A stretch of 64,000 nt of DNA, taken from assembly GCF_900156045.1 (NCBI RefSeq), contig NZ_FTMX01000001.1, forward strand, positions 372,001-436,000. Direction: 5' to 3'. Of the stretch, positions 1-64,000 are shown piece after piece (positions within the stretch are counted from its first letter, which is position 1; each line of letters opens with the position of its first letter). Origin of the DNA: Peribacillus simplex (GTDB lineage: Bacteria; Bacillota; Bacilli; Bacillales; DSM-1321). The notes below the pieces were generated by a model that saw only the letters and a program-made list of their open reading frames with translations, was not told the origin of the DNA and did not search any database. Position numbers and translations under genes: made by a program.

Positions 1-56
1 TGAACGTGATTTTTCCTACTCTTGTCGAACGGGATATTTTGCAGTGTTCAAGTTTA

Positions 57-78
57 ATTCCACTTTTGCAAGTGGAAT
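57..78. other. Small perfect hairpin at window edge
   Basis: A 9-bp perfect stem (AATTCCACTT-type left arm at 57-65, AAGTGGAAT at 70-78) encloses a 4-base loop. No T-run follows on either strand, so it is not a convincing terminator. It could be the 3' end of a gene outside the window or part of a repeat. The rest of 1-185 shows no gene I can support. Confidence 0.35.
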
Positions 79-185
79 CGTTATGCCGGGATAAGCGGAG
101 CAATCAAGTCCTTGAGCACACGGTCATAATCTATCGAAGCGATTGTTTCACATATGTTATATAAAAACTTCCATTCGAGATATCG

Positions 186-310
186 CTCGAATTCACAAGT
201 AAATGCTCTGAATTCACGAGTAAAAGTACGAAACTCACGAGTAAATGCTTCGAATTCACGAGTAAAAGTACGAAACTCACGAGTAAAGCTCGAATTCACG
301 AGTAATGGGA
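186..310. repeat. Tandem 21-bp repeat array, copy A (six units)
   Basis: Six units carry the core CACGAGTA (the first is CACAAGTA) starting at 194, 215, 236, 257, 278 and 297, so the period is 21, 21, 21, 21 and 19 bases. Flanks alternate between GAATT- and AAACT- before the core, and AAA plus AGTA or TGCT follows it. The last unit runs into TGGGACG. A second array at 17315-17411 has the same core, period, orientation and a similar last unit. Reading frames across it give an artificial TREF-type peptide and are not genes. It lies between the window edge and the phosphonate operon; its function is unknown. Confidence 0.85.
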
Positions 311-442
311 CGAAATTTTGAATAGTGCAGGTCGGCTTTAACAAATTTCATACAAAGATTTACTCTTTCTTAACGTACGTTCACTTGGCAACAAGATACA
401 TTGAAGATGTAGCGGGAAACTAAAACATTGGAGGCCATTGGA

Positions 443-868
443 ATGAGAAGAAGGGAAAGAACCGAGATTTTGATTCAAGGCTCTGAGGACATTGCGAAGG
501 AATTTGCCAAGGAAATAGCAATGAAATATAAAGTTACCGTCATTCAAAAGCCAGAGAGTGCCCTTGTGTTGCTAAAGACAAGGGAAACGGCAAAAAAGAG
601 CTTGTTTTATCTTGGGGAAATGCTGGTGACTGAATGCACGGTCCAAATTCAGGAGTCAATCGGGAATGGCATCGTTATGGGACATCGGGAAGAGCTGGCA
701 CATCGTTTAGCTATCATTGATGCTGCTTATCAGGCTGATCTTGGCGAAACGAGATCATGGTCACATGTTTTGGAAAATGAGAAGGAGAATATACAGAAAA
801 ATCTTCAAGAGCTGAATCGATCAATCTTAAGAACCAAGGTCAACTTTGAAACAATGGATGTTCAATAA
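443..868 (+). CDS. phnG: PhnG, carbon-phosphorus lyase core subunit
   Basis: About 141 residues, the usual PhnG size. PhnG is the small subunit of the cytoplasmic PhnGHIJ core complex. With PhnH, PhnI and PhnL it supports the ATP-dependent attachment of a phosphonate to ribose, giving ribose 1-phosphonate 5-triphosphate. The start chosen is ATG 443, because GGAGG at 430-434 lies 8 bases upstream; an upstream in-frame TTG at 428 overlaps that binding site and is rejected. It is the first gene of the operon, and phnH follows after 12 bases. The assignment rests on position, size and the conserved opening with an RRERTEIL-like segment. Confidence 0.88.
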   Translation: MRRRERTEILIQGSEDIAKEFAKEIAMKYKVTVIQKPESALVLLKTRETAKKSLFYLGEMLVTECTVQIQESIGNGIVMGHREELAHRLAIIDAAYQADLGETRSWSHVLENEKENIQKNLQELNRSILRTKVNFETMDVQ

Positions 869-880
869 GGGGGGAAAGCA

Positions 881-1498
881 ATGAATTTGGATGTAGTTCA
901 TGATATACAAACTGTTTATAGAAAGCTTGTAACGGCGACTTCAAGACCTGGAACTTTAGTGGTTTTGGAAAGGGAAGCCAGGACATTGGATGTTCAAATG
1001 GAATGCTTATCCTCGACCATCCTGCTTGCGCTTACTGTACTTGACCCTGAAGTGACTTTTAAGGTCATTGCAAAGGAGGGGGAGGCGGTGTCAAGAATGA
1101 TCAATCAGCTTACTTATTCAAAGCCTGTCGATTTGCCGGAAGCGGATTTCATCTTTATTTTACATGATGCCTCCGAGGAGCAAATGAAGGAAGCGATAAA
1201 TATAGCAAAGGTAGGAAATCTATTGAACCCCCATGAATCGGCGATGATCATTCTGGAAGTACCGGATGTAACGAAGGGGGACTCAATGATCCTTTCAGGA
1301 CCGGGAATTCAAGAGGAATCATTCATAAGCCTTCCGAACGTCTCCGCCTGGCTTGGCGTAAGGAACGAAAAAAACATAGAATTCCCTTTAGGAATCGATA
1401 TGTATTTTGTGGATCGACAAGATCGTTTAATAGCTTTACCGAGAACGACTGAAATCAAAGAAAATGGAGGTGAGATTATATGGGATATGTTGCAGTAA
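881..1498 (+). CDS. phnH: PhnH, carbon-phosphorus lyase core subunit
   Basis: 205 residues, close to E. coli PhnH. PhnH is a non-catalytic subunit of the C-P lyase core needed for the first, ribosylating step. The N-terminus has the typical pattern VYRKLVTATSRPGT, followed by LLALTVLDPEVTF and, near residue 145, a LSGPGI motif. All of these are normal for the family. AAGGGGGG ends six bases before the ATG. The last 19 bases overlap the start of phnI, which points to translational coupling. Confidence 0.92.
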   Translation: MNLDVVHDIQTVYRKLVTATSRPGTLVVLEREARTLDVQMECLSSTILLALTVLDPEVTFKVIAKEGEAVSRMINQLTYSKPVDLPEADFIFILHDASEEQMKEAINIAKVGNLLNPHESAMIILEVPDVTKGDSMILSGPGIQEESFISLPNVSAWLGVRNEKNIEFPLGIDMYFVDRQDRLIALPRTTEIKENGGEIIWDMLQ

Positions 1499-2616
1499 AG
1501 GGCGGAACAAAGGCGATTGAGGAATCCATCAAACGCTTAAAGTATGAACGGGTCAAAAAAGGGACGGCTATAGAGCTGCATAAGATAGAAGCTGGGATGA
1601 GAGGGCTGATTGATCAGGTTATGTCAGAAAGCAGTTTGTATGATCAATCACTGGCTGCACTAGCCATTAAACAGGCTGAAGGCAATCCGGAAGAAGCTGT
1701 TTTCCTCTTGAGGGCCTATCGATCCACTTTGCCGCGAAAACATGTTTCACGAGTGATCAGTTCTGAAAATATGAAAGTGGAACGGCGGATTTCTGCTAGT
1801 TTTAAGGATGTACCTGGCGGACAGATTTTAGGTGCCACGACCGATTATACGCATCGATTACTAGATTCGGAGCTGGAAAATGAATCGGATCTAAGCATTC
1901 AAGATTGGTTACGGGCTTTTCAAGAAGAAAATCATTCAACAGAATATCAGAACGATACGGCTGATTTAAACTCCCTGACTAAAGTTTTGGACTACTTAAG
2001 AAGTGAAGGCTTATTAGCAAGCTGTGAAAACAATGATTTGCAGCCTGGGGATGTTACAAGGAAAAGTCTTGAGTTTCCTTCAATGCGGAGTGAACGCCTG
2101 CAAGTTTTAACAAGAGGTCAAACCGGTGCAGTGACATCACTTGCTTATGCAGTCATTCGTGGATATGGTGCACTGCATCCGACAGTAGGAGAGCTACGCG
2201 TAGGCAAGCTGCCCGTCCATATCGATCACCCGCTGCTGGACGAAGGGCAAGAGGAAGATAGCTATTATATTGGGGACTTTACAGCAACGGAGGTAGAGAT
2301 GCTCATTCCGCTTACGGTAGAGAAAGAACAAGGCAAAAAAGAAATGGAGTTTGAAGTTGGCTATGGCATGTGCATGGGACAGAATGAAACCAAAGCAATC
2401 GCAATGGGCATCCTGGATAATTGCCTGGAAAAACCCAACAAGGAGTTTCCAAGTCACAACGAGGAATTCGTCCTTTATCATATAGATTCAGTGGAATCAA
2501 CGGGTTTCATCTCCCATTTGAAGATGCCTCATTATGTTACGTTCCAATCCAAGCTTGATAGCATTCGGAAGTCAAAAGATAAGACCACAGAGCAGGAGGT
2601 TGGATTGCATGAATAA
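1480..2616 (+). CDS. phnI: PhnI, carbon-phosphorus lyase core subunit (nucleosidase/ribosylation)
   Basis: 378 residues, slightly longer than E. coli PhnI. In the established pathway PhnI displaces adenine from MgATP with a phosphonate and needs PhnG, PhnH and PhnL to do so. Visible family signatures are the opening GYVAVKGGTKAIEES, the segment RLQVLTRGQTGAVTSLAYA near residue 205, and HPTVGELRVGKLPV soon after. ATG 1480 follows GGAGG at 1467-1471. It overlaps phnH by 19 bases and phnJ by 8 bases. Confidence 0.94.
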   Translation: MGYVAVKGGTKAIEESIKRLKYERVKKGTAIELHKIEAGMRGLIDQVMSESSLYDQSLAALAIKQAEGNPEEAVFLLRAYRSTLPRKHVSRVISSENMKVERRISASFKDVPGGQILGATTDYTHRLLDSELENESDLSIQDWLRAFQEENHSTEYQNDTADLNSLTKVLDYLRSEGLLASCENNDLQPGDVTRKSLEFPSMRSERLQVLTRGQTGAVTSLAYAVIRGYGALHPTVGELRVGKLPVHIDHPLLDEGQEEDSYYIGDFTATEVEMLIPLTVEKEQGKKEMEFEVGYGMCMGQNETKAIAMGILDNCLEKPNKEFPSHNEEFVLYHIDSVESTGFISHLKMPHYVTFQSKLDSIRKSKDKTTEQEVGLHE

Positions 2617-3463
2617 AACCTATAATTTTGCATTCTTTGATGAAGGGTCGAAACGGGAAATTAGAAGGGCGACACTGAAGGCAATTGCCATTCCCGGTTA
2701 TCAAGTCCCATTCGCTTCAAGGGAAATGCCGATTGGGCGTGGTTGGGGCACGGGCGGCCTGCAGTTGACATTGTCATTGATCGGAAAGGATGACGTCCTT
2801 AAGGTGATCGACCAAGGCTCGGATGAATCCGTTAATGCCGTTAACATAAAAAAACTCGTATCTGACACGACTGGGGTAAGGACAACGGATAGCACAAAAG
2901 ATGCCTCTTTAATCCAGTCCAGGCACAGGGTGCCGGAAGTGCCGTTGCAACGAGACCAAATTTTAATTCTTCAAGTTCCATTACCGGAACCTTTAAGGAA
3001 CTTTGAGCCGAGCGAACATGAAACGAAAAAGCTTCATGCTGAGAGAGAGTATAGCGGAGCATGGCTTATGTTATTTGAACAAATCATGAAGTACGGAATA
3101 ATGGCGACGGATGCAGACCATCCGGTTATGGTCCACGACAGGTATGTCATGGCACCAAGTCCCATACCAAGATTCGATAATGCCAAGCTGGACGAAAGTG
3201 AAGCGCTCATTTTGTTAGGTGCAGGCAGGGAGAAAAAGGTTTATGCAGTACCTCCTTATACAAATGTATCATCTTTGGCATTTGATGATTATGAATTTGA
3301 AATCGAGTCCTTTACAAATCATGCTTGCATTCTCTGCGAGTCCAATGATGTGTTTTTGGATGAACTTGTTGATGAGGAATCAGGGGAAACGTATTTCCAA
3401 TGCAATGATACTAGCAATTGCCTTGAAATGGTCAATCAAAAACAATCATTGGGAGTGAATTAA
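2609..3463 (+). CDS. phnJ: PhnJ, radical-SAM carbon-phosphorus lyase
   Basis: 284 residues. PhnJ cleaves the C-P bond of ribose 1-phosphonate 5-phosphate by radical chemistry, giving ribose 1,2-cyclic phosphate 5-phosphate and a hydrocarbon. The C-terminus carries Cys240-x2-Cys243-x21-Cys265-x5-Cys271. That spacing matches what I know of the E. coli enzyme: three cluster ligands and the last, catalytic cysteine. The glycine-rich stretch GRGWGTGGLQLTLSLIG lies near residue 47. ATG 2609 is chosen because AGGAGG (2594-2599) precedes it; an in-frame upstream ATG at 2534 lies well inside phnI. The stop is directly followed by the phnK start. Confidence 0.96.
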   Translation: MNKTYNFAFFDEGSKREIRRATLKAIAIPGYQVPFASREMPIGRGWGTGGLQLTLSLIGKDDVLKVIDQGSDESVNAVNIKKLVSDTTGVRTTDSTKDASLIQSRHRVPEVPLQRDQILILQVPLPEPLRNFEPSEHETKKLHAEREYSGAWLMLFEQIMKYGIMATDADHPVMVHDRYVMAPSPIPRFDNAKLDESEALILLGAGREKKVYAVPPYTNVSSLAFDDYEFEIESFTNHACILCESNDVFLDELVDEESGETYFQCNDTSNCLEMVNQKQSLGVN

Positions 3464-4309
3464 ATGTCTGTGCTTGAGGTACCCGTATTATCGGTTAAAC
3501 AAATGAACAAACAGTACGGTAATGGATGTTCAATTTGTAAACATATGAAATCGGGAAAAGTGGCGGAAAACTATTGTCATGGATGCGGGACGGTATATGC
3601 CTGTAGAGATGTGACGTTTGATTTGTATCATGGTGAAGTTCTCGGAATTGTAGGGGAAAGCGGCAGCGGCAAATCCACTTTAATGAAAAGTTTATATTTT
3701 GACGATGAAGTAACAGATGGAGAAATGTATGTAGCTGGCTTTGAGGATGGAAAAAAGAATTTATTCATGGAGTCTGCCCAGAAAAAAAGATTCGTTCGAA
3801 ACCACCTGATGGGGAAGGTTTATCAAAACCCGATTCTAGGGTTGAAAATGGATTTCTCCTCTATAGGCAATATAGCCGAAAAGTTAATTTCAGCTGGGAA
3901 CAGACATGTTGGCAGCATGGAAACAAGAGGCGCCGAGCTCCTTGAAGCAGTCAATATTCCCATTCATCGAATGAAAGAAGAACCAAGGAATTTCTCAGGC
4001 GGAATGCAGCAACGGGTCCAGATAGCCAAAGCATTGTCCAACAATCCCCCCATACTGCTTTTGGATGAGGTCACCACGGGTTTGGATTTATCAGTTCAAG
4101 CAAGTGTATTGGATCTAATTAAAGGTCTCCAACGAGATTTGAATATCAGCATTGTATTGGTATCCCATGATTTGGGCGTAATCCGTATGCTTGCAGACCG
4201 TACGCTCGTCATGCTGGAGGGTAAAGTAATCGAGCAAGGTTTAACAGATCAAATACTCGAAGATCCACAGCATCCTTATACCCAACAATTAGTACACTCA
4301 CTGCTGTAA
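3464..4309 (+). CDS. phnK: PhnK, ABC-type ATPase of the carbon-phosphorus lyase complex
   Basis: 281 residues, about 25 longer than E. coli PhnK. It is an ABC ATPase (Walker A GESGSGKST at about 64-72, signature FSGGMQQRVQIAKAL, Walker B ILLLDEVTTGLD) that docks on the core complex and is not a membrane importer. The extra length is an N-terminal insert carrying Cys22, Cys25, Cys38, Cys41 and Cys47, which looks like a metal-binding knuckle. I recall similar cysteines in some PhnK proteins outside the enterobacteria. The start codon follows the phnJ stop with no gap. Confidence 0.93.
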   Translation: MSVLEVPVLSVKQMNKQYGNGCSICKHMKSGKVAENYCHGCGTVYACRDVTFDLYHGEVLGIVGESGSGKSTLMKSLYFDDEVTDGEMYVAGFEDGKKNLFMESAQKKRFVRNHLMGKVYQNPILGLKMDFSSIGNIAEKLISAGNRHVGSMETRGAELLEAVNIPIHRMKEEPRNFSGGMQQRVQIAKALSNNPPILLLDEVTTGLDLSVQASVLDLIKGLQRDLNISIVLVSHDLGVIRMLADRTLVMLEGKVIEQGLTDQILEDPQHPYTQQLVHSLL

Positions 4310-4325
4310 AAGAAACTAAAGGAAA

Positions 4326-5519
4326 ATGGGGGAAGAGACATTGTTGCTGATTAAAAATGGAAAAATAATAACGGAAGACTCGATCCTGATGGACCATGAT
4401 CTCTTAATTAAGGATGATAGAATTTGCCGGATTGCACCTGTGGGGGAAATAGAAACGAGTCCTGAGATGGAAGTGCTGGATGCTTTGGGTGGATATGTTT
4501 CACCTGGTTTCATTGATCTCCATTCGGATTATATTGAACATATGACTGCGCCGCGCCCGACTTCTTTAATGAATTTTCATTTGAGCTTAAGAGAAACGGA
4601 AAAGGAACTGATCACGCACGGGATCACGACCATGTTTCATTCCCTGTCGCTCTATAAATCGACTGAATACGCATATAAGCCAATTCGGGAGCCTGAGAAT
4701 GTAAGGAAGCTCATCGACTTAATTGATCAAACACATACGATGAAGCACCTGGTCCGTCATCGGTTTCATGCCCGGTATGAAATCGATAATTTGGAGGATA
4801 TTGATAGTTTAAAAGAATATGTTTCCGAAAAGAAAGTGCATCTGGTCTCATTCATGGACCACACTCCTGGACAAGGGCAGTATCGGCATCTAGAGATATA
4901 TCGAAACACTTTAAGGGGATATAACAATTATAGTGATGAAGCCATTGATGTGATGATCCGGACTCATCAAGTGAAAGAAAAGCTGACAATTGAAAGAATG
5001 AAGGAAATTGCACTTCTAGCAAGGGAAAATAATATTGCCGTTGCCTCACATGATGATGATTCAATAGAGAAGCTTGAATTGGTTCACAGCTTTGGAACGA
5101 GTATAAGTGAATTTCCAATCACACTTGAAATTGCCCGTAAGGCCCATGATATGGGGATGTATACCATAGCCGGTGCACCAAATGTGCTTTTGGGAGGTTC
5201 TCACAGCGGGAACTTAAGTGCCTCTGAAGCCATTCAGGATGGAAGCATAGACATATTATGCAGTGATTATTACCCTGCGGCACTGCTGCATTCAATGTTT
5301 GAATTGGTCGAAAATCATGGGATGGATCTTGTCGATATGTTTAAGCTAGTTACGATTAATCCCGCAAAGGCAGTCAAGATGGAGGACGAAATTGGATCGA
5401 TTCACGAAGGGAAAAAGGCTGACATTCTTATCATTGAAAAAATTTCGGGTGATTTCCCTGTAATAACAACTGTGATTGTAGACGGAAAATTGATTCAAAA
5501 AACGAATTACAGGATCTGA
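4326..5519 (+). CDS. phnM: PhnM, ribose 1-phosphonate 5-triphosphate diphosphatase
   Basis: 397 residues, amidohydrolase superfamily. PhnM removes pyrophosphate from ribose 1-methylphosphonate 5-triphosphate, making the substrate of PhnJ. The metal-binding motif appears as SPGFIDLHSDYIEH near residue 60, followed by APRPTSLMNFH. Later signatures are SHDDDS (about 240), PNVLLGGSHSGN (about 287) and LCSDYYP (about 315). The start is ATG 4326 behind AAAGGAAA. A TTG at 4341 behind GGGGGAAG would give a protein five residues shorter and cannot be excluded. In E. coli phnL comes before phnM; here the two are swapped. Confidence 0.93.
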   Translation: MGEETLLLIKNGKIITEDSILMDHDLLIKDDRICRIAPVGEIETSPEMEVLDALGGYVSPGFIDLHSDYIEHMTAPRPTSLMNFHLSLRETEKELITHGITTMFHSLSLYKSTEYAYKPIREPENVRKLIDLIDQTHTMKHLVRHRFHARYEIDNLEDIDSLKEYVSEKKVHLVSFMDHTPGQGQYRHLEIYRNTLRGYNNYSDEAIDVMIRTHQVKEKLTIERMKEIALLARENNIAVASHDDDSIEKLELVHSFGTSISEFPITLEIARKAHDMGMYTIAGAPNVLLGGSHSGNLSASEAIQDGSIDILCSDYYPAALLHSMFELVENHGMDLVDMFKLVTINPAKAVKMEDEIGSIHEGKKADILIIEKISGDFPVITTVIVDGKLIQKTNYRI

Positions 5520-5541
5520 ATTTTAGAAAGCGGGTGGCAAA

Positions 5542-6255
5542 GTGGAGAACATATTGGAGATCAATGATTTATCCAAGTCTTTTATTTTACATAATCAACG
5601 CAAGAAAATCCATGCGGTCAGCAACATTACGATCACAGTGAAAAAAGGCGAATTCATTGGCATTACAGGCAAGAGCGGCAGCGGAAAATCAACGATCCTG
5701 AAATCGATTTATGGTACCTATCGGGTTCAAGAAGGAGACATCTGGTATGAATCTTCCCACTATGGTGCGATTAATCTGGCAAAAGCTACTGAAAGGGAAA
5801 TGATTTACCTGCGTAAGCATGAGATAGGCTATGTATCCCAATTTTTAAATGTCATGCCAAGAACTACAGCAAGGCAGCTCGTTACCGGTGCCATCCTTGA
5901 AATTGGACGGACCAGGGAAATGGCCCATATCGAAACGGAAAAAATCCTCGACCACTTTGAAATAGGAAAAGAGCTATGGGACAGCTACCCTGCTACTTTT
6001 TCAGGAGGGGAGAAGCTAAGGTTAAATATAGCTAGGGCAATGGTGAAAAGGCCGCGTCTCCTCCTGCTGGATGAACCGACTGCAAGTTTGGATCACGATT
6101 CTAAAGTGAAGGTGAAAACCCTGCTGGAACAGCTAATGAACGAAGGAACGACAATGCTGGGCATTTTTCATGACTTGGAGTTCATGAATCGGTTAGTAAA
6201 TAAAGAATATAGCATGCAGAATGGATGTTTCACTCAAGCTATTCAAAAAATTTAA
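5542..6255 (+). CDS. phnL: PhnL, ABC-type ATPase of the phosphonate ribosylation step
   Basis: 237 residues with Walker A GKSGSGKST at 43-51, signature FSGGEKLRLNIARAM and Walker B LLLLDEPTASLDHDS. PhnL belongs to the C-P lyase system and is required with PhnGHI for the ribosylation reaction; it is not a transporter subunit. The start is GTG 5542, with GCGGGTGG just upstream. A 128-base gap containing a small hairpin (6289-6302) separates it from the transporter genes, the only real gap in the operon before phnD. Confidence 0.9.
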   Translation: MENILEINDLSKSFILHNQRKKIHAVSNITITVKKGEFIGITGKSGSGKSTILKSIYGTYRVQEGDIWYESSHYGAINLAKATEREMIYLRKHEIGYVSQFLNVMPRTTARQLVTGAILEIGRTREMAHIETEKILDHFEIGKELWDSYPATFSGGEKLRLNIARAMVKRPRLLLLDEPTASLDHDSKVKVKTLLEQLMNEGTTMLGIFHDLEFMNRLVNKEYSMQNGCFTQAIQKI

Positions 6256-6383
6256 CGGCGAATTCACAAGAATTTTACTGAATATTCAGCCGTCTTAACG
6301 GCAGGTTAGCATTGTACCGGTATTGTTATATGGGAAGTGACTTAAATAAGAAAAGATCTTTTAAATGGGAGGGAAGATTTAAC

Positions 6384-7418
6384 GTGAAAAAATCGATGAT
6401 GTCCATATTGATGTTAGTTATTTTGCTGGTGTTCACAGGCTGTTCTTCCACTAATTCAACAGGTGCAAATGAAGATGATACATTAACCGTGGCATGGCTG
6501 CCAAATGAATCCGGGGAAGATTTAGGGGAAACCCGCGATGAAATCGGGAAGATCCTGGAGGATGCCACAGGAATGAAAGTCGAACATAAGACCACTACGG
6601 ATTATAACATTGCAATCGAGGCAATTGCTAATGGAAACGCAGATTTAGCATTCCTGGGAGCGCAAGGATATATTGAAGCAAACAACAAAAACGATAGTGT
6701 TCAACCTCTAGTTGTTCCAAGCGGTGAATCAGGTACGTTGGATGATGCAGTCTATAATAGCTGGCTGGCCGTTCAAAATGCAGATGACTATAAAATCAAC
6801 GGCGAATACAAGATTGATGGTATACAAGGGAAAAAGTTCTCTTTCGTATCAAATAGCTCCACATCCGGCTTCAAAGTTCCTTCCACAGGAATCGTTGATT
6901 ATTTTTCGCAGCAAGATAAGTTTAAGGAATTAAAGGCCGAGGATTTATTGGAAGGCGGGAAAGATAAATTCTTCAGTGAAGTGCTATATGGCGGTTCACA
7001 CCAAGGATCGGCCGTTAATCTTTTGACCGGGAAAGCGGAAGTGGCGGCTTTTTGTGACACATGTGTCAATAATTATGTAGAGCTGGCTGATGGGGAAGAG
7101 AATAAAGCAGGTGCCGTGTATAAGGTAAAGAAGGATGCAGCTGAACCCTTCAACACAGTTGTAGATAAAACATTCTCACTCATTTCTGTGACTCCGGTTC
7201 TGAATGCACCTTTCGTTGTCAACACCGAATTGGTCAGTGAGGAAACACGTGAAAAAATTCTTGAAACGTTGATGTCCGATGAAATGGCAAATAACGAGAA
7301 AGTTTTTGTACCGGAAGATTCTAAATCATCAGGTCTATTTAAACGGGTGAGCGGAAAAGAAAAAATGGTGGAAGTTGAGGATGACTGGTTCAATCCAATT
7401 CGGGAATTATCTAAATAA
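6384..7418 (+). CDS. phnD: PhnD, phosphonate ABC transporter substrate-binding lipoprotein
   Basis: 344 residues. A lipoprotein signal peptide ends in FTGC (Cys20), then a serine/threonine-rich linker leads into a PhnD-type solute-binding domain. Typical segments are ADLAFLGAQGYIEA, FVSNSSTSGFKVPSTG, and GGSHQGSAVNLLTGKAEVAAFCD. It should sit on the outer face of the membrane and hand phosphonate (or phosphite) to PhnE. The start is GTG 6384, behind GGGAGGGAAG. An in-frame upstream ATG at 6312 has no binding site and would bury the signal peptide. Confidence 0.94.
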   Translation: MKKSMMSILMLVILLVFTGCSSTNSTGANEDDTLTVAWLPNESGEDLGETRDEIGKILEDATGMKVEHKTTTDYNIAIEAIANGNADLAFLGAQGYIEANNKNDSVQPLVVPSGESGTLDDAVYNSWLAVQNADDYKINGEYKIDGIQGKKFSFVSNSSTSGFKVPSTGIVDYFSQQDKFKELKAEDLLEGGKDKFFSEVLYGGSHQGSAVNLLTGKAEVAAFCDTCVNNYVELADGEENKAGAVYKVKKDAAEPFNTVVDKTFSLISVTPVLNAPFVVNTELVSEETREKILETLMSDEMANNEKVFVPEDSKSSGLFKRVSGKEKMVEVEDDWFNPIRELSK

Positions 7419-7445
7419 AGGCAGTAAAATGCAGGAGGATCATAC

Positions 7446-8234
7446 ATGAAAACATTATTGGAAGTGAAAAATGTCTCAAAACATTTTGGAAATGGTACAA
7501 AGGCGTTATCCAATATTGACTTCACTGTGAAAGAAGGAGAGTTCGTTTCCATCATAGGGCCATCTGGAGCAGGGAAATCAACTCTTCTGCGATGCATCAA
7601 TAGGATGATCGATGCTTCTAGCGGAGAAATCATTTTTGATAATGATCATGTATACAAGGTGAATAAAAGGGAGTTAAAGAAAGTACGCAGGAAAATAGGG
7701 ATGGTTTTTCAACATTACAATCTTGTAAATAGACTAAGTGTGATTGAAAATACCCTGCATGGACGATTAGGCTATAAATCTACACTGGCTGGAATCCTTG
7801 GCCTTTATAGTGAAGAGGAGAAACTTCAGGCTGCTAAAGTTCTCCAAATTCTCGGTCTGGAAGATCTGATCTATAAAAGATCCGATCAGTTGAGCGGAGG
7901 CCAGAAACAACGGGTTGGCATTGCGCGGGCACTTATCCAAAATCCTAAATTGCTATTATGCGATGAACCGATTGCCTCCCTTGACCCGAATTCTTCCAAA
8001 GTGATCATGGATCATTTAAGGAATATCTGCACTTCCATGGGAATCACAGTTGTGGTCAACCTGCATCAGGTCGATGTTGCCCTGAAATATTCGGATCGAA
8101 TCATCGGTGTGAATGGCGGGAAGATTGTTTTCAATGGCACAACTCAAAATATTACCTCAAATGATATCCATCAGATTTATGGATCAGATGAAGGAAAATT
8201 GATTTTTGATTTGGGAGGTTCCCATGTCGGCTGA
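7446..8234 (+). CDS. phnC: PhnC, phosphonate ABC transporter ATP-binding protein
   Basis: 262 residues. Walker A GPSGAGKST is at 38-46, the Q-loop is in GMVFQHYNLVNRLSV, the signature is LSGGQKQRVGIARAL, and Walker B is LLLCDEPIASLDP. The HYNLV Q-loop segment and the NxLHQVDVALKY ending are characteristic of PhnC. It powers uptake through the two PhnE permeases. AGGAGG lies 6 bases before ATG 7446. Its last 11 bases overlap the next gene. Confidence 0.95.
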   Translation: MKTLLEVKNVSKHFGNGTKALSNIDFTVKEGEFVSIIGPSGAGKSTLLRCINRMIDASSGEIIFDNDHVYKVNKRELKKVRRKIGMVFQHYNLVNRLSVIENTLHGRLGYKSTLAGILGLYSEEEKLQAAKVLQILGLEDLIYKRSDQLSGGQKQRVGIARALIQNPKLLLCDEPIASLDPNSSKVIMDHLRNICTSMGITVVVNLHQVDVALKYSDRIIGVNGGKIVFNGTTQNITSNDIHQIYGSDEGKLIFDLGGSHVG

Positions 8235-9009
8235 TGTTTTTGCAAAAAAGAGAAGAAATTCACTTGCATTGTTTTTGCTTATAGGGGCTGCGACGGCTGT
8301 TTCCATTATCATTACAGAATTCAGCATCGCAAAAGGGGTTACTTCGGTTCCTAAGGCCATACAATGGTCGTTATCGAATTTTTATCCAACAAAGGATTCC
8401 CTTGCCAAACTCCCGGACATTTTGATAAAGCTGAAAGAAACGCTTTTAATATCCGTTGCTGCAACCACACTCGCGGGAATATTGGCCTTTGTATTTGCGA
8501 TATTGGGTTCCAATACGACAAGGGTGAATGCTTTCTTTGGAGGGTTTAGCCGCGGGGTAGCCGTTTTATTTAGAAATATTGATGTCTCAATATGGGCGTT
8601 AGTTCTGTTATTTTCATTCGGACAAAGTTCCTTGACCGGTTATTTTGCCTTGTTTTTTGGATCTTTCGGGTTTTTAACAAGAGCTTTCATCGAAACGATC
8701 GATGAAGTGAGCTGCAGTTCCGTAGAAGCTTTGCAGACTACCGGTGCAAGTTATCTAACCGTCATTTCGCAGTCTGTCATCCCTTCAGCAATTCCGCAAA
8801 TGATCAGCTGGGTACTTTTTATGATAGAAACGAATATCAGGAATGCAACATTGGTCGGACTGCTTACAGGATCGGGTATTGGTTTTACGTTTAATCTTTA
8901 TTATAAAAACTTGAGTTATGACATTGCCAGTCTTGTCGTCATAACGATCATCATTTCGATATTATGTATTGAATTGATCTCAAATTATGTGAGGAGGGTG
9001 ATTTTATGA
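8224..9009 (+). CDS. phnE: PhnE1, phosphonate ABC transporter permease
   Basis: 261 residues with about six membrane segments. It has the binding-protein-dependent permease loop in the form EALQTTGASYLTVISQSVIPSA (split here: EALQTTGAS, then QSVIPSAIPQ). One N-terminal membrane segment is followed by a 50-residue periplasmic stretch. The start is ATG 8224 behind GGGAGG (8214-8219), giving an 11-base overlap with phnC. An ATG at 8206 lacks a binding site. It forms the membrane channel with PhnE2. Confidence 0.92.
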   Translation: MSADVFAKKRRNSLALFLLIGAATAVSIIITEFSIAKGVTSVPKAIQWSLSNFYPTKDSLAKLPDILIKLKETLLISVAATTLAGILAFVFAILGSNTTRVNAFFGGFSRGVAVLFRNIDVSIWALVLLFSFGQSSLTGYFALFFGSFGFLTRAFIETIDEVSCSSVEALQTTGASYLTVISQSVIPSAIPQMISWVLFMIETNIRNATLVGLLTGSGIGFTFNLYYKNLSYDIASLVVITIIISILCIELISNYVRRVIL

Positions 9010-9881
9010 TGCAGGCAGAGGGTCCGATCAAACCATTTCCTTCTCCTACTGGCCAGGATATAGATAAAATGCTACTTGAACGACTATCCAAAAAGCCCTT
9101 CTCGAAATCCTCGATCTCCATTAGGTTGAGTGTGCTGGTACTAGCAGTTTTGACCATATATGCTTTTGCCAGTTTTGATTATAAGGATGTTAAACTGTGG
9201 GACGCGCTATTATTGACCGTCGATAATTTGAAGACCATGTTTTTTGAGCCGCATTTGAAGCACTTTACCTTCACCCAAGCGCTTTATCAGGTGTCGGTTA
9301 CATTAGGTTTAGCTTTCTTAACGACAATATTTGGTGCAATCATTGCTTTGATGTTGGGACTATTAGCGGCTGGAAATATCTCGTCCAAGTCATTATCGAT
9401 TGCCATAAAGGGATCGGTTGCCCTGATTAGAGCCGTGCCTACCGTGTTATGGGTCCTCATTTTTGCAGTCGCTGCAGGGTTGGGCAGTGTAGCGGCAGTT
9501 ATAGGGATGACGTTTCACTCCATAAGTTACCTTGTAAAGGCCTACTCGGAATCCTTCGAGGAAATTGATAAAGGTGCTATAGAAGCCCTGCAAGCAAGCG
9601 GAGCGAATTGGTGGCAAATCGTGTTCCAAGTCATCATTCCATCTTCGATCACTTATATCATTTCATGGACTTTCATGCGCTTTGAAATCAATTTTGCAGT
9701 GGCGGTCGCAATGGGTGCAGCGGCAGGCGCAGGAGGAATCGGCTTCGATATGTTCATGGCAAGTGGATTTTACTTCGACTTGAGTGAAATTGGAGCAATC
9801 ACTTATTTTATCCTGATGATTGCAATCTGCCTTGAAATCTTCGCAACACAAATCAAAAGGAAACTAAAAGTATCATCTTGA
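9006..9881 (+). CDS. phnE: PhnE2, phosphonate ABC transporter permease
   Basis: 291 residues, paralogous to the preceding permease. It shares the EAA-loop pattern (EALQASGANWWQIVFQV, then IIPSSITYIISW) and membrane-segment layout, with a longer N-terminal cytoplasmic part. The start ATG 9006 overlaps the upstream stop (ATGA); GAGGAGGG (8991-8998) precedes it. Two PhnE permeases in a row are common in Bacillales. It is the last gene of the operon and is followed by a hairpin at 9961-9984. Confidence 0.92.
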   Translation: MMQAEGPIKPFPSPTGQDIDKMLLERLSKKPFSKSSISIRLSVLVLAVLTIYAFASFDYKDVKLWDALLLTVDNLKTMFFEPHLKHFTFTQALYQVSVTLGLAFLTTIFGAIIALMLGLLAAGNISSKSLSIAIKGSVALIRAVPTVLWVLIFAVAAGLGSVAAVIGMTFHSISYLVKAYSESFEEIDKGAIEALQASGANWWQIVFQVIIPSSITYIISWTFMRFEINFAVAVAMGAAAGAGGIGFDMFMASGFYFDLSEIGAITYFILMIAICLEIFATQIKRKLKVSS

Positions 9882-9960
9882 TGCCAGAATAGGAAATATG
9901 GTTTCTATCATATTGGTGCAGCCCCGAAAGTTGAGTTCGTTTCATAGAATGCATGAAAGA

Positions 9961-9992
9961 AGACCACAAAAAATGAAGTGGTCTCTTTGTTT
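9961..9992 (+). terminator. Probable terminator of the phn operon
   Basis: AGACCAC (9961-9967) pairs with GTGGTCT (9978-9984) and is followed by CTTTGTTT. The stem is perfect but short and the T-run is broken, so it is moderate evidence. Confidence 0.5.
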
Positions 9993-10029
9993 GGAAATCG
10001 ATTTAAATGTTGCCATTGCCATGAAAGGC

Positions 10030-10533
10030 TTATATAAGGGCGGACTTTATTTCTTGTATCTGTTTGATATGCCTTTGTTCATGTAAGGATAATAATTCAA
10101 TCCATTGATCCAATGAGAGGTCCCCGAATAGGGGATGCTTGGCTTTCTTTCTATTTAACAAGATATCTGAATCCATATCATAAAGAACCTGTAATAATCG
10201 ATCCCTAGATTCTCCCAGCAAATCCATAAGGCTCGATAATTGAAATGGGGTTGAAGAGGGTGAAACGATGTCAGGGGCTACGAATTTCTTTTTTCTATTA
10301 GTAACCAGGTAAATGTTTTTTTGAATGATATTATTAAAATCCCTTTCCCGAATGCCATTTGTTATGGCTTCTGTAAAAACCTGTTCCGTAAGATATAAAT
10401 GATGGCAAATTTGGGCGATGCCCCATACTTCAGGTGCTGGCTTATGGTGGAGCATATTTTCATCCAACTCCGTAATTTCCTCTATTAACTGTTTCCTTGA
10501 TTCGAATAGCAAATCATACTCGATATAGTTCAT
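10030..10533 (-). CDS. DinB-like putative metal-dependent protein
   Basis: 167 residues, DinB/YfiT-type four-helix bundle. The first helix carries a histidine in WGIAQICHHLYLTE and the last helix carries LHEQRHIKQIQEI, which would supply the usual metal-binding histidines. Family members are linked to bacillithiol or other thiol transfer and to damage-induced genes, but the specific substrate cannot be read here. The start is ATG 10533, preceded on its strand by AAGGGGAG. The reading frame stays open upstream for 58 codons, but those codons lack a binding site and resemble spacer. It converges on the phn operon. Confidence 0.8.
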   Translation of the reverse strand: MNYIEYDLLFESRKQLIEEITELDENMLHHKPAPEVWGIAQICHHLYLTEQVFTEAITNGIRERDFNNIIQKNIYLVTNRKKKFVAPDIVSPSSTPFQLSSLMDLLGESRDRLLQVLYDMDSDILLNRKKAKHPLFGDLSLDQWIELLSLHEQRHIKQIQEIKSALI

Positions 10534-10894
10534 GAGAACTCCCCTTTTGTGACACCCCCATATGAAAGCATCACTGAATTTTTGATATAGGAAAAAAATA
10601 AAGGGATATCTGATTGCATAAAGAATGCATAAAAACGACGGAAAAAACACCTGATTTAAAGTTGGATCCATGGATAGTAGTGCTTCATGTTTGCCGGAGT
10701 GTGACACTATGCTTTTAAGCAGGGTTTAGAAAGAGTTTAAAAGATGTCTCGCATGTACAACGAAAAGAAATGTTTTCAATGGTATTAATAATGTTTGGAG
10801 GAAGAAATACAGATCCGGAGTAAGGTCTGTATTTCCGGTGTATTCATTTTTTCAGGTGCGTTGATACCCTAATGCCTATGCACATTACTTAAGT
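10534..10894. other. Intergenic region between the DinB-like and TetR genes
   Basis: No coding sequence is supported. An interrupted hairpin is present (AAATACAGATCC at 10805-10816 with GGTCTGTATTT at 10824-10834, one bulged base). It may end the tetR transcript, although no T-run follows on that strand. Confidence 0.4.
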
Positions 10895-11491
10895 TTATGC
10901 CTGTAATTGACGCATTACTTGGTTAACGGAAACCTTAATGGGATGGATATCTTTTGAATTCCATAATAAAAGTCCTTGATTAAGTGAAATAAAGTATATG
11001 GCAAGTTCCAATGGATCACCATCCACAAAAATTCCTCCCTGCTGTCCTTTACTGATAATACGGGCAATCCCTTTCATGGCTGTAGCATATTTTTGATTCA
11101 ATTGTTGTTTAATCTCATTAGAGAGCGTGTCAGAATGCTGGGCTTCATTAACAAGAACACGGCGGTCCGATGCTTCCTCTGGTGAACCGGAAAAAGTGAG
11201 TTCGGTGAACCAAACCAGTTGATCCCAAGGTGTGCCCTTTCTATTTTCCGCTTCATTCACTGTTTCAATAAACATATCCAGTACGTTCATGATAATGGAA
11301 ACATAAATATTCTCTTTTGATTTGAAGTAATGGTAAAAGAGTCCATGACTTAAATTCACGGATGAAGTAATATCGCTGATTTTTGTTGCGGCAAAGCCCT
11401 TGCGTGCGAAAATCTTCAGTGCAGCACTACTGATTTCCTCATAGCGTTGATCTCGGATTATCTTAAATTGTTCATCATTTTTTGGAGCCAT
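10895..11491 (-). CDS. TetR-family transcriptional repressor
   Basis: 198 residues. An N-terminal TetR helix-turn-helix is clear: ISSAALKIFARKGFAATKIS, then DITSSVNLSHGLFYHYFKSKENIY. The C-terminal ligand domain is of the generic all-helical type. The start is ATG 11491, behind GAGGAA on the minus strand; an ATG twelve codons upstream has no binding site. It is divergent from the SDR gene at 11863. The 370-base space between them carries two matching 16-bp palindromes, so it probably represses the SDR gene and perhaps itself. Confidence 0.9.
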   Translation of the reverse strand: MAPKNDEQFKIIRDQRYEEISSAALKIFARKGFAATKISDITSSVNLSHGLFYHYFKSKENIYVSIIMNVLDMFIETVNEAENRKGTPWDQLVWFTELTFSGSPEEASDRRVLVNEAQHSDTLSNEIKQQLNQKYATAMKGIARIISKGQQGGIFVDGDPLELAIYFISLNQGLLLWNSKDIHPIKVSVNQVMRQLQA

Positions 11492-11689
11492 CGTTGATTC
11501 CTCACTTGCTGAATAATATTTCATCATTAGGGCTTATTTGAAAAAAAGACCGGTAGGAAATTCTTCTGTTCATAAACACTCTACCATATAAGTTTAGCAT
11601 AAAAAATAGTGAGGGGGCTTTTAACATTCACTAACTTATTTCGATGGAAAAGGGTGATTCTCCTCGTTTTTCAGCAAATACATTTTTGA

Positions 11690-11729
11690 TTGACTCATCA
11701 GTCAACTTTTTGATTGACTTACAAGTCAA
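11690..11729. promoter_or_regulatory. Twin TetR operator palindromes
   Basis: TTGACTCATCAGTCAA (11690-11705) and TTGACTTACAAGTCAA (11714-11729) share the arms TTGACT and AGTCAA, with centres 24 bases apart. They lie between the divergent TetR and SDR genes. The second copy covers the -35 hexamer of the proposed SDR promoter. Length and symmetry suit a TetR dimer; binding by the adjacent regulator is inference. Confidence 0.75.
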
Positions 11730-11742
11730 CGTTATATATTAT
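11714..11742 (+). promoter_or_regulatory. Sigma-A promoter candidate for the SDR gene
   Basis: The -35 is TTGACT (11714-11719) and the -10 is TATTAT (11737-11742), with a 17-base spacer. The -35 sits inside an operator palindrome, which would give steric repression. Confidence 0.6.
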
Positions 11743-11862
11743 GGGTTCATGCTCATGTGCATATTCACAATCCTGATTTAAAAAAGCATGATTGAATGCT
11801 ATATGCATAGAGGCAGTTCATTGCATTTCAAAAATACATGTATATAAAAAGGGGATAGAAAA

Positions 11863-12618
11863 ATGAGTAGACTTCAAGGGAAAACCGCTATCATCACTGG
11901 TGCAGCTGGCGGAATTGGTAAAGGTATGGCCATGGCTTTTGTTAAAGAAGGAGCAAAAGTGGCAATCATCGATTTAAATGAAGAGCTTGGGAACCAAACG
12001 ATAAAAGACTTACAAGAATATCAACCTGAATCCCTATTCATCCAAGCTAATCTTGCAGAGCATGACAAATTGGCTTCAATCGTTAAAGAAGTGGCTGATA
12101 AATTCGGGAAAATTGATATCTTGGTAAATAATGCACACGCTTCACGAATGGCGTCCATTGCTGACACAACACAAAAAGAATTGGATTTATCCTTTAATAC
12201 GGGATTCTATCCAACCTTCTACCTCATGCAAGCTGCATTGCCTTACTTAAAGGAAACACAGGGTAAAATCATTAACTTTGCATCAGGTGCCGGGATTAAT
12301 GGGGATGTCAATCAAGGTACGTATGCAGCAGCAAAAGAAGCAATCCGAGGAATTACCCGTGTTGCAGCAAATGAATTCGGTCCATTCGGCATCAATGTAA
12401 ATATCATTTCCCCGATCGCCAAATCACCTGGCATGCTTCAATGGGCAGAAGAGCAACCAGAATATTATCAAAACATGCTAGCTAAAATTCCTCTAAGAAG
12501 ACTTGGTGAGCTTGAAAGTGACATCGGACGTACAGCTGTATTCCTGGCAAGTGAGGATTCTGATTATATTACTGGTCAAACAATCATGGTGGATGGCGGT
12601 TCCATTAAATTACGTTAA
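11863..12618 (+). CDS. Short-chain dehydrogenase/reductase
   Basis: 251 residues, classical SDR. The cofactor motif is TGAAGGIGKGMA at about 13-24, the structural motif NNAH follows at about 90, and the catalytic residues lie in FASGAG and YAAAKEAIRG (Tyr/Lys near 154/158). The C-terminal end is VDGGSIKLR. The acidic DLNEE after the second beta strand suggests NAD(H) preference. The substrate is unknown. Control by the divergent TetR repressor through the twin palindromes upstream is likely. Confidence 0.9.
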   Translation: MSRLQGKTAIITGAAGGIGKGMAMAFVKEGAKVAIIDLNEELGNQTIKDLQEYQPESLFIQANLAEHDKLASIVKEVADKFGKIDILVNNAHASRMASIADTTQKELDLSFNTGFYPTFYLMQAALPYLKETQGKIINFASGAGINGDVNQGTYAAAKEAIRGITRVAANEFGPFGINVNIISPIAKSPGMLQWAEEQPEYYQNMLAKIPLRRLGELESDIGRTAVFLASEDSDYITGQTIMVDGGSIKLR

Positions 12619-12663
12619 GTTCATTGGCTAAGAATCCGTTACTTAGTCGAAACTTTGTTCAGC

Positions 12664-12831
12664 ATGTTGCTGGGCTTGGGATATGATGTTACATTTGCGG
12701 GTGATGCAATGGGAGGCTGGTCGATTGGTGTGTTACTAGGTGCTTTAGCCTTCGGTGTTCAAACAAATATATTTAAACAGGACGGAAGAATTATTTCCCG
12801 TCCTGTTTCTCTTGAAGAAGGAAACAATTAG
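12664..12831 (+). pseudogene. Possible 3' remnant of a membrane-protein gene
   Basis: A 55-codon open frame encodes a hydrophobic stretch (about MGGWSIGVLLGALAFG) followed by a short polar tail ending EEGNN. The frame stays open back to the SDR stop at 12618 but has no ribosome binding site. It reads like the last helix and tail of a transporter whose front is missing. Its 3' part coincides with a hairpin (12775-12808). It could also be chance coding in a leader or terminator region. I cannot name the family. Confidence 0.35.
12775..12808 (+). terminator. Hairpin, possible terminator after the SDR gene
   Basis: AAACAGGACGG (12775-12785) pairs perfectly with CCGTCCTGTTT (12798-12808), an 11-bp stem with a 12-base loop. 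Only CTCTTG follows, so the U-tract is weak. Confidence 0.55.
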
Positions 12832-12900
12832 AAAAGTTGCTAACGCAATGGGGAGCTTATAAACTGAAGATAGTCAAATGAACGAGGATGGTGATTGCCA

Positions 12901-13569
12901 ATGGCTAAAACAATAGTAGAAAAACTGAATTTACATAAATATGAAAGGGTGGCAGTCTTGAATCTGCCAGCCGGGGCGGATTATTTAGCAGAGCTGCCGG
13001 ATTACGATACAGAGCTTAATGAAAGTGCCTATGATCTTATATTTGCTTTTGTATTGGATATGGATTCTTTAAAAGGAATCGTGGATAAGGTGATCGAGAA
13101 AAATCATTTGAGTAAAAACGGTTATATTTTTTTGGCTTACCCCAAGAAAGGTAATAAAGAATATGCTACATATATTCATCGTGATGATCTGATGCAAGGC
13201 CTTGGTGCGGATGATGACGGTTATGTTGGCTCGAGTGACCTGAAGTTTGCACGTATGGTCGGGTTGGATGATGTCTTTACGGTAGTCGGACTGAAAGAAG
13301 ATTCGAAAAATAGGAACCGTCCATCTACTAAAGCAAGCCAATCAGTAGATGATTATATCGAAATGATTTCTGAAATTGAGAAAGATTTGCAGGATTCTCC
13401 TGATTTGCTTGCGTTCTATCAATCACTTACCCCGGGGTATCGCAAGGATTGGGCCCGTTACGTGTATAGTGCAAAACAAGAGGCGACCCAAGTGAAACGG
13501 CGCCAGGAAATGAAAACGATTTTAGGGGAAGGTTACAAGAGCAGGGATCTATATCGAAGAAATAAATGA
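12901..13569 (+). CDS. YdeI/OmdA-type protein of unknown function
   Basis: 222 residues. The N-terminal half resembles small DUF3052-like domains (YDLIFAFVLDMDSL, then GYIFLAYPKKG). The C-terminal part has the bacteriocin-protection YdeI/OmpD-associated pattern: FYQSLTPGYRKDWARYVYSAKQEATQVKRRQ. The family is widespread and poorly understood. The start is ATG 12901 behind AGGATGGTGA; a TTG two codons upstream is less likely. It is monocistronic as far as can be seen. Confidence 0.7.
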   Translation: MAKTIVEKLNLHKYERVAVLNLPAGADYLAELPDYDTELNESAYDLIFAFVLDMDSLKGIVDKVIEKNHLSKNGYIFLAYPKKGNKEYATYIHRDDLMQGLGADDDGYVGSSDLKFARMVGLDDVFTVVGLKEDSKNRNRPSTKASQSVDDYIEMISEIEKDLQDSPDLLAFYQSLTPGYRKDWARYVYSAKQEATQVKRRQEMKTILGEGYKSRDLYRRNK

Positions 13570-13650
13570 GGGTGGGGAATGTCTTCCATTCTCTTTTTAT
13601 CTTGTTCTGTTCATCCTATCAAAAGCATATACTAGACCGAATCCGAACTT

Positions 13651-13671
13651 AAATCGTAATAATTATGATTT
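13651..13671. promoter_or_regulatory. Zur box upstream of the YcgR/YcgQ-like pair
   Basis: A 21-base palindrome has 10-base arms around a central A. The core TCGTAATAATTATGA (13654-13668) differs from the Bacillus Zur consensus TCGTAATnATTACGA at one position. It lies 16 bases before the permease start codon and 3 bases before its ribosome binding site, where a repressor would block initiation. Confidence 0.8.
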
Positions 13672-13686
13672 GCGAGGTGGTAGAAT

Positions 13687-14703
13687 ATGCTTTTGAAACG
13701 ATACACGGGAAATTTGCTGTTAGTGGTTCTGCTGTTCTTGATGCTGGCATTCTTTTTTCTAGGCGATGTATTCATTCCCGAAGCGATTGATTTCTCAGGT
13801 TACCCGATGCTTCACTCCGTGTTCGTCGTATTTTTGGGATTGTTTTTAGAATCGATTCCTTTCCTGTTCCTGGGGGCCATTGCCTCATCGTTCATCCAGT
13901 TGTTCATCAGTGAAGAAATCATTCAGCGGATGATCCCAAAAAGACCCCTGACGGCCATTTTTGCTGCGATAGGGGCGGCGCTGGTCATTCCGGTTTGCGA
14001 ATGTGCAATCATCCCGGTCGTCCGGAGATTGATCCAAAAGGGTGTCCCGGTCCATGCAGGTGTGGTTTTGCTCGTAACTGCCCCAATATTGAATGTCATC
14101 GTGTTCGGCTCCACTTATTATGCGTTCCAAAATAATCCGGCCATTCTATATGGAAGAATCATTCTTTGTGTCCTGACGGCCATAATCGCAGGTTTATTCA
14201 TTCATATATTCAGCACTAAAGATGTGGTGAAAGAGGAGAAGCTGGAACTGGTACTGGTACACGGGCATGAACATGATATTCAGTCCAGTAAATGGACAAG
14301 CTTCATTGAACATACTTCACAGGAGTTTTTTATGGTCGGCAGATACTTTATCATCGGGGCCTTGTTTGCCAGTGTTTTTCAAGTGTTGATGGATCGGTCC
14401 GTGATGGCCGATATTGGTCAGGCGCCAATAAAAGGCACGGCATTGATGATGGGAATAGCATTTGTGCTTTCACTCTGTTCATCAGCTGATGCATTCGTTG
14501 CCGCCTCCTTTTCCCATAGCTTTCTGCCAGGCTCCATACTCGGTTTCCTTGTATTTGGTCCCATGCTGGATTTGAAAAATGTCCTGATCATGATGTCCTG
14601 TTTTAAGCGGAGCTTCGTCGTCACGTATGTCCTGCTTGTTTTCGCAGTCGTCTTCAGCCTCTGCCTGATTGCAGGCGGATTGATCAGTAAGGGGGGCTTC
14701 TGA
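13687..14703 (+). CDS. YcgR-like permease (COG0701/DUF318 family)
   Basis: 338 residues with about eight to ten membrane helices and a histidine-containing cytoplasmic loop (VLVHGHEHDIQ near 195-205). Family signatures are ESIPFLFLGAI, PVCECAIIPVVRRLIQKGVP with a cysteine pair, and LSLCSSADAFVAASF. These proteins are predicted permeases whose substrate is unproven. The Zur box upstream and metal-binding residues here and in the partner suggest a role in zinc stress. GAGGTGG precedes ATG 13687. It overlaps its partner gene (TGATG). Confidence 0.85.
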   Translation: MLLKRYTGNLLLVVLLFLMLAFFFLGDVFIPEAIDFSGYPMLHSVFVVFLGLFLESIPFLFLGAIASSFIQLFISEEIIQRMIPKRPLTAIFAAIGAALVIPVCECAIIPVVRRLIQKGVPVHAGVVLLVTAPILNVIVFGSTYYAFQNNPAILYGRIILCVLTAIIAGLFIHIFSTKDVVKEEKLELVLVHGHEHDIQSSKWTSFIEHTSQEFFMVGRYFIIGALFASVFQVLMDRSVMADIGQAPIKGTALMMGIAFVLSLCSSADAFVAASFSHSFLPGSILGFLVFGPMLDLKNVLIMMSCFKRSFVVTYVLLVFAVVFSLCLIAGGLISKGGF

Positions 14704-15467
14704 TGAAACGTTTATTTATCCAAAGACTTGAAGGATTGCTGCTGCTTGGACTGGGTCTCATGATCTTTAAATTGTATGTTTCAGGATATTTAACGAAATT
14801 GATTGCACCCAAAATGATTCCATATGCATTGGCGGCGCTTTTTGCCTTTTTAGTGATCAGCCTTATCCGAATGAAAAAACAAAAACAAGGTGGACATCAT
14901 TGTGATTGCGGATCGAATGGAGAGTCTTCCGCGTCCGCACTGATCCTGAAATATAGTTTGTTCTTCATTCCGATTCTTCTGGGCTTCATCTTGACCGATT
15001 TTACATTAAGCGGTGAAGTGTTGGCGAAAAGGGGGCTGGCGAAGCAGAAGGCACAGATGGTAAGTTCATATGATTCAGGGAAACATGCGAATGGGGAGAA
15101 AATCTCCGTAACCGATGATAATTATTTTGAAGTGCTGGATGATTTACTGAACAACCTCGATACGATCGAGGGGAAGGAAATAGAGATTTCGGGGTTCATA
15201 TACCGTGAGGATGCATTTACGAAAAAACAAATGGCCATCTCCCGCCTCTCCATGTCCTGCTGTGTGGTCGATGCGACGTTATACGGATATATGGTCAACG
15301 GGAATGTGGAAGGAATGAAGACAAATGATTGGTATACGATTACAGGGACGTTAAAAAAAGGAAACTATAAAGGGGAACCCGTACCTGTGATCGATTTAAA
15401 AGAGTCGAAGAAAATAAAGGCGCCCGAAGAAGCTTATTTATATGAAAATGTACAAATCATTCAGTAG
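14703..15467 (+). CDS. YcgQ-like membrane protein, TIGR03943 family
   Basis: 254 residues. Two N-terminal membrane helices flank a cytoplasmic loop with HHCDCGS near residue 65. A third helix (FFIPILLGFILTDF) is followed by an extracytoplasmic domain with SGFIYREDAF and a CC pair in LSMSCCVVDATLYGYMV. It is always encoded next to a COG0701 permease, as here, where the genes overlap by one base. The HHCDC loop could bind a transition metal. Joint control by the Zur box is inference. Confidence 0.82.
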   Translation: MKRLFIQRLEGLLLLGLGLMIFKLYVSGYLTKLIAPKMIPYALAALFAFLVISLIRMKKQKQGGHHCDCGSNGESSASALILKYSLFFIPILLGFILTDFTLSGEVLAKRGLAKQKAQMVSSYDSGKHANGEKISVTDDNYFEVLDDLLNNLDTIEGKEIEISGFIYREDAFTKKQMAISRLSMSCCVVDATLYGYMVNGNVEGMKTNDWYTITGTLKKGNYKGEPVPVIDLKESKKIKAPEEAYLYENVQIIQ

Positions 15468-15534
15468 AATTGGAAAACCCGGCAAAAGGATGGAAATCTT
15501 GCGCTGCGATCGAAAAAAACGGAAACGGCGACAT

Positions 15535-15582
15535 TTGTTCGGGAGCACGTAACATAGTATAATGGCCTTACCATGGATAAGG
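15535..15582 (+). promoter_or_regulatory. Promoter and dyad in front of the Rrf2 gene
   Basis: The -10 is TATAAT (15558-15563) and the -35 is TTGTTC (15535-15540), with a 17-base spacer. Directly downstream, CCTTA (15566-15570) and TAAGG (15578-15582) form a dyad across the expected transcription start. That is a natural position for autoregulation by the encoded Rrf2 repressor. Confidence 0.55.
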
Positions 15583-15599
15583 TGTAAGGGGGGATAATC

Positions 15600-16055
15600 A
15601 TGTCTTCAGGTAATCGAAACAATCAAATCGGGCCGCCGCGGTTTGCTATTGCCATTCACTCTCTGGTTTGGCTCGCACAAAGTGAAAAGCTCCTGACAAG
15701 TTCGGCAATCGCCTTAAAGGTGAAGTCACACGCCACTTTTTTAAGAAGGGTGATGGCCCAGCTTGCAGCTGCGGGGATCGTCGAAACGAAGGAAGGACGG
15801 GAAGGCGGATATAGCATGAAGGTGCCTGCGTATCAGCTTACTTTGGCCGATGTGTATCAAGCGGTAAGGCCGGAATGCCTTGTTTGTTTGGAAACGAGCG
15901 AATGCGGTGAAGTCGGGAAGCAGCTTGATACGGCCTTGGAGGAGATCATGAACGAAGCCGAAAAGGAAACATTGCGCCTGCTAAAGGGCTATACATTGGA
16001 AGAATTCATGAAAAAAGTCGATTTCACCAACTTTGAAAATGAGTGTCTGGGGTAA
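15600..16055 (+). CDS. Rrf2-family transcriptional regulator
   Basis: 151 residues. A winged helix of Rrf2 type (FAIAIHSLVWLAQSE, then LRRVMAQLAAAGIVETKEGREGGY) is followed by a short region with three cysteines, ECLVCLETSEC, near residues 98-108. Such cysteines serve as Fe-S ligands or redox sensors in some Rrf2 proteins. AAGGGGGG precedes ATG 15600. The next gene encodes a thiol oxidoreductase, so a thiol or redox signal is plausible. Confidence 0.88.
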   Translation: MSSGNRNNQIGPPRFAIAIHSLVWLAQSEKLLTSSAIALKVKSHATFLRRVMAQLAAAGIVETKEGREGGYSMKVPAYQLTLADVYQAVRPECLVCLETSECGEVGKQLDTALEEIMNEAEKETLRLLKGYTLEEFMKKVDFTNFENECLG

Positions 16056-16130
16056 TATCCTTGCAAGAGGATACCCAGGATTATATAATGTGCTTAATGC
16101 GATTGCATTTAAAATGAGGAGGTATTTTAC

Positions 16131-16841
16131 ATGAAGGTGGAAATTTGGTCGGATTATCAATGTCCGTTCTGTTATATAGGAAAGCGTCGATTCGAAGAGG
16201 CGTTAAAGCAGTTTGAGAATAAAGATAAGGTAGAGGTTTCATTTCGCAGTTTTGAGTTGAATCCAGAGGCTGAGCGGGATATCAATATGACTCAAAATGA
16301 AATGCTGGCCAAGAAATACGGCATGTCTCCGGCGCAGGTGGAAGCGAGCAGCCAAAACCTGACTCAACAGGCTAAAGAATTGGGACTCGATTATCATTTG
16401 GACAAAGTGGTCTTAACGAATTCGTTCGATGCCCACCGCTTGATGCACTTTGCTGAATCAAAAGGTAAAGAGAAAGAAATGAATGAACGCCTATTTAAAG
16501 CTTACTTTACGGAAGGCAAACATATTGGCGATCACGCTACATTGGCTAGTTTGGCTGAAGAGGTTGGCCTTGAAAAGTCCGAGACGGAGACCATGCTGGC
16601 AGGAACGGCATTCACTGCAGAGGTTAGGGGAAATGAGCAAGAAGGAAGCCTGCTTGGTATTACAGGTGTGCCATTCTTCGTCATTAACCGCAAGTATGGA
16701 ATCTCCGGCGCCCAGCCGACGGAAGCATTCCTGGATACGATAAAAAAAGTATGGGCTGAGGAAAATCCGCTTACAATCGTGAATGATCCAGCAACAGGCG
16801 ACACCTGTACGGACGGATCTTGTAACGTGCCGGAAAAATAA
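16131..16841 (+). CDS. FrnE-like DsbA-family dithiol oxidoreductase
   Basis: 236 residues. A thioredoxin fold with an N-terminal CPFC active site (Cys11, Cys14) in WSDYQCPFCYIGKRRFE, a helical insertion (about 50-140), and the cis-Pro region GVPFFVINRKYGISGAQP. There is no signal peptide, so it is cytoplasmic, like FrnE/YwbO. The extra C-terminal cysteine pair, DTCTDGSCNVPEK, recalls the second CX4C motif of Deinococcus FrnE. A strong terminator follows. It is probably controlled with or by the upstream Rrf2 regulator. Confidence 0.88.
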   Translation: MKVEIWSDYQCPFCYIGKRRFEEALKQFENKDKVEVSFRSFELNPEAERDINMTQNEMLAKKYGMSPAQVEASSQNLTQQAKELGLDYHLDKVVLTNSFDAHRLMHFAESKGKEKEMNERLFKAYFTEGKHIGDHATLASLAEEVGLEKSETETMLAGTAFTAEVRGNEQEGSLLGITGVPFFVINRKYGISGAQPTEAFLDTIKKVWAEENPLTIVNDPATGDTCTDGSCNVPEK

Positions 16842-16854
16842 TGCAGATATGAAG

Positions 16855-16884
16855 AAGGAGACCCAAAACTGGGTCTCCTTTTTT
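16855..16884 (+). terminator. Rho-independent terminator after the FrnE-like gene
   Basis: AAGGAGACCC (16855-16864) pairs with GGGTCTCCTT (16871-16880), followed by TTTT. Confidence 0.9.
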
Positions 16885-16969
16885 ACTTAAAGGAAATGTT
16901 ATGTATGGCAAAGAATATAGTGTACGGGATGGCTTTTCGAAAAAGTCCGAAACGAAAGGGAGCTAAAAT

Positions 16970-17251
16970 GTGTATATAATGATTGGAATACTAGTCTTCG
17001 TGATTGCATGTGCAGTAACTGCCAAACTAATTTCCTATAAATATTGGACATGTATTTATACGGCATTCGGGAATGAAAATTATTTTAAAGTGGTTGCGAA
17101 ATTGGAAAGGGAAGAGATACGATTCAAAACGAAAACGCCTATGAATTTAGGCTCTGAAAACTTTCAAAATCGCCATGAAAATACTCAATATGATGTTTTT
17201 GTAAAAAAGGAACAGGAGCATATTGCCCAAAGGGCACTAAACAAGAATTAA
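16970..17251 (+). CDS. Small membrane-anchored hypothetical protein
   Basis: 93 residues. One N-terminal membrane helix (IMIGILVFVIACAVTAKLI) is followed by a charged cytoplasmic tail. The tail includes FGNENYFKVVAKLEREEIRFKTKTP and a final VKKEQEHIAQRAL, reminiscent of small proteins that sit next to membrane partners. The start is GTG 16970 with GGGAG 7 bases upstream; the overlapping ATG at 16968 is in a closed frame. A terminator follows. I do not recognise the family with confidence. Confidence 0.65.
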   Translation: MYIMIGILVFVIACAVTAKLISYKYWTCIYTAFGNENYFKVVAKLEREEIRFKTKTPMNLGSENFQNRHENTQYDVFVKKEQEHIAQRALNKN

Positions 17252-17275
17252 CAAAAGTCAGATCGTTGAAAAATT

Positions 17276-17299
17276 GCTGTCCTGCTGGCAGCTTTTTTT
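17276..17299 (+). terminator. Terminator after the small membrane protein
   Basis: GCTGtCC pairs with GGCAGC around a TGCT loop, with one bulged base, followed by TTTTTTT. Confidence 0.75.
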
Positions 17300-17308
17300 A
17301 CTGTGCTT

Positions 17309-17411
17309 CCAACTCACGAGTAAAAGCCCAAAACTCACGAGTATTTGCTCCAAACTCACGAGTAAAAGCTCAAAATTTACGAGTAAAAGCCCGAAATTCA
17401 CGAGTATGGGA
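17309..17411. repeat. Tandem 21-bp repeat array, copy B (five units)
   Basis: Five cores (CACGAGTA; the fourth is TACGAGTA) start at 17315, 17336, 17357, 17378 and 17399, an exact 21-base period. Units read roughly AACTCACGAGTAAAAGCCC. The last unit ends GAGTATGGGAC, as in array A (GAGTAATGGGAC). It begins 10 bases after a terminator and lies about 160 bases upstream of the HemD start. Not CRISPR: the variable parts are only about 13 bases and are themselves similar. Confidence 0.85.
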
Positions 17412-17525
17412 CTTATAAGAAGAAAAATGCTGCTAATCCATTGAATCTATATAGGATATGAGAAAGAAAAAGCGTTGATTTTGATATGGAATTCGTTTTT
17501 TATAGTTTCAAAGACTGAAAATTTG

Positions 17526-17531
17526 TATAAT
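17526..17531 (+). promoter_or_regulatory. Probable -10 element of the siroheme gene pair
   Basis: TATAAT (17526-17531) lies 32 bases before the GGAGGGG binding site. No good -35 hexamer is found at 17 bases, so an activator or a poor -35 is implied. Confidence 0.4.
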
Positions 17532-17575
17532 GGTTGAGATGGATTCAATTGAATGTACATATAGGAGGGGCATGG

Positions 17576-18391
17576 ATGAGTAAGCTTAATGGCAGGACCG
17601 TTGCTTTATTGGGAGCGCGGAAGACGGAAGAACTTAGTAAAATCGTTCAAAATCTTGGAGGAGTCCCGCTCGTTCGCCCGGCACAGGGGACGGTATTCCT
17701 GGATGATTCCCATTTGGAAGAGGATGTCACCCGGTTGATGGCAGGGGAGTTCGATTGGATCATCCTTACGACGGGAGTGGGGACGGAATTATTATATAAA
17801 ACGGCAGTGAAGATGGAAGCGGGAGATCGTTTCATAGAAGCTTTAAAGTCCATGAAAATTGCAGCCAGGGGCTATAAAACGGTGAATATGCTGAAAAAGC
17901 TTGGCCTGCAGCCATTAATCCGGGATGATGATGGCAGTACGGCAGGGCTTGTTCGCAATCTGGAAGGCCATCTGCCTAAAGGTGTAAAGGTCGCTTTGCA
18001 GCTTCACGGCGATCCGGCGCCTCTTTTGATGAACTGGTTGGATGAACAAAAAGTGGAACATAAAGAAATCCTGCCATATGAACATATACCGCCTGAAAAA
18101 GAAACGATGCAGCAGCTGATCCAAGAAATCCTTGAAGGCAAAATTGATTCGGTTGTGTTCACGAGTGCACCGCAGCCGCGAAATTTAATGAGATTTGTTC
18201 GTGAACAAGGTGTGGAGGATAAGATAACCGACCTGTTTGCATCAGATGTAATCGCTCTTGCGGTCGGAAAGGTAACGGCGCAGGTTGTAATCGATGAAGG
18301 GATCGAGCGGGTCATATATCCTGAAGATCAGCGGATGGGCAGTGCAATGGTGGAGCTGGTGAAATATTATCATGGAATAGCAAGCAGATAG
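17576..18391 (+). CDS. Uroporphyrinogen-III synthase family protein (HemD-like)
   Basis: 271 residues, full HemD length. HemD closes hydroxymethylbilane to uroporphyrinogen III, the branch point to heme and siroheme. The sequence has the poorly conserved HemD pattern: LNGRTVALLGARKTEELSKI at the start, WIILTTGVGTELL near 62, KIAARGYKTVNML near 97, and SVVFTSAPQPRNLMRFV near 195. AGGAGGGG (17563-17570) sets ATG 17576. It lies 13 bases before the SUMT-HemD fusion and must be cotranscribed. A second HemD for the main heme operon is expected elsewhere in the genome. Confidence 0.85.
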   Translation: MSKLNGRTVALLGARKTEELSKIVQNLGGVPLVRPAQGTVFLDDSHLEEDVTRLMAGEFDWIILTTGVGTELLYKTAVKMEAGDRFIEALKSMKIAARGYKTVNMLKKLGLQPLIRDDDGSTAGLVRNLEGHLPKGVKVALQLHGDPAPLLMNWLDEQKVEHKEILPYEHIPPEKETMQQLIQEILEGKIDSVVFTSAPQPRNLMRFVREQGVEDKITDLFASDVIALAVGKVTAQVVIDEGIERVIYPEDQRMGSAMVELVKYYHGIASR

Positions 18392-18404
18392 GGGTGAGTT
18401 CGGC

Positions 18405-19859
18405 ATGACCAAGGGCAAGGTCTTTTTTGTGGGTGCTGGTCCGGGTGATGTGGGCCTTATTAGCGTAAAAGGTCAAAAAGCGATTGAAAAGGCGGACATC
18501 ATTTTATATGACAGATTGCTTAATCCCAAGCTGTTGGAGGCTGCCACCCTCGATTGTGAATTGATATATTGTGGCAAGACACCTTATACGAATGGCATCA
18601 GTCAAGGGGAAATCAATGAGCTGCTTGTTTCCAAAGCATTGGCAGGGCATCGGGTCGTTCGCTTGAAAGGCGGGGACCCATCCGTTTTTGGAAGAGTTGG
18701 GGAGGAAGCTGAATCGTTGATAGATGTGGGAATTCCATTTGAAGTCATTCCTGGGGTTACTTCCAGCATTGCTGCATCCATGTACGCGGGAGTCCCCGTC
18801 ACGCATCGGGATTATGGACGTTCCTTTGCGATGGTGACGGGCCATGACCAAACGAAGAAGGATATGGATTGGAACGGGCTTGTGAAAAGTATCGATACGG
18901 TTGCCTTTTATATGGGTGTGGCCAACCTTCCGTATATCCGTGAAAATTTGATCAATCATGGAAAGCCGAGGGATACGCCGGCACTCGTCATACAATGGGG
19001 CACTTATGGAAGACAGGAAAGTGTCGAGGGGACCTTGGATGATATCGTCGAAAGGGTAAGTGAAAGGTCGCTTGGCAATCCTGCAATAACCTTGGTCGGG
19101 GATATCATTTCACTAAGGGGAAAACTGCAATGGTTCGAAAAGAAGCCACTTTTTGGGCAACGATTTTTAGTGGCCCGGACAGGGACGGCAAAAAGCTCCT
19201 TGGCAGAAACCCTGCATGAGCTTGGCGGCGAAGTCATCGAGTTTCCTAAATGGAATGCGGCTAAAGTGAAAATAGATGAAAGTCAGCTGCTCTCATTTCT
19301 TTTGTATGATCGGATTCTCTTCACTTCGCCCGAAAGTGTCCATGGATTCTTGGATTCACTTACTGAACATGCTATTGATTTCCGCCGGATTTCTTCTAAA
19401 CTTTATGTGTTATCAAGGAAATCGAAAAAGGCTTTACAGCAACGGGGACTGATGGCCGAGCTCATATCCGAGATGTCGGAAGCCGGAACCCTGTTGGTTG
19501 TTGGAGATCGAAACAGAGATCAAAGAGATCCGGCTCATGGGGACGGAGACTATTTTCAATCAGTCGATAAATCCGTCGATGAAAGATTTCTTGAAATCCT
19601 TCCGAGAATGCTGGAAGGGATAGCTGTCGGAACGGTACTATTTTCGAATCGGCATTCAGTTGATATGCTGATGCAATATGGGAAAAAGGCAGACGTGGAT
19701 GTTGAAGGGCTTCTAAACCAAGCCTCCATCGGGGTAATTGGGGAAAGTACCGGCAATAGACTTAAAGACTATGGATTTACATTGGACATGATGCCGAAAG
19801 AACCGTCTGTCGAACAATTGGTGGAGTTAATCTTGAATAGGAATGTCTCTAGGCTCTGA
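18405..19859 (+). CDS. SUMT-HemD fusion (uroporphyrinogen-III C-methyltransferase, NasF-like)
   Basis: 484 residues, nearly the length of B. subtilis NasF. The N-terminal half (about 1-245) is a SAM-dependent methyltransferase that makes precorrin-2. It shows VGAGPGDVGLISVKG at 9-23, LYDRLLNP, VVRLKGGDPSVFGR near 84-97, and GVPVTHRDYGRSFA. The C-terminal half (about 250-484) is HemD-like: FLVARTGTAKSSLAETL and GTVLFSNRHSVDML. It supplies siroheme, normally for nitrite or sulfite reductase; neither enzyme is in this window. Confidence 0.9.
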   Translation: MTKGKVFFVGAGPGDVGLISVKGQKAIEKADIILYDRLLNPKLLEAATLDCELIYCGKTPYTNGISQGEINELLVSKALAGHRVVRLKGGDPSVFGRVGEEAESLIDVGIPFEVIPGVTSSIAASMYAGVPVTHRDYGRSFAMVTGHDQTKKDMDWNGLVKSIDTVAFYMGVANLPYIRENLINHGKPRDTPALVIQWGTYGRQESVEGTLDDIVERVSERSLGNPAITLVGDIISLRGKLQWFEKKPLFGQRFLVARTGTAKSSLAETLHELGGEVIEFPKWNAAKVKIDESQLLSFLLYDRILFTSPESVHGFLDSLTEHAIDFRRISSKLYVLSRKSKKALQQRGLMAELISEMSEAGTLLVVGDRNRDQRDPAHGDGDYFQSVDKSVDERFLEILPRMLEGIAVGTVLFSNRHSVDMLMQYGKKADVDVEGLLNQASIGVIGESTGNRLKDYGFTLDMMPKEPSVEQLVELILNRNVSRL

Positions 19860-19880
19860 TAAAACAGAGTCTATTTCCTT
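19851..19880 (+). terminator. Weak hairpin after the SUMT-HemD gene
   Basis: AGGCTCTG (19851-19858) pairs with CAGAGTCT (19865-19872) with one G-T pair, followed by ATTTCCTTT. It overlaps the stop codon. Confidence 0.4.
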
Positions 19881-20037
19881 TGGTGGGGATTCGTTATTCA
19901 TACCTGTTGAAATGTTGTTTGCGTTCAGTATTATGGCCTATCGTGTTATCATTTAATTACGGGAGAATCTGGAAATCCTTAATAACAGCCCGCACTTACT
20001 GCCTTTATTGGGGATTTCAGGAATGGGGGGTGACTTC

Positions 20038-20160
20038 ATGTTTAATATTGGCGATATACATATGACAAAGATGAATAATTTAGAAATTAAAAGAGATGAA
20101 TTACATGAACGATTGAAAAAAATGATGATAGACTGCCCTTTCTTCTGGTCATTAGGGTAG
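20038..20160 (+). CDS. Possible 40-residue small protein
   Basis: ATG 20038 lies behind GGGGGGTGA. The 40-residue product is charged (MTKMNNLEIKRDELHERL) and ends in a short aromatic tail, CPFFWSLG. It is followed after 56 bases by an 11-bp hairpin (20216-20240). The helix with E/K/R/L spacing vaguely recalls Spo0E-like regulators, but the SQELD signature is absent. Its good binding site and following terminator support translation; conservation is unknown. Confidence 0.4.
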   Translation: MFNIGDIHMTKMNNLEIKRDELHERLKKMMIDCPFFWSLG

Positions 20161-20215
20161 AGGTGGGTGTTAATGGATTTGGTCAGACAATGGACCTTCA
20201 TAGGATTTGAGGAGT

Positions 20216-20240
20216 AAGGAATAAAAGTCTTTTATTCCTT
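20216..20240. terminator. AT-rich hairpin
   Basis: AAGGAATAAAA (20216-20226) pairs with TTTTATTCCTT (20230-20240) across a 3-base loop. It could end the small ORF at 20038. Confidence 0.5.
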
Positions 20241-20289
20241 CACAGATTGGGTATTATATATAAGTGACTTTTCCAGGGAGGCGAAGTAA

Positions 20290-20700
20290 ATGAAACGGAC
20301 ATGGGAATTCGTATTAAGTATCATAGGCGTAGGTATCGCTGCGATTTTTTTAATCATGATGATCATAGCGGCCGTTTATGTCAACAGTATCGATATGAAA
20401 GAAATGATGGACTACTCTTTAATGACAGATTCTGAGTTTTCCTCGTCTGAGGTAGATATGTCGATCAAGTTGTTCATGGGCATACTATGGGCGGGAGTCA
20501 TATCGCTGTTCATTGCATTGGCGGGCGGTTTGATCTCTATCTTTCTATTAAAAGGCGGCAAAGCGAAGGGAGCCGGGATCTTATTGATCATTACGGGCAT
20601 TCTGACGATCTTTCATGTGTGGCCGCTTATTTTCTTCATCATACCGGGCATTATGTGCCTTGTAAGGAAGCCGAGGGAAACGGTGGAAGTGATCGTTTGA
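20290..20700 (+). CDS. DUF4064-like membrane protein
   Basis: 136 residues with three membrane helices: IIGVGIAAIFLIMMIIAAVY, GVISLFIALAGGLISIFLL and GILLIITGILTIF, then IIPGIMCLVRKP. An acidic extracytoplasmic loop (about 35-60) lies between helices one and two. The layout MKRTWEFVLSIIG plus the final PGIMCLVRKP is typical of the DUF4064 family, of unknown function. CAGGGAGGCGAAGTAA precedes ATG 20290. A terminator follows. Confidence 0.75.
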   Translation: MKRTWEFVLSIIGVGIAAIFLIMMIIAAVYVNSIDMKEMMDYSLMTDSEFSSSEVDMSIKLFMGILWAGVISLFIALAGGLISIFLLKGGKAKGAGILLIITGILTIFHVWPLIFFIIPGIMCLVRKPRETVEVIV

Positions 20701-20730
20701 TCCGACACTGTACATAGTGTGAGTTGAGAA

Positions 20731-20770
20731 CAAAGGAGCTGTCCCGAAAATGCGGGTAAGCTCCTTTTGT
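20731..20770 (+). terminator. Terminator after the DUF4064 gene
   Basis: AAAGGAGCT (20732-20740) pairs with AGCTCCTTT (20759-20767), with an inner CCCG/CGGG stem and TTTTGT after it. Confidence 0.8.
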
Positions 20771-20876
20771 ACTGTGGGGATATTTTAGGGGAATATACCT
20801 TTTTATACCTGCAATCACCAGTCTATCATGTTACTATTATTATAGATTTAAATATAGATAGACTGGAGTTCGATCG

Positions 20877-22766
20877 ATGAAGATACCTTTAATGAAGGTT
20901 GGGGCACTGACCTGTTTAACGCTCGGTTTGTTCAATGGACAGGCTTTTGCGGAGTCTGGAATAACCAATGCGTGTTCATCATTCGGTGAGATTCAATCCA
21001 ATGTGAATCCTTCCCATAAGCAGATTAACTGCTTACTGACGAATGCGGCAATAGAGGCCGAAATCCCTCCTGAAGTTGTAAAAGCGGTGGCTACGCAGGA
21101 AAACGGGGATTGGAGGCAATTTAATGAGGACGGTAAACCGATTATATCAGGCGATGGCGGTACCGGTCTTATGCAGCTTACCAATAAAAGTGGGTATGAC
21201 CAGAAAAAGCTGGAAAATGATATAGTCTACAATATAGAGGCAGGCGTCGAGGTACTGAGTGGCATGTATTCAAGAAGGGATTTGCCCAAGATCAAAGGTG
21301 CAGGACGCAGGGTCATCGAAAATTGGTATTTCCCTGTCATGGCATACAATGGGACAAAACCGGTTAACAGTCCTCTTTACCAGGAAAACGGTAAAATAAA
21401 TCCTAATGCCTACCAAGAGGAAGTTTTTTCCGAGATAGAAAAGCAAAGTTATTTGGATGGCACAAAACTGGCCAAATATCCATTCAAAACAACGGATTTT
21501 CAATATGACCGGGAAAGCACAGAAAATATCATCTTTAAAAATCTTGAATACACACTGACAGACCAAACGCATGACTCTGTTTATTGGTTCAAGGCAGGAG
21601 ACAAAGTTGTGACGACATCCAGTGCAAATATCAGGAAAGAAATAAGCACTACGGCAGGAGCGGTGCTTGTGCCGCCCAATACAAGCTTGATCGTCACAGG
21701 GGATTTTGTCTATCACGAATCCAAGGGAAATAAATTTGTCTTTTACCCTGTACAAACGGAAGACAAGAGTATTAAGGGGTATGTTTCATCGGCTTACATC
21801 TCCAATAGGCCATCGGCTGTCCTGCCCATCAAGGATACGAATATGCCTGTGATTTCAGGTGCTGCTGGTAAATCGATTCCGTTCAACTCATCTTTCAATC
21901 CTAAAACCAGCGTAAAGGCGAAGGATGATAAAGATGGTGACTTAACGAGTGCCATACGTGTGGAAGGTAAGGTGGATACCAAGAAAGTGGGCACCTATAA
22001 TTTGACTTATACGGTAGCTGACAAAGCTGGGAATGTTGCCAAGGTCACAAGGAAAATAACCGTTTATGATAAAGTCAAGCCTGTGATTTCAAGTGCCGGG
22101 AATAAAACCATCAAACTTAATTCTTCATTCAATCCAAAAACAAACGTGAATGCCATGGATAATGCCGATGGCAGCTTGACTAGTAAAATCAAAGTGACGG
22201 GTACAGTGAATACGAAGAAAAAGGGGACCTATACATTGAAGTATACGGTCACCGATTCATCGAAAAATGCAGCGACAGTCACAAGAAAGATCACGATAGA
22301 TGGCACCAAGCCAGTCATCTCGGGAGCCAATAGTAAAACCGTCGGCTATTATTCGACATTCAGCCCTAAATCAGGTGTATCCGCGAAAGATAACCTGGAT
22401 GGCAACATGACTAGTAAAATAAAGGTGACAGGTACGGTGAATACAAAGAAAAAAGGAACGTATACATTAAAGTATACAGTCACTGATTCATCGAAAAATA
22501 CTGCGGCAGTCACAAGAAAGATTACCGTAGACAGCACCAATCCGGTCATTTCCGGTGCAAAAAGCAAAACCATTGCCTATAACTCGTCATTCAATCCTAA
22601 ATCAGGTGTATCCGCGAAAGATAATCTTGATGGAAGTTTAACAAGTAAGATCAAAATAACAGGAACTGTGAATACGAAGAAAAAAGGCACCTATACATTG
22701 ACTTACACAGTTACGGATAAATCGAAGAACAAGGCAGAAGTAAAACGGAAAATCACTGTTAAATAG
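20877..22766 (+). CDS. Secreted lytic transglycosylase-like protein with four C-terminal Ig-like repeats
   Basis: 629 residues. A signal peptide ends near AFA (residue 25). Residues about 50-160 form an SLT-like domain: VVKAVATQENGDWRQF, then GGTGLMQLTNKSGYD and NIEAGVEVLSGMY, then PVMAYNGTKP. The catalytic glutamate would be in ATQEN. Residues about 225-320 resemble an SH3-like wall domain (SSANIRKEIS, GYVSSAYISNR). Four tandem DUF5011-type repeats start at Pro324, Pro402, Pro479 and Pro556 and run to the end; the last two are almost identical. It probably cleaves and binds cell wall outside the cell. The start ATG 20877 follows CTGGAG. Confidence 0.85.
   Translation: MKIPLMKVGALTCLTLGLFNGQAFAESGITNACSSFGEIQSNVNPSHKQINCLLTNAAIEAEIPPEVVKAVATQENGDWRQFNEDGKPIISGDGGTGLMQLTNKSGYDQKKLENDIVYNIEAGVEVLSGMYSRRDLPKIKGAGRRVIENWYFPVMAYNGTKPVNSPLYQENGKINPNAYQEEVFSEIEKQSYLDGTKLAKYPFKTTDFQYDRESTENIIFKNLEYTLTDQTHDSVYWFKAGDKVVTTSSANIRKEISTTAGAVLVPPNTSLIVTGDFVYHESKGNKFVFYPVQTEDKSIKGYVSSAYISNRPSAVLPIKDTNMPVISGAAGKSIPFNSSFNPKTSVKAKDDKDGDLTSAIRVEGKVDTKKVGTYNLTYTVADKAGNVAKVTRKITVYDKVKPVISSAGNKTIKLNSSFNPKTNVNAMDNADGSLTSKIKVTGTVNTKKKGTYTLKYTVTDSSKNAATVTRKITIDGTKPVISGANSKTVGYYSTFSPKSGVSAKDNLDGNMTSKIKVTGTVNTKKKGTYTLKYTVTDSSKNTAAVTRKITVDSTNPVISGAKSKTIAYNSSFNPKSGVSAKDNLDGSLTSKIKITGTVNTKKKGTYTLTYTVTDKSKNKAEVKRKITVK
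22080..22763 (+). repeat. Intragenic tandem repeats, 231-base period
   Basis: Units start at 22080, 22311 and 22542, with an earlier diverged unit at 21846. Adjacent units share long identical stretches, such as the segment encoding GTVNTKKKGTYTL. They are in frame and 77 codons long, so unit number could change by recombination without breaking the gene. Confidence 0.85.
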
Positions 22767-22800
22767 AAGGGAAAAAGTCAATTTCACAATACATTTTTAC

Positions 22801-22832
22801 CGTGAATTCACACATGAATTCACGTTTTTTAT
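22801..22832 (+). terminator. Terminator after the secreted transglycosylase
   Basis: CGTGAATTCA (22801-22810) pairs with TGAATTCACG (22815-22824), followed by TTTTTTATTT. Confidence 0.9.
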
Positions 22833-23030
22833 TTCCTTGATATTACTACACTCTTTGATGTTTTTTCTCGAATATGGAAATAAGTATTGTACAGTGCGAA
22901 TTTAACTGTGAATTACGAAGGATTTTATTTATTTTAAGTAGGCTCTGTTATCTTTCATTGTTGATTTACTTTATTAAACTATTTGGAAGTTTTGTTGAAC
23001 AAGTTGTAAATTTAACATTTTAAAGTAAGA

Positions 23031-23060
23031 GCATTTCTTTGTAATGAGAAATGCATTTTT
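23031..23060 (+). terminator. Orphan terminator-like hairpin
   Basis: GCATTTCT (23031-23038) pairs with AGAAATGC (23047-23054), followed by ATTTTTG. No gene lies between it and the terminator at 22801-22832, so it could end a small RNA transcribed from about 22840-23060, or attenuate the next operon. Otherwise 22767-23161 is AT-rich spacer. Confidence 0.5.
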
Positions 23061-23161
23061 GTCGAAATTAAAAGGATATTTTGATAACAATAATAATTTA
23101 TTGTAAAACAATAAAACGCGTGGTAAAGTCAAAACTGACATTAAATAAGTGAGGTGACTTT

Positions 23162-23644
23162 ATGAAACGAGGAACAACACTCTTTTTGAAGATGGCTGTT
23201 ATTCTTATTGGAATCCCAATTCTCGCTTTGTGCATATTTTTAGTGCCTAAGATTGGGGATTTTGCTGGAGAATTGTATCCAAAAATGGCTTATATGAAAT
23301 TTCTCGTTATAATCGATATGTACGCAGCAGCGATTCCTTTTTACTTTGCTCTTTATCAGGCTTTTAAACTTTTAAGCTATATTGATAAGAACCAAGCGTT
23401 CTCGGCATTATCGGTAAAAGCATTACAGAATATAAAATACTGTGCCATCACAATCAGTACCTTGTATCTGCTAGGTATGCCGCTCTACTATCTCATGGGG
23501 AAGAGAGTTGACCCTCCAAGTTTCATACCAATCGGATTGATCATTATTTTCGCCTCTATCGTTATCGCTGTATTTGCTGCTGTCCTCCAACGGCTTCTAA
23601 AAGAAGCGATTAACATTAAATCAGAAAATGATTTGACGGTCTGA
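23162..23644 (+). CDS. DUF2975 membrane protein
   Basis: 160 residues with four membrane helices. The typical DUF2975 pattern includes PFYFALYQAFKLLSYIDKNQAFS after helix two and a C-terminal helix with FASIVIAVFAAVLQRLLKEAI. Such proteins are regularly encoded with a YozG-type Xre regulator, exactly as here, 10 bases downstream. GAGGTG lies before ATG 23162. The function is unknown. Confidence 0.85.
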   Translation: MKRGTTLFLKMAVILIGIPILALCIFLVPKIGDFAGELYPKMAYMKFLVIIDMYAAAIPFYFALYQAFKLLSYIDKNQAFSALSVKALQNIKYCAITISTLYLLGMPLYYLMGKRVDPPSFIPIGLIIIFASIVIAVFAAVLQRLLKEAINIKSENDLTV

Positions 23645-23654
23645 GGTGGAGGAT

Positions 23655-23873
23655 ATGGGAATTATTATTAATATTGATGTGATGTTAGCAAAACGAAAAA
23701 TGAGCGTAACGGAGCTTTCGGAGAGGGTTGGAATTACTATGGCGAATCTTTCCATTCTGAAAAATGGAAAAGCAAAAGCGGTTCGTTTTTCAACATTAGA
23801 AGCGATATGCAAGACTTTGGATTGTCAGCCAGGTGATATTTTGGAATACAAAAGCGACGAAGACACTCAATAA
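23655..23873 (+). CDS. YozG-like Xre-family regulator
   Basis: 72 residues, essentially a single helix-turn-helix of Cro/CI type: VMLAKRKMSVTELSERVGIT followed by MANLSILKNGKAKAVRFSTL. The C-terminal CQPGDILEYKSDED is typical of the small YozG group. ATG 23655 is preferred, with GAGGTG at 23644-23648 spaced for initiation; a GTG at 23646 lies inside that binding site. It likely regulates its own operon with DUF2975. Its TAA stop lies inside the 8-bp direct repeat that flanks a mobile element. Confidence 0.85.
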   Translation: MGIIINIDVMLAKRKMSVTELSERVGITMANLSILKNGKAKAVRFSTLEAICKTLDCQPGDILEYKSDEDTQ

Positions 23874-23877
23874 AAAT

Positions 23878-24041
23878 GGCTGTTTTGGCATACTTTGTTG
23901 CTATTCACCAAGTAATGCGGTGTGGTTGATTTCCCCTCCATTGCTCGCCTGTCCCGCTGCTCCCGCAGGAGTCTCGCACTTCCGCTCCAATCAACCTTAA
24001 ATCGTTTCGTTTTAAAAACAACAATCTTTGCGAAAAGAGCT
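23878..24041 (-). mobile_element. MITE-like element copy 1 (internally deleted)
   Basis: 164 bp, minus orientation. It matches copies 2 and 3 except for a 54-base internal deletion between GCGGGACAGG and CGAGC. Flanked by ATAAAAAT at 23870-23877 and again at 24042-24049. The left repeat contains the yozG stop codon (23871-23873). The element keeps its terminal sequences and the CTCCTGCGGGAG hairpin but lacks the GGTGAG/CTCACC stem. It carries no plausible gene. Confidence 0.8.
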
Positions 24042-24389
24042 ATAAAAATAGACAACAAATTTATTTAATTAAAGGTAGTCGATAGGAATTTAAGGGATAG
24101 CCATTAAGCTATCCCTTCTTTGCGTTTATTGATGTTATTTAATCAGAGAATTCCCTTGATATTAGTGACAAAAATATGATGAGATTTGCAATGTTTGCAC
24201 CTCAAAGGGAACCCGTTACGCAATAGGGGGATCCTTTTTTTTGCTGCATGAATGTGTTTGGCTGAAAGATATGCATATATAATAGTAGAAAGTGTTCAGC
24301 GACTGTTTCTCCAGGGTGGAGTGGATATTGATAAAAATGTTATAATTGTAAATACATGTAATTAAAAGTGATCTGAAGGGGGAATGTTT
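24042..24389. other. Gene-free spacer with two hairpins
   Basis: Hairpin one: AAGGGATAGC (24093-24102) with GCTATCCCTT (24109-24118), six-base loop. Hairpin two: around 24204-24242, an interrupted stem ending in GGATCC and eight Ts. Neither follows a recognised gene. They may end read-through from yozG past the inserted element, or an unannotated small RNA. Confidence 0.45.
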
Positions 24390-24773
24390 ATGGGCAAAGA
24401 ACACGGGCATGTGAACTGGATGGATCAGATTTTTAAGGAATATGAAAGGGACGGCGGGCTGAAGAATAATCCTGGCTTTGGAAAACCGCTTCCGGAGTCG
24501 GCGCTATCGGGAAATATATATGACAACTTCTTGACGAAGGCCAAGGATGCCGGATACCTTCCGCTTTGGATAAAATGGCAAAAGGAAATTCGGGAAGAGC
24601 TATCCGGATTGGTTCAATTGAAAAAAATGAATGGAACGGAATCTGAATTAATGAAACGAATGGATGAGATAAATGAGAAAGTCCGTACATATAATGCGAT
24701 TTGTCCAGCCACAATGCAGCGCAGGGAAATAGAGTTGGAAAGCATCGAAATTCAGTATGGGAAATGGAAGTAA
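24390..24773 (+). CDS. DUF1992 (DnaJ-homologue-subfamily-C28-like) protein
   Basis: 127 residues. Signature: WMDQIFKEYERDGGLKNNPGFGKPLP at the start (visible in pieces DGGLKNNPGFGKPLP), then YDNFLTKAKDAGYLPLWIKWQKEI and NAICPATMQRREIE near the end. The family is small, cytoplasmic and of unknown role. ATG 24390 is preferred over ATG 24384 because AAGGGGG at 24376-24382 gives 7-base spacing to 24390 and only 1 base to 24384. Confidence 0.8.
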   Translation: MGKEHGHVNWMDQIFKEYERDGGLKNNPGFGKPLPESALSGNIYDNFLTKAKDAGYLPLWIKWQKEIREELSGLVQLKKMNGTESELMKRMDEINEKVRTYNAICPATMQRREIELESIEIQYGKWK

Positions 24774-24867
24774 TTGTTAGTGCGTAAAATGTAGGTATTT
24801 GTATGACGTGATCATTAAAGGATTATGATATAATGACATGAATAAAAAATAGAGAGAGGGACTTCGA

Positions 24868-25416
24868 TTGGAAAAAAGAAAAGAAGTTTTTTCATGGATA
24901 AAGGCGATATTGATTGCAGTCATTCTAGCTTTTTTAATTCGAACGTATATTTTTGCACCGATTGTCGTGGACGGTGAGTCAATGATGCCGACTCTGCAAG
25001 ACCACGAGAGAATTGTTCTTACCAAGTTTGGAACGAATATTGATAATATAGACCGGTTTGATATTGTCGTTTTTCATGCAACGGTAGATAAAGATTATAT
25101 AAAAAGGGTTATCGGTCTGCCAGGTGACCATATTGAATATAAAGATGATACGCTTTATATTAATGGGAAAGCTTATGAAGAACCTTACTTGGACAAATAT
25201 AAGAATCAGATGGCAGGGGTGCCGCTGACTGAATCCTTCAAGCTAGAAGATTTAACAGGCAGCATGACAGTGCCGGAAGGCCAGTTGTTCCTTATGGGGG
25301 ACAATCGCCAAAATAGTTTGGATAGTCGTGAAATAGGCACGATTTCCGTCGATGAAATTGTAGGCAAGGCGAATCTAGTGTATTGGCCAATCAATGAAAT
25401 AAAGCTAGTTAATTAA
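24868..25416 (+). CDS. Type I signal peptidase (SipS/SipT-like)
   Basis: 182 residues. One N-terminal membrane anchor (about 10-30) is followed by the catalytic domain on the outer face. The Ser/Lys dyad is Ser38 in DGESMMPTL and Lys79 in DYIKRVIGLPGD. Box E, MGDNRQNSLDSR, is near 148. It removes signal peptides from exported pre-proteins. The start is TTG 24868 behind AGAGAGGGA. It is monocistronic, with a strong terminator downstream. Bacillus genomes usually carry several paralogues. Confidence 0.93.
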   Translation: MEKRKEVFSWIKAILIAVILAFLIRTYIFAPIVVDGESMMPTLQDHERIVLTKFGTNIDNIDRFDIVVFHATVDKDYIKRVIGLPGDHIEYKDDTLYINGKAYEEPYLDKYKNQMAGVPLTESFKLEDLTGSMTVPEGQLFLMGDNRQNSLDSREIGTISVDEIVGKANLVYWPINEIKLVN

Positions 25417-25420
25417 GAAG

Positions 25421-25450
25421 AAGCGGACTCAGGTATAGAGTCCGCTTTAT
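25421..25450 (+). terminator. Terminator after signal peptidase I
   Basis: AAGCGGACTC (25421-25430) pairs with GAGTCCGCTT (25438-25447), followed by TATTGTTG. Confidence 0.85.
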
Positions 25451-25677
25451 TGTTGCCGTTTTTTCATTTCCGTAAAGAGGAAACTTCGATTAGCATGATC
25501 ATACAGGCATTTCAACAAAAAACGTGTCCATTCTTCTTTTTTTTCTATTTTTTTTATGAAAATCCACTCATTTGGGTTAAATTAGGTTATCCTATTAAAA
25601 AGGAGTAATCACGTTACCCAGGCCCGCATAAGAAAATGGATTACTTTAAAATAGGGTGCTGAGATGGAGTACTTTAG

Positions 25678-26163
25678 ATGGATATAGTAAAAGATTTAAT
25701 ATCAAACTATGGTTATTTTGCGATATATGGACTGTTGGCCATTGGGATTATTGGCTTGCCGGTACCTGATGAGTTCATGATGACTTTTGTCGGCTATTTG
25801 TCATCCATTTCCGTTTTGAATGTCCAGGGAGCATTCCTTGTCAGTTTCCTTGGGTCGATATCCGGGATGCTTGTCAGTTATTTCATCGGAAAAAAGGTGG
25901 GGAAGCCTTTTTTGAGGAAGCATGGCAAGTGGATTAAAATGACCCCCGCGAGGTTGGAGAGATTGGAGCAATGGTTCAATAAATACGGTCCTTGGACCAT
26001 TATCATAGCCTATTTCATCCCAGGAGTCCGTCACTTCGCCAGTTACATTTCCGGGATGAATGGAATGGGGAAACGAAAGTACTTTATCTTTGCAGGAGCA
26101 GGGGCTTTCAGCTGGTGTTTGGTATTTACGACTTTTGGTTATTTCATTGGTGTTTTAACGTAA
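25678..26163 (+). CDS. DedA-family membrane protein
   Basis: 161 residues, shorter than the usual 200 or so. It has the DedA/SNARE-associated core: GLPVPDEFMM near residue 27, the re-entrant GSISGMLVSYFIGKKVGKPF, and YFIPGVRHFASYISGMNGM near 112-131. The final membrane helix is truncated at FIGVLT. DedA proteins act in membrane homeostasis and lipid or drug tolerance; some are lipid flippases. The start is ATG 25678 with GGAG a few bases upstream. It converges with the SDR gene across a shared hairpin. Confidence 0.85.
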   Translation: MDIVKDLISNYGYFAIYGLLAIGIIGLPVPDEFMMTFVGYLSSISVLNVQGAFLVSFLGSISGMLVSYFIGKKVGKPFLRKHGKWIKMTPARLERLEQWFNKYGPWTIIIAYFIPGVRHFASYISGMNGMGKRKYFIFAGAGAFSWCLVFTTFGYFIGVLT

Positions 26164-26200
26164 CTCATTTCAACTTACCAAATTTCTTTATTGGAATCAG

Positions 26201-26236
26201 AAAATCCCGTTTCTGGATCTTTAGAAACGGGATTTT
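26201..26236. terminator. Bidirectional terminator between DedA and SDR genes
   Basis: AAAATCCCGTTTCT (26201-26214) pairs perfectly with AGAAACGGGATTTT (26223-26236). A-tract and T-tract ends allow use on both strands. Confidence 0.88.
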
Positions 26237-26255
26237 CCATTTCTTCTGCCTATAA

Positions 26256-26990
26256 TTATTGAGCTGAGTATCCGCCGTCGATGACAAGCTCTGCACCAGT
26301 TACATATGAAGCTTCATCGGATGCTAGATAAAGCACGGCATTTGCAATATCCGCCGGCTGACCTAAACGTTGTAATGGAGTTGCTTTGATCATTTGGTTG
26401 ACTAACTCTTTTGACTCTTCTAATTTTTGAGTCATTGGTGTTTCGATGATACCAGGGAATACGGCATTGACACGGACGCCCATGCGGCCATATTGCGTTG
26501 CGGCAGCCTTGGAAATAGCACGAACGGCACCTTTTGAAGCTGAGTAAGAGTTTAAGCCCATTCCGATTTGAGCGGTGAAGGAAGAAATGTTTACAACTGC
26601 GCCTTTACCTTCTTTAGCCATGTGAGGAACAACGTGTTTCATTCCAAGGAATGGTCCAAATCCATTGATGCTTAACATTAGCTGCCAATCGGCCAATGTT
26701 GTATCGTTGATGCCTTTTTCTGTTGAGATACCGGCATTGTTTACCAAAATGTCGATTTTGCCAAATTTAGCGATAACTTCGTCCGTCACCTTTTTCCAGC
26801 TTTCGTCTGAAGATACATCAAGTACAGTTCCATGGACATTATCCAGTTCATTCACAACAGCTACAGCTTTTTCATTGATATCAGCAGCAATGACTTGTGC
26901 TCCTTCTTTTGTGAATAGGTCTACCATTTTCTTGCCCATACCAGATGCTCCGCCAGTGATAATGGCCACTTTATCAGTTAATCTTCCCAT
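26256..26990 (-). CDS. Short-chain dehydrogenase/reductase
   Basis: 244 residues. Cofactor motif TGGASGMGKKM at about 12-22, NNAGIS at about 86, Ser in NISSFTAQIG and Tyr-x3-Lys in YSASKGAVRA, and C-terminal LVIDGGYSAQ. The DINE after beta-2 suggests NAD(H). The substrate is unknown. On the minus strand AGGAG precedes two consecutive ATGs; the second (26990) has 8-base spacing and is chosen, while 26993 would add one Met. Confidence 0.9.
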   Translation of the reverse strand: MGRLTDKVAIITGGASGMGKKMVDLFTKEGAQVIAADINEKAVAVVNELDNVHGTVLDVSSDESWKKVTDEVIAKFGKIDILVNNAGISTEKGINDTTLADWQLMLSINGFGPFLGMKHVVPHMAKEGKGAVVNISSFTAQIGMGLNSYSASKGAVRAISKAAATQYGRMGVRVNAVFPGIIETPMTQKLEESKELVNQMIKATPLQRLGQPADIANAVLYLASDEASYVTGAELVIDGGYSAQ

Positions 26991-27456
26991 CATGATCACT
27001 CCTAATTAGTTGTTATAACGATGAATATATGTTCAAGCATGGTTCAAAAGTAATATTATCAACGAGCAATACTATAACTCCTTCGGAAATCCGTCAAGCA
27101 TTTTATTTTCCGGCTTCCGAATTTCCTTTTTCTTGCTGGATAAAAAGTGCATGAATGCCTGTGGAAAAAATGGACTTCCCATAACTGATGCTGGTTGAAA
27201 GCAGTATCAATCTTTCAATCTTCTAATATTGAAACCGTAAATTATCAATATCCAAAATAGTTTTACCCGTTCTATTTGAAACAATTCACAAGTAATCTTG
27301 TAGAGGCATCTCATGCATGTCGGGTGCACCATATGTTCAATTCTAGTGATTAAAATTGAACACTGCAATCTTTTTGTACTTTGAATACAAATTTTTATAA
27401 CGTCATTCCAATTCTGACTTTTCAGAACTTTTATGTACATAGGAGGTCATCATTTT
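26991..27456. other. Intergenic region with inverted repeat and AT-rich hairpin upstream of the MATE gene
   Basis: No gene is supported. TGTTCAATT (27334-27342) and AATTGAACA (27354-27362) form a perfect 9-bp inverted repeat with an 11-base spacer. TTTGTA (27373-27378) and TACAAA (27386-27391) follow with a TTTTT tail. The pair could be an operator and a weak attenuator for the MATE exporter; no known regulator is implied by the sequence. Confidence 0.4.
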
Positions 27457-28794
27457 ATGAATAACAGAATGTATCTTTCCTTGGCCATCCCGCTTACGAT
27501 TTCGACGATGAGTACGCCCTTGCTCGGTGCGGTCGATACGGCTGTGGTTGGAAAGTTGAGTGATCCCGCTTATATTGGCGGGGTGGCTGTCGGAACGATA
27601 ATTTTTAATACGATGTATTGGCTTTTTGGTTTTCTGCGGGTCAGTACATCTGCCTTTGCTGCACAAGCGGAGGGGGCACGGGATGAAAAGCAAAGCCTGA
27701 TGGCCTTGATTCGGCCTTTTTTCATTGCAGCGATCATCGGCCTGCTTTTTATCGTGATCCAAAAACCCATTTTGAATATCTCGTTAGGTGCAATCGGTCC
27801 GGATTCGGACGTTTCCGCCTTCGCCGCAGATTATTTCGGCATCAGGATATGGGGTGCACCTTTTGCATTATTGAACTATGTCATCTTAGGCTGGTTAATC
27901 GGGAAATCCAGGATAAAAACATCTTTGTTCATTCAAGTTTTCATGAATGTGATCAATATTGTCTTATGCCTCGTTTTTGTAAATGGCTTTTCGTGGTCTG
28001 TATCAGGGGTTGCTGCCGCTTCATTGATATCAGAGATTTCCGCTTTTTTGCTGGGCCTATGGGTCATCCGGAAAGCGGTTAACGTACCGGATTCATTTTC
28101 ATTCCGGGAGGGGTTCGATCGGGCTTCCTTGAAAAAAATGATGGTGGTCAACAGGGATTTATTCATCAGGACCATTTGCCTGATCACGGTTTTCAATCTT
28201 TTTACGGCCAAGGGAGCCACTTTCGGGACAGAGACACTGGCGGCCAATGCCGTACTCATTCAAATCCATTACCTGATGGCCTATTGCTTTGATGGCTTCG
28301 CGAACGCGTCGAGTCTTCTGGTCGGGAAGGCGATTGGTTCGAGAGATATAAACCTTTATAAAAAAACACTCTCACTATCGGCGCGGTGGGGCTTGTATGC
28401 TTCGTTCATACTTGCCGCATCTTACTATCTATTCAGCGATAGGGTCATTCTCCTTTTCACGGACATTCCCGGCGTCATCGAACTTGCCCATGAATATGGA
28501 CTTTGGATAGTCCTATTCCCATTCAGTGCCTTTATCGGACTCATTTTTTATGGAGTGTTTACCGGTGCCACAGAAGCCGTTCCAGTAAGGAACTCAATGC
28601 TCCTTGCACTATTCGCTTTTCTACTTGTCCAATTCACAGCGGTCAGCAATCATGGCAATCATGGATTATGGCTTGCATTCCTGGCTTTCAGTTTAGGGCG
28701 TTCCGTATTTTTAGCTCTATACATCCCAAGGCTGAACCGAAAAGTGGCAAAGCTTATGGATGCCGATAGTCTAATGAAATCATCTTCTTTTTAA
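27457..28794 (+). CDS. MATE-family efflux transporter (DinF-like)
   Basis: 445 residues, twelve membrane helices in two homologous halves. The N-terminal half has IPLTISTMSTPLLGAVDTAVVGK (seen in part as PLLGAVDTAVVGKL) and RVSTSAFAAQAEGA, typical of the DinF branch. The second half has TETLAANAVLIQIHYLM and FANASSLLVGKAIGSRD. It exports organic compounds in exchange for Na+ or H+; the substrate is unknown. ATG 27457 follows AGGAGGT with 9-base spacing. No terminator follows; instead a MITE-like element begins 5 bases after the stop, and the stop codon lies in its flanking direct repeat. Confidence 0.9.
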   Translation: MNNRMYLSLAIPLTISTMSTPLLGAVDTAVVGKLSDPAYIGGVAVGTIIFNTMYWLFGFLRVSTSAFAAQAEGARDEKQSLMALIRPFFIAAIIGLLFIVIQKPILNISLGAIGPDSDVSAFAADYFGIRIWGAPFALLNYVILGWLIGKSRIKTSLFIQVFMNVINIVLCLVFVNGFSWSVSGVAAASLISEISAFLLGLWVIRKAVNVPDSFSFREGFDRASLKKMMVVNRDLFIRTICLITVFNLFTAKGATFGTETLAANAVLIQIHYLMAYCFDGFANASSLLVGKAIGSRDINLYKKTLSLSARWGLYASFILAASYYLFSDRVILLFTDIPGVIELAHEYGLWIVLFPFSAFIGLIFYGVFTGATEAVPVRNSMLLALFAFLLVQFTAVSNHGNHGLWLAFLAFSLGRSVFLALYIPRLNRKVAKLMDADSLMKSSSF

Positions 28795-28799
28795 TAAAA

Positions 28800-29014
28800 G
28801 CTCTTTTCGTAAAGATTGTTTTTAAAACGAAACGATTTAAGGTTGATTGGAGCGGAAGTGCGAGACTCCTGCGGGAGCAGCGGGACAGGTGAGACCCCAC
28901 AGGCGTTAACGCCGAGGAGGCTCACCGCCCGCCCCGCGGAAAGCGAGCGATGGAGGGGAAATCAACCACACCGCATTTCTTGGTGAATAGCAACAAAGTA
29001 TACGAAAACAGCCT
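28800..29014 (+). mobile_element. MITE-like element copy 2 (full length)
   Basis: About 215 bp. Flanked by TAATAAAA at 28792-28799 and 29015-29022 (the match extends to TTAATAAAAG). The left copy contains the MATE stop codon. The ends are imperfect inverted repeats: GCTCTTTTCGTAAAG at the left, and the complement of CGAAAACAGCCT at the right. Inside are GGTTGATT/AATCAACC, CTCCTGCGGGAG, GGTGAG/CTCACC enclosing GGCGTTAACGCC, so the RNA or single strand should fold strongly. No transposase gene is present. Confidence 0.85.
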
Positions 29015-29171
29015 TAATAAAAGAGGATGTTTTTTTAAAAATGCAGGGAATTTTCGGTAGTTTGATGTTGGCGATAATACGGGAATACGAAGAATAGGTA
29101 GCAACGCTTGGCGAATCAGGTAGTAAAAGTGATAAAATGAAAAATATATATAAAAGAGGAGTTGTCGTATT

Positions 29172-30584
29172 TTGAGTGAATTGAATTGGCGAGAAGAAGT
29201 TGAAAAACGGAAAATGGACTTATTACTGGACACACAAAACTTATTGAAAATAAAAAGTGTATTGGATGAAGAAGATCCGACAGAGGAGGCCCCATTCGGT
29301 AAAGGTGTGAAGGAAGCGCTTGATTTCATGCTTCAATTAGGCGAAAAAGACGGTTTTACTGTTAAGAATGTCGATAATGTCGCTGGTCATATCGAAATGG
29401 GTGAAGGCGAGGAGTTAATCGGGATATTATGCCATGTCGACGTGGTACCTGAGGGAGATGGCTGGAGTTCGGATCCGTTCGGTGCTGAAATCCGCAATGG
29501 CCGCATATATGCTCGCGGGGCAATCGATGATAAAGGGCCGACGATGGCTGCCTATCATGCGATGAAGCTGGTCCGGGAGCTAGGAGAACCTTTGAACAAA
29601 CGTGTGAGGATGATCATTGGAACCGATGAAGAATCGAACTGGCGCTGCGTTGACCGGTACTTTGAAGTGGAGGAAATGCCCTCGATCGGCTTCGCACCAG
29701 ATGCTGACTTCCCGATCATCAGTGCGGAAAAAGGAATCTGGGATTTCTCGGTTATACACCCTGCCGATGCAGGAAATGGCACGAACTCTGAAGTGAATGT
29801 TATGGAATTTTCTTCAGGTCGAAGGACGAATATGGTACCGGATTTTGCTACGGCCATTGTGGAAGCGGCCAACCCTGCTGAAGTGGCGGCAAACTATCAG
29901 GATTATTTGCAAAAATACTCATTGAGGGGCCAAGCAGTTCCGCAAAAAAATCAAGTGCTGCTTGAAATGATCGGTGTCTCGGCACACGCGATGGAACCGA
30001 AAAATGGAAAGAATGCAGGTCTGCATTTAGCCGTATTTTTAGCTGATCTTACTCTTGATCCGCATGCGAAAGCCTACTTCACTTTCGTAAAGGATCGTTT
30101 GTTTGAAGATTCCCGCGGAAATAATTTGGGTGTGGCTTATTCGGATGAGCAAACAGGGGAATTGACGGTCAATGCCGGCGTTTTCAATTATTCTAAACAA
30201 GGTGACAGCTCGATTGGTTTCAGCATGCGTTATCCGGTGACGTTTGAGTGGGAACAGCAAAAGGCGGCATTGGAGGAAAGACTTGCGGCATATAATTTGA
30301 AAGTGAAGACCAATTCGCATTCAACTCCACATTTTGTGGCCAGTGAAAGCTTCTTGATCAAGACGCTGCAGGAAGTTTATGAAGCGGAGACAGGTGATAA
30401 AGCTGAACTCCTTTCGATTGGCGGCGGCACATACGCCCGTTCATTGAAAGAAGGCGTTGCATTTGGCCCGCTTTTCCCTGGAAGCGAAGACATTGCACAT
30501 CAGAAAGATGAATATATTGATATTGAAGATATGCTTAAGGCTACGTCCATTTATGCACGTGCCATTCATGAATTGGCTAAATAA
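29172..30584 (+). CDS. PepV/YtjP-like M20 dipeptidase
   Basis: 470 residues. Zinc-peptidase motifs: CHVDVVPEGDGW near 85, GAIDDKGPTMAA near 115 with the bridging Asp, GTDEESNWRC near 152 with the catalytic Glu, APDADFPI near 175, and FPGSEDIAHQKDEYI near 438. It hydrolyses dipeptides in the cytoplasm. The start is TTG 29172, with GAGGAG about 11 bases upstream. It is followed 22 bases later by dat, the arrangement seen in several Bacillus species. Confidence 0.9.
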   Translation: MSELNWREEVEKRKMDLLLDTQNLLKIKSVLDEEDPTEEAPFGKGVKEALDFMLQLGEKDGFTVKNVDNVAGHIEMGEGEELIGILCHVDVVPEGDGWSSDPFGAEIRNGRIYARGAIDDKGPTMAAYHAMKLVRELGEPLNKRVRMIIGTDEESNWRCVDRYFEVEEMPSIGFAPDADFPIISAEKGIWDFSVIHPADAGNGTNSEVNVMEFSSGRRTNMVPDFATAIVEAANPAEVAANYQDYLQKYSLRGQAVPQKNQVLLEMIGVSAHAMEPKNGKNAGLHLAVFLADLTLDPHAKAYFTFVKDRLFEDSRGNNLGVAYSDEQTGELTVNAGVFNYSKQGDSSIGFSMRYPVTFEWEQQKAALEERLAAYNLKVKTNSHSTPHFVASESFLIKTLQEVYEAETGDKAELLSIGGGTYARSLKEGVAFGPLFPGSEDIAHQKDEYIDIEDMLKATSIYARAIHELAK

Positions 30585-30605
30585 GAGGCAAAGAGGGAGA
30601 AAGAC

Positions 30606-31460
30606 ATGGGGAAAATCATTTTTAACGGCGACCTAAAAAGCAGGTCCGAAGTAAAGGTAGATATTGAAGACCGGGGATATCAATTCGGAGATGGCGTCTA
30701 TGAAGTCATCCGGGTTTATAATGGCGAATTATTTGCGGGGGACATGCACCTGAACCGGCTGATGGACAGTGCGAAGTTGATACAGATGAAAGTTGCCTTT
30801 ACTGCAGCGGAAATCAAAACCCGCATGGAAGAGCTGATCGCTGAAGATCAACTGAAGGACGGTATCGTCTATATGCAGCTGACAAGGGGCGTATCTCCGC
30901 GTACACACTCATTTCCAACGGCTGAGGTGGAACCGGTCTTTGTTGCCTATACCAAGGAAATTCCTTATACAGGAAAAAACAAGCCAGGGGTCAAGGCAGT
31001 GACCACCGACGATATACGCTGGCTGCGCTGTAATATCAAGAGCTTGAATCTACTGGGTAATATAATGGCTAAACAGCAAGCGGTAGAGGCCGGCTGTGAT
31101 GAAGCGATCCAGCATCGTGATGGTACGGTGACGGAGGGAAGTTCGTCCAATGTCTCAATCGTGGTGGATGGCCTACTTAAAACGCATCCGGCCACAAACT
31201 TGATCCTGAATGGAATTACCCGTCAGGTGATGCTGAAACTTTGCGCTGATCATGGGATTCCATATGTCGAGGAGGCCTTCACCGTCGAGGAAATGATGGC
31301 AGCCGATGAAGTCCTTTATACAAGCACAAGCGTCGAAGTGACACCAATTATTAATATCGATGGCCAATCGATTGCAGCCGGGGAACCCGGTCCGATAACC
31401 AAAAGACTGCAAAAACTGTTTTCCGAGGAAATCGAGAAGCAATGCGGTTCCGTTAAATAG
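30606..31460 (+). CDS. dat: D-amino-acid aminotransferase
   Basis: 284 residues, fold-type IV PLP enzyme. It interconverts D-alanine and D-glutamate, feeding peptidoglycan. The PLP lysine is in CNIKSLNLLGNIMAKQ near 145; VYEVIRVYNGELF near 32 and EGSSSNVSIV near 178 are typical. AAGAGGGAGAAAG precedes ATG 30606. It forms an operon with the upstream dipeptidase, a pairing consistent with cell-wall peptide recycling. A terminator follows. Confidence 0.93.
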   Translation: MGKIIFNGDLKSRSEVKVDIEDRGYQFGDGVYEVIRVYNGELFAGDMHLNRLMDSAKLIQMKVAFTAAEIKTRMEELIAEDQLKDGIVYMQLTRGVSPRTHSFPTAEVEPVFVAYTKEIPYTGKNKPGVKAVTTDDIRWLRCNIKSLNLLGNIMAKQQAVEAGCDEAIQHRDGTVTEGSSSNVSIVVDGLLKTHPATNLILNGITRQVMLKLCADHGIPYVEEAFTVEEMMAADEVLYTSTSVEVTPIINIDGQSIAAGEPGPITKRLQKLFSEEIEKQCGSVK

Positions 31461-31462
31461 AT

Positions 31463-31500
31463 AAAACCCCCTTTGCCACTATTGGCAAAGGGGTTTTTAT
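31463..31500 (+). terminator. Terminator after dat
   Basis: AAAACCCCCTTTGCC (31463-31477) pairs with GGCAAAGGGGTTTT (31484-31497), followed by TAT. Confidence 0.9.
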
Positions 31501-31630
31501 CTTTGTAGCCGGAAGCGGATGCCATCACCGAATCCCCGTTTACGTTAATTACATCTTTTTGCAATCATCTCTTTTTGACATTTTCAAGAACCAGGAATAT
31601 ACTTGCTAATAACCTAAAAAGTTTACCTGT

Positions 31631-31649
31631 CGCAACAATTTGAGTTGCG
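31631..31649. promoter_or_regulatory. Dyad in the mntH leader
   Basis: CGCAAC (31631-31636) and GTTGCG (31644-31649) form a perfect 6-bp dyad 24 bases before the mntH start. It does not resemble the MntR consensus I know, so it may be an mRNA hairpin or another operator. Confidence 0.35.
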
Positions 31650-31672
31650 TGTAAAAAGGAGTTGAAATAGAT

Positions 31673-32911
31673 ATGTCCGATGTGTTGCATCAATCTTCTT
31701 CAAGAGGAATAAAAAAACTGCTTCCCTATCTAGGGCCTGCCTTTATAGCGGCTGTGGCCTATATTGATCCAGGGAATTATGCGACCAATATTACAGCCGG
31801 ATCAAAATATGGCTATACGTTATTATGGGTTATCTTCGCATCCAATTTAATGGCTGTGCTAATCCAATCACTATCAGCTAAATTGGGGATAGCCACTGGA
31901 AAGAACCTTCCAGAGCTATGCAGGGAAAGATTTTCGAAAAAAACATCTTTCTTATTATGGATTCAGGCCGAAGCCGTTATAATGGCAACCGACCTAGCTG
32001 AATTCATAGGAGCTGCACTAGGGATTTATTTGCTATTTGACTTACCGCTTATCACTTCGGCAATAATTGCAGCGATTGGTTCCTTTGCCATTCTCGAATT
32101 CCAGCGCAGGGGTTATCGAACATTCGAAGCTCTGATCACGGTCATGATATTTGTCGTTGTGATAGCATTTGGTGCTCAAGTTTTTTATGCAAAACCTGAC
32201 ACTTCAGCCGTTGTATTAGGACTCTTCACTCCAAAGTTTGAGGGAGTGGACAGTATTTTACTATCGGCCGGTATGCTTGGAGCCACAGTTATGCCACATG
32301 CGATCTACCTTCATTCTTCTTTGACTCAAAGAAGAATAGTCGGAAAAAACGATTTGGAAAGAAAAAGGATTTATCGTTTTGAGCTAATTGACATTGTCAT
32401 CGCCATGTTGATTGCAGGCGCGATCAATGCCGCCATGGTCATAGTTTCAGCTGCCCTATTTCATAAGAATGGAATACTTGTAGAGGACTTGGATGTTGCC
32501 TATCAACAATTCGGTGCGATGCTTGGACCATCAGTCGCGATGTTCTTTGGAATAGGATTATTATTTGCCGGTTTATCCAGCTCATCCGTTGGTGTAATGA
32601 CAGGTGATGTAGTCATGCAAGGATTCATTAAAAGGCATATACCGATTTATTTAAGAAGGGTCATTACCACCGTTCCGCCCCTGCTCATAATATTATGGGG
32701 AGTGAACCCATCCAAAGCACTTGTTATGAGCCAAATTGTACTCTCGTTCGGCATCGCGTTTGCCTTAGTGCCATTGATCATGTTTACAAGCAATGAAAAA
32801 ATCATGGGCAGCCTGGTAAACCATAAAATCACCTCGGGCATCGCATGGCTTATAGCTGTACTTATCATTGGACTGAACTTGTTCCTGCTGTACGAAACAC
32901 TGTTCAGCTAA
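31673..32911 (+). CDS. mntH: NRAMP-family manganese/divalent-metal transporter MntH
   Basis: 412 residues, eleven membrane helices. Signature motifs are DPGNYATNITAGSKYGY in the first helix (metal ligands Asp and Asn) and MPHAIYLHSSL in the sixth helix (Met and His). It imports Mn2+ and related ions with protons. AAAAAGGAG precedes ATG 31673. In B. subtilis mntH is repressed by MntR; I see no clear MntR box here. A strong terminator follows. Confidence 0.93.
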   Translation: MSDVLHQSSSRGIKKLLPYLGPAFIAAVAYIDPGNYATNITAGSKYGYTLLWVIFASNLMAVLIQSLSAKLGIATGKNLPELCRERFSKKTSFLLWIQAEAVIMATDLAEFIGAALGIYLLFDLPLITSAIIAAIGSFAILEFQRRGYRTFEALITVMIFVVVIAFGAQVFYAKPDTSAVVLGLFTPKFEGVDSILLSAGMLGATVMPHAIYLHSSLTQRRIVGKNDLERKRIYRFELIDIVIAMLIAGAINAAMVIVSAALFHKNGILVEDLDVAYQQFGAMLGPSVAMFFGIGLLFAGLSSSSVGVMTGDVVMQGFIKRHIPIYLRRVITTVPPLLIILWGVNPSKALVMSQIVLSFGIAFALVPLIMFTSNEKIMGSLVNHKITSGIAWLIAVLIIGLNLFLLYETLFS

Positions 32912-32926
32912 AAGAAGAAATGTCAG

Positions 32927-32956
32927 GAAAGGACCAATTTTTTGGTCCTTTTTTAT
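32927..32956 (+). terminator. Terminator after mntH
   Basis: AAAGGACCAA (32927-32936) and TTGGTCCTTT (32941-32950) around TTTT, followed by TTTTATTTT. Confidence 0.92.
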
Positions 32957-33115
32957 TTTATTCTTGCTGTATTTTTCGTTTTATGCGACCCTTCGTTCAT
33001 AGTATGGTAGATTGGGAATGTTCCTGAAGGAGGGAATATTTATTAGGAAGCCCAGGAAAAGGTATATGCAATGGGGATTATGGTAAAATTAAAGGGAAAA
33101 CAGGAAGGAATGTAA

Positions 33116-33679
33116 GTGACCATGAATACTCATTTTTTCTTTGCTTTAGTATTGCCTGATGATATTAAGGCTTATTTATATGCTGTTACGGAACAAATAA
33201 AGCAAGACTTTCCATTTAAGAAATGGCTGCATCCAGCCGATTATCATATTACGATGGCATTTTTGGGCAATGCTCCCGATACATTGAAAGAGGATGCTTT
33301 GAGGCGTGTGGAAAACGAGCTTGCCAATGAGGCCTCATTCGGCTTGGAACTCGGCGATATCGGCGGTTTTGGCAAGAGTGAGAGTCCAAGGATCCTTTGG
33401 GCAGGCGTCAAGCAGCAAGAAAGGCTTTTTTCCATTCAAAGGAAAGTCTATAATTCTTGTATCGAAGCAGGTTTTGAACTTGATAAAAAGCCGTTTAAGC
33501 CTCATATTACGCTTGCAAGAAAATTCGAGGGGGATAGTCCCTTTTCGTTGGAGAGCGTTCGCCAGATAGCGAATTTGGAGGATAAGCATTTTGAGGCAGT
33601 TCAGGTTGCGTTATATCAAACACATCTTGGAGCTTCCCCTTCATATGAAAAGATTTTCACGATAAACCTTCAAAAATAG
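33116..33679 (+). CDS. ytlP: RNA 2',3'-cyclic phosphodiesterase (ThpR/YtlP-like)
   Basis: 187 residues, 2H phosphoesterase. The two HxT motifs are DYHITMAFLG near 41-50 and KPHITLARKF near 127-136. The family opens 2',3'-cyclic phosphates on RNA (and shows 2'-5' ligase activity in vitro). The start is GTG 33116 with AGGAAGG 7 bases upstream; ATG 33122 would drop two residues and is badly spaced. It begins a three-gene run with ytlQ and ytlR, as in B. subtilis. Confidence 0.88.
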   Translation: MTMNTHFFFALVLPDDIKAYLYAVTEQIKQDFPFKKWLHPADYHITMAFLGNAPDTLKEDALRRVENELANEASFGLELGDIGGFGKSESPRILWAGVKQQERLFSIQRKVYNSCIEAGFELDKKPFKPHITLARKFEGDSPFSLESVRQIANLEDKHFEAVQVALYQTHLGASPSYEKIFTINLQK

Positions 33680-33700
33680 AGAGAAATGGGTGGTGGTCGA

Positions 33701-34705
33701 ATGGCACAGCTCATAAAGATGCAGGATTATATTTCACGGTATGAGCAGGATATTTATCGTTATCCAACACAATTTGCACGGTTGAAAAAACAGCAATGGG
33801 ATAAATTAAAGGCTGCTTATAATGCGGGCGAGCTAGGGCTGTATAGCGAACATACTGAAAGTGAAACGCAGGTCAAATTTGATCCGACTCAGGAAGCTTC
33901 AAAGGGCCTGTTTAAAAAAGTGAAAGGTATATTCCACCGGTCAGGTAAACAGGAGGCAGAAGCGGAAGAACTGCTAATACCGAACCAAATCGAAGATACT
34001 AATGTTTTTTCGTTAAGAATTCCGTTCCAGCCGGACAGTCTGGATGAATTAAAGCAAAATTTTTTAAATCAATTGCTCCGTTTTCAAATGAAATGGGGGA
34101 GTTCGACGCTTCGTGAAAAGTCATTTGTGGACCAATCATTCTTTTTGGATGAGAGGCTCCGCTTTTTTCTGCAGCGTTTTCCGGATACGTTTCTCGTATT
34201 ATATAAACCTATCTTTCTATTGAAAAATGCGCCTGTTGAAGTCGAAGTCATTTTATTGACCCCTGTTGATGCTTGGTGCATCACTTTTCTGGAAGCGGAA
34301 GAAGACGCTGCTTTCATCGGTTCGAGTGAACGGTTCTGGGTCCGAAGGCATCATAAGCATCCTGATAAAAAAGTGCTCAGCCCTTTGTTGGGTGCAAATC
34401 GGATGACGAACATCGTCTCCCGGTTATTTGAGCTATATGAAGTGAACATGCCGATTAAAAAGGTGGTTTTATCCCGGAATGGATATGTCGATTATCCCGA
34501 AGCCCCTTATGATATTACGATATTGGATAAACGGACCTTCCCGGAATGGTTTGAAAGGCTGCGGGCTATATCGTCCCCTCTTAAGGCACAGCAGTTAAAA
34601 GGGGCGCAGGCATTGCTTGAATATTGCCAAACTACATCCAGCTTGCGACCTGAATGGGAAGCCGATTATAACCAAACAGAAGGAAATGAGCATGCCGCAC
34701 CTTAA
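33701..34705 (+). CDS. ytlQ: YtlQ-like protein of unknown function
   Basis: 334 residues, cytoplasmic, no membrane segment. It opens with MAQLIKMQDYISRYEQDIYR (first 20 residues), with lysine-rich KGLFKKVKGIFHRSG near 70. A conserved-looking middle carries RFQMKWGSSTLREKS. It resembles the nuclease-related (NERD) or YtlQ group, but catalytic residues are not obvious to me. The start is ATG 33701, behind GGGTGGTGG; ATG 33686 five codons upstream is possible. Its last 14 bases overlap ytlR. Confidence 0.75.
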   Translation: MAQLIKMQDYISRYEQDIYRYPTQFARLKKQQWDKLKAAYNAGELGLYSEHTESETQVKFDPTQEASKGLFKKVKGIFHRSGKQEAEAEELLIPNQIEDTNVFSLRIPFQPDSLDELKQNFLNQLLRFQMKWGSSTLREKSFVDQSFFLDERLRFFLQRFPDTFLVLYKPIFLLKNAPVEVEVILLTPVDAWCITFLEAEEDAAFIGSSERFWVRRHHKHPDKKVLSPLLGANRMTNIVSRLFELYEVNMPIKKVVLSRNGYVDYPEAPYDITILDKRTFPEWFERLRAISSPLKAQQLKGAQALLEYCQTTSSLRPEWEADYNQTEGNEHAAP

Positions 34706-35648
34706 TGAAACGGTATATTTCATTGTCAATCCAATGGCTGGAAATGAAGAAAGTTTGAAGATTTGGAAAAAAGCCGAGGAAATACTGAAATCAAAAGCCG
34801 TTCCCCATAAGGTGTTCTTTACACGTGAAAAGGGGCATGCGCTAAGATTGACGAAGGAAATTCTATCAGGGACGAATCAGGATACCAGGGTGATCGCTGT
34901 CGGGGGAGATGGCACGATTAATGAAATGATAAATGGCGCCATCGGGTTCCCTCACGCTATCATCGGCTCAATTGCGGCTGGATCCGGCAATGATTATGTA
35001 AGGGGCATTCAAAAAACGGAGAGTGTGGAAGAAGCTCTTTCTTTATTTCAGGATAATGCCTTCCGTGCCATTGATATTGGACGGTACGAGACGAATGGCA
35101 AGGCGGGTTATTTCGTGAACTGCCTGGGAATGGGCATTGATGCTGAAATATCCGATGAAGCAGAACGTTCCCCTCTGAAAAAATGGTTTAATTTTGTCAG
35201 GGCGGGTAAATTAATTTATCTGTTCATTTTTATAAAAAAGATATTTACTTACAAGCCCAGTTGCATGGAATTGATCATTGATGGTGATCGGCATCTTTTG
35301 AAAAAGGTTTGGTTCATTGTTATTGCGAACCAGCCCTACTTTGGCGGTGGGATGAAAATTTCACCGATGTCAAAACTGGATGATGGCAGGTTGAACGTGA
35401 TTGCGGTCCATGATATTACTTTGTTGAAATTATTGACCGTCTTCATCACCGTTTTTTGGGGCGGTCACCTAAACATTAAAAATGTTGATTCTTTTTCCGG
35501 TAAAATGATAAAAATGAAGAATCAAGGGTCAGTAAAAATCCAGTCCGATGGGGAAATTGTTGGTACGCATGAAGTAGCTGCAATGGTTCTGAAAGAGAAA
35601 ATGCGCGTCATGTTCAAGGGTGATGACCCATGCAAAAATATGAAATGA
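34692..35648 (+). CDS. ytlR: Diacylglycerol-kinase-family lipid kinase (YtlR-like)
   Basis: 318 residues. N-terminal catalytic domain with VNPMAGNEES near 13, VIAVGGDGTINEM near 70 and GSIAAGSGNDYVRG near 100; C-terminal domain with YFVNCLGMGIDAEISDEAE. It should phosphorylate a lipid or related alcohol in the cytoplasm; the real substrate of YtlR is not established. The start is ATG 34692, 7 bases after AGAAGGAA; ATG 34686 is too close to that site. Confidence 0.88.
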   Translation: MPHLNETVYFIVNPMAGNEESLKIWKKAEEILKSKAVPHKVFFTREKGHALRLTKEILSGTNQDTRVIAVGGDGTINEMINGAIGFPHAIIGSIAAGSGNDYVRGIQKTESVEEALSLFQDNAFRAIDIGRYETNGKAGYFVNCLGMGIDAEISDEAERSPLKKWFNFVRAGKLIYLFIFIKKIFTYKPSCMELIIDGDRHLLKKVWFIVIANQPYFGGGMKISPMSKLDDGRLNVIAVHDITLLKLLTVFITVFWGGHLNIKNVDSFSGKMIKMKNQGSVKIQSDGEIVGTHEVAAMVLKEKMRVMFKGDDPCKNMK

Positions 35649-35728
35649 TTTATTTGTTTTTGTTTTATGAGTATAATCGTTTTATAGTACTTGACGAAGA
35701 AACCGTTTTTCAACTAAAATTTAATTTA

Positions 35729-35763
35729 TGGCTATTGTTTAATTGCTCAATAGCTATTTTTTT
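35729..35763 (+). terminator. Terminator after ytlR
   Basis: TGGCTATTG (35729-35737) pairs with CAATAGCTA (35748-35756) with one G-T pair, followed by TTTTTTT. Confidence 0.85.
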
Positions 35764-35931
35764 ATTTCTCTAAAATGAGGATGTTTTTAATTGCGGGTAT
35801 CATCCCGATGCAAGTATATATGCAGCTTCGCCAGCAGGCGGATTTTTTATAAAACATGGACTCAAAGTAGTGGTAATACATACACTAGGTGAACGTACCC
35901 ACATTTGTATGATTAAGCGAGGAAATCGAAG

Positions 35932-36723
35932 GTGAACCAGTTGGAACATTTATTAGGTCAGGAGTGGGATATATCCCCTGCCGGAGGAGCTACGGGAGAA
36001 GCCTTTATTGCCGAGAAAGAGGGGCAGAAGCTCTTCCTTAAACGAAATTCATCGCCATTTTTAGCTGTTCTTTCGGCTGAGGGCATTGTTCCAAAGTTAA
36101 TGTGGACAAAACGCCTGGAAAATGGGGATGTAATTACGGCCCAGCATTGGATGGAAGGCAGGGAGCTATCTCAGCAGGAAATGAACAATATAAGAGTCGC
36201 AAAGCTGCTTCAAAAAATTCATCAATCCGATCCTTTGTTAAGCATGCTCAAAAGGCTTGGGAAATCCCCTTTACGACCTGAAAGTATACTTACAGACATA
36301 GAAACCGGGTTATCTTCGGATGTTACGGATATTCCGATGATCAAGCAGGCCATCCATTTTTTACAGAATAATCTCCTGTTGATTGAATGCGACGAAAAAG
36401 TCGTCTGTCATTGTGATGTGAACCATAATAATTGGCTCATGACCGAAACCGACGGATTGTTCCTGATTGATTGGGACGGAGCGGTCATTGGCGATCCGGC
36501 CATTGACCTCGGCATACTCCTGTATTCTTATGTCCCAAGGGAAGAGTGGAATCAATGGCTTGCCCGTTACGGCAAGAAGCTTGACGCAGGCCTGGAGATG
36601 AGGATGAAATGGCACACGGTTTCACAACTTGTGCTTTCCATCCAATGGCATCATCGCAGAAAGCGGTACGAGGAAAGAAATGAGTTACTGCAAAAACTGG
36701 AAGCATTATTGATGGTTGGCTGA
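35932..36723 (+). CDS. ytmP: YtmP-like aminoglycoside/choline-kinase-fold phosphotransferase
   Basis: 263 residues, protein-kinase-like fold. The catalytic loop is CHCDVNHNNWL near 155 and the metal site is LIDWDGAVIGDPAIDLGILL near 172. EAFIAEKEGQKLFLKRNSS gives the ATP-binding lysine near the N-terminus. The family phosphorylates small alcohols such as choline, thiamine or sugars; the substrate here is unknown. The start is GTG 35932. The stop directly abuts the stop of the converging ytzH. Confidence 0.85.
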   Translation: MNQLEHLLGQEWDISPAGGATGEAFIAEKEGQKLFLKRNSSPFLAVLSAEGIVPKLMWTKRLENGDVITAQHWMEGRELSQQEMNNIRVAKLLQKIHQSDPLLSMLKRLGKSPLRPESILTDIETGLSSDVTDIPMIKQAIHFLQNNLLLIECDEKVVCHCDVNHNNWLMTETDGLFLIDWDGAVIGDPAIDLGILLYSYVPREEWNQWLARYGKKLDAGLEMRMKWHTVSQLVLSIQWHHRRKRYEERNELLQKLEALLMVG

Positions 36724-36999
36724 TCAGAATTGATCTATATCATCCACCCACTGGGACAGGTCGTTCTGGTGGGTTGAAATATGTGCATCTAAATCGGCGG
36801 TACCGATGCCTGTCTGACTGTATTCGTAAATCTCCGACAGTATCGTTTTCACATTGCTGTCAATTTCCATATTGATCATTAATGATTTGACGAGCCTTTC
36901 AACCTGTTCACATTCAGAAACGGATCCGCAGCAGTCTGTTTGATGGTTGGTCAATATATCTTTCAATAGTGACATTTGATGTTCATGGGAAAGCGGCAT
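36724..36999 (-). CDS. ytzH: YtzH-like small protein
   Basis: 91 residues, cytoplasmic. Opening LSHEHQMSLLKDILTNHQTD, then a CCGS cysteine pair near 24 and C-terminal acidic ISTHQNDLSQWVDDIDQF. Function unknown; its place beside ytmP and trmB is conserved in Bacillus. AAAGGAGAGG on the minus strand fixes ATG 36999. Its stop codon begins at the base right after the ytmP stop, so the two convergent genes share no spacer. Confidence 0.88.
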   Translation of the reverse strand: MPLSHEHQMSLLKDILTNHQTDCCGSVSECEQVERLVKSLMINMEIDSNVKTILSEIYEYSQTGIGTADLDAHISTHQNDLSQWVDDIDQF

Positions 37000-37114
37000 A
37001 TAATACCTCTCCTTTCTTGAATATGATTCAAGGGATTCCCAGGCGGTTCTCGCCTGCCCTTCACTTATTTATGGTGTGTTTTGCTGAAAGTTTTATACAT
37101 GAAAACTACAGAGA

Positions 37115-37147
37115 CTGTCGCCTGGATGGCCGGCAGTTTTTTTATTT
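37115..37147 (+). terminator. Terminator-like hairpin upstream of trmB
   Basis: CTGTCG (37115-37120) pairs with CGGCAG (37131-37136), followed by TTTTTTTATTT. On the plus strand it would stop ytmP read-through across ytzH. Confidence 0.65.
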
Positions 37148-37240
37148 GGTCAGTGTGTGTTTCCTGAAAAAATCAACTTGCAGGAATCCATGCACTCGTG
37201 TTATGGTTTGAACGATTATATTTTAAATAGGGGTGTCATC

Positions 37241-37879
37241 ATGCGTTTAAGAAATAAACCTTGGGCTGAAGACCGTTTGAATGATTTTCCACAATATGTA
37301 ATTCATCAGCCAGTGAGCCATAAAGGTAAATGGCATGAAGTTTTCGGTAACGATAATCCGTTATATATTGAAGTGGGTACGGGAAAAGGCCGTTTCATCA
37401 CAGAAATGGCAAAAGCCCATCCTGATGTGAATTTCATTGGGATTGAAGTATATGGAAGCGTCATTGTAGCTGCTTTGGATTTGCTGATTGAAGCGAATGT
37501 TCCAAATTTAAAGCTGTTGAATGTTGACGCAGCGAACTTAGGGGACTATTTTGCAAAAGGTGACGTGGACCGCGTCTACTTGAATTTCTCTGATCCATGG
37601 CCGAAATCACGTCATGCAAAACGTCGGTTAACGTATAAGACCTTCCTCGAAGTATATGAAGGCATCCTGCCAGACAAAGGCGAGATTCACTTCAAGACGG
37701 ATAACCAAGGGTTATTCGAATCTTCCTTGAAAAGTATTTCCGAGTACGGCATGCTCTTGAAATATGTAAGCCTTGATCTACACAATAGCAATTTTGAAGG
37801 CAACATCATGACTGAATATGAAGAAAAGTTCTCGAGTAAAGGCAACCGGATATACCGTTTGGAAGCAATGTTCCAATAA
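37241..37879 (+). CDS. trmB: tRNA (guanine-N7-)-methyltransferase TrmB
   Basis: 212 residues. SAM-dependent methylation of G46 in the tRNA variable loop. Motifs: [16 protein letters not shown] near 42, [16 protein letters not shown] near 66, and the family hallmark [19 protein letters not shown] near 113. ATG 37241 follows AGGGGTG. The frame is open for 28 more codons upstream but those lack homology to the family. Strong terminator downstream. Confidence 0.95.
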
Positions 37880-37888
37880 TCATCGATC

Positions 37889-37919
37889 AAAAACCAGGTG
37901 CACGGCATCTGGTTTTTTT
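37889..37919 (+). terminator. Terminator after trmB
   Basis: AAAAACCAGGTGC pairs with GCATCTGGTTTTT (one G-T pair) and ends in a T-run. Confidence 0.88.
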
Positions 37920-38019
37920 CCTTGTTAAGGCGGTGTATTTCATTCACGAGGATGACTTGATTGTTATCGATTTCAATATATGGAAGTGGATGTTAAACTA
38001 AAGGGAGAGGAGGGGTAAA

Positions 38020-38865
38020 ATGGAAACGATGCAAATAGGGGAAATTAAATTAACATGGTTGAATGGCGGTGTGACTCACTTGGATGGCGGTGCGATGTTC
38101 GGTGTTGTACCGAAACCGCTTTGGGCCAAGAAGTATCCTGTTAACGAAAATAACCAAATCGAGTTACGTACGGATCCGATTTTGGTGCAGGCCAATGGAT
38201 TGAACATGCTTATAGATTCCGGTATTGGCAATGGAAAGCTGAATGACAAGCAGAAACGGAATTTTGGGGTGACGGAGGAATCCAACCTCGTCGAAGATCT
38301 TGGCAGACTTGGGATTCAGCCAAATGATATCGATTACATTTTAATGACCCATCTACATTTCGACCATGCCTGCGGTTTGACGAAACGTGAAGGTGAAACT
38401 TGGGTGCCTGTTTTCGAGCGTGCAGAAATCATCACGACACAAACAGAATGGACGGAAATGAAAAACCCGAATATTCGTTCAAAAAGTACATATTGGGCAG
38501 AAAACTGGGAGGCTGTCGCTTCTCTTGTACGTCCTTTTGAAGGTGAGCAGGAAATTACGGACGGCATTAAAATGATCCATACCGGGGGGCATAGTGATGG
38601 ACATGCGATCATCATCATTGAGGATGGCGGGGATAGATTGATTCACATGGCAGATATCATGCCGACGCACGCACATGCGAATGTTCTCTGGGTCCTCGCT
38701 TATGATGATTATCCCATGACTTCCATTGAGGCGAAGGAAAAGTGGATGAAATCCGGACTGGAAAATGGGTCCTGGTACAGCTTTTACCATGATGCCCAAT
38801 ATTGTGCCATCAAATGGGATGTAACGGGTAAGGAAATCATAGCCGAATTGAAACGGGAGCGATAA
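38020..38865 (+). CDS. ytnP: YtnP-like metallo-beta-lactamase-fold lactonase
   Basis: 281 residues. The zinc motif is [12 protein letters not shown] near 107-118; further ligands are in [12 protein letters not shown] near 189 and [16 protein letters not shown] near 208. B. subtilis YtnP has been reported as a lactonase that interferes with acyl-homoserine-lactone signalling and with Streptomyces signalling. Whether this copy does so is inference. GGAGAGGAGGGG precedes ATG 38020. It converges with ytzB across a hairpin. Confidence 0.9.
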
Positions 38866-38878
38866 GAGGGAAAGCAAA

Positions 38879-38914
38879 AGGAGGACGTCATTTGACGGCC
38901 CTCCTGTTGTTGTT
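38879..38914 (+). terminator. Terminator after ytnP
   Basis: AGGAGG and CCTCCT form the outer stem (38879-38884 with 38900-38905), with an inner GTCA/TGAC stem, followed by GTTGTTGTTTT. It ends one base before the ytzB stop. Confidence 0.75.
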
Positions 38915-39232
38915 TTAATCATTTTGCGCATTAAGCTCCAATATCGTTCCTGTTGAGGCATCTGCAACAAATTCGAATTGCTCACGTTTACCCTCTGTGT
39001 TTCTGGTGATCCCGCCTTTGTACACTTCATAGTCCAAGTCATTTTTTGTATAATTCTCCGGCTTCATCAAGATCCATGAGCCATATATATTTCCATCCTT
39101 TTTGACTGTTTCCTTCACTTGGGCCAAGACTTTATCGGGAGAAGGTTTACTTGATTGATCCAATAGTTGTTTTGTCGCATAGCCAGCAGCAAACCCGGCT
39201 GCAGTACCTAGTAAAAACGTTTTCCAATTCAT
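38915..39232 (-). CDS. ytzB: YtzB-like PepSY-domain protein
   Basis: 105 residues. An N-terminal hydrophobic segment (FLLGTAAGFAAGYATKQLL) acts as anchor or uncleaved signal. It is followed by a PepSY-type domain: VLAQVKETVKKDGNIYGSW, then YEVYKGGITRNTEGKREQFEF and ASTGTILEL. PepSY domains often inhibit or bind proteases. ATG 39232 is set by GGAGG nine bases upstream on the minus strand; an ATG five codons upstream overlaps that site. Confidence 0.85.
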   Translation of the reverse strand: MNWKTFLLGTAAGFAAGYATKQLLDQSSKPSPDKVLAQVKETVKKDGNIYGSWILMKPENYTKNDLDYEVYKGGITRNTEGKREQFEFVADASTGTILELNAQND

Positions 39233-39410
39233 TGATTTCTCCTCCATTGCATTTATTAAAATCGCTTCTTCCAGTATACAGAAGAACGCTTTATTTGACT
39301 AATAATTTGAAATTTTACCCATTAACTGATAAATTAGAACTTTCTAGTGTATCACGATGCTAAGTTTTGTAAAATAGTAAGAAACAATACATAGGTTAGG
39401 GGTTATAAAA

Positions 39411-40484
39411 ATGAATCATGAGACTTTGGAACTTTTTAAAACATTGACGGAATTGCCGGGAGCCTCGGGAAATGAACATGCAGTTCGGAGTTTCATGAAG
39501 AGGGAGCTGGAAAAGTATTCGGATGAAATCGTCCAGGATCGCCTTGGCGGAATATTTGGCGTTAAAAGAGGCGATGAGGATGGGCCGACTGTACTAGTTG
39601 CCGGACACATGGATGAAGTGGGATTCATGGTCACCTCAGTAACGGAAAATGGAATGATCCGCTTTCAGACTCTGGGAGGCTGGTGGAGCCAAGTGCTATT
39701 GGCCCAAAGAGTCGAGATTATAACCGATAACGGTCCGGTCATTGGTGTCATCGGTTCGATTCCGCCCCATTTGCTTGATGAATCGCAACGGTCAAAACCA
39801 ATGGATATCAAAAATATGCTGATTGATATCGGGGCGGATGATAAGGAAGATGTGAAGAGAATCGGTATTAAGCCAGGTCAGCAGATTGTACCGATTTGTC
39901 CATTCACTCCTATGGCCAATGAGAAGAAAATCCTCGCAAAAGCGTGGGATAATCGTTACGGATGCGGACTTGCGATAGAATTGTTAAAAGATTTAAAAGG
40001 TGAAACGTTACCGAATATCTTATATTCCGGGGCAACCGTCCAGGAGGAAGTCGGATTACGGGGTGCGCAAACTGCAGCTCATATGATCAAACCGGATCTT
40101 TTCTTCGCTTTGGATGCAAGTCCGGCGAACGATATGTCCGGCAGCAAAAGTGAATTTGGCCAGCTAGGAAAAGGGGCACTGCTCCGCATCTTCGATCGTT
40201 CGATGGTCACTCATCGCGGCATGAGGGAATTCATCCTTGATACGGCCGAGTCGAATGAGATTCCGTATCAATATTTCGTTTCCCAAGGCGGCACGGATGC
40301 AGGGCAAGTCCATATTGCAAACGAAGGCATTCCAAGCGGGGTGATTGGCATTTGTTCCCGCTATATTCATACACATGCATCCATGATTCATATTGATGAT
40401 TATGCCGCTGCACGTGAACTGATTGGGAAATTGGTTCGTTCCTGTGATAAAACGACATTCGAGACCTTGATTAATAACGGTTGA
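39411..40484 (+). CDS. ytoP: M42-family aminopeptidase (YtoP-like)
   Basis: 357 residues. Binuclear metal site: [12 protein letters not shown] near 66 (His, Asp), [11 protein letters not shown] near 180 (Asp), [11 protein letters not shown] near 210 (catalytic and ligand Glu), FALDAS near 234, and [14 protein letters not shown] near 321 (His). It forms large cytoplasmic oligomers that trim peptides; some members prefer Glu or Asp. AGGGG precedes ATG 39411. A long terminator follows. Confidence 0.92.
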
Positions 40485-40490
40485 TGGTGG

Positions 40491-40543
40491 AAGCTGAATG
40501 GGAAAGGGATGATGTCATGAATCCTATTCCATCAGCTTTTTTT
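40491..40543 (+). terminator. Terminator after ytoP
   Basis: AAGCTGA (40491-40497) pairs with TCAGCTT (40532-40538), with inner pairing GGGAT/ATCCT, followed by TTTTTT. Confidence 0.75.
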
Positions 40544-40565
40544 ACATAGAAGGAAGGTAATTATA

Positions 40566-41087
40566 TTGAAAATAGCAGTAGGCAGTAAAAATCCGGCAAA
40601 AGTAAGTGCCGTGCTTGGTGTATATGAAGATGCAGAAATCATTTCGCTTCAAGTGGAGAGCGGGGTCCCGGAACAGCCTTTTTCAGACGAGGAAACGATG
40701 GAGGGGGCAATGACACGTGCCCGGAACTGCTTGATTCACAGTGATGCCGAAATGGGTATCGGGCTTGAAGGCGGTGTCGTGAAAATGGGACAAGCGTTGT
40801 TTCTATGTAATTGGGGTGCAATGGCAACAAGGGACGGTGAGGTCTTTGTAGCTGCCGGAGCGAGAATCCCGGTTCCGGGAATTGTTGCTGGGAAGCTGCT
40901 GGACGGTGAAGAGTTGGGACCGGTGATGGACGCCTTCACAAGGCAAGAGAATATTAGCAAAAAGGAAGGTGCGATCGGCGTATTTACAAATGAGCGAATC
41001 ACCAGGGGGGAAATGTTTCTTCATATCATGAGGATGTTAGCCGGTCAACACGAGTATAGGCTGAAAATGGGAAAGCAGGATTCTTGA
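40566..41087 (+). CDS. DUF84 (YjjX-like) inosine/xanthosine triphosphatase
   Basis: 173 residues. Opens KIAVGSKNPAKVSAV (the NTP-binding SxNPxK motif) and shows PFSDEETMEGAMTRA near 38, GIGLEGGV near 60 and the C-terminal EGAIGVFTNERITRGEMF. The family hydrolyses ITP/XTP and related damaged nucleotides to the monophosphate. The start is TTG 40566 behind GGAAGG. It sits between terminators and is probably monocistronic. Confidence 0.88.
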   Translation: MKIAVGSKNPAKVSAVLGVYEDAEIISLQVESGVPEQPFSDEETMEGAMTRARNCLIHSDAEMGIGLEGGVVKMGQALFLCNWGAMATRDGEVFVAAGARIPVPGIVAGKLLDGEELGPVMDAFTRQENISKKEGAIGVFTNERITRGEMFLHIMRMLAGQHEYRLKMGKQDS

Positions 41088-41205
41088 ATCACTGTCATGG
41101 AAAAGCGAATTTCGAATGATGGAAACGAACACTGCCAAAACAGAGCAGGAACGGACAGGATTTTATAGAGCGGCATTGTTAGTATAGTGATAAGGGGGGA
41201 GCGAA

Positions 41206-42075
41206 ATGGGGTGGGTTGAATCAATCCAAAAGGCCATCGAATATATCGAGGAGCACTTATTGGAGGACCTGACGATCGAGAATATTTCCAGGCAGGCGAA
41301 TGCCTCAGCTTTTCATTTTCAACGGACATTCACGATTTTAACGGATATAACCATTGGTGACTATATCCGTCGACGAAGACTGACCTTAGCGGCCCAGGAA
41401 ATTTCATCAACAAATGGAAAGGTCATTGATTTAGCCTACAAGTATGGCTATGACACCCCCGAGGCATTCTCGAAAGCTTTTCGAAGGCAGCATGGGGTAT
41501 CTCCAAGCGAAGCCCGAAAGTATATAGGGAAGCTGAAATTCTATGAACGCCTGGTGATACAGGTGATTCTGAAAGGGGCAAAACCGATGAAATACAATAT
41601 CCTTGAAATGGATTCCTTTCAATTGATTGGAATCATGCAAGAGTTTTCCTTGGTTAATGGAGAGAATTTGATTGGGATTCCAAAGTTGTGGGAGAAAGTG
41701 AATTCGGATGGAACAGGAGATAGGTTAGCGAAGTTGAACAATGGCCAAATAGATGGCTTGATTGGTGTATGTGTCGATAAGCGGGCTGTGGAAAAAAATG
41801 AAACGATGGATTATTGGATAGGTGCAGAGTATTCCGGGAAAGTGCCTGAAGAGTTTTCAACCCTTACGATACCGGCTTCCAAGTGGGTTGCATTCGAAGT
41901 TCACGGTCCTATGCCTGAAGCCATCCAACAAGCTTGGAAACGAATTTTTTCCGAATGGTTCCCTACCAGCGGTTATGAACATGCCGGAACTCCAGAATTG
42001 GAAGTATACGCGAATGACGACGCATCAAACCCTGACTATTACTCCGAAATTTGGATTCCCATTAAAAAGGGATAA
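41206..42075 (+). CDS. AraC-family regulator with GyrI-like effector domain
   Basis: 289 residues. Residues 1-110 are an AraC DNA-binding domain: AIEYIEEHLLEDLTIENIS, ASAFHFQRTFTILTD and ALAYKYGYDTPEAFSKAFR-type (here DLAYKYGYDTPEAFSKAFRR). Residues about 125-289 are a GyrI/effector-binding domain (YNILEMDSFQLIGI, WVAFEVHGPMPEAIQQAW). This domain order, HTH first, is that of Rob/SoxS-like drug-sensing activators. The ligand and targets are unknown. AAGGGGGGAG precedes ATG 41206. Confidence 0.92.
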   Translation: MGWVESIQKAIEYIEEHLLEDLTIENISRQANASAFHFQRTFTILTDITIGDYIRRRRLTLAAQEISSTNGKVIDLAYKYGYDTPEAFSKAFRRQHGVSPSEARKYIGKLKFYERLVIQVILKGAKPMKYNILEMDSFQLIGIMQEFSLVNGENLIGIPKLWEKVNSDGTGDRLAKLNNGQIDGLIGVCVDKRAVEKNETMDYWIGAEYSGKVPEEFSTLTIPASKWVAFEVHGPMPEAIQQAWKRIFSEWFPTSGYEHAGTPELEVYANDDASNPDYYSEIWIPIKKG

Positions 42076-42094
42076 GATAAACGATTCGTTTTTC

Positions 42095-42124
42095 GCTTGC
42101 AGGGGATGCCCTGCAAGCTTTTTT
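42095..42124 (+). terminator. Terminator after the AraC-type gene
   Basis: GCTTGCAGGG (42095-42104) pairs with CCCTGCAAGC (42109-42118), followed by TTTTTT. Confidence 0.93.
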
Positions 42125-42168
42125 CGTTTCTTTATAAATCTGAGCCGGACAGTTAAGGACAGGGAGAT

Positions 42169-42618
42169 TTACAGCCCTTCTTCAAAAATATAAGAAAGCA
42201 CCTTCATGGCTTGGTTAACGGATTCTACCGTGACACTCGCCTTTTCCGATAATTCCTTTAAGGCATGATGATGGGATTCAGGACGGATCAAAATAAGCGG
42301 TTTACCCAGGGAAATGGCGGTGCTTGCGTCCATGGCAGTATTCCACTGTTTATATTTCTCGCCAAACAGAGCGACGACAAGGTCAGCTTTTTTCATCAAA
42401 AGACCTGTCCGCAAATTATTGATTTGGGAAGCGGCCGCATCCTTCAGGATGGAATTCGGCTGTTCCCCGAGGATATCTTCACCGATATTATCGGAGCGTT
42501 CATGATTTTCCATCGGGCCGACAAATTCTAAAGGAAGCTTCAGTGCAGCGGCCTTATCTCTCAGTTCACTTCTCCAATTGGAATGGATCTCCCCAGCAAG
42601 ATACACGGTTAACTTCAT
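42169..42618 (-). CDS. ytoQ: YtoQ-family protein
   Basis: 149-codon frame, 148 to 149 residues as in B. subtilis YtoQ. It opens MKLTVYLAGEIHSNWRSEL and has a nucleoside 2-deoxyribosyltransferase-like fold: KADLVVALFGEKYKQWNTAMDAS near 95 (seen in part) and SLGKPLILIRPESHHHALKEL. The reaction is not established. AAGGAGGAAAACT on the minus strand sets ATG 42618. The lipoprotein gene at 42742 is divergent. Confidence 0.9.
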   Translation of the reverse strand: MKLTVYLAGEIHSNWRSELRDKAAALKLPLEFVGPMENHERSDNIGEDILGEQPNSILKDAAASQINNLRTGLLMKKADLVVALFGEKYKQWNTAMDASTAISLGKPLILIRPESHHHALKELSEKASVTVESVNQAMKVLSYIFEEGL

Positions 42619-42741
42619 AGTTTTCCTCCTTGGTATTAAAATTGCTTTCATTGTACCATGTTTTTTGGAAAATGGATGAATTCCATAAATAAGGATAATA
42701 TTATCCATAAGATAGTAAAAGAGACGGCTGGAGGAATGACG

Positions 42742-43248
42742 ATGGCTTTATCGAATAAGAATATCCTTGCTTTCCTGTTGATAAGCAGTTTGATCGTGGG
42801 CTGCTCAGGTATAGAGAGACAAACCGAAAAGGCAATGAAGGCTGCTGAAGTGGCTTTTCGTGACGATGAAAAACAGCCAAATCAAGAGGCAGGGCTAATT
42901 CAAGTCTATCTGCCAAAGGATTATAAAGTAGTGGAAGAACATGATAATAATTTGATTTTACAAAAAGGTGATAAGATTTATATATTATTTGTCAATCCAA
43001 ATGAAAAAGAAGACAGCTCCGTGCTATATTTGGCGATAAAGGACCAAGATGATCAAAATATAATGCTGCATTCTTTTCAAACTGATGATAAATTCGGCTT
43101 TATTTCGATCAAAGAGATACCGAAAGAAAAGTATGAGCTTGCAGTGGGGATCGGCGGGGTGAAGCTGACAACCGAAACGGATAAAGACCAATTAAAAGCC
43201 GATGCGAAACAAATGATGGAAATCGTTTCATCCGTGCCCCAGAAATAA
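42742..43248 (+). CDS. Putative lipoprotein of unknown function
   Basis: 168 residues. A lipoprotein signal peptide ends LIVGC with Cys21. The mature part has IQVYLPKDYKVVEEHDNNLIL, KIYILFVNPNEKEDS and a C-terminal DQLKADAKQMMEIVSSV. The pattern recalls short DUF4367-like or YtpQ-neighbour lipoproteins, but I cannot name it. ATG 42742 is 7 bases after GGAGG; ATG 42736 is too close. No B. subtilis gene in this position comes to mind. Confidence 0.75.
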   Translation: MALSNKNILAFLLISSLIVGCSGIERQTEKAMKAAEVAFRDDEKQPNQEAGLIQVYLPKDYKVVEEHDNNLILQKGDKIYILFVNPNEKEDSSVLYLAIKDQDDQNIMLHSFQTDDKFGFISIKEIPKEKYELAVGIGGVKLTTETDKDQLKADAKQMMEIVSSVPQK

Positions 43249-43357
43249 GCTGATTCCTTCCTTTCAACCGATCCGTATTAATGGTTGATTTCTGGAGAGT
43301 CTGGTATGATGGGATTATAAATACTAAGGTGTCATTTAGAGCAGGAGGAATATTCAA

Positions 43358-43669
43358 ATGGAAAATTTACAAACAGTCGAGCAATATGATGCATTAAAAA
43401 ATGAAGGCAAACATATCTTTCTTTTCTCAGCGACATGGTGTGGGGATTGCCGTGTAATCGAACCGATAATGCCGGAGATTGAAACGAAATTTCCTGACTT
43501 TACATTCATTCATGTGGACCGTGATGAATTCATCGATGTGTGTGCGGCTAATGATGTATTCGGTATACCAAGTTTCATCGCGTATGATAATGGTAAAGAG
43601 CTAGGCAGATTCGTGAGCAAGGATCGCAAAACGCAAGAACAAATTGAGGAATTCATACAATCACTATAA
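43358..43669 (+). CDS. ytpP: Thioredoxin-like protein YtpP
   Basis: 103 residues, cytoplasmic thioredoxin fold with active site SATWCGDCRVIEP (Cys28-Gly-Asp-Cys31 approximately) and cis-Pro in VFGIPSFIAYDNG. It follows AGGAGG. Adjacent to ytpQ as in B. subtilis. Probably a general thiol-disulfide reductase; the CGDC motif differs from the CGPC of housekeeping thioredoxin. Confidence 0.92.
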   Translation: MENLQTVEQYDALKNEGKHIFLFSATWCGDCRVIEPIMPEIETKFPDFTFIHVDRDEFIDVCAANDVFGIPSFIAYDNGKELGRFVSKDRKTQEQIEEFIQSL

Positions 43670-43719
43670 TCAATTTCCCCTTCTCGCTGGGGATTTTTCA
43701 ATGAAGAGGAGGGTCAGTC

Positions 43720-44526
43720 ATGAAAATGGACAGCACGAAGCTGAAAAATATCCTGAAGGAACGTTTAAAAGATGAAAATCGCGCATTCAAATTCGATAGC
43801 AAGCAAGATACGTTACGGGTGGAAAATGTGAAGACCGGGAAGGGGATCACCATCGAATTGCCTCCTGTACTTGCTAACTATGAAAACGTACAGGAAAAGG
43901 CCATCGATGAAATTATCTATTACGTGGAAGAGGCCCTGAATGTGATGGGGGGAGAACACAGCATGGAAGGCAAGGAGAAATTCATTTTCCCAGTCATCCG
44001 CTCGACCTCCTTTCCAATGGAATCGGAAGAAGGAAATCCATTTTTATTCGATGAGCATACGGCTGAAACCCGGATTTTTTATGCCCTTGATCTAGGGAAA
44101 ACCTACCGTCTTATAGATGAAAAGATGATTCAAAGGGAAAATTGGCAGGGTGACAGGATCCGTGAAATTGCCCTTTTTAATGCCCGTTCCCTCTCCACTG
44201 AAATGAAGTCGGATATCGTTGCAGGTAATGCATTTTATTTTTTGAACACGAATGATGGATATGATGCCAGCAGGATCCTGAATGAATCATGGCTTCGGGA
44301 AATGAAGGACAAGATTGAGGGAACCATGGCTGTGGCCATTCCCCATCAGGACGTCATCATCATTGCCGATGTGAAGAATGATACGGGCTATGATATTCTT
44401 GCGCAAATGGCGATGAGCTTCTTTGCCAGCGGTCATGTTCCGATAACGGCTCTATCATTTCTTTATGAAGAAAATGAGTTGGAGCCCATCTTCATTATGG
44501 GTAAAAACAAAAAGCGTGAACAATAA
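43720..44526 (+). CDS. ytpQ: YtpQ, DUF1444 protein
   Basis: 268 residues, matching YtpQ. Signatures: [20 protein letters not shown] near 22, [12 protein letters not shown] near 90 and a C-terminal [21 protein letters not shown]. Cytoplasmic, function unknown; linked to ytpP. Followed by its own strong terminator at 44540. In B. subtilis ytpR comes next; here it is missing. Confidence 0.9.
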
Positions 44527-44539
44527 TATATTGAATCAC

Positions 44540-44577
44540 AAAAGGACCGTGTCAGCATCTGGCAGCGGTCCTTTTAA
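44540..44577 (+). terminator. Terminator after ytpQ
   Basis: AAAAGGACCG (44540-44549) pairs with CGGTCCTTTT (44566-44575); an inner TGTCAG/CTGGCA stem extends it. Confidence 0.88.
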
Positions 44578-44605
44578 AGTTTAATAGAGTTCATGACTCT
44601 TGGAG

Positions 44606-44634
44606 TTGATATTTATTTTTTAATCGGCGATAAT
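44606..44634 (+). promoter_or_regulatory. Promoter of the glycine riboswitch transcript
   Basis: TTGATA (44606-44611) and GATAAT (44629-44634) with a 17-base spacer. The transcript would start about 44641 and enter the riboswitch some 50 bases later. Confidence 0.6.
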
Positions 44635-44689
44635 ATAATTGTAATATTTTGAAAATATGGAATAAAACAATAGAACGAGCGGATGAACG

Positions 44690-44880
44690 TTGTGGGAGAG
44701 TGCAAAGCATTGAGCCACCGAAGGAGCAAGTTCCAAAAATATCCCTTGGAGCAAATCTCTCAGGTAAATGGAACCGCAGCTGGACGCAACTCTGGAGAGC
44801 GCGCAGGAAATGTGCCGCCAACGGGGGAATCTCCATGGCCAAAATGGAGTTAAACTCTCAGGTAAAAGGACAGAGAAGGG
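44690..44880 (+). ncRNA. Tandem glycine riboswitch (gcvT type)
   Basis: Two aptamers in series. Aptamer 1 (about 44690-44776): GGGAGAG opening, GAGCCACCGAAGGAGCAAG in the middle, and AAATCTCTCAGGTAAATGG at the end. Aptamer 2 (about 44785-44878): CTCTGGAGAG, GCCGCCAACGGGGGAA, and AAACTCTCAGGTAAAAGGAC. These are the conserved core strings of the class. The 3' strand of aptamer 2 overlaps the left arm of a terminator (44865-44918), as in glycine ON switches. The gene downstream is an M20 amidohydrolase rather than the gcv operon. Confidence 0.95.
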
Positions 44881-44918
44881 GGCGGTAAGTTTACGCAACC
44901 CTTCCCTGTCCTTTTTTA
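44865..44918 (+). terminator. Expression-platform terminator of the glycine riboswitch
   Basis: AAAGGACAGAGAAGGG (44865-44880) pairs with CCCTTCCCTGTCCTTT (44899-44914), followed by TTTATT. The left arm lies in the last conserved segment of aptamer 2, so glycine binding should prevent termination. Confidence 0.88.
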
Positions 44919-45003
44919 TTCGGCTTTTTGCATACAGAAGGTCTGCAGCGAACATGAACTTACTAATATGCTAATCAACTTGAAATAATGGGGGAGATTG
45001 ATC

Positions 45004-46197
45004 GTGAATGTTAAAAGCAAATTAATGAACATGCTGGAAGCCCGTAAAGGGGAAATGGTTCAAATCCGCCGTCATTTACACGAGAATCCGGAGCTATCCT
45101 TCAAAGAAGAGAAAACGGCAAAATATATCATTGATTTTTATAAGGGGAAAGATGTATCGATCCAAACGAATGTAGGAAATGGATTGGGGATCATCGTGAC
45201 GATCGAAGGCGGAAAACCAGGGAAAACGATAGGACTCCGTGCCGATTTCGATGCACTGCCGATTACGGAAGAAGCGGAGGTTCCGTTCCGTTCAAAAAAT
45301 GAAGGTGTCATGCATGCCTGCGGACACGATGGGCATACCGCTTATTTATTGGTACTGGCGGACTGCATCATTGAGCTAAAAGATTCCCTATCAGGTACGA
45401 TCAAAATAATTCATCAACATGCAGAAGAAACACCCCCTGGTGGAGCCAAAAGCATCATGGAGTCAGGGTTTTTGGATGAACTGGATGCTGTTTTTGGAAT
45501 CCATTTATTTCCGTCTCATCCAGCAGGGGTTGTCGGGTATCGCGGCGGCTATTCGATGGCAGGCCGGACCTATTTCAAATTGGCCGTAAAGGGTGTAGGC
45601 GGGCATGGTTCATCCCCGCATATGGCTAATGATACCATCGTGGCAGGCGCCCATTTCGTGACAGCCGTACAAACCGTAATCAGCCGTCGCTTGAACCCTT
45701 TTGATATGGGTGTAGTCACAATCGGTTCCTTCGATGGAAAAGGAAGTTTTAATGTCATTAAAGACCGTATAGTAATTGAAGGGGACGTCCGTTATATGAC
45801 GGCAGAGACCCAACAGCTGATCGATAAGGAAATCCACCGGATCGTTAAAGGGATAGAAACGGAATTTGATGTTCAGTGCGAACTTACATATGTCCCTGAT
45901 TATCCTCCGTTATATAATGACCCTGAACTGACTGGATTCGTGAAAAATAGCCTGGAAAGCATGGATGACAATGATATTAAGAAGGTCGTGGAATTTCCGG
46001 TTTTCTCTGGTTCGGAAGATTTTTCGTATTATGCAGAAAAGATTCCTGGCTGCTTCTTTTACATTGGCTGTAAACCGAAAGGGGTGGAGAAGGCATATTT
46101 CAATCACCATCCTAAATTCGACATTGATGAAGATGCCCTTTTGATCGCTTCCAAATCAGTGGCGCAGGTAGTATGCAGTTTTTATGAATGGAACTAG
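45004..46197 (+). CDS. M20D-family amidohydrolase under glycine riboswitch control
   Basis: 397 residues. M20 metallo-amidohydrolase: GLRADFDALPITEEAEVPF near 78, MHACGHDGHTAYL near 101 (Cys and His ligands), HQHAEETPPGGAKSI near 138 (Glu-Glu), GGHGSSPHMAND near 200 in the dimer domain, and FNHHPKFDIDEDAL near the end. Relatives cleave N-acyl amino acids such as hippurate, N-acetyl amino acids or indole-3-acetyl amino acids. The glycine riboswitch suggests an N-acylglycine substrate or a glycine-linked role. The start is GTG 45004, 7 bases after GGGGGAG; TTG 44998 is too close. Confidence 0.9.
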   Translation: MNVKSKLMNMLEARKGEMVQIRRHLHENPELSFKEEKTAKYIIDFYKGKDVSIQTNVGNGLGIIVTIEGGKPGKTIGLRADFDALPITEEAEVPFRSKNEGVMHACGHDGHTAYLLVLADCIIELKDSLSGTIKIIHQHAEETPPGGAKSIMESGFLDELDAVFGIHLFPSHPAGVVGYRGGYSMAGRTYFKLAVKGVGGHGSSPHMANDTIVAGAHFVTAVQTVISRRLNPFDMGVVTIGSFDGKGSFNVIKDRIVIEGDVRYMTAETQQLIDKEIHRIVKGIETEFDVQCELTYVPDYPPLYNDPELTGFVKNSLESMDDNDIKKVVEFPVFSGSEDFSYYAEKIPGCFFYIGCKPKGVEKAYFNHHPKFDIDEDALLIASKSVAQVVCSFYEWN

Positions 46198-46231
46198 TAC
46201 CTTTGGTCCTTGTTTGCAAAAAAAACGCAGA

Positions 46232-46278
46232 AACCCACAAAACACCGTTCGGTATTAACGAACGGTGTTTTGTGGGTT
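46232..46278. terminator. Exceptionally long perfect hairpin
   Basis: A 20-bp perfect stem, left arm 46232-46251 (beginning AACCCACAAAAC) and right arm 46259-46278, around a 7-base loop. GCGGCAG rather than a T-run follows on the plus strand. It probably ends the amidohydrolase transcript or protects its 3' end. The remaining 46279-46613 is AT-rich and shows no gene. Confidence 0.7.
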
Positions 46279-46613
46279 GCGGCAGATGATTGGATGCCGC
46301 CGGAGGTTTCACTGAAGGATGTTGCAATGAATTGGCCCTGCTTCCAAGGCTGCATGAAAACTTAATCTCTTTGTAAACGCGATTTAACAGCGGTGTTTTA
46401 TTTAAATAGTAGACTAGGGGCTAATGTTATTTCGTGATGGATAGGTTTAGACTCATTCCAGAAGGGGTTTAATAGGGTAGGAGTTCTGCGAAATACGTTA
46501 AGTTAGTAAGAAAGCGATAAAAAAATAGATACTAATCCCAATTCAGCTTAAATTTTCTCGATATTTTTAAAATAACTGGTAGAATTAGTTACATAACTAC
46601 AGATGTAGAAAGA

Positions 46614-49571
46614 GTGATAGTTTTGAAATGGCTAAATAAGATGAAAAAATGGTTCCAAGCAGAGGAAATTATTGAAATCGAAGAAATTATTATAGATGAG
46701 CCGCTTGATGAAGAGACATTAAGGAAAATGGATTTTTCGAAGCTTTCGAAGTCAAAGGAAGAAGAAATAAAGGTTTACAATCAAAAAGTCGAAAAAATGT
46801 CCCAGACGCCAGACCCGGATACGAAAATCCTGTTTCAATATCCAAAAGGACAGTTCAAGTTTCCGCTCATTCCAGACCGGGAGCAGAATAAAAGAAAGCC
46901 TAGGGAAAGAAACAGGGAAGACAACGAACCCAAACAGGGGAAGAATGTGACCGAAGAAACAACGAGAAGGCCTGTAAGGGATACGGAATCAAAACGGAGA
47001 AACTTCGACCGGGAGGAAACCTCAAAAATAGTCCCGTCAAATACTCCATTCCGCCCAACGGAAATCCCTTCACCCATTTATGGGTTCCGTCGTCCGGGAA
47101 AAAAAATAGTCCCTTCTGAAGAAAATGTCGAATATGAATTAGAAAGTAAAAATACTCCATTCCGCCCAACGGAAACCCCTTCACCCATTTATGGGTTCCG
47201 TCGTCCGGAAAAAAAAATAGTCCCTTCTGAAGAAATTGTCGAATATGAATTAGAAAGCAAAATGCCCATCTTTAAAAAAGAAGGACCCGATATCGAGATT
47301 CCGGTATCGATCCCTGAAAGCTCAAAAGAAGTGTCACATGAGGAAATGACGGTAGAACCATCCGTTCTAATACCGGAACAAGCGGAAGAAAAAAGGGAAG
47401 ATACGGAGATACCCGCTTTCTTTCGCAGGAATTCCATTGAGTCACTGCCAGAAGAAGCGGTAAGCCGGACTGACATCATTGAGCCTGCGGCGGAAAAAGA
47501 GGCCATTGAACAGGACCAGGTAGATTTTGGACGCGAAGTCGCTGTATCCATCATGGAACAGGCGGTCGACACACCGCCTGAAGCCATATCGGTTCCTGCA
47601 CAATCTAATCAACCATCCGTTAGTCAAGGGACACTGCCTGAAAGTGATCCATCTGAGGCAATACCTGAAGTGCAGCCAAAACGTCCAAAAAAACATATGC
47701 CATTCAATGTGATGATGCTTAAGCAAGACCGGGAAAAAAACAGCTTCATGAATAAAATGATGCCGGAAAAAAAAAGCCTTAATTCGGAAAGGGCAGTAGT
47801 TTCCCCTGATAAGCGAACAATGAATGATGCTGCTGAAACGGAGGCAGGACAAACGAAACCATCCGCCATTCCTGAACGGGAACAGGAGGATGGCAGAGTT
47901 ATGCCGAAAGAGGGGACTCCGGTCATTACATCAACCTTTTTGGACACGAAGGCTGGTTCGCAAACCGCCGCCGTGCCTGAAAATACAGTTGAATCCAATA
48001 TTGGTTCCAGCCCGTTCATTAAGCCGCTCATGGAACAGGAATCCCCCACTTCCGGAAATGGGTATCAAGAAGCGGTTGTTAATACAGAGGCGGCAGCAGT
48101 AAGCGGCCAGGGCGATACCCCGGCAGTTTTTGGCTCCGTGGAAGCGGAGGATAATCCATATTATGTGTTTCCGAATATCGAATTGCTGACGCCTCCCACT
48201 TATGCTGTGCATGACGATGAGTGGCTCGAGGAACAGACTGTATTACTTGATGAGACATTGAAAAATTTCAATGTCCGTGCAAAGGTCGTCAATGTCACTC
48301 AAGGACCGGCAGTAACTCGTTTCGAGGTGCATCCGGAGCCGGGAGTGAAGGTGAATAAAGTGACGAACTTGATGGATGACATCAAATTAAGCCTTGCCGC
48401 TCAGGATATGCGGATGGAAGCGCCAATTCCGGGTAAACATACAATTGGCATCGAGATTCCGAACAGGAAAAGCAAACCGGTATTTTTGCGTGAGGTTTTG
48501 GAAAGTACTGAGTTTCAAGAGCATGAATCACCGCTTGCTGTCGCTTTGGGACTCGATATATCCGGTCAGCCGATCATCACGGATTTGAGAAAGATGCCGC
48601 ATGGATTGATAGCCGGGCAAACTGGATCGGGGAAAAGTGTCTGTATCAACACCATGCTGGTCAGCTTGCTGTATAAAGCGACGCCGCAGGAGTTGAAATT
48701 ACTGTTGATCGATCCGAAAATGGTCGAGCTCGCCCCATATAACCGGATCCCGCATTTGGTCAGTCCGGTCATAACCGATGTAAAAGCCGCTACGGCTGCG
48801 TTGAAATGGGCTGTAGAGGAGATGGAACGGCGTTATGAATTGTTTGTACATGCCGGTGTGCGTGATATCACCCGCTTTAATGACCAAGCGGAAAAAGCCG
48901 GTCAATATTCAAGCAAGCTGCCTTATATCCTGGTGATCATCGATGAGCTTGCGGATCTGATGATGATGTCCCCGGCTGATGTAGAGGAAGCGATTTGCCG
49001 GATTGCGCAAAAGGCCCGTGCCTGCGGCATCCATTTGATTGTAGCCACTCAAAGACCTTCAGTCGATGTCATAACTGGATTGATCAAGGCAAATATCCCG
49101 ACAAGGATCGCTTTTTCGGTTTCTTCACAAGTCGACTCCCGTACAATCATCGATAGCGGCGGAGCAGAAAAGTTACTGGGAAGAGGAGATATGTTATTCG
49201 CTGAAAACGGCTCATCGAAAACGGTGCGCCTGCAAGGGACTTTTGTGAGTGATGAAGAAATCGATCAAGTCGTCAACCATGTTAAACTGGAGCAGCAGCC
49301 GAAATACCTGTTTGAACAGGAAGACTTGCTGAACAGGGCCGAGGTCACGGAAGAAGCGGATGAACTGTTTTTCGAGGCCTGTGAATTTGTCGTGAGCCAG
49401 CAGGCTGCATCTGCATCGAGTGTCCAAAGGCGTTTCCGTGTCGGTTATAACCGTGCGGCGCGTCTAATAGAAATGATGGAGCAACGTGGAGTCGTTTCCG
49501 AATCCAGGGGTTCAAGGCCCAGGGATGTATTGATTACGGAAGAAGAACTGGAATTTTTACATGTTAATTAA
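46614..49571 (+). CDS. sftA: DNA translocase SftA (FtsK/SpoIIIE family)
   Basis: 985 residues, cytoplasmic (no membrane helices), as SftA. Residues about 60-520 are a long charged, low-complexity linker that includes a duplicated 37-residue unit (143-179 and 180-216). The motor follows: AGQTGSGKSVCINTML near 667 (Walker A), LVIIDELADLMMM near 778 (Walker B), and ACGIHLIVATQRPSVDVITG. A winged-helix gamma domain (ASSVQRRFRVGYNRAARLIE) ends it. It clears DNA from the closing septum. The start is uncertain: GTG 46614 or TTG 46623; neither has a strong binding site. Confidence 0.93.
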   Translation: MIVLKWLNKMKKWFQAEEIIEIEEIIIDEPLDEETLRKMDFSKLSKSKEEEIKVYNQKVEKMSQTPDPDTKILFQYPKGQFKFPLIPDREQNKRKPRERNREDNEPKQGKNVTEETTRRPVRDTESKRRNFDREETSKIVPSNTPFRPTEIPSPIYGFRRPGKKIVPSEENVEYELESKNTPFRPTETPSPIYGFRRPEKKIVPSEEIVEYELESKMPIFKKEGPDIEIPVSIPESSKEVSHEEMTVEPSVLIPEQAEEKREDTEIPAFFRRNSIESLPEEAVSRTDIIEPAAEKEAIEQDQVDFGREVAVSIMEQAVDTPPEAISVPAQSNQPSVSQGTLPESDPSEAIPEVQPKRPKKHMPFNVMMLKQDREKNSFMNKMMPEKKSLNSERAVVSPDKRTMNDAAETEAGQTKPSAIPEREQEDGRVMPKEGTPVITSTFLDTKAGSQTAAVPENTVESNIGSSPFIKPLMEQESPTSGNGYQEAVVNTEAAAVSGQGDTPAVFGSVEAEDNPYYVFPNIELLTPPTYAVHDDEWLEEQTVLLDETLKNFNVRAKVVNVTQGPAVTRFEVHPEPGVKVNKVTNLMDDIKLSLAAQDMRMEAPIPGKHTIGIEIPNRKSKPVFLREVLESTEFQEHESPLAVALGLDISGQPIITDLRKMPHGLIAGQTGSGKSVCINTMLVSLLYKATPQELKLLLIDPKMVELAPYNRIPHLVSPVITDVKAATAALKWAVEEMERRYELFVHAGVRDITRFNDQAEKAGQYSSKLPYILVIIDELADLMMMSPADVEEAICRIAQKARACGIHLIVATQRPSVDVITGLIKANIPTRIAFSVSSQVDSRTIIDSGGAEKLLGRGDMLFAENGSSKTVRLQGTFVSDEEIDQVVNHVKLEQQPKYLFEQEDLLNRAEVTEEADELFFEACEFVVSQQAASASSVQRRFRVGYNRAARLIEMMEQRGVVSESRGSRPRDVLITEEELEFLHVN
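47040..47261 (+). repeat. In-frame 111-base tandem duplication in sftA
   Basis: Unit one is 47040-47150 and unit two 47151-47261. They differ at only a few bases. Each encodes NTPFRPTE, then SPIYGFRRP and KKIVPSEE, then EYELESK. The high identity indicates a recent event. Confidence 0.92.
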
Positions 49572-49605
49572 GAGAACCTAATAAAAGGAAATTGAATATA
49601 ATGTG

Positions 49606-49626
49606 AAAGGGTGAAAACCCTTTTTT
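49606..49626 (+). terminator. Terminator after sftA
   Basis: AAAGGGT (49606-49612), loop GAAA, ACCCTTT (49617-49623), followed by TTT. Confidence 0.85.
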
Positions 49627-49857
49627 ATCACCTTAATTGCGGGAAAAACCAATGTTTTGATAAATTGGCATCTGCCTGACATGGATGAATGAATAAAAAA
49701 GTGATATAATAGTTTTTTGTTGATGAATGATTGAAAATAAGAGCTTGAAAAACCTATTAAGAAATTGCGTTACTAACAAGTCTCGTAATGGAAAAAACAA
49801 ATAAAAGATGACGTCATATACTGTCATACAGGTAGACGATTGGTGGAGGTTCGCTTT

Positions 49858-51162
49858 ATGACTGCTTACCATTTTGTGGGAATTAAAGGATCGGGTATGA
49901 GTGCTCTTGCACAAATACTGCATGATATGAATATTGAAGTGCAGGGTTCCGATTACGAAAAAGAATTTTTTACACAATTGGCATTAGAAAAAGCCGGGAT
50001 TAAAATCCTTCCTTTCAACGAGGAAAATATTCAACCTGGAATGACCATCATTGCAGGAAATGCGTTTCCGGATAGTCATCCGGAAATCGTGAAGGCAAAA
50101 GAACTTGATTTGCCGATCATCCGTTATCACCGCTTCCTGGGTGATTTCATGAAAAACTTCATCAGCGTGGCTGTTACGGGAGCGCATGGTAAAACATCGA
50201 CGACCGGCCTGCTTGCCCATGTAATGGGGGGCGCTAAACCGACATCCTTCTTGATTGGGGATGGAACGGGTAAGGGAATCGCGAATTCTGATTACTTCGT
50301 ATTCGAAGCATGTGAATATCGCCGTCATTTCCTTTCCTATTATCCGGATTATGCAATCATGACGAATATCGATTTTGATCATCCTGATTATTACGCTAAT
50401 GTCGAAGACGTGTTCGAGGCTTTCCAAACGATGGCCCTTCAAGTCAACAAAGGCATCATTGCGTGCGGGGATGATGAGCATTTACCACATATTCAGGCGA
50501 AAGTACCGGTTATTTTTTACGGATTTGCAGAAGGAAATGATTTTCAAGCGAAAAATGTTTCCGTCACTCCGGATGGCACGACTTTTGATGTGCATGTAAG
50601 GAACAATTACTATGATACATTCACTATTCCTACTTTTGGAAAGCATAATGTGTTGAATGCACTTGGTGTCATTGCACTTTGTAAATATGAAAACTTGGAT
50701 ACGGAAGCTGTGAAAGCCCAATTGCGGACTTTTGGCGGAGTTAAACGCCGGTTCTCCGAAAAGGAAATCGGAAGTCAGATCATCATTGATGATTATGCAC
50801 ACCATCCGACCGAGATTTCTGCGACTGTCGACTCGGCGCGTCAGAAATATCCAGAGCGTGAAGTTGTTGCGGTATTCCAGCCACATACTTTCTCGAGAAC
50901 GCAGGCATTCCTGGATGAATTCGCCGACAGCTTGAATTTGGCCGACAAAGTATACTTATGTGAAATTTTTGGATCTGCTCGTGAACATCAAGGGAAGTTA
51001 TCGATCGAAGACCTTCAAGATAAGATTCCGGGTGCAGAGCTGATTACGGAGAATACAACATCAAAATTGCAACATCATGAAAACAGTGTCGTGTTATTCA
51101 TGGGTGCGGGGGACATTCAAAAGTTCCAGGCAGCCTATGAGCATTCACTGCAGGTAAAATAA
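49858..51162 (+). CDS. murC: UDP-N-acetylmuramate--L-alanine ligase MurC
   Basis: 434 residues. Adds L-Ala to UDP-MurNAc, the first amino acid of the peptidoglycan stem. N-terminal [17 protein letters not shown] binds the nucleotide, [13 protein letters not shown] near 108 is the P-loop, [11 protein letters not shown] and [11 protein letters not shown] follow, and [12 protein letters not shown] near 310 and FQPHTFSRT near 343 complete the Mur ligase pattern. ATG 49858 lies 8 bases after GGAGG. A strong terminator follows. Confidence 0.97.
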
Positions 51163-51163
51163 A

Positions 51164-51204
51164 AAAAACGACCATCCGTTAGTAGCGGGTCGGTCGTTTT
51201 TTTA
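51164..51204 (+). terminator. Terminator after murC
   Basis: AAAAACGACC (51164-51173) pairs with GGTCGTTTTT (51192-51201), an inner ATCCG/CGGGT stem extends it, and TTTATT follows. Confidence 0.92.
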
Positions 51205-51219
51205 TTGGTTTTGATGTTA

Positions 51220-51437
51220 GGCTCTTTTTGTAAAGATGTTGTTTTTAAAACGAAACGATTTAAGGTTGATTGGAGCGGAAGTGCGAGACTCCTGCGGGAG
51301 CAGCGGGACAGGTGAGACCCCACAGGCGTTCACGCCGAGGAGGCTCACCGCCCGCCCCGTGGAAAGCGAGCATCTGGATGGGAAATCAACCACACCGATT
51401 TACTTGGTAAATAGCTACAAAGTATGCGAAAACAGCC
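51220..51437 (+). mobile_element. MITE-like element copy 3 (full length)
   Basis: 218 bp, plus orientation, begins GGCTCTTTTTGTAAAG and ends CGAAAACAGCC. Flanked by TGATGTTA (51212-51219) and TTATGTTA (51438-51445), one mismatch. The right-hand repeat contains the stop codon of the minus-strand aminopeptidase (TTA at 51443-51445). The internal stems are as in copy 2. Small reading frames inside it are repeat shadows. Confidence 0.82.
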
Positions 51438-51442
51438 TTATG

Positions 51443-52555
51443 TTATTTTAAATTTTCTGGATTTAAATTTTCCAGTTCCGGTAACACGAAGCGTCCGTCC
51501 TTACGTATCAAGACGTCATCAAAATGGATTTCCCCGCCGCCATATTCAGGCCGCTGGATATTGACCAGGTCCCAGTGAATGTCTGAATGGTTTCCGTTAA
51601 AGGCATCATCATAGCATTGTCCGGGAGTGAAATGAAAACTTCCATCAATTTTTTCATCAAAGAGGATATCTTGCATCGGATGTAGAATATAAGGATTTAC
51701 ACCAATTGCAAATTCACCGACATATCGTGCGCCTTCATCAGTATCAAAAATTTTGTTGATGCGTTCCGTATCATTCGCAACCGCTTCAACGATTTTTCCA
51801 TCCTTGAATGTCAACTTCACGTTTTCAAAAGTAAAACCCTGATAAGGGGACGGAGTATTATACGAAATCACTCCATTGATGGAATCTTTAACCGGAGCCG
51901 TATATACTTCACCGTCAGGAATGTTCAGCTCACCCGCACATTTGATGGCTTTAATGTCTTTGATGGAGAAGGTTAGGTCCGTACCGGGCCCAGTTAAGCG
52001 GACCTTATCCGTTTTATCCATCAATTCAACAAGATTGTCCATTGCTGCGCTCATTTTGCCATAGTCGAGGTTGCAGACTTCGAAATAAAAGTCTTCGAAT
52101 GCTTCTGTGCTCATTTTGGCTAATTGGGCCATTGAATTTGTCGGGTAGCGAAGTACGACCCATTTTGTTTTTGGCCCGCGGATATTTCTATGTACTTTAC
52201 CGACTGTCTGTCCATGGATCGCCATCTTCTCTGAAGGGACATCGGATTGTTCATTGATATTATCCCCGGCACGAAGCCCGATATAAGCATCCATCTGTTT
52301 CATTACGTTTGCTTCAAACTCACCCATCAACTTGTACTGTTCTTCTTTGGCACCCATCAGCAAGGCACGATCCACTTGGTGATCCTTTAAAAGGACGAAT
52401 GGGTAACCACCTGCTGCATAGGCTTCATTCACAAGTGCGTTAACAAGTTCACGCTGCAATCCGAAGTTTTCGATCAAGATTCTTTCACCTTTTTGAAGCT
52501 TCACGGAATAATTGATTAAGTTTTTGGCCAATGTACCAATTCTGGGATCTTTCAT
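51443..52555 (-). CDS. M29-family aminopeptidase (AmpS-like)
   Basis: 370 residues. Thermophilic-aminopeptidase family: LINYSVKLQKGERILIENFG at the start, then DLTFSIKDIKAIKCAGELN, and the metal-binding C-terminal half with GEFAIGVNPY (Glu), GQCYDDAFNGNHSDIHWDLV (His, Asp) and EIHFDDVLIRKDGRFV. Cobalt or zinc activated, cytoplasmic peptide turnover. ATG 52555 is set by GGAGG on the minus strand. It has no hairpin terminator of its own; the mobile element touches its stop codon. Confidence 0.9.
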   Translation of the reverse strand: MKDPRIGTLAKNLINYSVKLQKGERILIENFGLQRELVNALVNEAYAAGGYPFVLLKDHQVDRALLMGAKEEQYKLMGEFEANVMKQMDAYIGLRAGDNINEQSDVPSEKMAIHGQTVGKVHRNIRGPKTKWVVLRYPTNSMAQLAKMSTEAFEDFYFEVCNLDYGKMSAAMDNLVELMDKTDKVRLTGPGTDLTFSIKDIKAIKCAGELNIPDGEVYTAPVKDSINGVISYNTPSPYQGFTFENVKLTFKDGKIVEAVANDTERINKIFDTDEGARYVGEFAIGVNPYILHPMQDILFDEKIDGSFHFTPGQCYDDAFNGNHSDIHWDLVNIQRPEYGGGEIHFDDVLIRKDGRFVLPELENLNPENLK

Positions 52556-52709
52556 AAAAAATACCTCCATTGTTTAAATTCGACTTATCTTTTCTATCAT
52601 ACCCGATTTCCTGCCATAAGTGTCACCCATGAATTTCACGGAGGAACTGGATGCAGACAACAATATTTCCAGATTAGGGTTTGATAGGGTATATTGAAAA
52701 AATAAATAA

Positions 52710-52734
52710 GTTTATAATAATAGGGAAGGGGTAA
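52710..52734 (+). promoter_or_regulatory. Sigma-B promoter candidate for ytxGHJ
   Basis: GTTTAT (52710-52715), 13 bases, GGGTAA (52729-52734). The sigma-B consensus is GTTTAA-N12-15-GGGTAT, so each hexamer matches five of six. In B. subtilis this operon belongs to the general stress regulon. It lies 51 bases before the ytxG start. Confidence 0.7.
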
Positions 52735-52784
52735 TTAATATCTAACAGCTATTAAATAAGTCGATTTTTTTCGGAGGTGTTCCA

Positions 52785-53294
52785 ATGGAGATTATTTTAT
52801 ACGTAAGTGCTGCTGTTGCAGCGATAGCTTTTTTGGTACTTGTTATTTTTCTAACAAAAGTACTGACATCACTTCAAACTACCCTGGACAGTGTGGCCCG
52901 GACGCTGACAGGACTAGAGAGCCAAATGCAGGGCATAACGCTCGAAACTACTCAGTTATTACATAAAACGAATACGTTGGCTGAAGATTTGCAGCAAAAG
53001 TCGGAAAACCTGAATACGGTGGTGGATGCCGTGAAGGATGTAGGCACATCCATCTCTAGCTTTAATTCTTCGATCCAAAAGGTTTCCCATAAAGTGCAGG
53101 CTGAGATTGATAATAATCAAGAACGAATCTCACAAATTGTACAATGGAGCAATGTAGCCATGGAGATCAGGGACAAGTGGAAGGCCAGAAGCAAACAGGC
53201 TGCCCCGACCCCGACTGAAAGGGCGGAGTTAGAAAGGGAAGCGCTTGAAACAGATAACCTGCCTAAAAAAAGGTTTTTACGTTCTAGATCTTAA
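52785..53294 (+). CDS. ytxG: YtxG, DUF948 general stress protein
   Basis: 169 residues. One N-terminal membrane helix (LYVSAAVAAIAFLVLVIFL) is followed by a long amphipathic coiled coil: LQTTLDSVARTLTGLESQMQ onward to residue 120. The basic tail ends KKRFLRSRS. Function unknown; stress-induced in B. subtilis. GGAGGTG precedes ATG 52785. First gene of ytxG-ytxH-ytxJ. Confidence 0.92.
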   Translation: MEIILYVSAAVAAIAFLVLVIFLTKVLTSLQTTLDSVARTLTGLESQMQGITLETTQLLHKTNTLAEDLQQKSENLNTVVDAVKDVGTSISSFNSSIQKVSHKVQAEIDNNQERISQIVQWSNVAMEIRDKWKARSKQAAPTPTERAELEREALETDNLPKKRFLRSRS

Positions 53295-53342
53295 AATCTA
53301 GTTAAATAAAAAATGAACTGAAAATTGAAAGGGGAATGTATT

Positions 53343-53915
53343 ATGACTCAAAAAGAATTTGCGGCAAAGGACTATCAGAAATCTTATGAGGACGAACGCG
53401 ACTCGATCAATTCGAAGGACTTTATGATTGGCGCCTTGATCGGCGGCATGATCGGAGCGGCAACAGCTTTGTTCATGGCTCCGAAAACAGGCAAGGAATT
53501 AAGGAATGACTTCAATGAACAAGCTAGAAACATTTCAGAGAAAACAGAAAGATTAAGACAAACGGCGATGGAAAAAGGGACAGTCCTTGCTGATACTGCA
53601 AAAGAAAAAACAAGTTCCGTCACGGAAATCGTTTCCAATAAATCTTCAAATATCGTCAATAAAGTGAAAAGCCTAAAAACGGGTAAAGAAAACGGGGACG
53701 CGGCTGATGATACGACGAATTCCAGCAATAAGGATATAGATGTAACCGGAACTTCCGATTCTCCTATCGTATCCGTCGAAACGAACTTTGCTAGCGGCAA
53801 TGGCTCGGAAAATAATCCTGCAGATCCTGCAAGCGGAAACAAGAATGCGGCAAAATTAAAACTTGATGAAGCGAAAAAGGCATTTGATGAAACAGAGAAT
53901 AAACTAATGAAATAA
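53343..53915 (+). CDS. ytxH: YtxH-family general stress protein
   Basis: 190 residues. A glycine-zipper membrane segment (FMIGALIGGMIGAATALFMAPKTGKELR, seen in part as IGALIGGMIGAATALFMA) is followed by a helical charged region and a long Asn/Ser-rich low-complexity stretch. The MAPKSGKE-like motif right after the helix is the hallmark of YtxH. AAAGGGGAA sets ATG 53343. The low-complexity tail (about 100-165) looks longer than in B. subtilis. Confidence 0.9.
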   Translation: MTQKEFAAKDYQKSYEDERDSINSKDFMIGALIGGMIGAATALFMAPKTGKELRNDFNEQARNISEKTERLRQTAMEKGTVLADTAKEKTSSVTEIVSNKSSNIVNKVKSLKTGKENGDAADDTTNSSNKDIDVTGTSDSPIVSVETNFASGNGSENNPADPASGNKNAAKLKLDEAKKAFDETENKLMK

Positions 53916-53966
53916 ACTCCTTGGATTCCTTTAATGGGGATGAAGAGGCATAAAGGGACGAAGAAT

Positions 53967-54003
53967 AAGGCGGTGAGTGCTTCGATGGCTTCATCGCCTT
54001 TTT
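53967..54003 (+). terminator. Hairpin between ytxH and ytxJ
   Basis: AAGGCGGTGA (53967-53976) pairs with TCATCGCCTT (53991-54000) with one G-T pair, followed by TTT. It lies inside the operon, so it may reduce ytxJ expression by partial termination or protect the ytxGH message. Confidence 0.7.
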
Positions 54004-54043
54004 GATGGTAAAATTTATATGGACAAGGAAAGGAGAATGTTTT

Positions 54044-54370
54044 ATGGTCATGAGCAAAATCGAAACAGAAGAACAATTCAATGAGCTTCTAAAAGAGGAT
54101 ACATTCCTGCTTTTCAAGCATAGTGTAACATGCCCGGTCAGTGCTGAAGCATTTGAACAATATGAGAGGTACATCTTGGAAAACGAACAACTTAAAACGG
54201 CCTATTTAGCTGTTCAGGAAGCTCGTCCACTATCTAATTTTGTGGCAGAAACATTTGATGTCAAACATCAATCACCTCAGGCCATCCTTTTTAAAAGTGG
54301 GAAACCTGCCTGGAATGAATCTCATTGGCGGATTACATATGAATCATTGAGCAAGGCCATTACTGAATGA
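54044..54370 (+). CDS. ytxJ: YtxJ/BrxC, monothiol bacilliredoxin
   Basis: 108 residues. Thioredoxin fold with the single-cysteine motif HSVTCPVSAEAFEQY near 28-42 (one Cys followed by PVS), and KHQSPQAILFKSGKPAWNESH with cis-Pro. It removes bacillithiol from, or reduces, cytoplasmic proteins after oxidative stress. ATG 54044 is preceded by AGGAG at 9 bases; ATG 54050 is a less likely alternative. Confidence 0.9.
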   Translation: MVMSKIETEEQFNELLKEDTFLLFKHSVTCPVSAEAFEQYERYILENEQLKTAYLAVQEARPLSNFVAETFDVKHQSPQAILFKSGKPAWNESHWRITYESLSKAITE

Positions 54371-54376
54371 ATGACG

Positions 54377-54412
54377 AAGGCCGGATCCCTTTAGTAAGGG
54401 GTCCGGCCTTTT
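54377..54412 (+). terminator. Terminator after ytxJ
   Basis: AAGGCCGGATCCC (54377-54389) pairs with GGGGTCCGGCCTT (54398-54410), followed by TTATT. Confidence 0.93.
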
Positions 54413-54868
54413 ATTGTGGCCATGGGAATTTTAAACGGACTCCAGGGGAAACCTTTTCTTTAAAGGTCCTTTTTTTCATGTAGCTCCAGGCAAGTGGCAG
54501 ACGGTTTGATCATGATCCAATGCTCTTTGAGATAAATATCAATTAAATTATAGCTTTCTTGTTCTATTTCCAATATAATTCCTACAATGGATTGTTCAAA
54601 TATTCAGTCTAAATCCTTTTTCCTGCATGTGTGACACCTGATTTTATGCATTCATAACTTTAATGCTTAAAAGCGTTTAATTATTAAAGAAAAATATAGT
54701 GACATTTATGGGCACTTCATTTATAATTGATTTAATCATACATGAAATATTCTAAATTTTTCATTGATAATACAATCGGGGTGGATGTTCGAGGATCCAG
54801 ATGGGATTTTTTTAGGTTAAGTCCGCTGAACCGATTTCTATTTTAAAAAACGAAGGGATGGATATGTA
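54413..54868. other. Long upstream region of aroA
   Basis: No coding sequence is supported. A short hairpin (ACCTTT/AAAGGT near 54450-54466 followed by CC and seven Ts) looks like a second, weak terminator. The rest is AT-rich and presumably holds the aroA promoter; no T-box or riboswitch motif is recognised. Confidence 0.4.
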
Positions 54869-55945
54869 ATGAGCAACAAAGAGCTTGATGGACTTCGTAA
54901 TCAACTGGATGATGTGAACCTTCAGTTATTACATCTTATTAATCAACGTGCTGAACTTGTACAGGAAATTGGTCGCGTTAAAGAAAAACAAGGTGTAAAC
55001 CGTTACGATCCGGTCCGTGAAAGAACTATGCTGGATCTTATCGAAGCCAATAATCAAGGACCGCTTGATCTTGGTTCGATTAAACATATTTTCAAAGAAA
55101 TCTTTAAATTGGGCTTGGAGCTGCAAAAAGATGATCAGAAGAAAACGCTTCTTGTATCAAGAAAACAAAAGGCTGAAGACACGATCATCGACATTAAGGG
55201 TGAATTGGTAGGTAACGGGATCCCTAGCTTCGTTTTCGGACCATGTGCCGTTGAATCTTATGAACAGACAGCTGCGGTGGCGGAAGTCATTAAAGCTAAA
55301 GGTCTGAAATTGATGCGCGGCGGTGCATTTAAGCCACGTACATCTCCATATGACTTCCAAGGGCTTGGTTTGGAAGGGTTACAAATACTTAAACGTGTTG
55401 CTGATGAATACGGCTTGGCTGTCATCAGTGAAATCGTGAGTGCCAACGATATTGAAGCGGCGATCGATCATATCGATGTCATCCAAATCGGGGCGCGCAA
55501 CATGCAAAACTTCGACTTGCTAAAAGCGGCAGGTGCTGTAAATAAACCAGTTCTTTTAAAGCGCGGACTGGCTGCAACGATTGAAGAGTTCATTCATGCA
55601 GCGGAATACATCATGTCGCAGGGCAATGGCAACATCATCCTTTGTGAACGCGGTATCCGCACTTACGAAAAAGCAACAAGGAATACGCTTGATATCTCTG
55701 CTGTACCGATTTTAAAACAAGAAACTCATTTACCGGTCTTGGTTGATGTAACGCATTCAACTGGACGTCGCGACCTTCTGCTTCCTACGGCTAAAGCGGC
55801 TCTTGCAATCGGTGCTGACGGAGTTATGGCTGAAGTGCATCCAGATCCTTCCGTTGCTTTATCGGATTCTGCACAGCAAATGGACTTCAAACAATTTGAT
55901 GAATTCTACGATGAAATTAAACGTTTGAACTGGGTAACTGTATAA
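54869..55945 (+). CDS. aroA: Bifunctional chorismate mutase / DAHP synthase
   Basis: 358 residues. Residues 1-85 are an AroQ-type chorismate mutase ([35 protein letters not shown]). The rest is a type I-beta DAHP synthase joining phosphoenolpyruvate and erythrose 4-phosphate: [47 protein letters not shown] and [16 protein letters not shown]. In Bacillus the mutase domain mediates feedback inhibition by chorismate and prephenate. AAGGGATGG lies before ATG 54869. Strong terminator downstream. Confidence 0.96.
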
Positions 55946-55976
55946 GCCAAGAAAGTCTTTATATGATCTACTTACG

Positions 55977-56006
55977 GCCCTTACCAACTTGGCAAGGGCT
56001 TTTTTT
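55977..56006 (+). terminator. Terminator after aroA
   Basis: GCCCTTACC pairs with TGGCAAGGGC around a short loop, followed by TTTTTTT. Confidence 0.92.
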
Positions 56007-56255
56007 AATGGTAAAATACTAGTTTTTGCAGAAAAACCTTCGAAATAAGCACTATTGGATTGCAGGAAAGATTCTACTATCGTATGATAAATAACAAGAA
56101 TGAGAACTGTTCGGAAGATTGAGTCATACATAAAGTGATATCTATGTGAATTTTATACTTGAATAGGGTATTGAATATTTGACTGAGAAGAGAGTAGGAC
56201 TGCATTTTTGTTAGGCAGATCGTTCCTAAAATAATCTTCCTTATAGAGAAAAACG

Positions 56256-56294
56256 CATAAAAGATTTTTTTCCGAAATAATTCGGGCTTTTATG
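56256..56294 (+). promoter_or_regulatory. Bipartite hairpin in the ccpA leader
   Basis: An outer stem CATAAAAG (56256-56263) with CTTTTATG (56287-56294) encloses a T-rich bulge and an inner CCGAA/TTCGG stem with loop ATAA. It ends 18 bases before the ccpA ribosome binding site. It could tune ccpA translation or mRNA stability, or be a promoter-proximal attenuator. The remainder of 55946-56325 is AT-rich promoter region. Confidence 0.45.
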
Positions 56295-56325
56295 GGGAAA
56301 ATGAAAGAAATGGAGGAATGGATGA

Positions 56326-57330
56326 ATGAATAATATAACCATTTATGATGTGGCGCGTGAGGCGAATGTTTCCATGGCCACCGTTTCCCGTGTAGTTAAC
56401 GGGAATCCAAATGTAAAGCCTGCAACAAGGAAGAAAGTTTCCGATGTGATTGAGAAGTTAGGGTACCGTCCCAATGCAGTGGCAAGGGGACTTGCCTCAA
56501 AGAAAACGACTACAGTCGGGGTCATCATCCCGGATATCTCGAGCATCTTTTTTGCCGAATTGGCACGGGGCATCGAAGATATAGCCACGATGTATAAATA
56601 CAATATCATTCTAAGCAGTTCTGATGAGAATATAGATAAGGAATTCCATTTGCTGAATACGATGCTTGGAAAACAAGTGGATGGTATCGTGTTCATGGGC
56701 GGCAACATTTCTGATGAGCATGTCAAAGAGTTTAAGAATTCACCGGTTCCAATCGTTTTGGCAGGTTCGGTGGATGAAAGCGGGCAAGTTCCATCGGTTA
56801 ATATTGATTATGAGGCGGCGGCATTCGACGCAGTGACATTCTTTGCTGAAAAAGGACACAAGCATATCGCTTTTGTAAGCGGAAATCCTTCCGCGCTGAT
56901 TAATGAAATGAAATTGACTGGTTATAAACGAGGATTGAAAGAAGCTGGTCTTTCATTTGATGAAAGATATATTGTTGAAGGTGATTATACATATGATTCA
57001 GGAATTGAATCTTTTGAAAAGTACCTGGAAGTTGAAGACAGACCGACGGCATTCATCGCCGGTGCTGATGAAATGGCGCTTGGAATTGTCCATGCCGCAC
57101 AGGACAAAGGGTATAATGTACCGGAAGACTTTGAAGTGATCAGCTTCGATAACACGAGATTAACATTGATGGTGCGTCCGCAAATCACGACGATCGTCCA
57201 ACCTTTATATGACATTGGTGCGGTTGCGATGAGGCTTCTTACAAAGCTGATGAATAAAGAACAAGTGGAGGAAGGTCTTGAAAAAGTGATCCTGCCGCAT
57301 CGGATTGAAAACCGTCAATCAACGAAATAA
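56326..57330 (+). CDS. ccpA: Catabolite control protein A
   Basis: 334 residues, LacI/GalR family. N-terminal helix-turn-helix and hinge: [20 protein letters not shown], then [20 protein letters not shown]. The effector core has [19 protein letters not shown] and a C-terminal [19 protein letters not shown]. It binds cre sites with HPr-Ser-P as corepressor. A cre candidate in acsA (60249-60262) lies 3 kb away. ATG 56326 is 9 bases after GGAGG. Terminator follows. Confidence 0.97.
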
Positions 57331-57338
57331 ACTTGTTT

Positions 57339-57369
57339 GGAGAGTGTCCCGGGGGGCACTCTCTTTTTG
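57339..57369 (+). terminator. Terminator after ccpA
   Basis: AGAGTGTCCC (57341-57350) pairs with GGGGCACTCT (57353-57362), one G-T pair, followed by CTTTTTG. Confidence 0.88.
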
Positions 57370-57384
57370 TTTCCCACCCGAACA

Positions 57385-57413
57385 AAAAAGATCGTTTTTC
57401 AACGATCTTTTGG
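57385..57413 (-). terminator. Terminator of the acuABC operon
   Basis: On the minus strand AAAAGATCGTT pairs with AACGATCTTTT (57401-57411 with 57387-57397) around four bases, then TTG. It starts 7 bases after the acuC stop. Confidence 0.85.
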
Positions 57414-57419
57414 TTAACT

Positions 57420-58595
57420 TTATTCATTGCTTTTCGACGTTTGCTTGGAGGACCTGATGGGATAAAGGACCTTTTCAAGCGTCAGGGCATTCTTCTCGGT
57501 AATTTCAGGCTTCCTCGGAATGGGTTCGTATATATCCTCCATGTCATCCCATTCATCCGGCAGGGTAACAGGGGACTCAGGCTGCCAGCAATCGAGCCAT
57601 TCCTTTGATAGGGGACCCGATATATCATTGTTCGTCATTTCGAGCCAGACCCTCGCCCAAGCCCTCGGGACGACGCGCCATATATCATATCCGCCGCCGC
57701 CTACTGCAATCCACCGTCCTTCGCAAAACTTATGGGCCATTTCGTGGGCCAACTTTGGTATTTCCCTATAAATCTTCATGGTGGCAGATAAATGCGTGAG
57801 CGGATCGTAATAATGGGAATCGGCCCCGTTTTGCGTTAATATGACATCCGGTTTGAAGAATTCAATGACCTCTTTAAAGGAAGCCCTATAGCATTCGAGC
57901 CAGGATTCATCTTCAGTGAACGCATCGACCGGGATGTTGAATGAATAGCCGTAGCCTTTTCCCTGGCCCCGCTCGTTAATATTGCCGGTGCCGGGAAATA
58001 AGTAGCGCCCCGTTTCATGAATGGATAGGGTGCATACATCGGGATCATCATAAAATGACCATTGGACTCCGTCACCATGATGTGCATCGGTATCGACATA
58101 CAAGACACGTGCCCCATATTTTTTTTGCAGGTATTTGATCGCGACCGAACTATCATTATAAATGCAAAAGCCTGAGGCTTTCCCGCGGAAACCGTGATGC
58201 AGGCCCCCGCCAAGATTAAGTGCGTGCAGGGACTGACCGGTCATGACGGCATCCACAGCCGTCAAGGTACCGCCTACAAGCATGGCACTCGCTTCGTGCA
58301 TATTGGGGAAGATGGGGGTATCCTCTGTTCCCAGCCCATAATTTACTGCCTTTTCAGGGGGGAGCTTTCCCTGGCCCGCCAATTTGACAGCGTTTACATA
58401 ATGGTGATCATGGATCAGTTCCAATTCTGCATCGGTAGCCATTCTGGGCTTGATAATTTGATCATCATTGATGGCATGGTGTTTTTTTAATAAATCAAGC
58501 GTGAGTTTAAGCCGTTTTTGATTGAATGGATGTTCATCGTTGAATTTGTAGGTAAGGAGTTCATCCGAATAGACGAAAAGGGATGTATCATTCAT
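57420..58595 (-). CDS. acuC: AcuC, class I histone-deacetylase-family protein deacetylase
   Basis: 391 residues. Zinc deacetylase: NLGGGLHHGFRGKASGFCIYND near 128 (catalytic His-His, seen in part), VLYVDTDAHHGDGVQ near 164 (Asp and His ligands), and LTQNGADSHYYDPLTHL near 245 (Asp ligand). It removes the acetyl group from AcsA and so reactivates it. Its start overlaps the acuB stop by 8 bases. The order acuA-acuB-acuC on the minus strand is as in B. subtilis. Confidence 0.95.
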   Translation of the reverse strand: MNDTSLFVYSDELLTYKFNDEHPFNQKRLKLTLDLLKKHHAINDDQIIKPRMATDAELELIHDHHYVNAVKLAGQGKLPPEKAVNYGLGTEDTPIFPNMHEASAMLVGGTLTAVDAVMTGQSLHALNLGGGLHHGFRGKASGFCIYNDSSVAIKYLQKKYGARVLYVDTDAHHGDGVQWSFYDDPDVCTLSIHETGRYLFPGTGNINERGQGKGYGYSFNIPVDAFTEDESWLECYRASFKEVIEFFKPDVILTQNGADSHYYDPLTHLSATMKIYREIPKLAHEMAHKFCEGRWIAVGGGGYDIWRVVPRAWARVWLEMTNNDISGPLSKEWLDCWQPESPVTLPDEWDDMEDIYEPIPRKPEITEKNALTLEKVLYPIRSSKQTSKSNE

Positions 58596-59238
58596 GTGAA
58601 ATCCCCGGTAGGCTAGGCCATAAAACGGTATAGCCTTCTTTCTTCAAATCCTCCACCACCATAAATGGATTCATCGTCTGTACACGAATTACAAGAATTT
58701 TATAATCGGTTCCATTTTTTTCAGGATAAACAAGGGTGCTCAGGATATTCGAATTGCGCCTTTTGAAAATATGGGCAATATCATGAAGGGAACCTGCCTT
58801 ATCCGGGATTCTGATTTCGATTTGGGAACCGGGCTGATTGACTCCAGTCAACTCAACGTATGAATGAAGTAAATCGGAACCGGTTATGATGCCCACTAAC
58901 TTCCTTCCCTTTACGATTGGAAGGCAGCTGATATTGTTATCACAAAAAACAGCCCCGATTTCTTCCACGAAATCCAGCGGGTGCCCCGTGATTATTTCCG
59001 TTTTCATGATGCTTGATAATGGTTTTTGTAAATCATTTTTGTATTCTGCGGTACGGAATATAGAAGGGGCAGCATCCCGAATATCACGGTCGCTGACTAA
59101 TCCCACAAGTTGATAGCTGTCATCGACAATGGGTATATGGCGAATTCGCTTCTCCTTGATGATCATGACAGCGCTATGGATTGTATCCGTTGGAGTGAGG
59201 GTGATAATATCCTCATTCATTATTGTTTCTACAATCAT
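58588..59238 (-). CDS. acuB: AcuB, CBS-ACT domain protein
   Basis: 216 residues. Two CBS domains (VETIMNEDIITLTPTDTIHS to RDAAP, and IMKTEIITGHPLDFVEEIGA to LLHSY) are followed by an ACT domain (IEIRIPDKAGSLHDIAHIFK, residues about 140-205). CBS pairs bind adenine nucleotides, and ACT binds amino acids, so AcuB may sense energy status for the acetate system; its role is not proven. ATG 59238 has GGAGGAAGG on the minus strand. It follows acuA by 26 bases. Confidence 0.93.
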   Translation of the reverse strand: MIVETIMNEDIITLTPTDTIHSAVMIIKEKRIRHIPIVDDSYQLVGLVSDRDIRDAAPSIFRTAEYKNDLQKPLSSIMKTEIITGHPLDFVEEIGAVFCDNNISCLPIVKGRKLVGIITGSDLLHSYVELTGVNQPGSQIEIRIPDKAGSLHDIAHIFKRRNSNILSTLVYPEKNGTDYKILVIRVQTMNPFMVVEDLKKEGYTVLWPSLPGISHE

Positions 59239-59264
59239 TTTCCTTCCTCCTCTTCCTCGCCTCT

Positions 59265-59897
59265 TTAATACATAAACCGATTCATAAAACGCAATTGGTC
59301 GAACTTCTGGATGGATTCCGGCGGGACTTTTTTGCCGATACGGGCCATCAGGCAATTGGCCGGGTGGGAACTGATTTCTGGATCATCTGTTGCAAAGTAG
59401 ACCAAGCCACCCGCACTCATCATTTTTTCCATGACCTTGCGATAGTCCCAAATATTCAGACCTGTCCCTTTCAAATCCCAATGCCAATAGTATTCAGTGG
59501 TGATGATGATGAAGTCTTCAACCGAATCGTCTTCCATGGAAAGGCGGATCAGGTTCTTCCCGACGGAGGCACCCCGGTATTTAGGGATGACCTCGATTGC
59601 ACCAAGCTCAATCAGGTCCTCCATCTTAATTTCCGACCAGCGCTCCAAGGGATCGGGATATAAGTATGTTACATAACCCACAATCGTTTCATTTTCACGG
59701 GCGATAAAGATCCTGCCCTCAGGTAAGTCTGCGATCTCTATTAACGCTTTATGCTGCAAAGCAGGCGGGCGGAAGGCGACCAAGTCTTCGTGAAACTCAT
59801 AAGCGGACATTTTTTCGCCGCTTAACGGCCCCTCGATGATGAGCGTCCCGCTTAATGTCTGCAGTTCCTTAGTATAAAAGGTCTTATTATATTCCAT
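59265..59897 (-). CDS. acuA: AcuA, protein acetyltransferase acting on AcsA
   Basis: 210 residues, the B. subtilis length. GNAT fold: RIFIARENETIVGYVTYLY near 73, LGAIEVIPKYRGASVGKNLI near 108 with the acetyl-CoA loop (YRGASVGKNL). It acetylates the active-site lysine of AcsA and switches it off. ATG 59897 is behind GGGTGGTGA. The operon is divergent from acsA, sharing 344 bases. Confidence 0.93.
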   Translation of the reverse strand: MEYNKTFYTKELQTLSGTLIIEGPLSGEKMSAYEFHEDLVAFRPPALQHKALIEIADLPEGRIFIARENETIVGYVTYLYPDPLERWSEIKMEDLIELGAIEVIPKYRGASVGKNLIRLSMEDDSVEDFIIITTEYYWHWDLKGTGLNIWDYRKVMEKMMSAGGLVYFATDDPEISSHPANCLMARIGKKVPPESIQKFDQLRFMNRFMY

Positions 59898-60176
59898 TCT
59901 TTCACCACCCTTGTTATGTAGTAATCTCACACTCTAGCATTCCGGAGTATAAGAAGCGTTGCTTTAAAAACTGACCGAATGGAAAGCTTAAATAAATTAT
60001 ACATAAAAACAAGGGGCATAATTTAGAAAGTTCAACACATATATGAATCTTTTGTTACAGTGCTTCTTCTTTTCCAGCCATCAACATGAATTCACCTTAA
60101 CTATAGCATACTTGTAATTTTCAAAATTCAGCAAGCTGGATTTTCCCTAATATGGAAGTGCACAATATTTTAAAAA

Positions 60177-60205
60177 TTGAGAAAATTGTCTTCTTATACT
60201 ATAAT
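60177..60205 (+). promoter_or_regulatory. acsA sigma-A promoter
   Basis: TTGAGA (60177-60182), 17 bases, TATAAT (60200-60205). Transcription would start near 60212, giving a 30-base leader. The acuA promoter must lie in 59898-60170 on the other strand; I could not fix it. Confidence 0.75.
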
Positions 60206-60241
60206 AAAAATATAGAGCCGAATGAAGGGGGAGTTTGTCGT

Positions 60242-61960
60242 ATGAATGTGAAAGCGTTACCAGTAGTGGAAGGTAATTTTAATTTAAAGAATTATGATGA
60301 AAAATACAAGAAGTTTGACTGGTCTGAGACGGAAAAGGAATTCACCTGGTCTGAAACCGGTAAAGTGAATCTTGCATATGAAGCAATTGACCGCCATGTC
60401 GAAACATATAAAAAGAATAAAGTGGCCCTTTATTACAAAGACGATACAAGAAATGAAAAGTATACATTCAAGGAAATGAAAGATTATACGAATCAAGCGG
60501 CCAATGTGTTCAGGAACATTGCCAATGTGGAAAAAGGTGATCGTGTTTTCATCTTCATGCCTCGCTCCCCGGAGCTTTATTTTGCATTGTTGGGTGCGAT
60601 TAAAACGGGAGCGGTCGTAGGGCCGTTGTTCGAAGCCTTCATGGAAGGTGCAATAAGGGATCGTCTTGAAGATAGTGAGGCAAGTGTGATTGTGACGACA
60701 CCTGAACTTTTGCCGCGCGTCCCAGTGGATGAGCTACCTCATTTAAAGCATATTTTCTTGGTGGGGGAAAATATAAAAGAAGAAGGGAAGTACCATCACT
60801 TCAATAAAAAATTAAAAGAAGCCGACAAAAGATTCGAAATTGAATGGGTGGATCGTAATGACGGTCTGATTCTTCACTATACCTCCGGTTCCACAGGTAA
60901 ACCAAAAGGAGTGCTTCACGTTCATAATGCGATGATCCAGCATTATCAAACGGCAAGATGGGTCCTTGATTTGCAGGATGAGGACGTGTATTGGTGCACA
61001 GCGGATCCTGGATGGGTGACAGGGACGTCTTACGGGATCTTTGGACCTTGGCTGACAGGGACCTCGAATGTCATTGTAGGGGGGCGGTTCAAGCCTGAAT
61101 CCTGGTACAAGACCTTGGAAGACTTTGGTGTCACGGTATGGTATAGTGCCCCGACGGCCTTCAGGATGCTGATGGGCGCAGGTGACGAAATCGTTAAGCG
61201 GTTCGATTTAAGCACTCTCCGCCATATTTTAAGTGTCGGTGAACCGTTGAACCCGGAAGTGGTTCGCTGGGGAATGAAGGTGTTCAATCACCGTATCCAT
61301 GATACATGGTGGATGACGGAGACCGGGGCTCAGGTCATCTGCAATTATCCTTGCCTGGAAATCAAACCTGGTTCGATGGGCAAACCGATTCCTGGGGTGA
61401 AGGCGGCAATAGTGGATGATCAAGGCAATGAGCTCCCGCCGCATAGAATGGGGAACCTTGCCATCAAGAAAGGCTGGCCTTCGATGATGAAGACCGTCTG
61501 GAAGAATGAAGCGAAATATGAATCCTACTTTATGCCAGGTGATTGGTATGTTTCTGGAGATTCCGCATATATGGATGAAGATGGTTATTTCTGGTTCCAA
61601 GGACGTGTGGATGATGTCATCATGACGGCAGGGGAGAGAGTCGGTCCTTTCGAAGTGGAAAGCAAGTTGGTCGAGCATCCAGCCGTAGCTGAAGCGGGGG
61701 TCATCGGTAAGCCGGATCCGGTTCGGGGGGAAATTATCAAAGCGTTTATCGCCCTTCGTGACGGATACGATGCAAACGATGAGTTGATTGAGGAAATTCG
61801 TACATTTGTAAAACATGGTCTAGCAGCACATGCGGCACCTCGTGAAATTGAATTCAGGGATAAACTTCCTAAAACAAGAAGCGGTAAAATCATGCGCCGT
61901 GTCCTGAAGGCTTGGGAACTTGATTTGCCAACTGGTGACTTATCATCGATGGAGGATTGA
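60242..61960 (+). CDS. acsA: Acetyl-CoA synthetase
   Basis: 572 residues, same as B. subtilis AcsA. Activates acetate to acetyl-AMP and then acetyl-CoA. ATP motif LHYTSGSTGKPKGVLH near 220, WWMTETGAQVICNYP near 354, GDWYVSGDSAYMDEDGYFW near 437, and the C-terminal PKTRSGKIMRRVLK with Lys549, the residue acetylated by AcuA. AAGGGGGAG sets ATG 60242; codons upstream in the same frame contain the promoter and are not translated. A cre overlaps codons 3-7. Confidence 0.97.
   Translation: MNVKALPVVEGNFNLKNYDEKYKKFDWSETEKEFTWSETGKVNLAYEAIDRHVETYKKNKVALYYKDDTRNEKYTFKEMKDYTNQAANVFRNIANVEKGDRVFIFMPRSPELYFALLGAIKTGAVVGPLFEAFMEGAIRDRLEDSEASVIVTTPELLPRVPVDELPHLKHIFLVGENIKEEGKYHHFNKKLKEADKRFEIEWVDRNDGLILHYTSGSTGKPKGVLHVHNAMIQHYQTARWVLDLQDEDVYWCTADPGWVTGTSYGIFGPWLTGTSNVIVGGRFKPESWYKTLEDFGVTVWYSAPTAFRMLMGAGDEIVKRFDLSTLRHILSVGEPLNPEVVRWGMKVFNHRIHDTWWMTETGAQVICNYPCLEIKPGSMGKPIPGVKAAIVDDQGNELPPHRMGNLAIKKGWPSMMKTVWKNEAKYESYFMPGDWYVSGDSAYMDEDGYFWFQGRVDDVIMTAGERVGPFEVESKLVEHPAVAEAGVIGKPDPVRGEIIKAFIALRDGYDANDELIEEIRTFVKHGLAAHAAPREIEFRDKLPKTRSGKIMRRVLKAWELDLPTGDLSSMED
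60249..60262 (+). promoter_or_regulatory. cre site overlapping the start of acsA
   Basis: TGAAAGCGTTACCA matches the consensus TGWAANCGNTNWCA at all but one position. With a start near 60212 its centre falls near +44, a roadblock position. That agrees with what I remember for B. subtilis acsA. Confidence 0.75.
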
Positions 61961-61990
61961 GAATCTGGTTCATGCTGATTATTGAGAAGG

Positions 61991-62028
61991 AAAAAGGCAT
62001 CCATGGTCACTTTCATGGATGCCTTTTT
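61991..62028. terminator. Bidirectional terminator after acsA
   Basis: AAAAAGGCATCCATG (61991-62005) pairs with CATGGATGCCTTTTT (62014-62028) around 8 bases. Confidence 0.93.
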
Positions 62029-62042
62029 GGGAGATTATATGG

Positions 62043-62076
62043 AAACAGGCTGTCGGGCAAACCCGACAGCCTGTTT
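62043..62076. terminator. Second strong hairpin, end of the pbp transcript
   Basis: AAACAGGCTGTCGGG (62043-62057) pairs perfectly with CCCGACAGCCTGTTT (62062-62076), loop CAAA. It lies 17 bases after the penicillin-binding-protein stop on the minus strand; no T-run follows on that side, so the 61991-62028 hairpin may finish the job. Confidence 0.75.
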
Positions 62077-62093
62077 TAGTTCAAGAAAGAGGG

Positions 62094-64000
62094 TCATTCT
62101 TCTTCCTCTTCTTCAGCTTTATCCGTGTCTTGCTCTTTATCATTGACTGTGTTTTGACCTTTGTCGGTCTCTTGATTTTCTTTATCTGTATTTTCCTTGT
62201 TTTGATCTATGTCTTGAGCTGGCTCTTTATCTTTATCCGTTTCTTTTTCTGGTTCTTTTTCTTTATTTTTATCTGAAACGGTATCTTCTTTTGAGTCTGG
62301 TTTTTTATCTTCGTTAGCTACTTTATCTTTTCCGCGATCATCTTTATTTTTTGCGGAATCTTCTTTTGAACCTGTTTTTTTAGCGCCGCTTTCAACACGT
62401 TGGGAAGGGGCTGATTCTTTACCGACTATGTCTACGGCCGTTACGTAATAGGAACCGCCTGAGCCGACTTTGTAAACAAGACTCCCTCCGGCATTGATGC
62501 TCGCCACTTTTTTGCCGTTTTTATAGACACGATAACCGACGACATCTCCTTCATGATGCAGGCCCCATGTAATCTTACCGTTACTGATCGTTATGGATAG
62601 GGGATCTGGTGCTTTGCCATTATCATTCAATTTCGCTTTCGCCCCGACGACATTTCCTGATTTTTCGCCTCCAGGAATCACGGATCCCGGGTCATCGACA
62701 TATTTCAATCCGATATCTGCAAAGGAATCGGGATTCAACATGAACCCGCCGCTTGTGAATTCGCCAGGCGTTTGCGGAAGGGCTGCATAGCGTTTGCTGC
62801 CGACTGATACATATTGTCCATCTATGAAACTATCATCCGCCCTGGATGGAGCATATTTGGCGATGAATAAATCTGATTTTACAAGACCTGCCTTTTGGCA
62901 TGCACTTGAAGGCAGCAGTCCTGAAACGCCACAGAAGGAACGGTTGACAATTCCGCCCGGCATTTCAAATCGCTTATCAGGGTCGATGAGTTTAGGATCG
63001 ACTTTGTATGCGGCATTGATCAGATCTGCCCAATAATACATATTACGTTTATTATATTCCAGACCATTGTAGGTCCCTTGCAAGGATTTAGGTGTGTCAT
63101 ATCCGAGCCATGTACCGAATGATACATTTGGATTGCTTGCGACGAACCAAGCGTCCCAATAGTTTTGGGAAGTTCCGGTCTTACCTGCCCAATCACTTGA
63201 GAAAGCAAGTCGGTTCCTGACCGAAGCGGCCGTCCCGCTGTTTACGACATCACGCATCATATCAAGCGTCAAGTAAGCGGCTTGCGGAGAAAATACTTCC
63301 ACTGGTTTCGCTTTATGTTCATAGATGACCTCGCCATCTTTCGATACGATTTTATCGATCATATAAGCATCGACGAATTCCCCTGAATTGGCAAATGTGC
63401 CAAATGCATTGACGTTCTCTTCAACGGTTACACCTTTGTCCATGGCACCCAATGACATGGCAAGATTTGAGTAATCCCCATTCGTTACAGTTGTAAAGCC
63501 CATTTTTTCCAAATAGGCAGCAGGCCTTTGGTTGATTATTTTCATGTAAAAGAGCGCTGCCGGGATATTATAGGAATTCTTCAGTGCCTCACGGGCTGTC
63601 GTTACCCCCGTATAGCTTCCGCCGCCATAGTTTCCTGGACGCCACGCTTTGCTGCCTGCTGGAATGGAAATGGGTACGTTGGCCGATACGCTTCCAGGTG
63701 AGATCTTTCCTAACTCAATCCCTGGACCATATACGAGCAAAGGCTTCATCGTTGATCCATTTGATCGCAGTGATGCGGTTGCATGGTTCGTCTGTTCCCG
63801 CTTGAAATCACGGCCGCCTACGAAACTGATGATTTTTCCTGTTTTATTTTCGATAAGAATGGCCCCGGCTTCGACGGGCTCACTCACCGTTTTCATTTCT
63901 TTCGTATCAGGATCGACAACTTGTGCCGTTTTATCATATCCGTAATTCGGATAGTTTTTCGTTACTTCCTGCATCTTGTCATAAATCTTTTTATCGATTG
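62094..64000 (-). CDS. Class A penicillin-binding protein, C-terminal part (5' end outside the window)
   Basis: At least 635 residues; the frame runs off the window edge, so the transglycosylase domain is missing here. The transpeptidase motifs are SNGSTMKPLL (catalytic Ser and Lys), SYNIPAALFY (SxN) and WAGKTGTSQNYWD (KTG). A fibronectin-type domain follows (ISNGKITWGLHHEGDVVGYR, YYVTAVD). The last 90 or so residues are a highly charged Lys/Asp/Glu tail ending EEEEEE. It polymerises and crosslinks peptidoglycan outside the membrane. PBP1A/PbpF-like; the exact paralogue cannot be fixed. Confidence 0.93.
   Translation of the reverse strand, partial: IDKKIYDKMQEVTKNYPNYGYDKTAQVVDPDTKEMKTVSEPVEAGAILIENKTGKIISFVGGRDFKREQTNHATASLRSNGSTMKPLLVYGPGIELGKISPGSVSANVPISIPAGSKAWRPGNYGGGSYTGVTTAREALKNSYNIPAALFYMKIINQRPAAYLEKMGFTTVTNGDYSNLAMSLGAMDKGVTVEENVNAFGTFANSGEFVDAYMIDKIVSKDGEVIYEHKAKPVEVFSPQAAYLTLDMMRDVVNSGTAASVRNRLAFSSDWAGKTGTSQNYWDAWFVASNPNVSFGTWLGYDTPKSLQGTYNGLEYNKRNMYYWADLINAAYKVDPKLIDPDKRFEMPGGIVNRSFCGVSGLLPSSACQKAGLVKSDLFIAKYAPSRADDSFIDGQYVSVGSKRYAALPQTPGEFTSGGFMLNPDSFADIGLKYVDDPGSVIPGGEKSGNVVGAKAKLNDNGKAPDPLSITISNGKITWGLHHEGDVVGYRVYKNGKKVASINAGGSLVYKVGSGGSYYVTAVDIVGKESAPSQRVESGAKKTGSKEDSAKNKDDRGKDKVANEDKKPDSKEDTVSDKNKEKEPEKETDKDKEPAQDIDQNKENTDKENQETDKGQNTVNDKEQDTDKAEEEEEE

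Follow-up and report, generated by a model that had tools for sequence, protein, structure and literature searches.

What are the three short, related sequences that recur in this stretch of the Peribacillus simplex genome (the window, 64,000 nucleotides in length), which enzyme could have moved them, and what is the strongly folded core that they have in common? An initial annotation, made from the letters of the window, described a MITE-like element inserted at stop codons and suggested an ISL3-type transposase as its helper. The finding is real insofar as the element is a MITE, and its ends are of the IS1595 type; the new part is its structured core, which is shared with other transposons.

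The three elements are present where the annotation placed them, measure 164, 215 and 218 bp, and are flanked by 8-bp AT-rich direct repeats that in all three cases overlap the stop codon of a neighbouring ORF. A 30-base piece of their core matches the window three times with 0 mismatches, and not once in 100 shuffles. Copy 1 (23878-24041, minus strand, 164 bp) lies between two exact copies of ATAAAAAT (23870-23877 and 24042-24049), the left one overlapping the stop codon of a small ORF that had been annotated as yozG. It is one decayed copy of the element: the reported loss of 54 bases is borne out by the orthologous copy in a genome labelled as the same species (G330), which is 220 bp long, and the deletion falls in the core, of which 71 of about 126 bp are left (23925-23995, minus strand). 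Copy 2 (28799-29013, plus strand, 215 bp), with a core of 125 bp running from GTTGATT to AATCAAC (28842-28966, plus strand), is likewise common to G330, where a different internal deletion has reduced it to 129 bp. Its repeats (28791-28798 and 29014-29021) are an exact 8-bp duplication as annotated, but the letters given for them, TAATAAAA, contain one wrong base, since the copy has A where its first G should stand; the correct repeat is TTAATAAA. Copy 3 (51220-51437, plus strand, 218 bp; core of 126 bp at 51265-51390, plus strand) is bounded by TGATGTTA on the left (51212-51219) and TTATGTTA on the right (51438-51445), the latter holding the stop codon of a minus-strand ORF, and the single mismatch reported between the two is there. 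The corresponding site in G330 is empty and contains TTATGTTA once, so that the left repeat TGATGTTA, one change away from the empty site, represents a later change. The window also holds a glycine riboswitch at 44683-44786 (Rfam RF00504, 52 bits).

These copies belong to a large family. In the genome that holds the window (6.08 Mb in 31 contigs) a 27-base core string occurs 96 times at up to two mismatches, with 0 occurrences of the backward control, and the left arm occurs 86 times, in 13 cases without a core string nearby. Both ends are present in 11 of these 13 arm-only copies, ten of which have an exact 8-bp repeat; the core is shortened in nine and full length in two, and the right end is absent in two. 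Collecting all copies, as the annotation had recommended, gives at least 109 (96 by core plus 13 by left arm), some of them partial. Both ends were clear in 85 of the 96 core-string copies, the 11 with unclear ends being set aside, and 69 of the 85 are 218-220 bp long. Exact 8-bp repeats flank 59 of the 85 (mean under shuffled pairing, 1.1), repeats matching in at least seven of eight positions flank 71 (shuffled mean, 3.9), and the direct identity of the flanks, over the same 85 copies, peaks at k = 8 (69%) and stands at 1% at k = 9. The termini are imperfect inverted repeats, alike in 18 of 23 bases of the family consensus. The target is symmetric, about T.TTTWWWWAAA.A, and its two outer positions on each side are nearly all A/T (counts among 71 repeats: C1 71, C2 70, C3 64, C4 63, C5 60, C6 58, C7 70, C8 71). 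It resembles the target of ISEc69/Tn7052, of the IS1595 family, for which the accessible text of PMC7835479 gives 100% A/T at C1, C2, C7 and C8 and 83-91% between, and near-100% A/T at these four positions is described for IS1595 family targets in the accessible parts of PMC7835479 and PMC8101967.

Comparison with G330 (one contig, 90 core strings) provided the empty sites that the annotation had named as a check. The 96 copies were compared with fetched stretches of that genome, and 40 of them were left unplaced in those regions. An insert lies between the flanks in 43 cases, 39 of them element-sized (129-253 bp). Another 13 cases, with under 60 bp between the flanks, have no insert; seven of these, including the site of window copy 3, are cleanly empty, with a flank overlap of 8 bases in five and 7 bases in two, and the other six are not clean owing to diverged flanks, a partial element or a tandem array. 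The element is thus short and multi-copy, with consistent inverted ends, target-site duplications and empty sites, and the description of it as a dispersed MITE with AT-rich 8-bp target duplications holds across the genome. Two loci showed larger rearrangements. At C23:676501-676952 (L081; L306) three copies stand in tandem at a spacing of 212-213 bp, where G330 has room for one. At C18:84475 and C18:110768 (L292) two copies bound a 26-kb segment, and in G330 the outer flanks meet at one MITE; this 26-kb difference looks like an indel by recombination between MITE copies.

Insertion at stop codons, seen in three of three window copies, does not stand as a rule. When ORFs of at least 60 codons and the 71 clean repeats were considered, 9 of 71 repeats overlapped a stop codon, compared with 20 of 192 target-like sites in the window (Fisher p = 0.66) and 6 of 91 target-like sites outside long ORFs (p = 0.27). 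The T-tract of terminator-like hairpins was enriched as a target (14 of 71 versus 20 of 370 target-like intergenic sites, p = 0.0002), a comparison to be interpreted with the knowledge that the control sites, drawn from the window and 20 stretches of G330 outside ORFs of 100 codons, had passed a score threshold below which a quarter of the unfiltered real sites fall. Only 1 of the 71 insertions lies well inside a long ORF. The neighbouring ORFs (at least 80 codons, n = 71) are co-directional in 40 cases, convergent in 16, divergent in 13 and one-sided in 2.

The search for a full-length insertion sequence with the same termini, also proposed in the annotation, was successful in relatives, and what it found were IS1595 elements. 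Ends were clear in 14 of 30 IS1595 loci; four of these, which we call type A (L133, L139, L149 and L160), share 19-22 of 23 end bases with the MITE, and the other ten share 8-17. The 8-bp repeats of the four match in 8, 7, 8 and 8 of 8 positions, respectively. NCBIfam places the transposases of L133 and L139 in IS1595 (215 and 204 bits, cut-off 75), and both carry Pfam domain PF12762 (70 and 60 bits, cut-off 27), the L133 one reaching 21 bits against the ISL3 model (cut-off 180); the transposase frame of L160 is split. An intact IS1595 transposase of 335 amino acids is encoded in a genome of the same genus (G030) by a 3021-bp element (L515, 132-3152) that has jumped into a copy of this very MITE, with the repeat TTAAAAAT on both sides. 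That element has, by eye, a transporter-like passenger ORF, and the flanks of the surrounding MITE resemble, also by eye, those of copy L086 of the genome studied here.

The AT-rich 8-bp target duplication and GG-terminal inverted repeats of the MITE are those of the IS1595 family, but at about 219 bp it is too short to encode a transposase of its own, and it is therefore a non-autonomous relative of IS1595 and not a member insertion sequence. From the likeness of the ends and targets we infer that an IS1595-type transposase moved these copies. In the MITE's own genome no intact IS1595 transposase of the type-A kind was found; the only such relatives there were a short fragment at C11:467277-467432 and a broken element (L194, region C11:350313-351147), whose interrupted transposase lies within 2015 bp framed by type-A-like ends and a target repeat alike in 8 of 8 positions. 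Since the only relative of this kind is broken, the helper has probably been lost, has decayed or lies in an assembly gap. An ORF-like stretch between the ends of L194 resembles, by eye, a membrane-protein ORF beside the L133 element.

The ISL3-type helper of the annotation has in its favor that ISL3 elements of relatives mostly start with GG[C/T]TCT and have mostly AT-rich 8-bp repeats (11 of 30 loci were clear-ended). Their ends, however, have only 7-12 of 23 bases in common with the MITE, compared with 19-22 for the four type-A IS1595 loci, and 10 of the 11 have the inner end ...TGTTGGGGT; the MITE does not have ISL3-type ends, and the ISL3 transposase domain (PF01610) had no match in its own genome. 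We rejected this candidate, and an ISL3 helper now appears hardly credible.

Between the arms lies the core, 126 bp in length, GC-rich and bounded by GTTGATT and AATCAAC. It folds strongly on either strand, with z scores of -3.8 and -4.1 as RNA and of -3.1 and -3.9 as DNA. Of the 299 genomes and 116 genera of the order that were sampled, 73 and 31, respectively, contained a 23-base core string (at most two mismatches), with up to 125 occurrences per genome and, among the matches listed, none of the backward control; the hosts among the 80 of 105 loci listed include Peribacillus, Neobacillus, Mesobacillus, Metabacillus, Cytobacillus and Fictibacillus. Fifteen plasmid records (Priestia, Peribacillus, Bacillus, Paenibacillus, Cytobacillus and Niallia) contain parts of the element, none of them covering 80% of it, and viral_contigs held no exact match. 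A known RNA family was rejected as an identity for the core, given that the covariance models of Rfam 15 had no match at the elements at the gathering threshold and none at E up to 1.

The fold of the core is kept across genera by compensatory changes, and it decays in resident copies. In 26 cores, chosen by eye for diversity and length from 50, 96.4% of cells were paired, versus 35-48% when the structure was slid along the sequences, and both sides had changed in 10 pairs (3.6 in shuffles, at most 3 when slid) and in 32 cells (9.4 and at most 6, respectively), the tested structure having been derived from the same 26 sequences, which favors it over the slid controls. A wider test, in which this structure was mapped onto 81 of 173 cores from other genomes, kept after thinning at 90% identity and partly the same sequences, gave 94.9% paired cells and 89 compensated cells versus 8-16 when slid. 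Compensatory changes are therefore above controls, as for a conserved structured nucleic acid. In the MITE's own genome, with 75 distinct cores, 0 cells were compensated, compared with 0-4 when slid. RNAalifold, applied to 77 cores aligned with MAFFT, returned only five pairs, probably on account of poorly aligning loops. G-U exceeded A-C in the cores of other genomes (58 versus 28, p = 0.002) and stood at 26 versus 17 in those of the own genome (p = 0.22), p values that serve as guides only since the cells of a core are not independent; the excess favors folding, as RNA or single strand, of the strand that reads GTTGATTGGAGC. In genomes of three families, cores were seen interrupted near CCCCGCGG/AAAGC by short inserts (L183, L186, L187 and L190).

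Decay in place could be followed in 32 orthologues common to the own genome and G330 (37 shared loci minus five that were large, tandem or ill-bounded). Divergence amounted to 104 of 3678 sites in the core (2.8%), 106 of 2812 in the arms (3.8%; range 3.4-4.2%) and 281 of 12611 in the flanks (2.2%; 200 bp on each side, coding parts included). Nine deletions of 12-69 bp fell in the core and one of 20 bp spanned arm and core; in the arms there were four, three of them 25-46 bp long and the fourth 9 bp. Consequently, with a core that diverges no slower than the flanks and is often deleted, we see no guarding of the core where it is resident. One deletion junction, GGGAG/CACCGCC, recurs in L546, L547 and L557 with different target repeats, and the L041 orthologue in G330 acquired it in place as well; it may mark a deletion hot spot in the core, or the deleted form may itself have moved.

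In other genomes the same core is framed differently. Ends of the form GG.T...A.CC with an 8-bp repeat matching in at least six of eight positions were found around 51 of 168 cores, compared with 21 of 834 swapped flanks, and among the matches listed the frames are mainly of type A (GGCTCTTTTC...) or of a second kind, type B (GGCTGTGTTAAAG...), whose ends also occur on full-length IS1595 elements. Inside IS1595 elements the core was not seen, a core-like string lying near 4 of 60 loci (two of them the same place), each time beyond the element to the extent that its ends are known; their transposase should therefore not need it. Further core-bearing elements lie in G274 and G058/G102. At L347 and other loci of G280, one element has two cores as an inverted repeat within a single frame.

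The core is also found with transposases of another family. Of 24 IS1182 loci in relatives 12 contained the core string; a GACTGTAGACAAA-type end was seen at 14 loci, which include 11 of these 12. In nine of these, those whose leader was inspected, the core stands between that end and the transposase start, antisense to the transposase. The leader of L519 is 79 bp long and without the core, others of the same genus carry it, and L520 has it at a different place in the leader. When this MITE was compared by BLAST with the 24 IS1182, 11 type B and nine other loci (the type B and other loci being hand-picked), 28 of 41 matches ran from base 44-48 to base 171-172 of the element, which are the edges of the core; three extended to 175-185, one was a separate left-arm match in G280, and the rest were shorter. 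At L412 and L443 the core stands beside fragments of an IS1182 transposase; in a genome of the same genus (G019), core-bearing elements whose two ends resemble, by eye, those of IS1182 have the look of deletion derivatives of that family. At four IS1182 loci (L522, L524, L526 and L527) the flanks are inverted and not direct repeats, and the left end is a hairpin followed by a T-run; this reads as insertion into terminator-like palindromes, as published for IS1272 in the accessible text of PMC4923244.

We consider it likely that this is a MITE with IS1595-family ends, moved in trans, carrying a shared structured module that is kept by selection on the copies that spread. According to this hypothesis an IS1595-family transposase acting in trans would cut or copy the non-autonomous element of about 219 bp at its ends (GGCT[C/G]TTTTCG...), and insertion into AT-rich 8-bp sites would duplicate the 8 bp. 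The 126-bp module is common to the type A MITEs, the MITEs with the second IS1595-type end and the leaders of autonomous IS1182 elements. Selection would keep the core by acting on copies that spread and not on those that are resident, and the module might lower the cost of insertion, shield against read-through or serve a step in mobility. A more far-reaching version, in which a structured cassette, the core, moves among unrelated transposon families across the order (MITEs with either kind of IS1595 end, autonomous IS1182 elements and further frames) and is selected at the level of the mobile element and not of the host, as a helper hairpin that improves its carriers as parasites or as a tiny mobile element of its own, is one that we put forward tentatively.

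Other explanations bear on the same observations. The copies could be repeats that serve the host cell, of the REP-like, terminator or regulatory-hairpin sort, and not parasites, in line with the strong conserved fold, the enrichment at terminator T-tracts and the finding of just one insertion deep within a long ORF. Transposition is nevertheless shown by the target duplications and empty sites, the resident cores diverge no slower than their flanks and are often deleted, and no compensation is seen inside the own genome, and we regard a host function as very improbable. A question closer to the data is whether the core travels at all, or whether all frames descend from one ancient element, the ends of which drifted along with their transposases. 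Type A and type B ends are alike (GGCT.T.TT......TTGTTG) and both occur on IS1595 elements, as such common descent would predict; the IS1182 elements, with ends of their own and a transposase of another family, fit it poorly, as do the restriction of homology to the core in 28 of 41 BLAST matches and the core-free leader of L519 next to same-genus elements with the core, at a different place in L520. On balance descent from one element seems rather unlikely to us.

We give about the same weight to the idea that the core is an independent mobile cassette hopping into MITEs and insertion sequences. The edges GTTGATT/AATCAAC in several frames, the IS1182 leaders with and without the core and with the core at more than one place, and the two cores arranged as an inverted repeat in one G280 element are what hopping could produce. 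Against it, neither a target duplication around an inserted core nor machinery for such hopping was found, and several IS1182 leader inserts are longer than the core and lie, by eye, between repeats of about 18 bp. A MITE mobilised in trans, with a module maintained through spreading copies, remains our preferred reading.

Among known systems, the IS1595 family (ISPna2, ISSod11, IS1016 and other groups) is similar in its GG-ends and AT-rich 8-bp target duplication, and the full-length relatives with the MITE's ends carry a transposase with the IS1/IS1595 zinc-binding domain; the MITE differs in being without a transposase and in having a GC-rich folded core unseen in the IS1595 elements examined. 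The IS1182 family (IS1272, TnSha1) includes autonomous elements of the same genus that hold the same core in their leader, and inverted repeats flank its elements in relatives, which fits the targeting of hairpins and terminators described for the family in the accessible text of PMC4923244; the MITE, unlike these, has IS1595-type ends and an 8-bp direct repeat, and the IS1182 ends (GACTGTAGACAAA...) and target are different. Short, foldable repeats in many copies are also known as bcr1 and other stem-loop families of Bacillus, as described in the accessible part of PMC2267715, which cites a paper whose title credits bcr1 with characteristics of a mobile element. These families differ from ours in size and hosts, a distinction drawn from the tables of that report. 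In one open library of papers core strings, including a 19-mer, had no match, no paper on an IS1595-linked MITE in Bacillus treated this element by its title, and no paper was found on a MITE in Bacillaceae.

In conclusion, a MITE of an insertion sequence family is in itself ordinary. What is unusual is a folded module that a core string detects in 31 of the 116 genera sampled, preserved by compensatory changes, common to two unrelated transposase families, and rotting once inserted. With such a core, selection for spreading can be told apart from selection on resident copies, and the idea of a cis-acting hairpin common to different transposons becomes concretely testable. For annotation, it offers an explanation of a GC-rich repeat that can be present at more than 100 sites of one genome in this order.
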